Source: Nitrosopumilaceae archaeon
GTDB taxonomy: Archaea > Thermoproteota > Nitrososphaeria > Nitrososphaerales > Nitrosopumilaceae
DNA length: 37,854 nucleotides
Direction: 5' to 3'
NCBI GenBank assembly: GCA_022823825.1
Contig: JAJEHG010000037.1
Location: forward strand, 1 to 37,854
The notes under the pieces were generated by a model, which did no database searches, had not been told where the DNA came from, and worked only from the letters and a program-made list of their open reading frames with translations. The position numbers and the translations under genes are program-made. Positions 1 through 37,854 of the stretch are shown piece by piece (positions within the stretch are counted from its first letter, which is position 1; every line of letters starts with the position of its first letter).

Positions 1-496
1 TGCAGTTGGGAAGCGGGGCCACCCATCCCTTCCAGCTGCGGTTCCTGCTCTGCACGTCAAGCAGGTCGGCCTGGGCGTCGTTGATGCCGGGAATCAGTAT
101 GGGGACGTCCTCCTCGTACCTGTACGCCGAGCTGGTCGATACGACCGGCAGCAGGGCCGCCATCTTGGTCTCGATGTCGCGGGCCGCCTGCGACTCCACT
201 GCGGAGAATATCAGGTCCAGGCTTGACGTGTCAATCTCGTCTATGGAGCGAACCGTCATCGACTTGATGTACTCTGGTATCGGGCCCTCGACGTCCCATG
301 CTATGATGCCGCCCTCGTTCCTTATGGCGTCCAGGTATTTCTTGCCCGCGGAGCGCTCTGACGCGGCAATCTGCGTGACCTCAAACCACGGGTGGTCCTC
401 CAGGGACTGGACGAACTCCTGCCCGACCGAGCCCGTGACGCCTATTATGGCCACCCGCTTCTTCCCGTTTCCAGGGGGCTGCTGCCGCTCTTCCAT
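1..496 (-). CDS. asd: Aspartate-semialdehyde dehydrogenase, N-terminal part (cut by window edge)
   Basis: Reduces aspartyl phosphate to aspartate semialdehyde with NADPH, the second step of the aspartate family (Lys, Thr, Met) in the cytoplasm. The visible 165 residues begin MEERQQPPGNGKKRVAIIG, then the Rossmann motif GVTGSVGQEF, FSAVESQAARDIE and VVSTSSAYRYEEDVP. The visible part ends in APLPNC, whose Cys is the expected catalytic cysteine of the family's PNC motif; its codon (4..2) is the last whole codon in the window. The rest of the gene lies to the left. The start at 496 has an AT-rich TATA-like element about 25 bases upstream. It is divergent from the cobalamin genes. The pathway partner lysC is in this window at 18.7-20.1 kb but not adjacent. 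Family assignment is secure; the C-terminal domain cannot be seen. Confidence 0.93.
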   Translation of the reverse strand, partial: MEERQQPPGNGKKRVAIIGVTGSVGQEFVQSLEDHPWFEVTQIAASERSAGKKYLDAIRNEGGIIAWDVEGPIPEYIKSMTVRSIDEIDTSSLDLIFSAVESQAARDIETKMAALLPVVSTSSAYRYEEDVPILIPGINDAQADLLDVQSRNRSWKGWVAPLPNC

Positions 497-514
497 GTAT
501 ACGCGGGGGATATT

Positions 515-570
515 TTCTTTTAATAATCCTTTAGCCGTCCAAACGCCCATACTCCAAAAGACACTATACC
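515..570. promoter_or_regulatory. Divergent promoter region asd / cobD-like
   Basis: The 94 bases between asd (minus, start 496) and the cobD-like gene (plus, start 591) hold two TATA-like elements. ATTAAAAG on the minus strand (517-524) is about 25 bases before asd. ACTATAC on the plus strand (563-569) is about 25 bases before the ATG at 591. This spacing fits leaderless transcription in both directions. Seen by eye only. Confidence 0.5.
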
Positions 571-590
571 ATCCACGCTGTTCCCATGGC

Positions 591-1703
591 ATGGGCCGCG
601 TACCACCCCGCATAGCCGGGCACGTTGCAGTCAGGCACGGCGGCCGTCTGGCGTACGGGGGGGCGGGATCCGACGACATGGTCGACTACAGCTCGAGCAT
701 CACGCCGCTTGGGACGCCGCCCGCGGTCTTGCGCGCAGTCAGGAAGGCCGCCCGCACCGTATCGGAGTATCCAGATCCCGGGTCCGGCGCCCTGCTGGGG
801 GCCCTGTCGCGGTATACGGGGCTGCCGCGCCCAAACCTCGTGGTCGGAAGCGGCGCGATCGAGATAATCTATGCCGCCGCGCACGCCTTTGGCGGGGGAA
901 GGGCGCTCGTGTACGCCCCGACCTTTGGCGAGTACGAGGCGGCGGTGCGCATGCACCACGGCGGCTCTGGGATCGTGCGATACGCGGGGAAACGGGACGC
1001 GTGGCTGTCCCGTGACATTGACGGGTTCGTAAGAAGGGTGCCCGACAACGGCATGGTGTTCCTGTGCAACCCGAACAATCCCACCGGGGAGCTGCTGGCA
1101 AGGAGGCAGGTGCGGGAGATACTTGACGCGGCGGCCTCTGCAGGCTCGTGCCACGTGCTGGTCGACGAGTGCTTTATCGAGATGTCCCAAAACCCGCGCG
1201 AATCTGTCATGCCGTACGTGCGGAAGGAGAAGGGGGGGTACGGCAACCTTATCGTGCTGCGCTCCCTGACAAAGTCGTTCGGGCTGCCGGGCATACGCGT
1301 CGGATATGCGGCCGCCCCCCGCGGCGTGGCAGACGTCATACGCAGGACGACGGTGCCGTGGAGCGTCAGCTGCCTGGCCGAGGCGGCCGGCGTGGCGGCC
1401 CTGGCGGACGCGCGCGGCATCCTCGGGAAAACGCGCGACGCGATACGGACAGAGCTGCGGTATCTGCAGGGGAGGCTGTCGCGGATTCCGGGCGTCGAGT
1501 GCCGCGACACGGCCGCGAACTTTGTTTTGGTGAGGACGAGACTGGATGCGCCGCGCCTGCAGGGGCTGCTGGCCAAGAGGGGGATGCTTGTGAGGGACTG
1601 CTCTGACTTTGCCGGCCTTGACGACCGCCATATCAGGATCGCCGTAAGGAGGCGCAGGGAGAACAGGATGATTGCCGACGCGCTGGAGGACGTCATGCGA
1701 TGA
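591..1703 (+). CDS. cobD: Threonine-phosphate decarboxylase / HisC-like class I aminotransferase
   Basis: PLP-dependent fold-type I protein, 370 residues. CobD decarboxylates L-threonine phosphate to (R)-1-amino-2-propanol phosphate, the linker of the cobalamin nucleotide loop. The N-terminal HGG followed by VDYSSSITPLGTPP is the arrangement typical of CobD rather than HisC. CNPNNPTG, a VDECFIEM block and the PLP-lysine motif SLTKSFGLPGIRVGYA (Lys228) are all visible. I chose ATG 591 because the family N-terminus starts just after it and a TATA-like element lies 25 bases upstream; the reading frame stays open to position 6 but overlaps asd antisense. The stop overlaps the next start (ATGA), so it is translationally coupled to cobQ. 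Histidinol-phosphate aminotransferase is the alternative; the B12 context favours CobD. Confidence 0.8.
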   Translation: MGRVPPRIAGHVAVRHGGRLAYGGAGSDDMVDYSSSITPLGTPPAVLRAVRKAARTVSEYPDPGSGALLGALSRYTGLPRPNLVVGSGAIEIIYAAAHAFGGGRALVYAPTFGEYEAAVRMHHGGSGIVRYAGKRDAWLSRDIDGFVRRVPDNGMVFLCNPNNPTGELLARRQVREILDAAASAGSCHVLVDECFIEMSQNPRESVMPYVRKEKGGYGNLIVLRSLTKSFGLPGIRVGYAAAPRGVADVIRRTTVPWSVSCLAEAAGVAALADARGILGKTRDAIRTELRYLQGRLSRIPGVECRDTAANFVLVRTRLDAPRLQGLLAKRGMLVRDCSDFAGLDDRHIRIAVRRRRENRMIADALEDVMR

Positions 1704-2563
1704 AAAACATAATGGTGCAGGGAACCTCGTCGGGCGCGGGCAAGAGCGTGGTTGCGGCCGCGCTGTGCCGCATACTCTCCGACATGGGGTATGCGGTGGC
1801 CCCGTTCAAGTCGCAGAACATGTCCCGGTACTCGTATGCGCTGCCCGGCGGGCGCCTGGAGGTGGCGTCGGCGCAGGCCGTGCAGGCGGCCGCGGCCCGC
1901 TGCGACGTCACGCACGAGATGAACCCCGTGCTTCTCAAGCCCAGGGGGGACGGCACGAGCGCCGTGTACGTCGACGGCAGGATGCACGGCGTGATGGACG
2001 CGCCCTCGTACTATGACGGGTTTGCCCTCGGCGCCGGGCTGGCCGCCGCGTCAAGGGCGCTGCGGTCCCTGATGGAGAGGTTCGAGGTGGTGGTTCTCGA
2101 GGGCGCGGGGTCCCCCGCCGAGGTCAACCTTGCCCGGTACGACATCGCGAACATGAGGATGGCCCATCTGGCAGGCGACGCGCCGGTGCTGATCACGTGC
2201 GACGTGGACAGGGGGGGCGCGTTCGCGTCGCTTGCCGGTACCATGCGCCTGCTCCCGGATGACGACGCCCGGCTGGTCCGCGGGTTCATACTAAACAAGT
2301 TCCGCGGCGACGCGTCCATACTGGAGCCCGGGTACGCCATACTCCGCGACGTGACCGGCGTGCCCGTAGTGGGCACCGTCCCGATGATAGACGGCATGGG
2401 CATACCCGACGAGGACTCGCTTGACAGGCGCCCCGGATCCCGGCGGTGGGACTCGGGGGCGGAGCCGCCCGGGCTCCAGGGGGAGCTGGACAGGCTGGCG
2501 GGCCACGTGAGGGACAACGTGGATATGGACGCGGTAGTTAAGATGATATCTGAGGGGGAGTGA
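1700..2563 (+). CDS. cobQ: Short cobyric acid synthase (CobQ/CbiP) lacking the glutaminase domain
   Basis: CobQ/CbiP amidates four side chains of adenosylcobyrinate a,c-diamide, using ATP and glutamine. The N-terminal ATPase domain is clear: P-loop GTSSGAGKS (8-16), PFKSQNMSRYS, EMNPVLLKPRGDGTS, VVVLEGAGSPAEVNL, TCDVDRGGAFASL, FILNKFRGD and PVVGTVPMIDGMGIPDEDSL. After about residue 235 the class-I glutamine amidotransferase domain of full-length CobQ (about 480 residues) is absent. The protein resumes with LDRLAGHVRDNVDMDAV, which resembles the family's extreme C-terminus, and stops at 287 residues. The next gene starts 20 bases later, so the missing domain is not in another frame nearby. It may use free ammonia or a glutaminase encoded elsewhere (inference). 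ATGA overlap with the upstream gene. Confidence 0.83.
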   Translation: MKNIMVQGTSSGAGKSVVAAALCRILSDMGYAVAPFKSQNMSRYSYALPGGRLEVASAQAVQAAAARCDVTHEMNPVLLKPRGDGTSAVYVDGRMHGVMDAPSYYDGFALGAGLAAASRALRSLMERFEVVVLEGAGSPAEVNLARYDIANMRMAHLAGDAPVLITCDVDRGGAFASLAGTMRLLPDDDARLVRGFILNKFRGDASILEPGYAILRDVTGVPVVGTVPMIDGMGIPDEDSLDRRPGSRRWDSGAEPPGLQGELDRLAGHVRDNVDMDAVVKMISEGE

Positions 2564-2582
2564 CAGGCGGGGTGGCGCGGTT

Positions 2583-3629
2583 ATGATGGATGCTGTAATG
2601 CTGCACCTCGGGCTTGTCGTGTTCGGGGCAGTCGCAGTCGACGTGGCGCTGGGGGATCCGAGAAACCGGTACCATCCCACCGCCTGGGCGGGCGGGCTGA
2701 TGGCAAGGATGATCTCGTTTTCTGCCGGACGCGGGTTCTGGGCCGAGAGGTTCGGGGGCATGGCGGCAGTGGCGGCGCCCGCGTGCGTTGCCGTGGTGCT
2801 GCTCCTGCCGCTGCACCATGCGGCGGGGAACGCCTTCCTTGCGGTGTTTGACTGGGGCGCCGCCGCGGATCCCGCGCAGTACGTCTATGCGGCCGTGCTC
2901 GCGGCGGCATGCTGTATTCTCTTAAAGTGCACCATCGCGATACGCGGCATGCAGAGGCATGCGTATGCCGTAGTCGAGTCGCTTGAGGGCGGTGCCGGCG
3001 GCGGCGGCGGGGTGGAACGCGCAAGGGCCAGCCTGTCAATGATAGTAAAGAGGAAGACGGGTTCGCTTGACGAGGAGCACGTCATATCGGGGGTGCTTGA
3101 GAGCATAGGAGAGAACACGGTCGACGGCGCGACGGGCTCGCTGTTCTACTACGGGCTGTTCGGGCTGCCCGGCGCGTTTGCGCACCGCATGGTGAATACG
3201 GCGGACTCGCTGGCAGGATACCGGGGCAAGATGCTCGGCAGGCTCGGATGGTTTGCGGCCCACGCCGACACGGCGCTGAACTATGTCCCCGCCCGGCTCA
3301 CCGGGATCGCGATGGTGGTCGCGTCCGCGGCGCTCGGGTACGACTGGAGGGGGGCCCTCCGATCGATGATCCGGGACGGCGGCTCGACTGAAAGCAGGAA
3401 CTCCGGATATCCCATGGCGGCCCTTGCAGGGGCGCTGAACGTCCGGCTTGAAAAGGAGGGGCACTACGTCTTGTGCGGCGGCGGGCGGGCGCCGAGCACC
3501 CGCGACGTGAGGCGCGCCGTGTCGCTCATGAAGGCCACCGTCCTGGTGTTTGCGGCCGGGGTGGTCGTCCCGGCCGGGATGGCGTCGGGCGCGGTGGCAA
3601 ACGCGATGCTTGGCGCGGGCGGGACGTGA
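2583..3629 (+). CDS. cbiB: Adenosylcobinamide-phosphate synthase (CbiB/CobD family)
   Basis: Integral membrane enzyme that joins aminopropanol phosphate to adenosylcobyric acid. It has 348 residues, close to the usual 310-330. Family motifs are DVALGDPRNRYHPTAWAGG near the N-terminus, SGVLESIGENTVDGATGSLFYY, MVNTADSLAGYR and SRNSGYPMAALAGALNVRLEK. Several hydrophobic segments alternate with these loops. There are two adjacent ATG codons at 2583 and 2586; either could be used. It follows cobQ by 19 bases and takes the product of the cobD-like enzyme two genes upstream, so the order is functionally coherent. Confidence 0.92.
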   Translation: MMDAVMLHLGLVVFGAVAVDVALGDPRNRYHPTAWAGGLMARMISFSAGRGFWAERFGGMAAVAAPACVAVVLLLPLHHAAGNAFLAVFDWGAAADPAQYVYAAVLAAACCILLKCTIAIRGMQRHAYAVVESLEGGAGGGGGVERARASLSMIVKRKTGSLDEEHVISGVLESIGENTVDGATGSLFYYGLFGLPGAFAHRMVNTADSLAGYRGKMLGRLGWFAAHADTALNYVPARLTGIAMVVASAALGYDWRGALRSMIRDGGSTESRNSGYPMAALAGALNVRLEKEGHYVLCGGGRAPSTRDVRRAVSLMKATVLVFAAGVVVPAGMASGAVANAMLGAGGT

Positions 3630-3720
3630 GGCGGACATGACAATGAGGGGTTTGGCGGCGCACGTGGCGGGGGACTGGCAGTCGCGGCATCACAATGCGG
3701 GGGCGCGGTGACGGTCTGCG

Positions 3721-4533
3721 GTGACTGCCTCGACTACAAGCGCGGCGGGCGGGCTTGCATCCGTCTTTGCGTTTCTGAGTATAATTCCGGTGCGTCAGGG
3801 CGGACATTCCGCCGAGTCGGCCTCACCGCACGCCGGCCTGTACGGCGCCGCAAGAAGCATGCACCTGTTTCCGATTGCGGGCTGCGTAATAGGGCTGGTT
3901 GCGGGCCTGCTTGCGTGGGTACTGCTTGCAGTTGCCGGGCTCGAGCCGCTGCTCGCCGGACTCGTGACTGCGGCCGCGCTGCTCGTCATAACGGGACTGC
4001 ACCACACGGACGGGCTGGCCGACTTTGCAGACGGGCTGATGGCAAGGGGAACGCGCAGCCGAAGGCGGGATGCAATGAGGGACAAGTCTACCGGAACGGC
4101 CGGAACGGCCGCAATAGTGCTGTGCGTGGCGGGCCTGATAATCACTATATCGATGCTTGGCGGCGGCGGCGGGGACGATGGCGGCCTGCGCATAGTGGTC
4201 GGCATCATACTTGCAGAGGTCGCCGCAAAGTTCTCGATGGTTGTAATGGCGTATGTTGGGCGCCCCGCCCCGGGCGGGGGCCTGGGCTCCATCTTCGCCG
4301 AGTCCATGAAGGACGGGCGCAAGATGGCCGCATCGGCGGCCATGACGGTCCCGATACTTGTCGTACTGGGCGGGCTGGTGCCCGGGCTTGCCGTGCTTGC
4401 CGTATGCGTGCTGGCGCCCGCGGCCATGGCGGGACTTGCCGGGCGCAGCTTTGGCGGCGTGACGGGGGACGTGTTTGGGGCCGCAAACGACATAGTCAGG
4501 ATAGCCTCGCTGGCGGTGTTCGTGTCGTTATGA
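3721..4533 (+). CDS. cobS: Adenosylcobinamide-GDP ribazoletransferase (cobalamin synthase)
   Basis: Membrane enzyme that joins adenosylcobinamide-GDP and alpha-ribazole (phosphate) to make adenosylcobalamin (phosphate). 270 residues. The signature blocks are FAFLSIIPV near the N-terminus, LYGAARSMHLFPIAGCVIG, HHTDGLADFADGLMARG (about 94-110) and MRDKSTGTAGTAA (about 119-130), with multiple transmembrane segments. The start is GTG 3721, because an in-frame TGA sits at 3709-3711 and no better start lies between. The stop overlaps the cobY start (ATGA at 4530). The 91 bases before it encode nothing I recognise. Confidence 0.92.
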   Translation: MTASTTSAAGGLASVFAFLSIIPVRQGGHSAESASPHAGLYGAARSMHLFPIAGCVIGLVAGLLAWVLLAVAGLEPLLAGLVTAAALLVITGLHHTDGLADFADGLMARGTRSRRRDAMRDKSTGTAGTAAIVLCVAGLIITISMLGGGGGDDGGLRIVVGIILAEVAAKFSMVVMAYVGRPAPGGGLGSIFAESMKDGRKMAASAAMTVPILVVLGGLVPGLAVLAVCVLAPAAMAGLAGRSFGGVTGDVFGAANDIVRIASLAVFVSL

Positions 4534-5345
4534 TTGGTATGGTGATGGCCGGAGGCAGGGGCAGCCGCATGGCCGCTTCGGCTGCCGCCAATGCCGCCAC
4601 TACCACTACCACCTCCACCACCACCTCCCCCACCCCCACCACCAAAGACGACGAACCTCTACCGGAATCACCGCCGCATGCAGCAGACCGCGCCGCACGG
4701 GGCGAAAAGCTGCTGCTGCCTGTCATCTCGCCTGCCGCGTCCGGCGCAGGGGCGCCAAAACCCGTGGTCTCGCACGTGATGGACGTGCTGCTGGGCTCCG
4801 ACCAGATAGACACCGTGGTCGCGGTGGTGTCCCAGGACAACGCCCCCCTCACAAGAAGGATGTTGTGGGACAAATACCATAACAGCGGCGATGACGGTTC
4901 TGTACGTATAGTGGATTCCGCAGGAGCCGGATACTCTGAGGATCTGGGATCCGCCGTGCGACACGTACTGCAAAGCAAGTATCAAGGAGTACGCGACGGC
5001 GTACTCGTGGTGTCGGGGGACATGCCGCTCTTGGACCGCGGCGTCGTCGCATCCGTGTCCGACCGCTATGCGCGCGGCGCCTGGACCAGCATAGTAACGT
5101 CAAGGGAGTACGCCGGACTGTGGGGGATGAGCCTCGAGTACGAGGTGGTGGTGGACGGTATCGCGTGCTGCTATACCGGCGTCACGCTGGTCGACCCTGC
5201 CGTCATGGGGCCGGACGAGCATGGTGCGGTCCCGCAGCGGCACGTCATAGTGGACGACCACCGCGTCGCGTTCACGCTGAACACCGTGCAGGACTATGAT
5301 CGTCTGGCGCTGCATATGCGGCGGTCGGGCATCGCGATGCCGTGA
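4530..5345 (+). CDS. cobY: Adenosylcobinamide-phosphate guanylyltransferase CobY with a low-complexity insert
   Basis: Archaeal CobY transfers GMP from GTP to adenosylcobinamide phosphate, replacing bacterial CobU. It starts MIGMVMAGGRGSRM, the MobA/CobY nucleotidyltransferase signature. In family members that signature is followed within a few residues by the E/KP block. Here about 44 residues (15-58) rich in Thr, Ser, Ala and Pro intervene before EKLLLPV, with another short Pro/Ala/Gly insert before PKPVVSHVMDVLL. The remaining domain (VVAVVSQDN, DGVLVVSGDMPLLD, WTSIVTSREY, VIVDDHRVAFTLNTVQDYDRLALH) looks intact. 271 residues, longer than the roughly 200 usual. The start overlaps the cobS stop. 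The open frame upstream of 4530 is antisense or shadow sequence of cobS and should not be joined. Assignment is strong from motifs plus context. Confidence 0.88.
   Translation: MIGMVMAGGRGSRMAASAAANAATTTTTSTTTSPTPTTKDDEPLPESPPHAADRAARGEKLLLPVISPAASGAGAPKPVVSHVMDVLLGSDQIDTVVAVVSQDNAPLTRRMLWDKYHNSGDDGSVRIVDSAGAGYSEDLGSAVRHVLQSKYQGVRDGVLVVSGDMPLLDRGVVASVSDRYARGAWTSIVTSREYAGLWGMSLEYEVVVDGIACCYTGVTLVDPAVMGPDEHGAVPQRHVIVDDHRVAFTLNTVQDYDRLALHMRRSGIAMP
4572..4703 (+). repeat. Trinucleotide-rich (ACC/CCA) insert inside cobY
   Basis: Within the insert, 4593-4650 is an imperfect run of ACT, ACC and CCA triplets encoding a Thr/Ser/Pro tract. It sits exactly between the glycine-rich loop and the following EK block of the CobY active site. 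Its length is a multiple of three, so the frame is kept. Slippage expansion is the simplest origin (inference). Confidence 0.75.
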
Positions 5346-5346
5346 C

Positions 5347-5586
5347 TCACTTGGATGCCGGGTCTGCCCCGGCCGGAACCTCGGCGACGGGGTCGACTGC
5401 CCCCTGTACGCGCCCCGCGAGGCGCGCCTTTGAGCCTGACGACGTCGCAATCGGGCTGCCGCACTGGTTGCAGAACACGCGGGTGGTTGCGTGCGAGTAT
5501 ACCACCTGCTGCTCGTTGCAGTCGTCACATTCAATCTTGTAAAACCTGCTGGAGGGCGTCGGTATGTCTACGTGATCCTTTTTCAT
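5347..5586 (-). CDS. rps27e: Small ribosomal subunit protein S27e (eS27)
   Basis: Zinc-binding protein of the archaeal/eukaryotic small ribosomal subunit. It starts MKKDHVDIPTPSSRFYKIEC and carries CDDC and FCNQCG, the two CxxC pairs of the eS27 zinc finger, then the GSKARL block. It has 79 residues; the last about 25 (GRVQGAVDPVAEVPAGADP and following) extend beyond the usual 60-65 residue family length and look like a flexible Ala/Pro tail. The start codon overlaps the L44e stop by one base (TAATG), so the two are co-transcribed and coupled. The order L44e-S27e is common in archaea. It converges with cobY, leaving only one base between the two stop codons. Confidence 0.93.
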   Translation of the reverse strand: MKKDHVDIPTPSSRFYKIECDDCNEQQVVYSHATTRVFCNQCGSPIATSSGSKARLAGRVQGAVDPVAEVPAGADPASK

Positions 5587-5867
5587 TATGCCGCCACCAA
5601 CTCGAATTTCTTGATGCGTATGCCTTGCTTGTTGAACTTCTTCTTGCATACGGTGCACATCAGTATGGGCGTGACCTTTTTTGTCACCTTGGCCGGCTTT
5701 GCCAGCTTGGGGAACTTTTGGCCCCCGTACCCCCGCTTCCGCTCGGCATGCCTGCGCTCGCCCCTTGCCGAACCGCGCCTCTTGCCCGCCTTGTATATGG
5801 AGACCTTTTGCTCCGTGTGCGTCTTGCACTTGGCGCAGTACTTGCGAATCACCTTGGGGATGTTCAT
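5586..5867 (-). CDS. rpl44e: Large ribosomal subunit protein L44e (eL42)
   Basis: Ribosomal protein at the tRNA E-site region of the large subunit in archaea and eukaryotes. It starts MNIPKVIRKYCAKCKTHTEQ and has CAKC and CTVC zinc ligands, the very basic KRRGSARGERRHAERKRGY stretch and GGQKFPKLAKPAKVTKK. 93 residues, normal length. I chose ATG 5867 rather than an upstream in-frame start at 5900, because a TATA-like element (5891-5898, minus) lies 27 bases before 5867 and the family begins there. First gene of the L44e-S27e operon, divergent from adenine deaminase. Confidence 0.95.
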   Translation of the reverse strand: MNIPKVIRKYCAKCKTHTEQKVSIYKAGKRRGSARGERRHAERKRGYGGQKFPKLAKPAKVTKKVTPILMCTVCKKKFNKQGIRIKKFELVAA

Positions 5868-5890
5868 GCAGGTGCGCCTCCCCGCCCGTA

Positions 5891-5976
5891 ATTTAAGCAT
5901 TGGATCACATCATACAAGACAGGGACGGCAACGCGACAGTACCGCGCCTGTCTGCCACGCGTATTGAAAATAAATA
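5891..5976. promoter_or_regulatory. Divergent promoters for L44e-S27e and adenine deaminase
   Basis: The minus-strand element GCTTAAAT (5891-5898) is 27 bases before the L44e start at 5867. The plus-strand element AAAATAAATA (5967-5976) is about 26 bases before the ATG at 5998. Both are the only AT-rich patches in a GC-rich gap and fit archaeal TATA spacing for leaderless mRNAs. Confidence 0.55.
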
Positions 5977-5997
5977 GATGCGGTGCGTACGTGACGC

Positions 5998-7845
5998 ATG
6001 GCCGCCGCTACATCATCATCATCATCCCGCACATCGTCACCCCGCGCGCCGCGCGACCATGCCGACGCCACGCGCCTCGTAATAGCGGCCGCCATGGGGG
6101 ACGAGCCGGCCGACACCATTCTTGAAAACTGCTCCATATACTCTGTGTATACCGGCGAGATCCTGGACGGCATGCAGGTCTCCATATACGGCGACCGAAT
6201 CTCATACGTGGGACACGACGCGTCCCACACCAGGGGCCCCCGCACCACCACGGTCGACCTGGGGGGCAGGCGCGTCGCGCCCGGGTACGCGGACCCGCAC
6301 ATCCACATAGACCAGTTTGTAATGCCCGCGGAGTTTGCCAAGGAGGCGCTGCTGTGCGGAGTCACCTCGCTGTTCTCGGATCCCATAGACGTGGTAAGCG
6401 TGGCCGGGTACAGGGGCTTTGAGGAGTTTCTGCGCGCGGGGCGCGGCCTGCCGATCCGCATATTCCAGACCGTGCCGGGCGGCCTGCCAGTCGATCCCCG
6501 GTTCAGCAGGCGCGGCGTCACCTCGCTTGCAAAGCAGAGGGCCGTCGTGCGCCGCAATCCGGACGTGCTTGGAATGGGCGAGGTGTTCTCGTGGACAAAG
6601 GTGACCGAGCGGGACCCCCGGACCATGCGCGCCATATCGGACATGACGCAGCAGCACTGCATCATAAACGGGCACACGGCGGGCGCCTCTGGAAAAAAAC
6701 TGGCCGCGTACGTCTCGTCCGGCATAATATCATGCCACGAGCCGATAAACTTTGAGCAGGCCATCGAGCGGCTGCGGCTCGGGATGTGGGTGATGATACG
6801 CGAGGGCTCCATACGCCGCGACCTTGAGTGCATAGTCCGGGAGGTCATGTCGCACGATACCTACCTTGAGAGGCTGATGTTCTGCTCCGACGGGCTTGAT
6901 CCGGCCGCAATCAGGGAGTTTGGGCACATAGACCACTGCGTCAGGGAGGCCGTCAGGCTCGGCATACACCCAGTCGACGCCGTTACGATGGCGACAAGAA
7001 ACGTGTTTGACTATTACATGATGGGCCGCGACCTGGGCGGCATCGCGCCGGGCAGGCTTGCGGACATACTCGTGATGAGAAAGGGCGACCACTCGTCGTT
7101 CCGGCCCGAGACCGTGATGGTCGGCGGCAGGACGGTGGTCTCAAAGGGCCGCCTCGCAGTGGACGTACCCACAAAAAGGACGCCCGCGTGGATACGGCGC
7201 ACCGTAAAGGTTCCAAGGCTCACGGCATCGGACTTTGAGGTGCGCGCGCGTGGCCGCCCCCCCACGTCGGCCAACACCATCGTGCTGAAGACTGAGATCA
7301 TAACGGGCCTGGGCACGGCCCGGGTCGTCTCCGACTCAGACGGCCGGGTCGTGCCGCACCCGGACGCGGCAGACGTGTGGAAGGTGGCCACATTTGACCG
7401 CATACGCGGCGGCAAAAGCAGGCGCGCCGTGGGGTTCCTGGAGGGGCTCGGCGGGGACGTCGGGGCGTTTGGAAGCACCTGGAGCTTTCATGAGAACGAC
7501 ATGATTGTCATTGGATCAGACGACGCGGAGATGGCGGCAGTCGCAAACCACCTGGCGAAGAACAACGGCGGGGTGGCCGTATCGCGCAACGGCAGGATTG
7601 TGGCGTCCATGCCCCTGCAGTTTGCGGGAATAGTGTCCACCGCCCCCTTTGGTACGGTGCTCGAGCAGTTTGAGCAGGTAAACGGCGCGATGTCCGACGC
7701 GGGATGCCGGTTTGAGAGGCCCGTGCTGGTGCCCCTCTTTTTGCCGTTTCTGGCGCTGCCCCTGGTCAGGATGACGTCCGGCGGCATGGTGCACGTCACC
7801 GGCGGCAGGCGCATCGATCCACTCCGATACGACGACGGCGCGTAG
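5998..7845 (+). CDS. ade: Adenine deaminase (divergent, amidohydrolase superfamily)
   Basis: Predicted to deaminate adenine to hypoxanthine in purine salvage. 615 residues. Blocks in order: VAPGYADPHIHIDQ (metal ligands H101 and H103), GMGEVF (E195), INGHTAG (H226), SGIISCHEP (H247), RLRLGMWVMIREGS, FCSDG (D298) and GHIDHCVREAVRLG. The adenine-deaminase C-terminal domain follows (VGFLEGLGGDVGAFGSTWSF, ENDMIVIGSDDAEMAAVANHL). The whole metal-ligand set is therefore present. Departures from the usual family pattern: DPHEIANV reads DPIDVVSV, and the HDSHN-like block reads FHEND. The first 35 residues are a Ser/Ala/Arg-rich extension encoded by a TCA/ATC triplet run; an internal ATG at 6094 could also be the start, but the TATA-like element favours 5998. 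Substrate may differ from adenine. Confidence 0.82.
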   Translation: MAAATSSSSSRTSSPRAPRDHADATRLVIAAAMGDEPADTILENCSIYSVYTGEILDGMQVSIYGDRISYVGHDASHTRGPRTTTVDLGGRRVAPGYADPHIHIDQFVMPAEFAKEALLCGVTSLFSDPIDVVSVAGYRGFEEFLRAGRGLPIRIFQTVPGGLPVDPRFSRRGVTSLAKQRAVVRRNPDVLGMGEVFSWTKVTERDPRTMRAISDMTQQHCIINGHTAGASGKKLAAYVSSGIISCHEPINFEQAIERLRLGMWVMIREGSIRRDLECIVREVMSHDTYLERLMFCSDGLDPAAIREFGHIDHCVREAVRLGIHPVDAVTMATRNVFDYYMMGRDLGGIAPGRLADILVMRKGDHSSFRPETVMVGGRTVVSKGRLAVDVPTKRTPAWIRRTVKVPRLTASDFEVRARGRPPTSANTIVLKTEIITGLGTARVVSDSDGRVVPHPDAADVWKVATFDRIRGGKSRRAVGFLEGLGGDVGAFGSTWSFHENDMIVIGSDDAEMAAVANHLAKNNGGVAVSRNGRIVASMPLQFAGIVSTAPFGTVLEQFEQVNGAMSDAGCRFERPVLVPLFLPFLALPLVRMTSGGMVHVTGGRRIDPLRYDDGA

Positions 7846-7888
7846 TGCGGAGTGGGCACCACCTCCAAAGGGGGGATGCCGCCAAGTA

Positions 7889-7899
7889 ATATTAAAAAA
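7889..7899 (+). promoter_or_regulatory. Thermosome promoter, TATA-like element
   Basis: The AT-rich run ATATTAAAAAA starts about 39 bases before the thermosome ATG at 7928, in otherwise GC-rich sequence. The distance implies a short 5' leader rather than a fully leaderless message. Confidence 0.5.
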
Positions 7900-7927
7900 G
7901 GGGACTTCGTGCATCCGGATCCGAAGC

Positions 7928-9559
7928 ATGGCATCGATACAGCAGGGACCAAACGGACCGGTACTCGTACTAAAGGAGAGCGCCCTGCAGCAAAAGGGCC
8001 GCGACGCCCAGCAGAACAACATTACGGCGGCAAAGCTGGTCGCGGACCTGGTAAAGAGCAGCCTGGGCCCCAGGGGCCTGGACAAGATGCTGGTCGACTC
8101 GCTCGGGGACGTCACGATTACAAACGACGGCGCCACGATCCTCAAGGAGATCGACGTGCAGCATCCCGCCGCCAAGATGATAGTAGAGATATCAAAGACC
8201 GTGGACAACGAGGTGGGCGACGGCACCACGTCCTCCGTGGTGTTCGGGGGCACGCTTCTGGCCGCCGCCGAGGAGCTGCTCAAAAAGGACGTCCACTCCT
8301 CGACCATCGTGGAGGGCTTCCAGGAGGCCGCCGAGAAGACTCTGGAGATATACGGCCAGGTGGCCGAGAAGATCAGCCCCGGCGACAGGGCCGAGCTGCT
8401 AAAGGTCGCAAAGACCAGCATGGAGTCCAAGCTGATATCCGAGGACAGCGAGGAGCTTGCAGGCGTGGTGGTCGACGCGGTGCTGAGCGTGGCCGCAAAG
8501 GCAAAGGACGGCGGCACCACCGTCGACCTGGACAACATAAAGGTGGAGAAAAAGGCCGGCGGCTCCATACACGACACCCAGATTGTAAAGGGGATCGTGC
8601 TTGACAAGGAGATCGTCCACAGCGGAATGCCCTCAAAGGTGGACAATGCAAAGATAGCCCTGGTGGACACGGCGCTGGAGATTGAAAAGACCGAGATGAG
8701 CTCCGAGATCAGGATAACCGATCCGGCCCAGATGCAGATGTTCCTGGAGGAGGAGAACCGCATGCTAAAGGAGATGATTGAGAAGATAAAGCAGGCTGGC
8801 GCCAGCGTGGTGATATGCCAAAAGGGCATTGACGACATAGCCCAGCACTATCTGGCAAAGCACGGCATGATGGCCGTGCGGCGCGTAAAGGAGAGCGACA
8901 TGACAAAGCTTGCAAAGGCATCTGGCGGGCGAGTCATCAGCAACATAGACGACCTGTCCCCCGGGGACCTGGGCGCGGCCGACGTGGTGCAGCAGAAAAA
9001 GGTCGAGTCCGACAAGTGGGTCTTCATAGAGGGGTGCAAGGACGCGCGCTCCGTGTCCCTGCTGATACGCGGCGGCTCGCAGAGGGTCGTAGACGAGGTG
9101 GACCGCTCCATACATGACGCTCTGATGGTGACAAAGGACGTGATTGAAAAGCCCGCCATAGTGGCCGGCGGCGGGGCGCCCGAGGCGTACGCGGCAGCCC
9201 AGCTGAAGACGTGGGCTGACAGCTTTGACGGGAGGGAGCAGCTTGCAGTCAAAAAGTTCGCAGAGGCCCTCGAGGCCATACCGCTTACGATCGCCGAGAA
9301 CGCGGGGATGGACCCCATAGATACCATGGCCACCCTCAGGGCGAGGCAGGGCCAGGGCAACAAGTGGACGGGCATCGACGCGCGCAACACGGAGATTGCC
9401 GACATGCTGAAGAAGGGCATAGTGGAGCCCGTGGCAGTAAAGGAGCAGATAATAAAGTCCGCAACGGAGGCGGCGTGCATGATTCTGAGAATCGACGACG
9501 TTATAGCCGTGTCGGGGCCTCCGGGCGGCGCCGGAGCCGGCGGACCGCCGCCGATGTAG
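7928..9559 (+). CDS. ths: Thermosome subunit (group II chaperonin)
   Basis: ATP-driven protein-folding chaperonin forming a double ring in the cytoplasm. 543 residues, normal length. Signatures: SSLGPRGLDKMLVDSLGDVT, ITNDGATILKEIDVQHPAAK, the ATP-binding VGDGTTS (about 96-102), GGGAPEAYAA and the C-terminal NAGMDPIDTM. The protein ends in a Gly/Pro/Ala tail finishing PPPM; family members commonly have flexible Gly-rich tails ending in Met. ATG 7928 has a TATA-like element upstream. A long minus-strand open frame over the gene is a codon-bias shadow. Whether the cell has other thermosome paralogues cannot be seen here. Confidence 0.97.
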   Translation: MASIQQGPNGPVLVLKESALQQKGRDAQQNNITAAKLVADLVKSSLGPRGLDKMLVDSLGDVTITNDGATILKEIDVQHPAAKMIVEISKTVDNEVGDGTTSSVVFGGTLLAAAEELLKKDVHSSTIVEGFQEAAEKTLEIYGQVAEKISPGDRAELLKVAKTSMESKLISEDSEELAGVVVDAVLSVAAKAKDGGTTVDLDNIKVEKKAGGSIHDTQIVKGIVLDKEIVHSGMPSKVDNAKIALVDTALEIEKTEMSSEIRITDPAQMQMFLEEENRMLKEMIEKIKQAGASVVICQKGIDDIAQHYLAKHGMMAVRRVKESDMTKLAKASGGRVISNIDDLSPGDLGAADVVQQKKVESDKWVFIEGCKDARSVSLLIRGGSQRVVDEVDRSIHDALMVTKDVIEKPAIVAGGGAPEAYAAAQLKTWADSFDGREQLAVKKFAEALEAIPLTIAENAGMDPIDTMATLRARQGQGNKWTGIDARNTEIADMLKKGIVEPVAVKEQIIKSATEAACMILRIDDVIAVSGPPGGAGAGGPPPM

Positions 9560-9572
9560 TAGCGGCCGCTAC
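9559..9572. repeat. 14-bp perfect palindrome after the thermosome stop
   Basis: GTAGCGGCCGCTAC begins on the last base of the thermosome stop codon region and is its own reverse complement. A short T-rich stretch follows (GTGCTTTTCTG). It may help end transcription, but it lacks a long T tract, so its function is uncertain. Confidence 0.4.
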
Positions 9573-9721
9573 GTGCTTTTCTGTAGTCTTGTTGTTGAGA
9601 CTCGACCCGCGTCAGTCCGGTGTCACTGCCAAGTGAGGATGCTCGCACGCGCCGGCCCCGACATGTGCGCGCATACCGCATATGGGAAAAATCATAATGC
9701 GCGTCTGACACGTGGTATCAG

Positions 9722-10639
9722 ATGGGCCGGTACAGGATAGGCGTGGATCTGGGCGGCACGAAGACCGAGGCGGTGCTGCTTGACGGGCGGCGGGTGGCGC
9801 GAAGGGAGAGGGTGCAGACCCCGGGCGACTATGCCGGGATCGTGGGCGCCATCGCGTCGCTGGTCGCGCGCGCGGCCGACGGGCTGCCCGGCGGCCTCGG
9901 CTCCGTGGAACGCATAGGCGTCTGCACGCCCGGCACCGAGTACGGCCCCGACAGGCTCATCGCAAACAGCAACACGCCGTCCCTCAGGGACATGCCGCTG
10001 CGCCGCGACATACGGGAGGCGCTGCGCCGCGACGACGTCGTCATAGAGAACGACGCCAACTGCTTTGCGCTGGCCGAGTCCGTGATGGGCGCCGGCTCCG
10101 GGTACGATGTAGTGTTTGGCGTCATAATGGGGACCGGCGTCGGCGGCGGCATCGTAATCGGCAAGAGGATACACCGCGGCGCAAACGGCATTGCCGGGGA
10201 GTGGGGGCACCACACGCTTCACGCGGGGGGCAACCGGTGCTACTGCGGCAGGAGCGGGTGCGTCGAGACGTACCTGAGCGGGCCCGCGCTGGAGTCCAGG
10301 TGGGCCCAGATGACGGGGCGCGCGGAGGGCATGCCGCAGGTAGCCGGACTCGTCACGCAGGACGGCGGCATCGCAGACGGCGCGCGCGGCCCCGAGGGTG
10401 CGCGCGCGTGGCTTGAGGAAACAATCAACAACTTTGGCCTGGCCCTTGCAAACGTGGTCGACATACTGGACCCGGATGTGATTGTCATGGGAGGGGGCCT
10501 CTCCAACATGGACGTCTGGTACGGCGCGGGCGCAGAGTCCGTAAGGAAGAACGTGTTTTCCAGCCTGGCGTCGGACGTGCCGATACTGAGAAACAAACTG
10601 GGCGACTCGGCAGGCGTGATAGGCGCCTGCCTGATATGA
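9722..10639 (+). CDS. ROK-family sugar kinase (glucokinase-like)
   Basis: ATP-dependent sugar kinase of the ROK family; glucose or a related hexose or amino sugar is likely, but the substrate cannot be read from sequence. 305 residues. ATP-binding motif RIGVDLGGTKTEAVLLDG at the N-terminus, catalytic base in IENDANCFALAE (D111), GVGGGIVIGKRIHRG, the ROK signature GIAGEWGHHTL (E160, H163) and zinc-binding CYCGRSGC (C173, C175, C180) followed by VETYLSGPALE. A TATA-like patch lies about 30 bases upstream of ATG 9722. It is not a transcriptional repressor, as no N-terminal helix-turn-helix is present. Confidence 0.9.
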   Translation: MGRYRIGVDLGGTKTEAVLLDGRRVARRERVQTPGDYAGIVGAIASLVARAADGLPGGLGSVERIGVCTPGTEYGPDRLIANSNTPSLRDMPLRRDIREALRRDDVVIENDANCFALAESVMGAGSGYDVVFGVIMGTGVGGGIVIGKRIHRGANGIAGEWGHHTLHAGGNRCYCGRSGCVETYLSGPALESRWAQMTGRAEGMPQVAGLVTQDGGIADGARGPEGARAWLEETINNFGLALANVVDILDPDVIVMGGGLSNMDVWYGAGAESVRKNVFSSLASDVPILRNKLGDSAGVIGACLI

Positions 10640-10747
10640 CACGTGACGGATCCGCACCCGCCACGCACCGCCACGCACCCGACACGCCACGATCAGCGCA
10701 ATGATCACGGCCGCAAGCAATATCTCCTGCAGGCGGCAACGCCCCCC

Positions 10748-11305
10748 ATGAGGCGGCAGGAGGTTGTGATAATGGTCGGAGTGCCGGGCAGCGGCAAGAC
10801 CACCTATGCTAGGGAGAGGCTGCCCGGCCACGTCCACGTGTCGCTTGACGTCAATAATCTGGTGCTTACAAACGATGACAGGGCCGCGCTGCTGGGCAGG
10901 TATGAGCGGGAGGGGCCGCTGAACCTCGGGCGGCAGCCGTCCGGAATGCCCCCCAATCCGGCCGGCAGAAGATACCGCGACGCCCTCAGCAGGGAGCAGG
11001 GCAGCCGCAACCGGAAGAGGGAGTACGTGCAGATGGCCGACGCGCTCAGGACGGGCGGGGACGTCGTGATAGACGACACGAACCTCACAAGGGCGATACG
11101 CTGGCCCTACATACTGATGGCGCGGCAGCACGGGGCCGCGGCCGTCGCCGTATACTTTACGGACGTTGCCCTGGCGCTGGAGCGCAACAGTGCGCGCACA
11201 GGCAGGGCCAGGGTGCCTGACCGCATACTGCGCATGCAGTGCGGGGCGCTTGAGATTCCACACAGGGAGGAGGGCTTTGACTGCACGCGCTGGGCAGGCG
11301 GGTAA
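10748..11305 (+). CDS. P-loop kinase of the AAA_33 / polynucleotide kinase-like type
   Basis: Small nucleoside-triphosphate-dependent kinase of unknown substrate, 185 residues. It starts MRRQEVVIM and has Walker A GVPGSGKTT (11-19) near the N-terminus, a VHVSLDVNNLV block, a VVIDDTNLT block typical of AAA_33 and T4-polynucleotide-kinase-like kinases, and an Arg-rich lid region. I prefer ATG 10748 over the upstream GTG at 10643 because the 35 extra residues (His, Pro and Thr rich) look non-coding and AATATC at 10719-10724 sits about 26 bases before 10748. RNA or nucleotide phosphorylation is a guess only. Confidence 0.75.
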   Translation: MRRQEVVIMVGVPGSGKTTYARERLPGHVHVSLDVNNLVLTNDDRAALLGRYEREGPLNLGRQPSGMPPNPAGRRYRDALSREQGSRNRKREYVQMADALRTGGDVVIDDTNLTRAIRWPYILMARQHGAAAVAVYFTDVALALERNSARTGRARVPDRILRMQCGALEIPHREEGFDCTRWAGG

Positions 11306-11359
11306 CGCCCCGCGGCGGCGGCCGTTCACGCTTAATAGGCAAGGGCTCCATTTCCACGT

Positions 11360-12046
11360 GTGGCCGACAGGTTCGAGGAGGAGAACGAGAAGAGGGGCAT
11401 GATATATCCCGCAGGGTACAGGCCGCAGGCGCCCGCGGGCGCCGGCGACGCGCAGAGGCCCGATCCCGCGGTCAGAAACCAGCTGCTAAACTCCATACTG
11501 CAGCAAAAGCCGTCGCCGGATGCAGTCCCGGTCGACACGGACCTGTTTGCGGTGATGGCCGCGCGCCGCTCCACGCGAAAGTTTGCAGACCGCCCAGTGG
11601 AGTCAGAAAAGGTCGACAGGATAATAGCTGCCGCCGACACGGCCCCGACTGCGGGAAACTACCAGGGGTTCGAGATATTCCTGGTGCGCGGCCCTGATAC
11701 AAAGCGGAGGCTGGTGCCCGCGTGCAACAACCAGCCGTACGTGGACGCCCCGCTCGTCCTGGTGTTCTGCAAGAACCCCGCGCGGGTAAAGTTCGACTTT
11801 CCCGACTACATCCTCCGGAAGTTTGCAATACAGGACGCCACGCTGGCCGCGGGCTACTCGCAGCTTGCGGCGCAGGCCCTGGGCCTCAGCTCCATATGGA
11901 TAGGCATGTTTGACGAGCAAAAGGTGATGGACGTCCTGGGCACAGACCTGGTGCCGTCCTCGGTGCTGTGCGTCGGGTATCCGAGGCAGACAAAGTATCC
12001 CAAGCCCAGGCGCAACCTGTCGGATCTGGTGCACGTGCTGTGGTAA
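11360..12046 (+). CDS. Nitroreductase-family flavoprotein
   Basis: FMN-dependent oxidoreductase fold, 228 residues. The family opening is ARRSTRKFADRPV, followed by APTAGNYQGFEIFLV and, near the C-terminus, QALGLSSIWIGMFD and VLCVGYPRQTKYPKPR. The first about 60 residues (Pro/Ala-rich) precede the domain. The start is GTG 11360, with CTTAATAG about 26 bases upstream; ATG 11399 is an in-frame alternative. Substrate is unknown; family members reduce nitro compounds, quinones or flavins, or act in cofactor biosynthesis. It converges with guaA. Confidence 0.85.
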   Translation: MADRFEEENEKRGMIYPAGYRPQAPAGAGDAQRPDPAVRNQLLNSILQQKPSPDAVPVDTDLFAVMAARRSTRKFADRPVESEKVDRIIAAADTAPTAGNYQGFEIFLVRGPDTKRRLVPACNNQPYVDAPLVLVFCKNPARVKFDFPDYILRKFAIQDATLAAGYSQLAAQALGLSSIWIGMFDEQKVMDVLGTDLVPSSVLCVGYPRQTKYPKPRRNLSDLVHVLW

Positions 12047-12073
12047 TGGCCGCCGCCACTGCCGCCGCGAAAG

Positions 12074-13603
12074 TCACTGCGGCTCTATTGTAGCGGGCGG
12101 CTTGCTTGATATCGCGTAAGAGACCCAGGTCACGTTGTCTATCTCGTTTGTTATGCGGTTGCTCATCCTCTCCAGTACGTCGTGCGGCAGCCTGGTCCAG
12201 TCCGCCGTCATCGCGTCAATGGAGCTCACCACCCTTATCATCACGATGTTGCCGTACATCCGCTCGTCGCCCACCACGCCGACCGCCCTGTCGTCCCCGA
12301 CTGCCGCGTACGCCTGCCAGACATCCGAGTAGAGCCCCGCCTGCAGCAGCTCGTCCTCCACTATCCTGCCCGCGGTGCGCGCGATCCCGAGCTTTTCTGG
12401 CGTCACCTCGCCCATTATGCGGACCGCCAGCCCGGGCCCCGGAAACGGGTGCCGCATGTAGATGCTCTTGGGCACCCCTAGTATGCGCGCCACCTCCCTG
12501 ACCTCGTCCTTGTACAGGTCGCGGAGCGGCTCCAAGACCTCCAGGTCCAGCCACTCGGGCAGGCCCCCGACGTTGTGGTGGGACTTTATGACAGATGCGG
12601 GGCCCTTTGAGACGCCGCTCTCAATCACGTCGGGGTACAGGGTCCCCTGGGCAAGCCACCTGAACGGGCCGCGGCTCCTTGCAAAGTCGCTGAACACCCT
12701 TACAAACTCCTCGCCCACTATCTTGCGCTTTGCCTCCGGGTCGGCCACCCCGCCGAGCTTGCCCAGGAACTCCTGCGCCGCGTCTACGGCCTCAAAGTTC
12801 ACGCCAAAGTTGTCCCGGAACATGTCCGTAATCTCCCGCGGCTCGCCCTCCCGCAGGAGCCCGTTGTCCACAAAGACGCACTTTAGCCTCTCCCCTATGG
12901 CCCTGTGTATGAGGACGGCGGCCACAGTAGAGTCCACGCCCCCGCTGACGCCGCACAGCACGTCCCCCTCGATGTTGGATATCCTGCCCACCGTCTCCTC
13001 CACGAACTTTGACATCGTCCAGTCCTGCTTGGCCTTGCATACGTTGAGGACAAAGTTCTCCAGTATCCGCGAGCCCTTCTCGGTGTGCGCCACCTCCGGG
13101 TGGAACTGTATCCCGTATACGGGCCCGTCCCTCGAGGCGATCGCCGCGGCCTTGGAGTTCTCCGTGTGGCCTATGACCTCAAAGTTCCGGGGTATCTGCT
13201 CCGCCTCGTCCCCGTGGCTCATCCAGGCCCTGACCGAGCCGCCGATGCCGCCCAGCAGGCCCGCGCCGCCGCCGTCGACTGTAAGCGTGGAGGAGCCGTA
13301 CTCGCGGTTTGCGCGCTTTACGCGGCCGCCGTACCTGTGCACTATAAGCTGGTGCCCGTAGCATATGCCGAGCACCGGCAGCCCGGACTCGAACACGGCG
13401 TCCGCCGGGATCGGCGCGTCCCTGTCGCTGACGCTTGCGGGCCCCCCCGACAGTATTATCCCCTTTGGGTCGTGCCGGGCCAGCTCCTCCGCCGTGATGT
13501 CGTACGGGACGAGCTCCGCGTACACCGAGAGGTCCCTGATTCTCCTGCATATGAGGTGGCTGTACTGGGAGCCAAAGTCGAGCACGGTTATCCTGTCGGT
13601 CAC
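12074..13603 (-). CDS. guaA: GMP synthase (glutamine-hydrolysing), single chain
   Basis: Converts XMP to GMP with ATP and glutamine. 509 residues with both halves fused. The class I amidotransferase domain has LSGGPASVSD, nucleophile elbow GICYGHQ (C81) and GIQFHPEVAHT (H168, E170). The ATP-pyrophosphatase domain has CGVSGGVDSTVAAV (about 218-230). The C-terminal dimerisation domain includes RHPFPGPGLAVRIMGE and ends in ISSKPPATIEPQ; family members usually end in a PPGTIEWE-type motif, here with Ala for Gly and a different final pair. Many euryarchaea split this enzyme into two genes, so the fused form is worth noting. The start lies six bases after the stop of the coiled-coil gene, so the two are co-transcribed. 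Confidence 0.97.
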   Translation of the reverse strand: MTDRITVLDFGSQYSHLICRRIRDLSVYAELVPYDITAEELARHDPKGIILSGGPASVSDRDAPIPADAVFESGLPVLGICYGHQLIVHRYGGRVKRANREYGSSTLTVDGGGAGLLGGIGGSVRAWMSHGDEAEQIPRNFEVIGHTENSKAAAIASRDGPVYGIQFHPEVAHTEKGSRILENFVLNVCKAKQDWTMSKFVEETVGRISNIEGDVLCGVSGGVDSTVAAVLIHRAIGERLKCVFVDNGLLREGEPREITDMFRDNFGVNFEAVDAAQEFLGKLGGVADPEAKRKIVGEEFVRVFSDFARSRGPFRWLAQGTLYPDVIESGVSKGPASVIKSHHNVGGLPEWLDLEVLEPLRDLYKDEVREVARILGVPKSIYMRHPFPGPGLAVRIMGEVTPEKLGIARTAGRIVEDELLQAGLYSDVWQAYAAVGDDRAVGVVGDERMYGNIVMIRVVSSIDAMTADWTRLPHDVLERMSNRITNEIDNVTWVSYAISSKPPATIEPQ

Positions 13604-13609
13604 GGCGCA

Positions 13610-14299
13610 TCAACTGCCCGGCTGCGCCGCGGCCGCGGCCTCCTCCCTCTCAAGCATCCTGGCAAACGACCATCCGGCCGTGCTCAGGATCTCGCTTGCG
13701 CGCCGCTCGTCCCCGTAGTTTTTGACCAGTATGCTCCTGAGGCGCCCCGTTTCAGGGTCGGCGTCTATCTCGTAGCTTATGGACTCGTGCTCCTGCAGCG
13801 AGCCGCTGCGCACCTTTTCGGCGTCGCTCTTCTGCATGCCGCCCAGTATCCTGTCTATGAAGAACGAGCGGAACGGGGGCACGTCCTCGGCCAGGCCCGG
13901 CAGTCCCTCCGCTATCGTGATGCTGATGTGGTCCTGCGTCCTCTGCACGCCGGCCAGGGGCCGGCCCGTGCCGCTGTCGGTGATGACCGAGTCGCTGCCG
14001 GCCAGTGGTTCTGGTGCGGCGCCCCCGGGTGCCTCCCTTGGCGCCTCTTCGTACGGCTGGGCTGCCGGCGTCGCCGTCGATCCTGCGGCCTCCGCGCCGT
14101 CAGCATTATCAGTTCCCGCGTCCGCGCTGCCGCTCAGCAGATCCGCCGCGCTCGTAAAGCTGGATTCTGCGACGACCTTTTCAAGTATCTCGTAATTGCG
14201 TTCAAGCAGTTTGATCTCCTTTTGGTGCGCCTCTATCTTCCCTGCAATTCTCTTCTGTATCGATATGACGTCCCTTATCTCGTCCTCGGAGAGTTTCAT
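13610..14299 (-). CDS. Uncharacterised N-terminal coiled-coil protein, operon partner of guaA
   Basis: 229 residues, no recognised domain. Residues 1-45 (from MKLSEDEIRDVISIQKRI) are charged and heptad-like, predicting a coiled coil. A low-complexity Ala/Gly/Ser/Thr/Pro linker follows at about 55-105. The C-terminal half (about 115-220) looks globular, with PFRSFFIDRILGGMQKSDA and SISYEIDADPETGRLRSILV. It ends in Ala-rich sequence. A TATA-like ATATTAAA (14321-14328) is 26 bases before the start, making this the first gene of a two-gene operon with guaA. Soluble, with no signal peptide. I cannot name a function. Confidence 0.75.
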   Translation of the reverse strand: MKLSEDEIRDVISIQKRIAGKIEAHQKEIKLLERNYEILEKVVAESSFTSAADLLSGSADAGTDNADGAEAAGSTATPAAQPYEEAPREAPGGAAPEPLAGSDSVITDSGTGRPLAGVQRTQDHISITIAEGLPGLAEDVPPFRSFFIDRILGGMQKSDAEKVRSGSLQEHESISYEIDADPETGRLRSILVKNYGDERRASEILSTAGWSFARMLEREEAAAAAQPGS

Positions 14300-14320
14300 G
14301 GCATGAAAGGGGGCCGACGG

Positions 14321-14328
14321 ATATTAAA
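14321..14328 (-). promoter_or_regulatory. TATA-like element of the coiled-coil/guaA operon
   Basis: TTTAATAT on the minus strand is centred about 26 bases before the ATG at 14299, the only AT-rich patch in this GC-rich gap. Confidence 0.5.
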
Positions 14329-14434
14329 CTCATTCTAGTGCCGCGGCGATGCGCAGTGCGACTCCTCTCCACGTCGTCTCGCCGCCCCCGCAGCGCCCGC
14401 GCCCGGCGTCACCCTTCCGGGGCCCCGGGGCCCC

Positions 14435-15247
14435 TCAGGACTCCGCGCCGGGCGCCAGCAGCCTGTCGACGTCGCCGTATGTGACGCTTTCGAACCCCGC
14501 TATGCGGCAGTCGGACGCGGTGTACAGGCGGCGGCCCCGCCTCGGCCGGCCGGCGAGCCACACCTCTAGCAGCTCCTTTGCCTTTAGCAGCTTTTTTGCC
14601 TTCGTGGCGAGGTCGGACGCGGCGGTTCCGGAGTGCCTGCCCACCTCCCCGTCAAGGTCCATGCCAAACAGGATGATCCGGCCCGCGCCAAAGTGGTCGG
14701 CCGCAAACACGGCCCTGTCGCCGTCGGTAAACCCCCCCAGGTTCCTGACGCGCCCGACGGGGCCCGCCTGGGTCGTCCCCATGCATGCGCGAAATTTTTT
14801 GACGTGGTGCAGCATGTGCATGTTGTCCCCGTGGGCGTGCGCTATTATGACGGCCCCCCGTCTGGAGGCCTCTGCATGGCGTTCGACGTCGCCGTCCAGG
14901 TCTGTCACTATGACGTGCGGCATGATGCCGCGGTCCGCGAGGGGCCCCGCGGCCGTGTCCGCGGCAATCAGGACGGCCGAGCCCGCATGCCTTGCAATGG
15001 CCTCAAACGACCCGTCAAGGGAGGGCCCCGCGCCTGCCACCATCACGGTCTTACCCCTGATCATCCTGCGCAGCGCGGGGTATGCGTCGGGCATGCCCGC
15101 CCCGTCCAGCATGCGGTCCAGCATGCGGGCGCTCTTGTCGTCCCTTGCGGTGTCATACGCAAAGTCGGCCAGTATCGCGCCGTACATGTCCCGCCATGCG
15201 GTCACCGCCGTTGTCGTTGTCGCCGCCGCCGCCGCGTCGTCCATCAT
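14435..15247 (-). CDS. mptE: 6-hydroxymethyl-7,8-dihydropterin pyrophosphokinase, MptE-like
   Basis: Archaeal replacement for FolK. It pyrophosphorylates 6-hydroxymethyldihydropterin on the way to tetrahydromethanopterin/folate-type C1 carriers. 270 residues. Family blocks: VMVAGAGPSLDGSFEAI, VLIAADTAAGPL, PHVIVTDLDGDVE, VIIAHAHGDN, NLGGFTDGDRAVFAADHFGA and LFGMDLDGEVGRHSG. I chose ATG 15247 (the next codon is also ATG) because a TATA-like element lies upstream; the frame upstream to 15451 overlaps folP. The N-terminus has an Ala/Thr homopolymer-like tract encoded by GCC/GTC triplets. Divergent from folP, the next enzyme of the pterin branch, with only 42 bases between them. Confidence 0.85.
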   Translation of the reverse strand: MMDDAAAAATTTTAVTAWRDMYGAILADFAYDTARDDKSARMLDRMLDGAGMPDAYPALRRMIRGKTVMVAGAGPSLDGSFEAIARHAGSAVLIAADTAAGPLADRGIMPHVIVTDLDGDVERHAEASRRGAVIIAHAHGDNMHMLHHVKKFRACMGTTQAGPVGRVRNLGGFTDGDRAVFAADHFGAGRIILFGMDLDGEVGRHSGTAASDLATKAKKLLKAKELLEVWLAGRPRRGRRLYTASDCRIAGFESVTYGDVDRLLAPGAES

Positions 15248-15289
15248 AGCATCACATGGTTCAATTATGCCGTGTGTTGATAAACCGTT
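15248..15289. promoter_or_regulatory. Compact bidirectional promoter mptE / folP
   Basis: Only 42 bases separate the two starts. CAATTATG (about 15262-15269) lies about 25 bases before folP at 15290. TTTATCAA on the minus strand (about 15276-15284) lies about 30 bases before mptE at 15247. Each element sits inside the other gene's initiation region, so the two promoters must overlap and could compete. Confidence 0.5.
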
Positions 15290-16171
15290 GTGACCAGTGT
15301 GATCGGGGGCATTCGCGCGGGTCCCGGCAGCCCGGTGCGCGTGATGGGGATAGTGAACGCCAGCCCGGAGTCTTTCTACGGGGGTTCCGTGTACGTCACG
15401 AGGCGCGCCGTCAGGGACAGGGCAAAGTCGATAGAGGACGAGGGCGGCCACTACGTGGACGTGGGAGGCATGTCCACCGCGCCATACCTGGAGACCGCGG
15501 TGTCCGAGCGCGAGGAGTCGCGGCGCATCCTCAGGGCGATGGGCGCCGTACAGGACGGGTGCAACCTGCCCATATCAGTCGACACGTGCAGGGCCGCGGT
15601 GGCAAGGCAGGCGCTGGAGGCGGGGGCCACCATAGTCAACGACGTGTCCGGGCTCAAGTATGATGCGGGGATGGCCGAGACGGTGCGGCGCCACCGCGCG
15701 TCAGTCGTGGTGTGCTCGTACGGCGGGCCTGGCAGGCGTGCGACGGCCCCGGCTCGTGACTATGTGCGCGACGCGCGGCGCCTGCTTGCAGAGAGCCTTG
15801 AGATCGCCTCGGGTGCGGGCATCCCGGCATCGCGGATAGCGATAGACCCGTCGATAGGATTCTTCCGCAAAAGGGCCGGCGGCCCGCTTTACACCAAGAT
15901 GGGATCTGCTGACTGGGTGTCGCGGGACGCGGCCGTGCTGGACGGGCTTGCCTCCCTCAGGGCCAAAAAACCCGTGCCCGTCGTGGTGTCGGTGTCAAAC
16001 AAGTCGTTTCTGGGCGCAATTACGGGGCGCGCGGACGTGGCGGACCGCGCGTACGGGACGGTCGCCGCCGAAGCGGCCGCGGTGATGCGGGGGGCCGACA
16101 TCATCAGGACGCACAACGTGGGGGCCGCCGCGGACGCCGCGTCAGTGGCGTCCAGGATTGCGGGCCGGTGA
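15290..16171 (+). CDS. folP: Dihydropteroate synthase family protein
   Basis: Condenses a pterin pyrophosphate with an aminobenzoate-type acceptor. 293 residues, TIM-barrel family. Motifs: VMGIVNASPESFYGGS, YVDVGGMSTAPY, ISVDTCRAAVA, GATIVNDVSGLKYD, RIAIDPSIGFF, VVVSVSNKSFLGAITGR and IIRTHNVGA. Differences from the bacterial consensus: Asp to Glu in NxxPxSF, and the terminal RVHDV motif reads RTHNV (Asp to Asn). These may reflect the archaeal acceptor substrate. GTG start at 15290 sits about 25 bases from a TATA-like patch. Paired divergently with mptE, which supports a role in the same pterin pathway. Confidence 0.88.
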   Translation: MTSVIGGIRAGPGSPVRVMGIVNASPESFYGGSVYVTRRAVRDRAKSIEDEGGHYVDVGGMSTAPYLETAVSEREESRRILRAMGAVQDGCNLPISVDTCRAAVARQALEAGATIVNDVSGLKYDAGMAETVRRHRASVVVCSYGGPGRRATAPARDYVRDARRLLAESLEIASGAGIPASRIAIDPSIGFFRKRAGGPLYTKMGSADWVSRDAAVLDGLASLRAKKPVPVVVSVSNKSFLGAITGRADVADRAYGTVAAEAAAVMRGADIIRTHNVGAAADAASVASRIAGR

Positions 16172-16189
16172 CGCCGCCGCCTCCTCCTA

Positions 16190-16798
16190 TTATGAAACCC
16201 GCACGAGCGTCATTCTGGTCTCGGCCGCTTCCGCGGGCGGATCGGCTCCGCGCCCGGCCCCCGCGGCATCATACATGGGGGCGTCTGCCATGACCTCGGC
16301 GCCCATGCCCGCCCACCTCTCTGCCATGTTGCGCAGGGTGCGGCGTCCGTCCATCGCGCCCTCCGTGGCGCCGGACCACTCGCAGCTCATCACGTGCTTT
16401 CTTGCCACCCTGTACATCTCGCGCATCCCGCCTGCCAGTACGTCCTCGTCAAGGTAGTTCAGCAGCCTGTGCGTGAACACCAGGTCTATCGACGAGTCGG
16501 CAAACGGCATGTCGGTAATCATCCCCCTTGCAAAGCATCCGTACCGCATGTCTTCGATTGCGGCCCCCACCGCCGCGCGGTTGGGGTCGAGCCCGAATAC
16601 GCGCACGTTGTCTGGCAGCAGCCTGAGGTCGATGCCGGTCCCGCACCCCACCTCAAGCACGCTTGCGCAGCGCAGCTCGCCTGCCGTGTACGCCACCCTG
16701 CCCGCAAACCCCGCATCGTACCTCGGCTCGTTTGTTCTGGCGTACTCGTCCCAGAAATTCTTGTCATACGCGCCACGGTTCTGCGACGTTTCGTCCAT
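16190..16798 (-). CDS. Class I SAM-dependent methyltransferase
   Basis: 202 residues. Motif I SVLEVGCGTGIDLRLL, VFGLDPNRAAV (acidic ribose-binding residue), a DMPFADSSIDLVFTHRLLNYL block and a MREMYRVARKHVM helix. Predicted small-molecule or protein methyltransferase; target unknown. The C-terminus is Ala/Gly-rich. No TATA-like patch precedes the ATG at 16798; the gene for a Cys-rich mini-protein ends 39 bases upstream on the same strand, so the two probably share a message. Confidence 0.82.
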   Translation of the reverse strand: MDETSQNRGAYDKNFWDEYARTNEPRYDAGFAGRVAYTAGELRCASVLEVGCGTGIDLRLLPDNVRVFGLDPNRAAVGAAIEDMRYGCFARGMITDMPFADSSIDLVFTHRLLNYLDEDVLAGGMREMYRVARKHVMSCEWSGATEGAMDGRRTLRNMAERWAGMGAEVMADAPMYDAAGAGRGADPPAEAAETRMTLVRVS

Positions 16799-16837
16799 GC
16801 CTCTCGCAGCCCCCCTCCCCCGTGCCGCACCGCGCCC

Positions 16838-17002
16838 TCAGTGGCCGCAGCGGCACTTTGCCATTATGGTGTCAAACGTGCAGTCGTGGGGCCCGCCGTC
16901 GCCCGACCCACCCGCGGTGGGGATCTCCACCATGCACTCGGCGTGCCTTCCCTTCTTGCAGAACCAGCATATCCCGTCAGTGTCGTTCACGGCGCAGTCC
17001 AC
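16838..17002 (-). CDS. Cysteine-rich mini-protein, probable zinc binder
   Basis: A 54-residue frame starting at GTG 17002, ending in KCRCGH. Seven Cys (3, 12, 15, 23, 41, 50, 52) and several His occur in a spacing suggestive of zinc coordination: CWFC, then AEC, HDC and CRC. The upstream frame is closed by TAG and offers no ATG, so GTG 17002 is the only plausible start; TAATGG on the minus strand about 30 bases upstream may be the TATA box. Codon positions show the same third-position G/C preference as neighbours, and the protein has no low-complexity sequence, which argues for a real gene. Followed by the methyltransferase gene. Function unknown. Confidence 0.68.
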   Translation of the reverse strand: MDCAVNDTDGICWFCKKGRHAECMVEIPTAGGSGDGGPHDCTFDTIMAKCRCGH

Positions 17003-17112
17003 GCAGCCCGTAGTACGGCCTGACTAAAAAACCATTAATCTCCGGCGCCGGGGCGGTACGGACGCGCGGCGCCGCACCTTGGGCGCGAGCCTCGATCCGC
17101 GCCGGCCGTGGG

Positions 17113-18027
17113 TCAGATGAACGTGAGCCACTGCCTGAACCTCTTGTCCTTGCCCATGGCGGCGCTCACGAACGACTTTTGCAGCGCCTTTGTGACGCGG
17201 CCCATCCTGCCGCTCCCTATCCTCGTGCGGTCGACCTGCGTGACGGACTTTACCTCGGCGGCCGTGCCCGTCATGAATATCTCGTCGGCCGCGTACAGGT
17301 CGGCCCTGTACAGGTCGTACTCTGATATGTCGATGCCGTCGGCCGCGGCTATCTTTATGACGCTGTCCCTGGTGATCCCGCTGAGGCATCCTGTCGAGAG
17401 CGGGGGAGTCAGTATGCGCCCGTCCGTGCATATGAAGATGTTCTCCGCGCTGCCCTCCGCGACCCTTCCGTCGCCGTTGAGCATGATGGCCTCGTCGTAG
17501 CCGTTCTCCAGCGCCTCCACCCTTGCGAGCGCCGCGTTGGAATAGTTGGCTGCAGCCTTTGCCTGCACGGGCTGCGCCCTCGGGTCGATCCTGGTCCAGC
17601 TCGACACCATGCACTTTGCGCCGGAGAACTTGCCCGCCTTCGACTCGCCCATCCTCCAGGGCCAGCAGGATATGGAGACGTCCACCCTGTTCTTTGTGGG
17701 GGTGAGTCCCATCTCGCCGTACCCGTAGTATGCCAGGGGCCTGATATAGCACTCTTTGAACCCACATGCGCGCACCGTCTCGACGATGGCGCCTGCAATC
17801 TGGCTCTTGGTATATCTCATCTTCATAGAGTACATCTTTGCCGAACGGAACAGCCTGTCCACGTGGTCGTCCAGCCTGAATATGGCGGGGCCCTCCGGCG
17901 TGTCGTAGCACCTGATCCCCTCAAACACCGACGTCGAGTAGTGCAGCGCGTGCGTCAGGACGTGCACCTTTGCGTCGGCAAACGGCACCAGATCCCCGTT
18001 CATCCATATCTTGCCGGACTCTTTCAT
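17113..18027 (-). CDS. ilvE: Branched-chain amino acid aminotransferase
   Basis: PLP enzyme of fold type IV catalysing the last step of Leu, Ile and Val synthesis. 304 residues. It starts MKESGKIWMNGDLVPF; HALHYSTSVFEGIRCY, YIRPLAYYGYGEMGL, the PLP lysine in VQAKAAANYSNA (K157), YDEAIMLNGDGRVAEGSAEN, STGCLSGITRDSVI and EIFMTGTAAEV are all present. I chose ATG 18027 over a longer frame to 18216 because the family begins here and a TTTAAATTA element lies about 25 bases upstream, flanked by an inverted repeat (see separate entry). D-amino acid or ADC-lyase relatives are less likely given the FEGIRCY and EGSAEN blocks. Confidence 0.93.
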   Translation of the reverse strand: MKESGKIWMNGDLVPFADAKVHVLTHALHYSTSVFEGIRCYDTPEGPAIFRLDDHVDRLFRSAKMYSMKMRYTKSQIAGAIVETVRACGFKECYIRPLAYYGYGEMGLTPTKNRVDVSISCWPWRMGESKAGKFSGAKCMVSSWTRIDPRAQPVQAKAAANYSNAALARVEALENGYDEAIMLNGDGRVAEGSAENIFICTDGRILTPPLSTGCLSGITRDSVIKIAAADGIDISEYDLYRADLYAADEIFMTGTAAEVKSVTQVDRTRIGSGRMGRVTKALQKSFVSAAMGKDKRFRQWLTFI

Positions 18028-18040
18028 AGCGGGGGCCAAA

Positions 18041-18069
18041 ATGCATGCTAATTTAAAGAATGCATGCAT
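18041..18069 (-). promoter_or_regulatory. ilvE promoter with inverted repeat ATGCATGC-N13-GCATGCAT around the TATA box
   Basis: Left arm 18041-18048 and right arm 18062-18069 are perfect reverse complements. The 13-base spacer contains TTTAAATTA on the minus strand, placed about 25 bases before the ilvE ATG at 18027. Arms flanking the TATA box are where an archaeal repressor would block TBP/TFB. One copy of the same octamer lies at the glycosyltransferase-lysC promoter. Confidence 0.6.
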
Positions 18070-18287
18070 CGGGCCGCGCCATGTGGTCACCGGACGGTGC
18101 CATCGCGCGCAGGCGGGATCCGGGGCCGCGCCATATCGGCCTGGCGCAGCGGTACGGCCCCGTCTTGGGCTCAAGCAGTCTCCCGCAGTCGATGCCACCG
18201 CCGCGGCTTGGGTCATGTGCGTTATGTTACGCCGGATCCGCCGGCAAGCAACCCAAGCTAGAAATCTTACGTCTGCGCACGCAATAC

Positions 18288-18491
18288 GTGGACTGGACGC
18301 TGGGATTCACCGCAATCGCGCTGCTTGTGGCGGGGCTCGTGGGCCAGGCCTTTGAGATGCGCCGCATCCGCGTGGCGCAGAGCGGCGACGAGATGGGCTC
18401 GCCCAGCGTGTTTACGCACCGCTCCAACTTCAAGTGGTACGCCGTAATAGGCGCCGGTATCGTAATCTGGTACGTGGCAGAGAGGAGCTAG
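18288..18491 (+). CDS. Small membrane protein, two transmembrane segments
   Basis: 67 residues from GTG 18288: a short start, a hydrophobic segment (LGFTAIALLVAGLVGQAF), a charged loop (MRRIRVAQSGDEMG and following), then a second hydrophobic segment (WYAVIGAGIVIWYV) and AERS. AGAAATCTTAC at 18260-18270 is centred about 26 bases before 18288, matching the leaderless promoter pattern used by neighbours. The frame is open upstream to ATG 18060 (143 residues), but that part reads like non-coding GC-rich sequence. No family recognised. The helical-hairpin layout resembles small archaeal membrane proteins of unknown role. Confidence 0.6.
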   Translation: MDWTLGFTAIALLVAGLVGQAFEMRRIRVAQSGDEMGSPSVFTHRSNFKWYAVIGAGIVIWYVAERS

Positions 18492-18501
18492 ATCCGGACA
18501 C

Positions 18502-18640
18502 GATCTATATAGATCAGCCATAAATACTCTGACGGACAACATATGTCAAGCGTGTTTAGGGTAACGCCCGGGCTGAGTCATGATACAGGCCCAAGAACAA
18601 ACCCTTGATGGCGGTAACGGGAAACCGTTAACGCCACTAT
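18502..18640 (+). ncRNA. Candidate structured RNA (or bidirectional terminator) between convergent genes
   Basis: The 174-base gap between a small membrane-protein gene and lysC (convergent) is unusually structured. It has a 14-bp palindrome GATCTATATAGATC (18502-18515), a TATA-like CATAAATACT (about 18519-18528), a hairpin GGGCTG/CAGGCCC (18570-18592), and a long hairpin with a GAAA tetraloop: GGCGGTAACGG (18610-18620), GAAA, CCGTTAACGCC (18625-18635), with one mismatch. GGTAACGCC at 18560-18568 repeats the 3' arm, so two alternative pairings exist. I do not recognise an RNA family. Strand is inferred from the TATA-like element. Confidence 0.4.
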
Positions 18641-18665
18641 TAATCAGGCTACGGTCGGCTGCGCG

Positions 18666-20105
18666 CTAGCCTGCGGCCACTATCTCGCCGTGTATCGACG
18701 CGATTGCCTTTGCGACGTTGTCTGCCGCGTCCTCTATCACGATGATTATCCTCGACGTCTCTTCCTGCGCGTCCATGTTCAGTATGTTGAGCCCCGCCGA
18801 GCCGATGCACGCGCTGGCCCTTGACGCGACCTGCTGCGCGCGCCACATCTCGTCGCCGATCAGCGTGATTACCCCGCGGTTGTACGTTATGGTGGCAAGC
18901 GAGTCGAATGCCATAAAGTACTTTTCATTGCGCCTGATATAGTCGGCGTCCAGGAACAGCATGCGCCCGAACTCGGTTCCGTCCTTTGTATACGGGGACA
19001 GTATGACAAACTCGCTGTACCTCCTGTCGTTTTCAAGCGACGCGAGCAGCCTCTCCATCGCGGCCTTTTCTATCCTGAATATGGCGCAGTTTGACTTGCC
19101 CGTGACCATCTTGATCGGGCTAGAGGACCCGTCGGGATCCGGCGTCCTCATTATGGTGGTGGTCTTTTCCGGGCGGCTCAGGTTCGTTATGATGATGGGG
19201 ACGTCCGCCCCGTTCTCCACTATCTCCTTGATCGCGATCGGGTCAAGTATCTTCATCCCGAACATGCCCGCGAGCCTGGCCTCGTTGTACGACAGCTGGG
19301 GCACCTCGCTGAGGTCGTCCTTTACTATCTTGGGATCCGCGGAGACCACGGAGCTGTCCTTTTCAAAGTCGATGCTGGCGTCGTATATCTTGTGGAACAG
19401 TATGGCGACGTCGGCCGCCGTGCGGTCGGTGCCGCCGCGCTCGTACGTGGTGATCGTGCCGTCCGTGGCGCGGCCGATAAAGCCGCCGATCGAGACCGCG
19501 TCGTTTGCCTCGAGCATCGCCTCCATGGGCCCCATGCGCTTCCTTGACTCCTCGGCAAGAAAGTTCGACGACTCGATGTTGCTGTCGGTTATGATGGGCC
19601 AGTCGTCCAGGCTGACGGAGTCCGACCTGATGCCGTTGTGCGTCAGTATGTGCTTCATTATGTGCGACATCAGGACCTCGCCGGAGAACGCGAGCGCCCT
19701 TGACCTGACCTCGCCCTCAAACCTTCTCTTCGCGCGCGCCTCCCCGAGCGCCTCCCGGGTCCTTGCAAGGCCCTCCTCTACGATGCTGTCGCACGCGTCG
19801 GCCGTCCCGGCCGCGGCATCGCGCAGGTTGCTGCGTATCAGCGCGGCGTACGCGTTAGTGACTGCGTCAAGCGAGTATTCTGCCCCGGATTCGGCGTTCC
19901 TGCCCTGCTCCAGTACGATGTCAGTCAGCGAGCGTATGGCGCCGTCCCGGCCGGCGGTGAGGGGGGCCGAGAACACGGCGACCACCTTGGTGTCCGCGCC
20001 CCGCTTCAGCTCCTTTATGCGCTCGACTATCCTCGGTATGTGCACCCCGTCGGGGCCGAGCGCGCTGCCGCCAAACTTTGCTATGACCAGCCTCTTCCCT
20101 GCCAT
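18666..20105 (-). CDS. lysC: Aspartate kinase with two C-terminal ACT domains
   Basis: Phosphorylates aspartate, the first committed step to Lys, Thr and Met. 479 residues. N-terminal nucleotide and aspartate site VIAKFGGSALGPDG, catalytic-domain blocks SFDEV-type EVLMSHIM, GGFIGRATDGTITTYERGGTDRTAA, DPKIVKDDLSEVPQLSYNEA, LAGMFGMKILDPIA and VPIIITNLSRP. The region after about residue 325 forms a tandem ACT pair (GKSNCAIFRIEKAAMERLL; NRGVITLIGDEM; GLNILNMDAQEETSRIIIVI), typical of end-product regulation by Lys or Thr. Start ATG 20105 (MAGKRL) is chosen because the family starts there; the upstream frame overlaps the glycosyltransferase end. It follows that gene by 34 bases on the same strand. 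The next pathway enzyme, asd, is at the left edge of the window. Confidence 0.95.
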   Translation of the reverse strand: MAGKRLVIAKFGGSALGPDGVHIPRIVERIKELKRGADTKVVAVFSAPLTAGRDGAIRSLTDIVLEQGRNAESGAEYSLDAVTNAYAALIRSNLRDAAAGTADACDSIVEEGLARTREALGEARAKRRFEGEVRSRALAFSGEVLMSHIMKHILTHNGIRSDSVSLDDWPIITDSNIESSNFLAEESRKRMGPMEAMLEANDAVSIGGFIGRATDGTITTYERGGTDRTAADVAILFHKIYDASIDFEKDSSVVSADPKIVKDDLSEVPQLSYNEARLAGMFGMKILDPIAIKEIVENGADVPIIITNLSRPEKTTTIMRTPDPDGSSSPIKMVTGKSNCAIFRIEKAAMERLLASLENDRRYSEFVILSPYTKDGTEFGRMLFLDADYIRRNEKYFMAFDSLATITYNRGVITLIGDEMWRAQQVASRASACIGSAGLNILNMDAQEETSRIIIVIEDAADNVAKAIASIHGEIVAAG

Positions 20106-20139
20106 GACGGGATATGTAGACAGTCCATCTATATGTTGA

Positions 20140-21246
20140 TCACCGGCGGGCGTCTGCCTGTCCGGCGGCAACCGACTCGATCAGTCTGGCCGCGGCCCCG
20201 GCGGGCCCGCCGTCATCCCCCGCAGCAGCGGCAGCATCCGGCCTGCGCGGCTCGTCAAGCTTTGCGCCTATCATATCTGCAAGCCTGTCGATGTCGGATG
20301 CCGCAAACCCGAGCCTTGCCGCGTTTGCCTCCTGCTCAAAGTGGCCTGCAATCGGGATGAACACGGACGGCGTGCCCGCCGCCTCCGCCTCGTCTATGGT
20401 CGAGCGCCCGGCAAGCGAGACCAGCACGTCCGCCGCCAGGATCAGCTCGTGCAGGTTGTCCACGTATCCCATGACCCTGGCGCCGCGGCCGCGGGCTTTC
20501 CTTATTCCTGCGGCCGCCGCCTCGATTGAGGGCCCTGCCACTATCACCGTCTCCGTGTCGCCCCCGCCCCTGCCGCGGTCAACTGCGGACATGGCGTCCA
20601 GCGCGCGGTCGATCAGAAAGGCCCCCGCGTCCGTGCCGCCGACTGACACCAGCACGGTCTTCTTCTCAAACCCGCAGGCTCGGCGGATCTCCTCCCTCGT
20701 CCCGCTCGGACTTCTAGTTATGGGGCCCACCCTGAACATGTTTCCGTCGTTGCGGCCTGCCTCCGGCATTATTACGGCGTCGCACTTTCCCATCATCTCG
20801 CGCATGGCACCGTTCATCCTCCCCTCGATGGCGGTGCCGGGCCAGCCTGACGTAAAGCGGGTCTGCAGGACGTCGGTAATCAGTACGGTCCTGATTCCCA
20901 TCCCCTGCGCCACGGCAACAGACGCAAAGTCCTCGTCGCTCACCACCGCATCCGGCTTCTCGCGCGCGATGACCCGGGATGCGATCCTCTTGCAGTCCCT
21001 GTAGTACCGGTAGTACCTCCACAGCCACCTTGCGGGGTTTCTGAGCCTGCCGCTACCGTCGACCTCGAACCCCGGGGGCCTGTACTCGTCGCGCACCGAA
21101 TTCCCGGCGCCCGAAAGCAGGCGCGCCGCGCCGCCGCCTGTCGTAAATCTGATGTCCGTCCCGAGGCGCGCCGCAATCGCCGCGTCGCGCGTGGCGTGCC
21201 CGAGGCCTATAGGGCTTGTGAAGAAGCTGATTCTCTTGTCCGGCAC
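20140..21246 (-). CDS. MurG-like (GT28-type) glycosyltransferase
   Basis: GT-B-fold glycosyltransferase, 368 residues from GTG 21246. The N-terminal block FFTSPIGLGHATRDAAIAARL has the GxGHxxR arrangement of UDP-sugar transferases of the MurG/GT28 type. The C-terminal domain has KKTVLVSVGGTDAG, VMGYVDNLHELILAADVLVS, GRSTIDEAEAAGTPSVFIPI and HFEQEANAARL, the donor-binding and acceptor blocks. The tail is Ala/Gly-rich. An upstream in-frame ATG (21270) is possible, but an AGAAATTC element centred about 27 bases before the GTG favours 21246. The acceptor in an archaeon without murein is unknown; surface glycan or glycolipid is likely. It precedes lysC by 34 bases and is probably co-transcribed with it. 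Confidence 0.8.
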   Translation of the reverse strand: MPDKRISFFTSPIGLGHATRDAAIAARLGTDIRFTTGGGAARLLSGAGNSVRDEYRPPGFEVDGSGRLRNPARWLWRYYRYYRDCKRIASRVIAREKPDAVVSDEDFASVAVAQGMGIRTVLITDVLQTRFTSGWPGTAIEGRMNGAMREMMGKCDAVIMPEAGRNDGNMFRVGPITRSPSGTREEIRRACGFEKKTVLVSVGGTDAGAFLIDRALDAMSAVDRGRGGGDTETVIVAGPSIEAAAAGIRKARGRGARVMGYVDNLHELILAADVLVSLAGRSTIDEAEAAGTPSVFIPIAGHFEQEANAARLGFAASDIDRLADMIGAKLDEPRRPDAAAAAGDDGGPAGAAARLIESVAAGQADARR

Positions 21247-21280
21247 ACCGCGTCCTCCTTTTGCATGCATGAATTTCTAG
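21247..21280 (-). promoter_or_regulatory. Glycosyltransferase-lysC promoter with an ATGCATGC element
   Basis: On the minus strand AGAAATTC (TATA-like, about 21270-21278) is directly followed by ATGCATGC (about 21263-21270). The same octamer flanks the ilvE TATA box as both arms of an inverted repeat. A single copy here overlaps the zone between TATA box and transcript start. Confidence 0.45.
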
Positions 21281-21640
21281 CTTCTCTGGCAGTCCCGGGT
21301 GCGGCCGCAGCTGCCGCCCGGGCGGCAGTGACCTGCCCCCCATCGGAATGCGCGTGAAGACGTAGGTGTCACGGTGCTTTGGCCGTCCTTCGCAGTCGAC
21401 TGTAGGCATCGGTGCCCTGACGGCCGGAGCCTCTCTCTCCCGCGGCAGTGCGCCGGCGGACCCCCGCATCTCCTTCGCGCCCTCGTGCGGCCCCCTGCTG
21501 CCTTTCTGGACGGCTTCCGCCGCACTTCGGGGCCAACCCCGGCGCGTGCGGCCGAAGGCGGCGCGGGCGCCCTGACCTTCGGATCGTCCCGCCCCTGCGT
21601 TCCTTCCCAGGCTCCGCATCCCCCCCCGCCCCCGCTTGTA
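21281..21640 (-). other. GC-rich structured non-coding stretch, possible RNA gene
   Basis: About 360 bases without a convincing gene. Very GC-rich, and dense in hairpins on the minus strand: GCCG-CCTT-CGGC, CGGGG-TTGG-CCCCG and CGGC-GGAA-GCCG occur one after another within 21490-21560. A perfect 18-bp palindrome CTGCCGCCCGGGCGGCAG lies at 21311-21328. The 5' GGAGCC (about 21611-21616) can pair with GGCTCC (about 21425-21431). An AT-rich patch at 21640-21655 could promote minus-strand transcription. Open frames here are low-complexity Arg/Pro/Gly/Ala shadows. RNase P RNA and SRP RNA were considered, but their conserved boxes are not visible. Confidence 0.35.
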
Positions 21641-21656
21641 TTATTAAGAATTTACT

Positions 21657-21700
21657 AAAAACTACTAAAACTTAATAGTTTTAAAACATTTATTAATAAT
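21657..21700 (+). promoter_or_regulatory. AT-rich promoter/operator of the ZnuA-like gene
   Basis: TTTATTAATAATC (21689-21701) is centred about 26 bases before ATG 21719 and is the TATA box. Just upstream is the inverted repeat AAAACT-TAAT-AGTTTT (21667-21682), preceded by a near repeat ACTAAAAACTACTAAAACT. The position and symmetry suggest a binding site for a metal-responsive or other regulator (inference). Confidence 0.55.
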
Positions 21701-21718
21701 CAATGTGAGGACACTCGC

Positions 21719-22684
21719 ATGGACTCTTGGAAAGTAGTCATAGTAACTGTTGTTGCTGCCATAGTTGCCGTACCCATGGCAATAATCCTGACATCTCCCC
21801 CTTCAGATACGCAGGCCGCATCACAGCCCACCGACGACAAACTCTTGGTGTTGGCGTCCTTTTACCCAATCGAACAGTTTGCCATGCAGGTGGGCGGTGA
21901 TATGGTCGAGGTCAAGTCGATACTTCCGCCCGGGGCCGAGCCCCATCACTGGGATCCCACGATACAGGATGTGCAAAACATGGCGCATGCAGACGCCGTT
22001 GTGGTAAACGGCGTGGGGTATGAGGCCTGGCTTGTAGACGGTTTTATGTCGGCCGACTTTGATGGCATCATAATAGACACAAGTGAAGGAGTGCCGTTAT
22101 TGGATCTTGCCGAGGGCACAGGTGACCATCGGGATCCTAATGACGATGATCATCATGACGAGCACACGCTGAGCCATGACCCGCACATCTGGCTCAATCC
22201 GGCAAACGCCCAGATACAGGTCCAAAACATCGCCGACCGGCTGTCGGCCTTGGATCCGGACAATGCCGAGCAATACCGTGCAAATGCGGACGCATACAAG
22301 CGGGAGTTGTCACAACTGGATGACGATATTGAGACTGCGCTGCAAGGCTGCCAGCGTGAAATCCTGACATTCCATCAGGCGTTTGCGTATCTGGCCGACC
22401 GGTACGATCTGACGCAGTACGTCGTTTTGAAGTCCACAACTCCGCATGGCGAGGTTTCAACCCGGTCTTTGGAGCAGGCAATCGAGATTGCAAATGCCAA
22501 TGACATCACAACAATCTTTGGTGAAGAAACGATTGATCCGCGCGCAGTGGATGTGGTGGCCTCTGAGATTGAGGGCGGGAAGGTGATGCAATTGTCACCC
22601 CTCGAAAATGTGCAGGATGACGGCACGTACACGGAAATAATGTACAAGAACCTGGAGGCCCTGAAGGCCGCACTCTGCCAATAA
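21719..22684 (+). CDS. znuA: ZnuA/TroA-type metal ABC transporter substrate-binding lipoprotein or membrane-anchored protein
   Basis: Cluster A-I solute-binding protein for Zn2+ or Mn2+, 321 residues. An N-terminal hydrophobic segment (about 5-24) anchors or exports it. Then VLASFYPIEQFAMQVGGD, ILPPGAEPHHWDPT (H76/H77), a His/Asp-rich loop HRDPNDDDHHDEH (137-149) typical of zinc-specific ZnuA, DPHIWLNPANA (H156), TFHQAFAYLADRY (H219) and IFGEETIDPRAV (E270). No transporter ATPase or permease gene is in the window, so it is an orphan here. Third codon positions are visibly less GC-biased than in neighbours, suggesting recent acquisition. A seven-T run 40 bases after the stop is a likely terminator. 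Confidence 0.9.
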   Translation: MDSWKVVIVTVVAAIVAVPMAIILTSPPSDTQAASQPTDDKLLVLASFYPIEQFAMQVGGDMVEVKSILPPGAEPHHWDPTIQDVQNMAHADAVVVNGVGYEAWLVDGFMSADFDGIIIDTSEGVPLLDLAEGTGDHRDPNDDDHHDEHTLSHDPHIWLNPANAQIQVQNIADRLSALDPDNAEQYRANADAYKRELSQLDDDIETALQGCQREILTFHQAFAYLADRYDLTQYVVLKSTTPHGEVSTRSLEQAIEIANANDITTIFGEETIDPRAVDVVASEIEGGKVMQLSPLENVQDDGTYTEIMYKNLEALKAALCQ

Positions 22685-22721
22685 ATTGGGAGTGCCGTTT
22701 TCATTGCTGGGAAGGGCCGCC

Positions 22722-22728
22722 TTTTTTT
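22722..22728 (+). terminator. T-run terminator of the ZnuA-like gene
   Basis: Seven T residues follow GGAAGGGCCGCC about 38 bases after the stop at 22684. Oligo-T runs are the usual archaeal termination signal. Farther on, 22765-22776 is a run of 12 G of unknown meaning. Confidence 0.5.
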
Positions 22729-22890
22729 CCACATCGCACGCACGCTCAGCCCGTATGGGGGCGTGGGGGGGGGGGGACGCGGGGCTCCGTAGATGCAACG
22801 CTGCGGGAGAGGCCTGTTGCAAAAGCATTCGGCTGTCCGGCCCATTGGCTACGCTCAAGATTTAAATGGATTTTGGCAGTCCTTGGCCTT

Positions 22891-22965
22891 GGGCTCATAG
22901 TCCAGCTCGGTTATGACGTCGCCCTTACACGGCGAAGATCCGGGGTTCAAATCCCCGTGGGCCCA
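22891..22965 (+). tRNA. tRNA-Val (anticodon UAC)
   Basis: 75 nt, no intron. The acceptor stem GGGCTCA/TGGGCCC pairs fully with one G-U. The D-arm contains the AGCTCGGTTA loop. The anticodon stem TCGCC/GGCGA encloses loop CTTACAC with anticodon TAC. The T-arm is CGGGG-TTCAAAT-CCCCG and the discriminator base is A; CCA is not encoded. A TATA-like GATTTAAATGG lies about 30 bases upstream (22858-22868). It sits at the left edge of the accessory-looking block. Confidence 0.95.
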
Positions 22966-23345
22966 TCCCTTTAGTGACTCAAATAGACCCGGCTCCCAAT
23001 GTAACTGGGATGATGAGAATAGAACTGGACGTCACGGAGGGCGACTATGTATATTCAAACTTCGTGGGATCGGTCCGGAACAGCGAGATGAGGTGCGGTC
23101 ATACGAGGAACCTAAGAAATTCCTGAACCTACCGGACGGCGTCTTTAGGGACGCGCGGGCGGGGCCCCGGCATCCCGTACGGGCGCCATATTGTTCATCG
23201 GCGCGTCTCGGCGCAGCCGTGTCCAAGCGCGCCCAGGCCCCACCCAAAGTCCGCAAATTGGGCCGGGGGGGATGAATCCGTAGAATCGGAGGGCGCCCGC
23301 TGATGTATAATACCTATATTGCCAGTAACGACCCCGCTGACTAAG
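22966..23345. other. 380-base stretch with one small ORF and a promoter
   Basis: Apart from the 37-residue frame listed separately (23013-23126), this stretch holds no gene I can support. At 23303-23318 there is an AT-rich GTATAATACCTATATT about 25-40 bases before ATG 23346, the likely promoter of the frameshifted exported protein. A GGGCCGGGGGGG run lies near 23260. No repeat of the tRNA 3' end is visible, so there is no evidence for an att site. Confidence 0.5.
23013..23126 (+). pseudogene. 37-residue ORF resembling the start of a DUF3467-type protein
   Basis: ATG 23013 opens a frame starting MRIELDVTEGDYVYSNFVGS that ends after 37 codons. The part GDYVYSNFVGSVRNSE resembles the beginning of DUF3467 proteins (YxNFVxISHSPxEF), which are normally about 90-100 residues. 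ACTCAAATAGAC about 30 bases upstream could be a TATA box. Either a truncated remnant or a chance likeness. Confidence 0.3.
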
Positions 23346-23761
23346 ATGTCCTCAGACGTGTCTTGCCGGACAGGTGTCCGCCCTACGACGAGGCGCGTTA
23401 CCCTCCTGATGGCTGCACTGGCCGTGGCCGCGGCGATGGCGACGGTTTCGGGGAGGATGGAGTGAGGATCTCGCAGGTGGAGCTAGACGCGGCGTGGCCG
23501 GCCGGCGGAGGATTTCTCGGGACCGTCACCATAGACGCCGACAGGTCGAACCTCATGCCCGGCTACTGGTCGCTGGCGCTCCTCTTGTACGACACGGCTA
23601 CAGATATCGTCCCCGAGACGCCCTGCACTTGGGACGGGATCACCCTGTACCGGTACACTGACACCCGGCCAGGCGGCTGTACGGCCTACGACGCCAGCGT
23701 CTCCTGGGAGGGCCCCGGATCCTGCACGCTGGGGATGGGGCCGGCGGAGCGGTGGAAGTGA
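23346..23761 (+). pseudogene. Exported protein gene with a -1 frameshift after the signal peptide
   Basis: ATG 23346 encodes a basic start and hydrophobic core (VTLLMAALAVAAAMATVSG), a clear signal peptide, then hits TGA at 23463. One base back, a second frame continues without interruption to 23761: EDGVRISQVELDAAWPAGGG, FLGTVTIDADRSNLMPGYWS, then ALLLYDTATDIV, ending AERWK. Joining them at the GGGG run (23450-23453) gives ...ATVSG-EDGVRIS..., a sensible mature protein of about 100 residues. A missing G (mutation or sequencing error) or programmed slippage would explain it. The mature part resembles residues 28-92 of the next gene's product (beta-sandwich-like GTVTI/GTVTL strands), so it may be a partial paralogue. 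Promoter at 23303-23318. Confidence 0.6.
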
Positions 23762-23795
23762 CCAGAAGAAGTGATGGGGAGATAGAGAGAGGAAC

Positions 23796-26033
23796 ATGCG
23801 CCATCTGATTGCCATCTCCACTGTGGTGTTTCTGCTGCTGGCCGCGGCGACGCACCTTGCCCACGCGCAGTCCGAACCGTCCATCTCGATAGAGCTGTCG
23901 CCGGACACCTTCGTGCCGATGGACACCGCCATCACGGGGACGGTAACGCTCCGCGGCCTCGACCCCGCCGCCTACTCCTCGGTCATATTCCGCGCCGACA
24001 TCACGCCGTACGGCAATGCCGAACGCAGGTGCAACGGTGACGACACGGGAACGGACATCGAGATCCCGGTGAACTCCAGCTCCGCGACCTTCACGGCGCG
24101 CATCTACGACGCCTGCCCCAGCCAATACAACACCTACGGCACTTATACGCTTGACCTGACCGTATCCCGGCTTGATGACACCGCGTCCGGTGGCAGGGTC
24201 GAACTGGCCGCGGCGCAAGCGCAGTTTGGCATGTCGCGGTACCTGACCGCCGGCGAGGCCATCCCAGGGGCCCCCACGCCGGGCGCCGTCGCGTGGATGA
24301 GCCCCGACCCGACAACGCTCAGCATGCGGGCGCTCGGGGAATGGCAGTTCTTCCGGTTCCACAGCAACGTGACCAAATACCTCAACGATCACATGGGCGT
24401 ACGCATCTCGGCCGATCTGGGCCACTTTGCCGCCGGCGGCGGCTTGCCCAAGAATCTGCCCTCAGAATCCCCCGAAGATGCCTGCCAGAAATGGAAGAAC
24501 AAGGACATACACTGGCGGCGCGCAATCCACCAGGGACTGTGGATCGTCGCCTGCAAGGCCGGCGACGCAACCATCCTTCTGATACACGAAACCGCGGCCA
24601 CCGACCCCCTGTACAGGTACAGGATCACCACGCTGCCAGCCGACAGTCCGCTCACCATAGCCGGCAGGGCCCAGGTGGGCCATACGCTCACCGCCAACAC
24701 CGCCGGCATCACCGACCCCGACGGGCTCACCGCACCCGGCTACACCTACCAGTGGCTGGCCGACGACGCCGCCATAGCCGGCGCGACCGCCTCCACCTAC
24801 ACGCTGGTGGCCGCCGACAAGGGCAAGGCCATCAAGGTGAGGGTGTCCTTCACTGACGACAAGGGCAATGGCCATGCCCTGACCAGCGCGGCCACGGCCG
24901 CGGTGGTCCCGGCCCCCATTATCACCACGTCGCCACCGACGCCGCCGCCCCACAACCGACCGCCGGTAGCTGATGCGGGTTCTGACCAGGCGGTCAACGA
25001 GGGCGACACCGTCACCCTGGACGGCTCCGGCTCCAGCGATCCGGATCCCGGCGACACCCTGACGTACTCGTGGAGGAGCGACGGGTTCGCCCCGACGGCC
25101 CTGACGGGCCGAAACCCGGCGTTTGTAGCGCCGGCAGTCGACTCGCAGCAGCAGCGCATTGTGCTCACCCTCACGGTATCTGACGGATCGCTGACTGATA
25201 CTGACACCGTTGTCATCACGGTCCGAAACGTGCCGTCATCAGGAACAATCACTCCGCCGCCACCGCCAAGAATAGTCATCCCGTCGCCATCACTGCTGAT
25301 TCTGCCACCTCTGCCACCTCTTCTGACCGACACCACCCCGCCAACCATTCTGCCGACGGGGGATGCGGATCCCCACGGCAACGTGGCCGACTGCCTGACG
25401 CTGGTCTTCAACGTAGTATCCGGCGGGCCAGTCACCGGGGCGAACGGGATCGGTTTTGCCCCGTCCCATGACGGCAGATCTCAGACCGTCAACCATACAA
25501 GCTCTCCAGCCTTGGCGATACCGGACCAGCAGACGGCCGGAGACGCCATCGCCGTTGGGTGGCCCGGTGCCGCTGCCTCGGTGACCGTGGGACTCAACAC
25601 CACACACCCCGTCACGAACGGCCCGATCGTCCAGCTGACCTCCCCCGATTGCGCCTCCCGAATGCCGCACCACGGCACCTTTGTGCCCGGAGTGGACATA
25701 TTTGACATGTACAATCTGGACTTTGACGGGACGGATGCTGCCGGCAACTGGACGCTGGTAGTCCGGGATAATCGCGAGTGGTGGGGCGGCATCCTGAACG
25801 AATGGAGCTTGGGAATGGATACGGCAGGGGCCCTGCCCGGCTCCGGACGACCCTATCTCGTAACGGCCTATACCGGGTTAGCGGGACCTGCAACCCCCGA
25901 CGCGGTAGGGGATCACGAGGTGGCCGGCAAGGCGGGCAACCCGCTAGCCCCTCTGATCCCCGGGTGGACAGACCGCACGTACACCGCCATGGTCGTCCAG
26001 TGGGGCACCCCCGAACCCGCGGCATGCCGGTAG
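23796..26033 (+). CDS. Secreted multidomain protein with PKD and P-domain modules
   Basis: 745 residues. The signal peptide (1-25, cleaved near AHAQS) targets Sec export. Then: an N-terminal beta-rich domain (about 28-125); an uncharacterised region (140-280) with Cys230 and Cys253; an Ig-like repeat (280-371, PADSPLTIAGRAQVGHTLTA to AATAAVV) of a type common in surface proteins; a PKD/REJ-like domain (387-478, RPPVADAGSDQAVNEGDTV, LDGSGSSDPDPGDTLTYSW); a Pro-rich linker (480-520); and a proprotein-convertase P-domain (about 590-675, ending NWTLVVRDN and ILNEWSLGMD). No protease domain, transmembrane anchor or sorting signal is visible. Likely a secreted or S-layer-associated adhesion or binding protein; contact with a host or other cells is inference. 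A 9-bp hairpin starts on the stop codon. Confidence 0.82.
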   Translation: MRHLIAISTVVFLLLAAATHLAHAQSEPSISIELSPDTFVPMDTAITGTVTLRGLDPAAYSSVIFRADITPYGNAERRCNGDDTGTDIEIPVNSSSATFTARIYDACPSQYNTYGTYTLDLTVSRLDDTASGGRVELAAAQAQFGMSRYLTAGEAIPGAPTPGAVAWMSPDPTTLSMRALGEWQFFRFHSNVTKYLNDHMGVRISADLGHFAAGGGLPKNLPSESPEDACQKWKNKDIHWRRAIHQGLWIVACKAGDATILLIHETAATDPLYRYRITTLPADSPLTIAGRAQVGHTLTANTAGITDPDGLTAPGYTYQWLADDAAIAGATASTYTLVAADKGKAIKVRVSFTDDKGNGHALTSAATAAVVPAPIITTSPPTPPPHNRPPVADAGSDQAVNEGDTVTLDGSGSSDPDPGDTLTYSWRSDGFAPTALTGRNPAFVAPAVDSQQQRIVLTLTVSDGSLTDTDTVVITVRNVPSSGTITPPPPPRIVIPSPSLLILPPLPPLLTDTTPPTILPTGDADPHGNVADCLTLVFNVVSGGPVTGANGIGFAPSHDGRSQTVNHTSSPALAIPDQQTAGDAIAVGWPGAAASVTVGLNTTHPVTNGPIVQLTSPDCASRMPHHGTFVPGVDIFDMYNLDFDGTDAAGNWTLVVRDNREWWGGILNEWSLGMDTAGALPGSGRPYLVTAYTGLAGPATPDAVGDHEVAGKAGNPLAPLIPGWTDRTYTAMVVQWGTPEPAACR

Positions 26034-26057
26034 GGCGGGCACGATCCCTGCCCGCCC
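26033..26057. repeat. Perfect 9-bp stem-loop overlapping the stop of the P-domain gene
   Basis: GGGCGGGCA (26033-26041), a 7-base loop, then TGCCCGCCC (26049-26057). The stem begins on the final base of the stop codon. It is followed by two direct copies of GATCCGTGCTG (26066-26076 and 26084-26094). There is no T tract, so it may protect the 3' end rather than terminate. Confidence 0.5.
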
Positions 26058-26189
26058 GCCACGCGGATCCGTGCTGTCTGTCAGATCCGTGCTGATGCGG
26101 GCGGCGGCGTTCCCGCGGGCCTGAATTAGGATCAAATACGCGTGGGGCGAAAGTGTTTAATTGTAATCGACATGGGTGATTGTAGAACT

Positions 26190-26888
26190 ATGGGCTCCAA
26201 CTCCAAGATGATTGTAATCGGCGCGATCGCGGCCGCCGCCATAATCGTGTCCGTGTCCACCACCATGCTCGCGTCGACGTACGCACTAGAGGAGAAGCGC
26301 GATACCGCGTACGAGGACTTTCTGACGCGCAACAACAAGCACATGGTCCGCGTCTCCGAATACCAAAAGTACTGGGGGGACGGGCAGACGGACCCGCGCC
26401 TCGATGAGATACTGGACAACATACGCGTGGAGCGCGAAAAGGTAGACGGGTTCGACCCGGCATCGGCCGGGGCGCAGCAGGAGCGGCAGGAGTTCCGGAG
26501 CGCCAACGACGCGGCGGTGGCCGGACTGGTCTCGCTGCTGGTAGACGAGTACGACCTGCACATACGTCACGCGCAGGACAGCGGACTGTCGGAAATCGCG
26601 TCATCCCTTGAGGAGCAGAGGGAGGAGGCGGCGCGGATCACCGCCACGTCCTTTCCGGGGGCGGGCGACCACGTGGGGGTGACGACCGCCCACGGCGAGG
26701 AGACTGAGGAGCTCGTCATGCAGATGGAGGATGCCGGCGCGCAGGTGCGCGAGAGGCACGACGTGAGGGAGGTCGGGGACGACAAGAACACGCTGCAGGT
26801 GCTCTACTCGGTCATCACGTGCCAGCAGGAGCTCCGGATCAACGGGGAGGACTACATGGACGCCCTCGAAGAGCTTGGCGGCCTGTGA
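26190..26888 (+). CDS. Membrane-anchored extracytoplasmic helical protein
   Basis: 232 residues. It starts MGSNSKMIVIGAIAAAAIIV with one transmembrane or uncleaved signal segment (about 6-30), then an outward-facing acidic, helix-rich domain with Glu/Asp/Gln-rich coiled-coil-like stretches (YALEEKRDTAYEDFL; EREKVDGF; ASSLEEQREEAARI; ELVMQMEDAGAQVRERHDV) and a single Cys near the C-terminus. I chose ATG 26190 over upstream ATGs at 26142 and 26172, because the TATA-like TTTAATTG (about 26153-26160) lies about 33 bases before 26190. No family recognised. The layout resembles four-helix sensor or stalk domains, but no cytoplasmic signalling part follows. Confidence 0.72.
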   Translation: MGSNSKMIVIGAIAAAAIIVSVSTTMLASTYALEEKRDTAYEDFLTRNNKHMVRVSEYQKYWGDGQTDPRLDEILDNIRVEREKVDGFDPASAGAQQERQEFRSANDAAVAGLVSLLVDEYDLHIRHAQDSGLSEIASSLEEQREEAARITATSFPGAGDHVGVTTAHGEETEELVMQMEDAGAQVRERHDVREVGDDKNTLQVLYSVITCQQELRINGEDYMDALEELGGL

Positions 26889-27140
26889 GGCGCGGGCTGC
26901 ATCATGCACCACCTGCAGCGTGTCCGAATCCGCGCGGGCGCGATTGGATCTCGGCCTGTAGACTGACGCCCTTCTAATCCTTTCTCCGTCGCGGACGCCA
27001 CGCCTGCCGGACGCCCCGTTAGACCGCGGTATTTCTGCGGGAGCTCCAAATCTCAAGCCCGGATGTTGCGGCGGCCGTCTCGGATGCCCATGCAGCCGCA
27101 GCATACTAGTCAGTGCCACCGCCCATCTGGGGGCCGTCCA

Positions 27141-27665
27141 CTACAGTAAAGTTCCCGTTTTCCAGGGTGCGGGGATGTCTTCTGATGCATATCGGTCAAT
27201 CAGGGCGCGAACCTGATCGTTCTTTGCCGGGTCACTCGTGACAACCTCGATTGTCTTTGCCAGGGTGTTCAGGTTTACCGCATAGGAGTCAAACCCGAGT
27301 CTTTCGACGCCATCCCTGATGGCGTACTCTGCAAGCTCCATCTGGGCCTTTCTTGCGGGTTCGATGTAGTGCTTTGCAAACTGCTGCTCCTGGTGCTTTT
27401 CAAGGACTGGCATGAGCTGGTCGATCCTGAATTCCAGTTCGCGTATTCTCTCTGAATCGCGGGTGCCGGCGGGATCTTCAGATTGAATCCTGTTCAGTTC
27501 GCCTCTCAGCCCCAAGACCTCCATCTGAATCTGCCGGAATTCCTCGTCTGACACGTGCCTGGCGAGCTCCGTGTCGCCTTCTGGCGGAACGTACATGGCT
27601 GCGAATGCTGCGGCCGCGGCCACCACCACGGAAGCCAACAGCACCTTTCTTGCCTGTGTGGCCAT
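27141..27665 (-). CDS. Membrane-anchored coiled-coil protein
   Basis: 174 residues starting MATQARKVLLASVVVAAAAA, an uncleaved signal anchor (7-27). The exported part has a clear coiled coil (about 45-115: EEFRQIQMEVLGLRGELNRI, RDSERIRELEFRIDQLMPVL, KHQEQQFAKHY), then a small compact C-terminal region ending KTGTLL. GGAG lies just upstream of the ATG and a TATA-like TTTAATGG farther up (27699-27706), so this gene has a short leader with a Shine-Dalgarno-like site, unlike most neighbours. The start at 27665 is preferred to 27701. No family recognised. It converges with the previous gene, with 252 bases between them in which I see nothing. Confidence 0.72.
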   Translation of the reverse strand: MATQARKVLLASVVVAAAAAFAAMYVPPEGDTELARHVSDEEFRQIQMEVLGLRGELNRIQSEDPAGTRDSERIRELEFRIDQLMPVLEKHQEQQFAKHYIEPARKAQMELAEYAIRDGVERLGFDSYAVNLNTLAKTIEVVTSDPAKNDQVRALIDRYASEDIPAPWKTGTLL

Positions 27666-27783
27666 TGTACTCCTACGACCGTTTGGTTGACGGCGTTCCA
27701 TTAAACTTGTTCATAATAGTTTCATCTGGGGTTTCTTTGTGTGCTCCGGACAGACAGACCGCACGCGTGCGTCACACTGCACG

Positions 27784-28305
27784 TCATTTTATCTTGCAGC
27801 AGCTCTTGCTCTGCAGCCCCCGCGCCACCCACCATATGGAGAATGTCAGGACGCCCGCGGACACGATCTTGAGCTCCAGGCCCTGCATCGGGAACACGGA
27901 CAGCCCGCCGACTGCACCTAGGATGACCGCGAGGGGGGCGGTGCACGCGGGGCACCCGGGGGTGAACGCGGCGAACACGCCGCCGAATATGGGGGTGGCC
28001 GACCTTGTAGCCGACGGCTTTTTGACCAGCAGGCCTGACATCATCCTCATGCGCTTGATACGGAACGCCACGAGCGCAAAGTTGACCCCCGCAAGCGCGG
28101 ATATTGCGGCGGTGAGCAGTACGGATGCGGCGACGTACGCCGGCGCGGCGGCCTCTACCACTCCTGACTCCAGGTGCAGCGGAAGCATGGACATCGTCAG
28201 CACATAGTATATGACGCCGAGTATGGCGCCGCTTGCAACCGCAATGGCAGCATACCTCCTTGTGCGTAGCACCTCTGATATGACCTGCATCTTGGTCTGC
28301 ATCAT
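27784..28305 (-). CDS. Four-helix membrane protein with an intramembrane CPAC motif
   Basis: 173 residues, four predicted transmembrane segments (AAIAVASGAILGVIYYVL; AAPAYVAASVLLTAAISALA; the segment around FGGVFAAFTPGCPACTAPLA; LKIVSAGVLTFSIWWVARGL). The third contains GCPACTAP, a CxxC pair in a membrane context, and the C-terminus ends KSCCKIK with another Cys pair. Both pairs could bind metal or exchange disulfides (inference). The annotated frame could start at TTG 28317, but ATG 28305 matches a TAAAATAGT element 26 bases upstream. Similar proteins occur in Thaumarchaeota as uncharacterised membrane proteins, to my knowledge. Confidence 0.72.
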   Translation of the reverse strand: MMQTKMQVISEVLRTRRYAAIAVASGAILGVIYYVLTMSMLPLHLESGVVEAAAPAYVAASVLLTAAISALAGVNFALVAFRIKRMRMMSGLLVKKPSATRSATPIFGGVFAAFTPGCPACTAPLAVILGAVGGLSVFPMQGLELKIVSAGVLTFSIWWVARGLQSKSCCKIK

Positions 28306-28374
28306 GATATGTGACAACGTCGGATGACTATTTTACCATAATGGTTCGCAGCCGTGGCAGCCGCTGACAGCCAG

Positions 28375-29265
28375 TCAGAACCCGCGCAGGCCCTGCGGGC
28401 GCGCCACCTCGGGGTGCTGCCTTAGCCAGTCTATCTGGGAGAGCATCTCCTGCTTGTCCTGCGGGAACGCCCCCTTTATCATGTAGGCGTTGGAGCCGTG
28501 GTTTGCGCGGAACACCGTCTGGCTGCCTCCGGGGATCTCTATCCTGCTGACTATATCGTACAGCTCGTCGAGCGCCTCCCCGTCGTTTATCATCGCAAAC
28601 GGCTCTGCAAACTTGTCGTGAAACTCCTTCTTGATGCCCTCATCCAGGTGCAGCGTGAGCGTCCCCACGTAGTCCGGGGCGCAGGCGCTGATCACCTCCG
28701 CCGTGCCCCTCGCGTGCTCCCTTGAGTGCGCGGTGCCGCCGAGCCCCAGTATTATCATGCATGACATGACGTACCCCGCGGCCTTTGCCTTGTTCACCGA
28801 CTTTATGATGGTCTTTGCAATGGCCCCCTTTGTGACCTTTTTGAGCACCACGTCGGAGCCGCTCTCGATCCCCAGGTACAGCATGTCGAGGCCCGCCTCC
28901 TTCATGCGGCGCAGGTCGTCCTCGCTTTTCTTGAGTATGTTCATCGGCATCGCATAGCACGATATGCGCTCGGCATGCGCAAACTTTTCGCGTATGTACC
29001 CTGTAATCTTTGTCATGTATTCGGTGTCCAGGTTCAGCGCGTCCCCGTCGGCGAGGAAGAAGCGCCTCGCGTCGGGCTGGTATCTGGCCATCATGTCTAT
29101 CTCCTCCCTGACTGTCTCCCAGGGCCTCTCCTCGTACTCCTTTGAGCGGTACATGTCGCAGAACGAGCACTCGTTAAAGGAGCAGCCCAGAGTCACCTGG
29201 AATATCACGGACCGCGCCTCGGACGGCGGCCTGTACAGGGGCATGTCGTACGACAGCATATGCAT
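28375..29265 (-). CDS. Radical SAM protein
   Basis: Radical S-adenosylmethionine enzyme, 296 residues. The 4Fe-4S motif is GCSFNECSFCDMY (C28, C33, C36; Cx4Cx2C), a spacing shared with Elp3-like and YgiQ/HemN-like groups. It is followed by RRFFLADGDALNLD, an LDMLYLGIESGSD block and MSCMIILGLGGTAHSREHA, typical of the TIM-barrel core. The C-terminus (FRANHGSNAYMIKGAFPQDK and following) is also seen in archaeal radical SAM proteins of unknown substrate. No second cluster-binding Cys set or B12 domain. Start 29265 (MHMLSYD) or 29259; a TATATAA-like patch at 29285-29289 favours the latter. Substrate unknown. Confidence 0.88.
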   Translation of the reverse strand: MHMLSYDMPLYRPPSEARSVIFQVTLGCSFNECSFCDMYRSKEYEERPWETVREEIDMMARYQPDARRFFLADGDALNLDTEYMTKITGYIREKFAHAERISCYAMPMNILKKSEDDLRRMKEAGLDMLYLGIESGSDVVLKKVTKGAIAKTIIKSVNKAKAAGYVMSCMIILGLGGTAHSREHARGTAEVISACAPDYVGTLTLHLDEGIKKEFHDKFAEPFAMINDGEALDELYDIVSRIEIPGGSQTVFRANHGSNAYMIKGAFPQDKQEMLSQIDWLRQHPEVARPQGLRGF

Positions 29266-29357
29266 GTCTGGGCCGCCGCGTCGTTATATGCCTTTATTAT
29301 CGGCGCGGCCCGCTTTGGATAAAAGTAATTAAGATACGTGGGGCACTCAGCTCTCAC

Positions 29358-29642
29358 ATGGAGCTCCCCCTGCTCGCCCTGTCGATCATATCGCTTGTCA
29401 ACATAGGCATACTGTCCGCGCTTATCGCGCTGTTTGCAAGGATGTTTGTCGCGACAAGGGCGCAGCTGCCGCTTGGCATGATCGTGGTGGCCGTCTCGCT
29501 GCTGTTTAACAACCTGATAGGGGCGGCGGCGTTCTTCTCGCACGACATGCTGATATCAGAGTCCGTATTCCCGTACATGCTGGGCATCGGGATCACGGAG
29601 CTTGTGGGCCTGAGCATATTCCTCAAGATAACGATGGACTAA
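29358..29642 (+). CDS. Small membrane protein, three transmembrane segments
   Basis: 94 residues, almost entirely hydrophobic: LALSIISLVNIGILSALIAL, LGMIVVAVSLLFNNLIGAAA and YMLGIGITELVGLSIFLKI. A GTAATTAAG element is centred about 27 bases before ATG 29358. Followed 27 bases later by another membrane protein gene on the same strand, suggesting a unit. No family recognised. Confidence 0.72.
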   Translation: MELPLLALSIISLVNIGILSALIALFARMFVATRAQLPLGMIVVAVSLLFNNLIGAAAFFSHDMLISESVFPYMLGIGITELVGLSIFLKITMD

Positions 29643-29669
29643 AAGTCGGGCTCTTGGCATAGTCTGGTA

Positions 29670-30158
29670 ATGCTCCGCGACTACATCCGGCTCAACCAGA
29701 GCATGTTTGTTGCAATAGCGGTGGCGCTTCCGGTGTCCGCGGTCGCGGCCGACGCCCTGTCCGGGCTGGAGCCGCACCTCAACGCCACGTACGCCACCAT
29801 AGTGGACTATGCCGCGTATCTGGGCACGTTCGGGCTCATGTTCTACATTACAAACAGGCACAGGTACAGGGCGGGGCCCGGCGGCCGGCCCGCCGAGGCC
29901 GACCCTCGCTCCGACCTCAAGAAGATACTGGCCTCGCTGGGGGCCGGCGAGGTGGCGTACGGGGTCGTCAGGTGGGGCCTGCACTATTACATGATCGACG
30001 CGTGGGGCTACGAGCCGTACGCGTCGTCGGTGACCGCCCAGGCGGCGGCGATTGCGGTGTACTTGGTTGTGATGAACCTGAGCGTGAGGGCCACGAGGAT
30101 GTACGATGGCAGCAGCAGCAGCAGCAGCAGCGGCGGCGGCGGCAAGGGCCAGAAATAA
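29670..30158 (+). CDS. Membrane protein with a Ser-repeat C-terminal tail
   Basis: 162 residues with about four hydrophobic segments (MFVAIAVALPVSAVAADAL; YAAYLGTFGLMFYITN; AGEVAYGVVRWGLHYYMI; VTAQAAAIAVYLVVMNLSV) and a central charged loop. The C-terminal tail is a pure Ser run then Gly run, encoded by (AGC)n and (GGC)n triplet repeats (30108-30145), then KGQK. ACTAAAAG is centred about 27 bases upstream of ATG 29670, overlapping the previous stop. No family recognised. Confidence 0.72.
   Translation: MLRDYIRLNQSMFVAIAVALPVSAVAADALSGLEPHLNATYATIVDYAAYLGTFGLMFYITNRHRYRAGPGGRPAEADPRSDLKKILASLGAGEVAYGVVRWGLHYYMIDAWGYEPYASSVTAQAAAIAVYLVVMNLSVRATRMYDGSSSSSSSGGGGKGQK
30108..30145 (+). repeat. (AGC)n(GGC)n trinucleotide repeat
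   Basis: Seven or eight consecutive AGC units run into four GGC units within the 3' end of a membrane-protein gene, giving Ser then Gly homopolymers. Length changes of whole triplets would leave the frame intact. Confidence 0.85.
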
Positions 30159-30182
30159 TACGTGCCGCCGCCAGGCCCCGGC

Positions 30183-30563
30183 ATGGCAGTCGAAATGTAC
30201 GTGGACGGCTCCGGCAGTCCAAGGGGAGGGTTTGGCTGGCTCGTAAGGGAGACCGGCGAGTCGCATTATGAAAAGCGCGACAACGTGACAAACAACCAGG
30301 CCGAGTACATGGCCATACTATCGGCCGTGCGGCACGCGCGCTCAAAATCGGGCGCGCCCCCCTATGACGGCGCGGTGGCAGTATACAGCGACTCCCAAAA
30401 CACGGTAAGGCAGCTCAACCACGAGTATGCCATAAACAACGAGGTGCTCCGGGAGCTTGCCATGCAGTGCTGGTCGGAGATTGCAAAGTTTGGCGGCCGC
30501 CGGCCGGAGGTGCGCTGGATCAGCCGCAAGGAGAACCCTGCAGGCAAGATGCTTGGCAGCTGA
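30183..30563 (+). CDS. rnhA: RNase HI-fold protein lacking the fourth catalytic Asp
   Basis: 126 residues from ATG 30183; GAAATAATAC is centred 26 bases upstream, overlapping the previous gene's end. RNase H blocks: MYVDGSGSPRGGFGWL (D8), TNNQAEYMAILSAV (E41), VAVYSDSQNTVRQL (D70), and ISRKENPAGKMLGS at the C-terminus. In active archaeal/bacterial type I enzymes this last block reads NxxAD; here A120 is followed by Gly121 (codon GGC, one base from GAC). The protein also stops five residues later. It may still bind or cleave RNA-DNA hybrids weakly, or be non-catalytic. The GTG at 30162 is an alternative start. Confidence 0.82.
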   Translation: MAVEMYVDGSGSPRGGFGWLVRETGESHYEKRDNVTNNQAEYMAILSAVRHARSKSGAPPYDGAVAVYSDSQNTVRQLNHEYAINNEVLRELAMQCWSEIAKFGGRRPEVRWISRKENPAGKMLGS

Positions 30564-30686
30564 TGTGCGGGCGGCGGCGGCGGATTCTGCAGCCTTGCGC
30601 GCCGCGATATCCTGTAGACGCGCGGGCCTGATCCTCCCGGCTTGCACAAAAAACAGATTTATTGTATTGCCAAGCCCCGCTGATCA

Positions 30687-32804
30687 GTGAGTACGACATC
30701 CTCGTTCCTGTCCCCCAAGGCCATTGCCGTCATCGGGGCGTCGGACAAGAAGGGCAGCGTGGGGGCCACCATCACCTCCAACATCATGAGCGGCTTCAAG
30801 GGCCGGGTGTACCCAATCAGCCCCACCCGGGCCACCGTGTTTGGCAAAAAGGCGTACAAGTCGGTACTCGACATGCCCGCCAGGGCGGACCTGGCAGTCA
30901 TAGTGATCAAAAACACGCTCGTGGCGCCGGTGCTTGAGGAGTGCGGCCAAAAGGGCATCAAGTCAGTCATTATAATCACTGCGGGATTCAAGGAGGTCGA
31001 CGAGGAGGGGGCGGCCATGGAAAGACAGCTAAAGGAGATCGCAGCCAAATACAACATTCACGTGATAGGGCCCAACTGCCTGGGTGTGATGAACCTCGAC
31101 CCGAAGACCATGATGAACTCCACGTTCCTCAAGATCACCCCAAAGTCGGGCAAGATCGCGCTCGTGTCGCAGTCGGGCGCCATCTGCGCGGCGCTAGTCG
31201 AGGACGCCAGCGCGCAGGGCATCGGATTCTCCGCGGTAGTCAGCCTGGGAAACAAGGCCGCCATGAGCGAGGTCGACGTGCTCAAGATCCTGGCAAACCA
31301 CCGGCAGACCGAGGTCATCGTGATGTACCTTGAGGACATGGGCGACGGGCAGGAGTTCCTGCAGGTCTGCCGCGACATTACAAAGCGCCTCAAAAAGCCC
31401 GTCCTCGTGTTAAAGTCGGGCCGCAGCCCCGAGGGCGCAAAGGCGGCGATGTCCCACACGGGCGCCCTGATGGGCTCCGACGAGATATACGAGGCGCTGC
31501 TGCAGCAGAGCGGCGCCATCAGGGTGGATACGATGGAGGAGCTGTTCGACTATGCCACCGCGTTCTCAAAGCAGCCGCTCCCGACCAAGGGCGACCTGGT
31601 CATCGTGTCAAACGCGGGGGGCCCCGCCATAATATCCACCGACGCCTGCTCAAAGGCCGGCATAAGGATGGCCGACATCTCCAGCATATCCTCAAAGATA
31701 GACGAGGTAATCCCGCCGTGGGGCAGCTCCCGCAACCCAGTCGACATAGTGGGCGACGCGGACTTTGAGCGGTTCCGCAACGTGCTTGAGCGCGTGCTGA
31801 GGCACCGCAACGTCGGCTCCGTCATTACGATGTGCACCCCGTCCGGGACCCTGGACTACGACGGCCTTGCCAGCGTCATAGTGGACATGTCAAAAAAGCA
31901 CAAAAAGACCATGCTTGCCAGCCTGATGGGCCTCGACGAGGGCACCACCAACCGCGACATCATGGCCGCGGGCAACGTCCCATACTACACGTACGCGGAG
32001 GGCGCCATAAGGGCGCTAAAGGCGATGATCAGGTTTTCAGAATGGGCGGGCGCGCCGCCGGACAAGCCCCGGAGGTTTGCGCGCGTCTCCAAGTCTACGG
32101 TGAGGGATATAATAGACGGGGCCCGCCGCCAGGGCCGCTCCGCCCTGCTTGAGGACGAGGGCAGGGACGTGCTGCAGGCGTACGGGCTGCCGCTCCCAGA
32201 GTCCGTGCTGGCCACCAGCGCGGGCAGGGCGGTGTCCGCCGCGTCCAAGATCGGCTACCCGGTGGTAATGAAGATATCCTCGCCGCAGATAATACACAAG
32301 TCCGACGCCGGCGGCGTCATGGTGAACCTGAAGAGCGCCGCGGAGGTCCGCTCGGCGTTTGATACGATAATGTCCAACGCCCGCAAGTACGACAAAAAGG
32401 CGGAGCTGAGGGGCGTCATAGTGGCCGAGATGGTCTCAGGCGGCAAGGAGATGATCATCGGCTCCAAGCTCGAGCCGGGGTTCGGGCCCGTTATCATGCT
32501 GGGGCTCGGCGGCATATACGTGGAGGTGCTCGGCGACGTCACGTTCAGGCTCGCCCCGGTGGGGGCGGCCGAGGCCGCCGCGATGCCGCTCTCGCTGCGC
32601 ACCTCAAAGCTGCTCGGCGGCGTGCGGGGCGAAAAGCCGTCCGACGTTCCCAAGCTCGCCGAGTGCATACAGAGGCTCTCGCAGCTTGTAACGGACTTTG
32701 CAGGCGACATCGCGGAGCTTGACATGAACCCCGTGCTGGTGCTCGCAAAGGGCAAGGGGTGCCGCGTCCTTGACGTGAGGATAGGGCTGACGCCGGCCGG
32801 ATGA
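30687..32804 (+). CDS. ADP-forming acyl-CoA synthetase, probable 4-hydroxybutyrate-CoA ligase
   Basis: 705 residues with fused alpha and beta parts of the NDP-forming acetyl-CoA synthetase family. CoA-binding Rossmann domain (about 8-140, IAVIGASDKKGSVG; VIGPNCLGV). Ligase-CoA domains (about 150-450, IALVSQSGAICAAL; SHTGALMG with the phosphorylated His257). ATP-grasp part (about 475-700, KIGYPVVMKISSPQIIHKSDAGGV; LGLGGIYVEVLGDVTFRLAP; ELDMNPVLV). The dehydratase for 4-hydroxybutyryl-CoA follows directly. This matches the Nitrosopumilus maritimus arrangement in which the ADP-forming enzyme makes 4-hydroxybutyryl-CoA in the energy-efficient thaumarchaeal cycle (established knowledge, from memory). 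GTG start with GATTTATTG centred about 27 bases upstream. Acetate or 3-hydroxypropionate as substrate cannot be excluded from sequence alone. Confidence 0.88.
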   Translation: MSTTSSFLSPKAIAVIGASDKKGSVGATITSNIMSGFKGRVYPISPTRATVFGKKAYKSVLDMPARADLAVIVIKNTLVAPVLEECGQKGIKSVIIITAGFKEVDEEGAAMERQLKEIAAKYNIHVIGPNCLGVMNLDPKTMMNSTFLKITPKSGKIALVSQSGAICAALVEDASAQGIGFSAVVSLGNKAAMSEVDVLKILANHRQTEVIVMYLEDMGDGQEFLQVCRDITKRLKKPVLVLKSGRSPEGAKAAMSHTGALMGSDEIYEALLQQSGAIRVDTMEELFDYATAFSKQPLPTKGDLVIVSNAGGPAIISTDACSKAGIRMADISSISSKIDEVIPPWGSSRNPVDIVGDADFERFRNVLERVLRHRNVGSVITMCTPSGTLDYDGLASVIVDMSKKHKKTMLASLMGLDEGTTNRDIMAAGNVPYYTYAEGAIRALKAMIRFSEWAGAPPDKPRRFARVSKSTVRDIIDGARRQGRSALLEDEGRDVLQAYGLPLPESVLATSAGRAVSAASKIGYPVVMKISSPQIIHKSDAGGVMVNLKSAAEVRSAFDTIMSNARKYDKKAELRGVIVAEMVSGGKEMIIGSKLEPGFGPVIMLGLGGIYVEVLGDVTFRLAPVGAAEAAAMPLSLRTSKLLGGVRGEKPSDVPKLAECIQRLSQLVTDFAGDIAELDMNPVLVLAKGKGCRVLDVRIGLTPAG

Positions 32805-32839
32805 TCGCCACGCCCCGTAGACTATTTACATCATTATAG

Positions 32840-32849
32840 AATATTTATA
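32840..32849 (+). promoter_or_regulatory. TATA box of the 4-hydroxybutyryl-CoA dehydratase gene
   Basis: ATATTTATAC is centred 27 bases before ATG 32872, in a markedly AT-rich patch (32822-32850) between two GC-rich genes. It indicates independent, probably strong, transcription of abfD. Confidence 0.6.
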
Positions 32850-32871
32850 CGGCATCGTCCCAAGCCGATGT

Positions 32872-34407
32872 ATGGCGGCCAACGTCCTCAAGACGATCAG
32901 GACTGGCGACGAGTACATCGAGAGCCTGCGGAACCGAGACCTCAAGGTGTACCTGTTCGGCGAGCTCGTAAAGGAGCCCGTGGACCATCCGATGATAAGG
33001 CCCTCCATCAACGCCGTCGCCGAGACGTACGATCTCGCGGTGCGCGAGGAGGAGCTGGCGTCGGCCGAGTCCGGCATTACGGGGCTGCGCGTCAACCGCT
33101 TCCTGCACATTGCAGAGTCGGCCGAGGATCTCGTACTGCAGAACAAGATGCAGCGCAAGCTGGGCCAGAACACGGGGACCTGCTTTCAGAGGTGCGTCGG
33201 GATGGACGCGCTCAACTCACTCCACTCCACCACGTTTGAGATAGACGAAAAGCACGGCACCGACTACCACAAGCGCTTTTTGGAGTTCGTAAAGATGGTC
33301 CAGCGCGAGAACCTGGTGATAGGCGGCGCCATGACCGACCCCAAGGGCGACCGCAGCAAGGGGCCGTCGGAGCAGGCGGACCCCGACCTGTTCACCAGGG
33401 TGGTCGACCGCGACGAGCGCGGCGTGTACGTGTCGGGCGCAAAGGCGCACCAGACGGGGTGCATCAACTCGCACTGGATAATACTGATGCCCACGGTAAG
33501 GCTTACGGAGTCCGACAAGGACTGGGCCATAGTGGGCGCCGTCCCGGCCGACGCCGAGGGCATTACTTACGTTTACGGCAGGCAGTCCTGCGACACGCGC
33601 AGCATGGAGGGCGGCGAGGGAATAGACGCGGGAAACGCAAAGTTCGGGGGCCAGGAGGCCCTGATGGTGCTTGACAGGGTGCTCATCCCGTGGGAGCGCG
33701 TCTTCATGCACGGCGAGTACGAGTTTGCCTCGATGCTGATAGAGCGCTTTACGTGCTACCACAGACGCAGCTACGTCTGCAAGACGGGTCTTGGCGACGT
33801 GCTGATAGGCGCCGCGGCCTCGATGGCCGAGTACAACGGCGTCCCCAAGGTGTCCCACATCCGGGACAAGCTTGTCGAGATGACGCACCTCAACGAGACC
33901 ATATTCGCGGCCGGCATAGCGTCGTCGCACCAGGGGCACCGCATGAAGTCCGGCGTGTACCTCAACGAGGACATGCTAGCCCAGGTCTGCAAGCACAACG
34001 TCACGAGGTTCCCGTACGAGATAGGGAGGCTTGCCCAGGACATAGCGGGGGGACTGGTCGTTACGCTGCCGTCCGAGCGCGACCTGCGCCACCCGGAGAT
34101 CGGCCCCATACTTGAAAAGTATCTGGTCGGCCGCCAGGACATCCCCGTCGAGGAGCGGGTGAGGATGCTGCGACTCATAGAGAACATGACTCTGGGGCGC
34201 AACGCGGTCGGATACCTTACAGAATCGATGCACGGGGCCGGCTCGCCGCAGGCCCAGCGCATACAGATACAGCGCCAGATGCAGCTGGAATACAAAAAGG
34301 ACCTTGCAAGGAACCTGGCCGGCATACGCACCAAAGACGACGCAGAGTCAAAGGAGCAGTCCGAGTACTTTAGGCGCATATTCAAGACCGACGACTCTAT
34401 AATCTGA
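32872..34407 (+). CDS. abfD: 4-hydroxybutyryl-CoA dehydratase
   Basis: FAD and 4Fe-4S enzyme that dehydrates 4-hydroxybutyryl-CoA to crotonyl-CoA by a radical route, a key step of the 3-hydroxypropionate/4-hydroxybutyrate cycle. 511 residues. Cluster ligands: TGTCFQRC (C104, C108), and His297 with Cys303 in CYHRRSYVCKTG. The Clostridium enzyme uses C99, C103, H292 and C299; the first three align with a constant offset, while the last is one residue closer here. Other blocks: INAVAETYDLA, ENLVIGGAMTDPKGDRSKGP, VSGAKAHQTGCINSHWIILMPT, FASSHQG-type IASSHQGHRMKSGVY and GRLAQDIAGGLVVTLPSE. A TATA-like ATATTTATAC (about 32840-32849) lies 27 bases before ATG 32872, so it has its own promoter downstream of the ligase gene. 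Confidence 0.96.
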   Translation: MAANVLKTIRTGDEYIESLRNRDLKVYLFGELVKEPVDHPMIRPSINAVAETYDLAVREEELASAESGITGLRVNRFLHIAESAEDLVLQNKMQRKLGQNTGTCFQRCVGMDALNSLHSTTFEIDEKHGTDYHKRFLEFVKMVQRENLVIGGAMTDPKGDRSKGPSEQADPDLFTRVVDRDERGVYVSGAKAHQTGCINSHWIILMPTVRLTESDKDWAIVGAVPADAEGITYVYGRQSCDTRSMEGGEGIDAGNAKFGGQEALMVLDRVLIPWERVFMHGEYEFASMLIERFTCYHRRSYVCKTGLGDVLIGAAASMAEYNGVPKVSHIRDKLVEMTHLNETIFAAGIASSHQGHRMKSGVYLNEDMLAQVCKHNVTRFPYEIGRLAQDIAGGLVVTLPSERDLRHPEIGPILEKYLVGRQDIPVEERVRMLRLIENMTLGRNAVGYLTESMHGAGSPQAQRIQIQRQMQLEYKKDLARNLAGIRTKDDAESKEQSEYFRRIFKTDDSII

Positions 34408-34459
34408 GCCCGCCTGGAGCAGACAGACGGCGGCGGCAGATGCTAATCATTACGCGCCG

Positions 34460-35269
34460 TTATGGCGCGGCGGCATCGCCGTCCTTGTCCCGTCCGGATC
34501 CGTCACCCGGATTGTCGGACTCCTCGCCGCCCTTCTCCTGCGGCCCGTCCTCCACATATTCCGAGTCGCCGCCGTATCCGGATGCAGCAGGCCCGTCCGT
34601 GCCATCCTGCACTGCATCCGGGGCCGCACCATCGCGCCCCGGCGCATCGGCCTGCCTCCCGTCGGCATCCTTCCCGTCTGCATCAGTATCGTCGCCGACG
34701 GCATCTTCACCGGCGCCATCTTCGTTGTCACGGGCCGTGTCGGAAAAGACAACCTTCCCGTCGTCCTTCTTTCTTGCCAGAAGCTGTTTTGATATCATCA
34801 CCCCTATGATGACTGCTATTATGATATAGTTGACCGGCGGCTTTAGCGCCTGCGTTACGTATCCTATCTGGGGTATCACGTGCTCAACCTTGCCGATGTA
34901 CTCTTTCTCCGTAATGGGAAAGTCCGTTCCCGGTATGGAGGCCCTGTTGGCGTCGCCCTTTGTGCGCAGCGTTCTGGGATCGTCGTCTATCACGTTTACA
35001 ACCCTGTGGACTATGACCCTGTTGTGGTCAGACGGCCTGTCAAACACGATGACGTCGCCCACTCTCAGCTCGCCAAATGGGTGGTTTCCCTGCACTATGA
35101 GCACGTCGTATACCTCAAGCTCGGGCACCATGCTTCCGCTTGCCACCACATAAAACGGGTTTGGCATGCCGAATACGGCGTACAGCCCCGCCCATACTAT
35201 GATTATTCCCGCTATGACTATGCCGGCATCTCGCAGTATGCCCCTTGGTATTGAACTTGATGCTGACAA
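34460..35269 (-). CDS. sip: Signal peptidase I (archaeal/ER type) with a long acidic tail
   Basis: Membrane protease that removes Sec signal peptides. 269 residues. N-terminal transmembrane helix (about 13-35), catalytic Ser in VVASGSMVPELEVYD (S46), box D GDVIVFDRP, catalytic His in VIVHRVV (H88, the Ser/His pattern of archaeal and ER enzymes rather than bacterial Ser/Lys), and KGDAN (D106). A second transmembrane helix (about 147-163) is followed by about 105 residues of Asp/Glu/Gly-rich low-complexity tail, far beyond the usual C-terminus. The frame begins at TTG 35269; the start is uncertain as no ATG is near. Relevant to the several exported proteins upstream. Confidence 0.88.
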   Translation of the reverse strand: MSASSSIPRGILRDAGIVIAGIIIVWAGLYAVFGMPNPFYVVASGSMVPELEVYDVLIVQGNHPFGELRVGDVIVFDRPSDHNRVIVHRVVNVIDDDPRTLRTKGDANRASIPGTDFPITEKEYIGKVEHVIPQIGYVTQALKPPVNYIIIAVIIGVMISKQLLARKKDDGKVVFSDTARDNEDGAGEDAVGDDTDADGKDADGRQADAPGRDGAAPDAVQDGTDGPAASGYGGDSEYVEDGPQEKGGEESDNPGDGSGRDKDGDAAAP

Positions 35270-35309
35270 CTGACTAATCGCTTTGCGCCGATGCTGGCAA
35301 TATCAACCA

Positions 35310-36149
35310 TTACAATTTGGCGCCGCATTCCTCGCAGAACCTTGAGCCTTCCCTGTTCTCAAATCCGCAACTGCTGCACCTGCCGCTGTTGCCGACATCG
35401 GCTGCCGCTGTTGCCGCCGCGGGGGCGTCGGCCGGGCCGCTTCCGAGCAGTACTATCTCTCCCACCTTTCTGACGCTACTCCACGGTACTGCCTCCTCGT
35501 CCCCGTCGTCCTTTGTTATCACTAGCACCATTGTATTTGCAGAGTCTATGCCAATACGGTTCACAATGCCGATCTTTATCGCATTCTCGTCGTATACCGC
35601 CCTTCCGTTGATGTCGCTAACACTTGACGCATCAGATGGCGTGTCGGCCGGTGGCGACTGCTGCGGCACGGTGGCAGTAGATGGTGCTGCTGCAGGCGGT
35701 GGCGGCGGTGCTGCTGCAGGCGGTGGCGGCGCTGATGCTGTCTCGGCTGCCACCGTCGGCGTTGGCGCTACGCTTGGCTGCTGCTCTTGATGCTGTGGTT
35801 GCTCCGCAGTCCGGTCCGCCTCCTGCTCGTCTTCCTTTCTGAATTCCCTGTACTCTGCGATTGTACTGTTGCACACCTTGCAAGAGTACCTGCCCTTTTC
35901 AACCAGTGTCAGGCCCGGGGCGACCTCCTCGTTTGGGTTCTCGTAGTGTATCTCCGGGGGTCCCTCGTACTCCTTGTCGCACATGTTGCACATGTGCTTT
36001 GACATCCTGTCCGTGTCCATCCTGCAGAGGGGAGCCAGAAACAGGTCGGGGCCTCCTATGCTTGCCTTTGTCTGCTGTTCGTCAGTCAGGGCCGCTACCA
36101 CATAGCCGCCGGATCCCCTGAGCTTTTTGACCCTGAGTTCCGAACTCAT
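35310..36149 (-). CDS. PRC-barrel protein flanked by two zinc-binding modules
   Basis: 279 residues. N-terminal zinc module with two CxxC pairs (C54/C57 in HMCNMCDKEY, C90/C93 in YSCKVCNS); a Glu/Gln then Pro/Ala low-complexity linker (105-170, partly encoded by a 24-bp tandem repeat); a PRC-barrel domain (about 181-236, NGRAVYDENAIKIGIVNRI to VRKVGEIVLL); and a C-terminal zinc ribbon (C258, C261, C272, C275; CSSCGFENREGSRFCEECG). PRC barrels often act in RNA processing or photosynthetic complexes; the role here is unknown. CTTAAATCC is centred 26 bases upstream of the ATG at 36149. Shares its ribbon type with two proteins just downstream. Confidence 0.78.
   Translation of the reverse strand: MSSELRVKKLRGSGGYVVAALTDEQQTKASIGGPDLFLAPLCRMDTDRMSKHMCNMCDKEYEGPPEIHYENPNEEVAPGLTLVEKGRYSCKVCNSTIAEYREFRKEDEQEADRTAEQPQHQEQQPSVAPTPTVAAETASAPPPPAAAPPPPPAAAPSTATVPQQSPPADTPSDASSVSDINGRAVYDENAIKIGIVNRIGIDSANTMVLVITKDDGDEEAVPWSSVRKVGEIVLLGSGPADAPAAATAAADVGNSGRCSSCGFENREGSRFCEECGAKL
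35683..35730. repeat. Two tandem copies of a 24-bp unit in the PRC-barrel gene
   Basis: GGTGCTGCTGCAGGCGGTGG plus CGGC is present twice head to tail (35683-35706 and 35707-35730), encoding the Ala/Pro linker on the minus strand. A recent in-frame duplication. Confidence 0.85.
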
Positions 36150-36285
36150 GATCTGACATCATAAAGTGGGGATTTAAGCATATGCGGTACTCTTGTGATC
36201 ATTTTTCTCCTCGGACGCGGGACGCGCCCCGGCCCTGCAGTCCGAGCTGTCAAGGTTTTTAGGTAGTAATGCTGCGAGGGGTTGC

Positions 36286-36612
36286 ATGGGCACCATACCA
36301 ATCAAGGATGCGCAGACCTGGGAGTCGGAGGTAATCAACTCTGAGATTCCCGTATTCGTGGACTTTTGGGCAGAGTGGTGCGGCCCGTGCCGCATGGTCG
36401 GCCCCGTGGTGGAGGAGCTGGCAGGCGATTATGACGGAAGGGTCAAGTTCGTCAAGGTCAACATAGACGAGGCCAGCGAGCTGGCCTCCAAGTACCAGGT
36501 GTACAGCATCCCCACCCTGTTCCTCTTCAACAAGGGCGAGGTGGTGAAGCAGCAGATCGGAGCCGCATCCAAGGAATCCTATCAGGGCATGATAGACGGG
36601 GTACTTGCGTGA
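36286..36612 (+). CDS. trxA: Thioredoxin
   Basis: 108 residues, normal single-domain length. VFVDFWAEWCGPCRMVGPVVEEL has the redox WCGPC motif (C32, C35); the cis-proline is in YSIPTLFLF (P76), followed by GEVVKQQIGAASKESYQ. Cytosolic, no signal peptide. A GTTTTTAGG element is centred about 27 bases before ATG 36286. It sits between two zinc-ribbon proteins (PRC-barrel protein divergent, the next gene co-directional), but nothing shows that these are its substrates. Confidence 0.96.
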   Translation: MGTIPIKDAQTWESEVINSEIPVFVDFWAEWCGPCRMVGPVVEELAGDYDGRVKFVKVNIDEASELASKYQVYSIPTLFLFNKGEVVKQQIGAASKESYQGMIDGVLA

Positions 36613-36659
36613 CGCGCCGCTGACGATCCTAAAGTAATTAATACCGTCCGCGCCGGAGC

Positions 36660-37235
36660 ATGGCCATGTCGTTTGGCGAGGTGGACACGCTCAACATGCT
36701 GTTTGAAAAGCTCAACAGCCTCTTTGACGAGTCCCAGGGGTATTACGAGTCGTTTCTTGACACCAACAACATGTACAAGCAGGGCAAGATCAGCGACAAG
36801 GAGTTCTTTCAGAGGCTCGGGGACTATGTGGTCGCGTACTCTGCGCTGGAGTTTCTTGCGATAAAGGTGCTGTTTGAGATTAAAAAGTCGGTGGACACCG
36901 GGTCGGGGGCCACGCAGTCGCCGGGGCTGATGCCCGGCATGGGGAATCCCGGAATGATGGCCGGGGCGGGAGCCTCAGGAATGATGCCCCCGAGAAGCGG
37001 GACGGCCCAGAATCCGGTGGGAGGCCCCCCCGGAATCGTCTCTGCAAACGAGGCGTTTGGAAGCGTGGGCACGCTGCCGTCGCCGGACCCCTCACTCGTG
37101 CCCCGGCAGCAGGCCGGCACCGTGCAGCCGGGTGCGGGCGCCGCTCCTCCCACCCCGTCTGGCGCATGCGCCTCGTGCGGGACCGCGCCGCGGCCCAACG
37201 CAAAGTTCTGCACCGGGTGCGGGACAAGGGTGTGA
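36660..37235 (+). CDS. Uncharacterised protein: helical N-domain, Met/Gly/Pro linker, C-terminal zinc ribbon
   Basis: 191 residues. Residues 1-80 (MAMSFGEVDTLNMLFEKLNS and following) are helix-rich with no recognised family. A low-complexity linker (about 85-165) has MPGMGNPGMM-like and Pro/Ala repeats. The C-terminus is a four-Cys ribbon (CASCG ... KFCTGCGTRV). AATTAATA is centred about 24 bases before ATG 36660; ATG 36666 is an alternative. The closest likeness to its neighbours is the ribbon itself. Confidence 0.74.
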   Translation: MAMSFGEVDTLNMLFEKLNSLFDESQGYYESFLDTNNMYKQGKISDKEFFQRLGDYVVAYSALEFLAIKVLFEIKKSVDTGSGATQSPGLMPGMGNPGMMAGAGASGMMPPRSGTAQNPVGGPPGIVSANEAFGSVGTLPSPDPSLVPRQQAGTVQPGAGAAPPTPSGACASCGTAPRPNAKFCTGCGTRV

Positions 37236-37279
37236 TCCGCAGCCGTCCCTGACCGGCAGCGTACGTGACCGATTATTGC

Positions 37280-37296
37280 AGTTTTGCAACAAAACT
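37280..37296. terminator. AGTTTT-GCAAC-AAAACT inverted repeat between convergent genes
   Basis: Perfect 6-bp arms (37280-37285 and 37291-37296) with T-rich sequence on one strand and A-rich on the other, so it could end transcription in both directions between the two convergent zinc-ribbon genes. Confidence 0.45.
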
Positions 37297-37670
37297 TACT
37301 GAGTGGTGCCGCAGTCCGGGCAGAACTTTGCAGTCTGTGATATGCCGCCGCCGCACTCAAAGCAGAACCTGCCCTTGGCGCCCTCCCTTGGCGCCTCCTC
37401 CTTGCCGTAGGTGTTGCCGTACGTGGCGCTGCTCAGGACCGCCCCGGACGGCTCGTACTTGTCGTCGTCTATCATGACTGGGGCATAGTCCTGCTCTGCC
37501 ATGAACGTCAGCATCCTTGGCACGCCGTCGGGGTTCTGCCCCTTTGGGTCCGGCACGGTGTCGCCCAGCCAGAAGGCGAACCTCATGAGCGTGAGCTCTG
37601 GGGTGGAAAAGGCCAGCGTGTGCTTTGACATGTACTCCTGCGCCGCCTTTTTGCCGTCAAAGACCTCCAT
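37296..37670 (-). CDS. Uncharacterised protein with C-terminal zinc ribbon
   Basis: 124 residues starting MEVFDGKKAAQEYMSKHTLA. The middle part (about 20-80, LTLMRFAFWLGDTVPDPKGQ and following) looks globular; the C-terminus has two CxxC pairs (C103, C106, C117, C120; RFCFECG ... KFCPDCG). The open frame extends to ATG 37727, but a TCTTATACTC element at 37693-37702, inside that extension, is centred about 27 bases before ATG 37670 and favours the shorter start. Function unknown. Confidence 0.72.
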   Translation of the reverse strand: MEVFDGKKAAQEYMSKHTLAFSTPELTLMRFAFWLGDTVPDPKGQNPDGVPRMLTFMAEQDYAPVMIDDDKYEPSGAVLSSATYGNTYGKEEAPREGAKGRFCFECGGGISQTAKFCPDCGTTQ

Positions 37671-37784
37671 GCGCGTCACATCCGGCGCGTGAGTATAAGA
37701 GTTTTCAAGTGGCGGATTCCTCTGCATTATCGGGTGACGCCTTCTCCTAGGCGCGGTCCCTCCGTCCCGTCATCTGCGGGCGTT

Positions 37785-37854
37785 TTACTCGTCGGCCCTT
37801 TCCACCGTAACCTGCCCGCCGTCGCGTATCCTGAACGTGATGCGGTGCGGATAG
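37785..37854 (-). CDS. C-terminal end of an unidentified protein (cut by window edge)
   Basis: The last 22 codons of a minus-strand gene, ending in QVTVERADE then TAA at 37785-37787. The sequence (YPHRITFRIRDGG and following) reads like a beta-strand pair. Too short to name. The next gene's extended start region lies about 60 bases downstream. Confidence 0.55.
   Translation of the reverse strand, partial: YPHRITFRIRDGGQVTVERADE

Follow-up and report, generated by a model that had tools for sequence, protein, structure and literature searches.

In Plasmodium, enzymes that are otherwise conserved are interrupted by hydrophilic segments of low complexity, which presumably loop out. The inserts that we describe here differ in that their host is an archaeon, their triplets are G+C-rich and of the NCC/GGN type, and their residues are rich in Gly, Ala, Asp and Pro. 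Like the organism studied here, the thaumarchaeon Cenarchaeum symbiosum has an unusual abundance of protein segments that are disordered or repetitive; it stands out for its high disorder given the habitat (PMC2880407) and for a compositional order that is extreme for an archaeon, at 1665 as compared to 883 for N. maritimus (PMC3836704). The parts of these two papers drawn on here do not tie the anomaly to inserts within orthologous enzymes, and our comparison with C. symbiosum is one of likeness, not of kinship. An article on low-complexity regions in prokaryotes contains neither "Cenarchaeum" nor "Thaumarchaeota" in its main text (PMC6821194). Among the papers listed, subscription literature aside, no title or abstract opening mentions inserts in orthologous enzymes of sponge thaumarchaea. 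The closest known system is CobY of Methanocaldococcus jannaschii (PDB 3rsb, 2mzb), where R13 and K19 are described as GTP-phosphate ligands (PMC4626045) and the linker between them, which lies by the triphosphate, is disordered in the absence of ligand.

The window, a stretch of 37,854 nucleotides from a Nitrosopumilaceae archaeon, has a probable cobY in a cobalamin gene neighbourhood, with cobS, cbiB/cobD and CobQ/CbiA genes adjoining:

684..1703, + strand: class I/II aminotransferase (PF00155, 141 bits; start provisional, ORF open from base 6)
1700..2563, + strand: CobQ/CbiA-type gene (PF01656, 64 bits)
2583..3629, + strand: cbiB/cobD-type gene (PF03186, 241 bits)
3721..4533, + strand: cobS, the next enzyme of the pathway (PF02654, 139.4 bits)
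4530..5345, + strand: probable cobY (GTP:adenosylcobinamide-phosphate guanylyltransferase), 271 aa, open frame

The start of cobY overlaps the stop of cobS by four bases (ATGA), and its 271-aa product begins MIGMVMAGGRGSRM. This product matches PF12804 (MobA-like NTP transferase) at 29.1 bits against a cut-off of 27, and it was assigned the CobY fold. It stays well below the NCBIfam CobY models NF045495 (37.3 of 250 bits) and TIGR00454 (38.3 of 174.7 bits), and an insert-free relative (P0022) also falls short of both cut-offs, at 62.2 and 82.6 bits; because the cut-offs are missed so widely, by P0022 as well, we file the protein as a probable CobY and not as a proven equivalog member. Judged from its sequence, it is probably a CobY-type guanylyltransferase, and the suggestion in the original prediction that the rest of such an enzyme is intact agrees with our finding that the invariant residues are kept.

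Within cobY, the conserved blocks, the insert that separates the first two of them and the other variable loops are arranged as follows:

4551..4571, + strand: GGRGSRM, residues 8-14, with R13 (invariant columns; alignment and PMC4626045)
4572..4646, + strand: insert, repeat part: residues 15-39, codons rich in NCC
4647..4703, + strand: insert, tail part: residues 40-58, conserved across the clade
4704..4724, + strand: EKLLLPV, residues 59-65, with K60 (invariant columns; alignment and PMC4626045)
4725..4757, + strand: second enlarged loop, residues 66-76
4884..4901, + strand: third variable loop, residues 119-124, 6 aa here
5013..5027, + strand: SGDMP, a conserved core motif, residues 162-166

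The interval 4572-4703 is exactly codons 15-58, so that 44 codons separate GGRGSRM from EKLLLPV. The original prediction had described a low-complexity insert of about 44 residues encoded largely by ACC/CCA triplets; we found that the length is exact, that low complexity is limited to residues 15-39 while residues 40-58 are ordinary sequence, and that the DNA is NCC-rich, with NCC making up 19 of the 44 codons and ACC nine of these. None of 2000 residue shuffles of CobY got down to its lowest 20-residue entropy, 1.82 bits at residues 19-38, and none of 5000 codon shuffles matched its run of 12 NCC codons (codons 27-38); thus neither the low complexity nor the NCC run is due to chance. Together with a period-3 imperfect array at 4597-4644 (16 units, 75% matches, score 54 in TRF), the run represents repeat DNA beyond what composition accounts for.

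To place this linker among relatives, we read the gap between R-M and E-K in 72 CobY loci (L002-L073, with some genomes present twice or more), whose readable members comprise 39 distinct strings. The gap is 4 residues in 65 loci, 30 in three and 35 in two, and two truncated loci are unreadable, which bears out the expectation that the two blocks normally lie a few residues apart; the window's copy, at 44 residues, departs from this short fixed linker. The five long-linker loci represent two genomes, G194 and G197. At E <= 0.001, 184 of 200 genomes sampled from the family match the window's CobY, and at E <= 1e-40 three of 95 genomes of the genus do, the window's own included. Among 22 database matches, the 15 closest, the first of which is the window's CobY itself, have inserts of 44, 43, 34, 32, 35, 33, 30, 36, 30, 29, 30, 26, 28, 28 and 28 residues (in P0008 and P0014, annotated from an internal Met, the length is counted from that Met), and the remaining seven have 23, 18, 18, 5, 14, 4 and 4. 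The insert is therefore real, clade-wide and variable in length, in frame, over 26-44 aa in the 15 closest proteins. Even close relatives differ in how long its repeat part is and in which residues compose it, and in the two for which DNA was read the variable part is encoded mainly by GCC and ACC; residues 40-58 are conserved in all 15. The third loop ranges from 6 to 33 residues across the same proteins and is Asp-rich when long: in cobY of P0004, P0015 and others of the clade it follows LWDKYHNSG, is rich in Asp and reaches 33 aa, as compared to 6 aa here and in P0003. A midpoint-rooted core tree places 18 proteins with a linker of at least 5 aa on one side and 31 with 4 aa on the other, a split that carries no claim because node support after re-rooting is only 26.

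Aligned with M. jannaschii CobY, to which it is about 20% identical, the window's protein has R13 and K60 as the equivalents of R13 and K19, both invariant in 49 sequences, and two further loops are enlarged. The insert thus falls between the two predicted GTP-phosphate ligands. When we followed the proposal to ask by structure prediction whether the insert loops out, it was modelled as a low-confidence excursion (low pLDDT) beside a confident core, which falls short of proving disorder. We consider it likely that the gene encodes an active CobY with a disordered, slippage-grown loop at the GTP site, one of many such inserts in the lineage. The enzyme would transfer GMP from GTP onto adenosylcobinamide phosphate; the four-residue linker, now spanning R13 to K60, would have expanded into a disordered loop of 44 residues; and the extra residues would loop out on GTP binding so that R13 and K60 could still close on the nucleotide. 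Such looping out is possible because the linker of the solved CobY is already disordered without ligand, by the triphosphate. The first 25 residues of the insert may have grown and changed in length by in-frame slippage of NCC triplets (ACC, GCC, TCC and CCC), and the last 19 would be an older, conserved tail, for which slippage alone is insufficient since it is conserved and not repetitive.

To quantify inserts in other proteins, we compared 668 kb of the window's genome, the window included (59.6% GC; window, L074-L093 and L174-L193), with 1.2 Mb from G098, a relative whose genome is complete (33.9% GC; L094-L153), and used L154, L156-L173 and L194-L213 as controls. A first pass over 337 kb and 245 pairs, still including overlapping shadow ORFs, gave 69 internal inserts of at least 10 aa here versus 8 in G098, five of these 8 in one pair. 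A larger pass over 333 pairs gave 104 inserts in 68 proteins versus 12 in 8; it left out CobY, whose longest ORF runs through cobS and was removed by the overlap filter. Under a strict filter (identity of at least 40%, flanks aligned, four pairs removed for coverage), 305 pairs with CobY included had 69 inserts in 54 proteins versus 7 in 3, and inserts of at least 30 aa numbered 10 versus 0; the CobY insert is the 6th of 96 inserts of at least 8 aa. Gly, Ala, Asp and Pro are over-represented in the inserts, whose repetitiveness is uneven, many in the larger pass having 20-residue entropies of 2.2-3. Across 325 pairs, low-complexity windows occur in 66 proteins here and 14 in G098 (5.0 and 2.8 in shuffles) and number 617 here (10.3 shuffled); G098 also has some low complexity, since its 252 windows compare with 6.9 in shuffles. 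Perfect triplet runs of at least four units number 45 here versus 8.8 in codon shuffles, and 4 versus 6.9 in G098. Pfam named nine insert-bearing proteins: threonyl-tRNA synthetase, STT3, UvrC, UvrA, an antiporter-type proton-pump subunit, UPF0182, thiolase, CTP synthase and an Alba-domain protein.

Several single loci were also recorded. The Alba-domain protein (L176:1452-2312, - strand) has an 89-aa His/Cys/Asp-rich insert that repeats VHTHGDDHTCADDSCACC, and one ORF (L088:1242-2393, - strand) contains AAC x11, CAC x9 and CGC x8, the longest perfect triplet runs among the sampled orthologs. Within the window, a PRC-barrel/zinc-ribbon protein (35310-36149, - strand) carries Gln/Pro-rich and Ala-rich inserts, with a 24-base tandem repeat at 35683-35740, and a perfect GCA x7 (30109-30131, + strand) lies in an ORF (29670-30158) that matches no Pfam family and has a G098 ortholog. 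Homopolymers of at least 10 bases occur at 40 per Mb in the window's genome and 85 in G197, versus 1.7 in G098, from slippage or sequencing error.

We then ran the same pipeline and reference, with CobY left out, on the window's genome, G197 and G123, a family member of 49.9% GC (over 362 kb) and similar divergence (median identity 61.7 versus 63.2%). Inserts of at least 10 aa number 68 in 304 pairs in the window's genome (22.4 per 100; reference 7) and 20 in 71 pairs in G197 (28.2 per 100; reference 0), but 6 in 139 pairs in G123 (4.3 per 100; reference 1). Perfect triplet runs of at least five units occur at 52.4 per Mb in the window's genome, 24.2 in G197 (4 runs), 0 in G123 and 0.8 in the reference. 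The excess is thus present in the window's genome and G197 and not in G123. G+C content is unlikely to be the sole cause: L030, L044 and L048 (51-57% GC) keep the 4-residue linker, and high G+C alone is probably insufficient because G123, itself less G+C-rich than the window's genome, has few inserts. Between the window's genome and G197 (67 pairs), 19 of the 68 indels have a low-complexity context as compared to 1.2% of background windows, a figure biased upward because the context includes the indel itself. NucS was found in none of six genomes and MutS in none of eight, free-living relatives among both sets; mismatch-repair loss as a special cause in this clade is unsupported, since relatives that also lack both enzymes leave the difference unexplained.

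Selection on cobY bears on two other readings. The insert could be functional and kept by selection: it might, for instance, close over the GTP site like a lid, or serve as a tail by which the enzyme docks to CobS or to some other partner in the membrane. Its location beside the GTP phosphates (PMC4626045) and the conserved tail are consistent with this, as are tail dN/dS values of 0.17 versus G197 and 0.41 versus G194, although these come from just 19 codons (7 synonymous and 5 other changes, and 4 and 5). The repeat part, with dN/dS of 0.22 and 0.35 on 16 and 11 alignable codons, nevertheless changes between close relatives, and a general process is favoured because similar inserts occur in unrelated proteins; we regard a functional insert as unlikely. 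Synonymous divergence is higher in the insert than in the body: dS is 0.76 in both insert parts and 0.24 in the body versus G197, and 0.57, 0.32 and 0.30 versus G194, each insert part having 10 to 15 synonymous sites. The body itself (residues 59-271) has dN/dS of 0.30 versus G197 and 0.22 versus G194. These values, the open frame, the retained invariant residues and the presence of the same insert in 15 proteins speak against a decaying cobY whose GTP site was ruined by the insert, a reading prompted by its place between two phosphate ligands in a linker fixed at four residues in 65 of 72 loci. A replacing CobU was likewise found in none of four genomes (G000, which is 89.6% complete, G197, G194 and G098), the control search detecting it in 6 of 14 named genomes, and we consider decay highly improbable.

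That the insert ends neatly between two conserved blocks might suggest an intron, an intein or an assembly error, and this we give almost no weight: the frame is kept in every copy with readable ends, the tail is conserved at the protein level, the RNA fold is not unusual (z -0.06), 44 aa is far below intein size, and relatives from separate assemblies carry the insert at differing lengths, which rules out the artefact that had been raised as an alternative.

Taken together, these data suggest an active CobY with a slippage-grown loop. If it is active, a nucleotidyltransferase can accommodate a long disordered stretch that parts two ligands of one phosphate group, in a spot where the other members of the family that were read have a fixed 4 residues. 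Inserts of this kind also contribute to genuine enzymes scoring under curated family cut-offs, which matters for annotation. Sponge thaumarchaea have raised G+C in 7 of 11 cases and B12 genes in most (PMC7848895), and from relatives and G+C one might guess at a sponge habitat for our organism. We tentatively raise the possibility that a clade of G+C-rich, perhaps host-associated thaumarchaea is undergoing a Plasmodium-like, proteome-wide burst of triplet-slippage insertion into housekeeping enzymes, and that selection later took over a few of the inserts, the CobY tail beside the GTP site being a candidate. If C. symbiosum is in the same slippage regime, its published disorder anomaly would be explained. 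The single cobY gene is a modest curiosity, and the weight lies on the lineage-wide pattern: growth of low complexity in ordinary archaeal enzymes can be measured, and it may underlie the anomalies published for whole proteomes.
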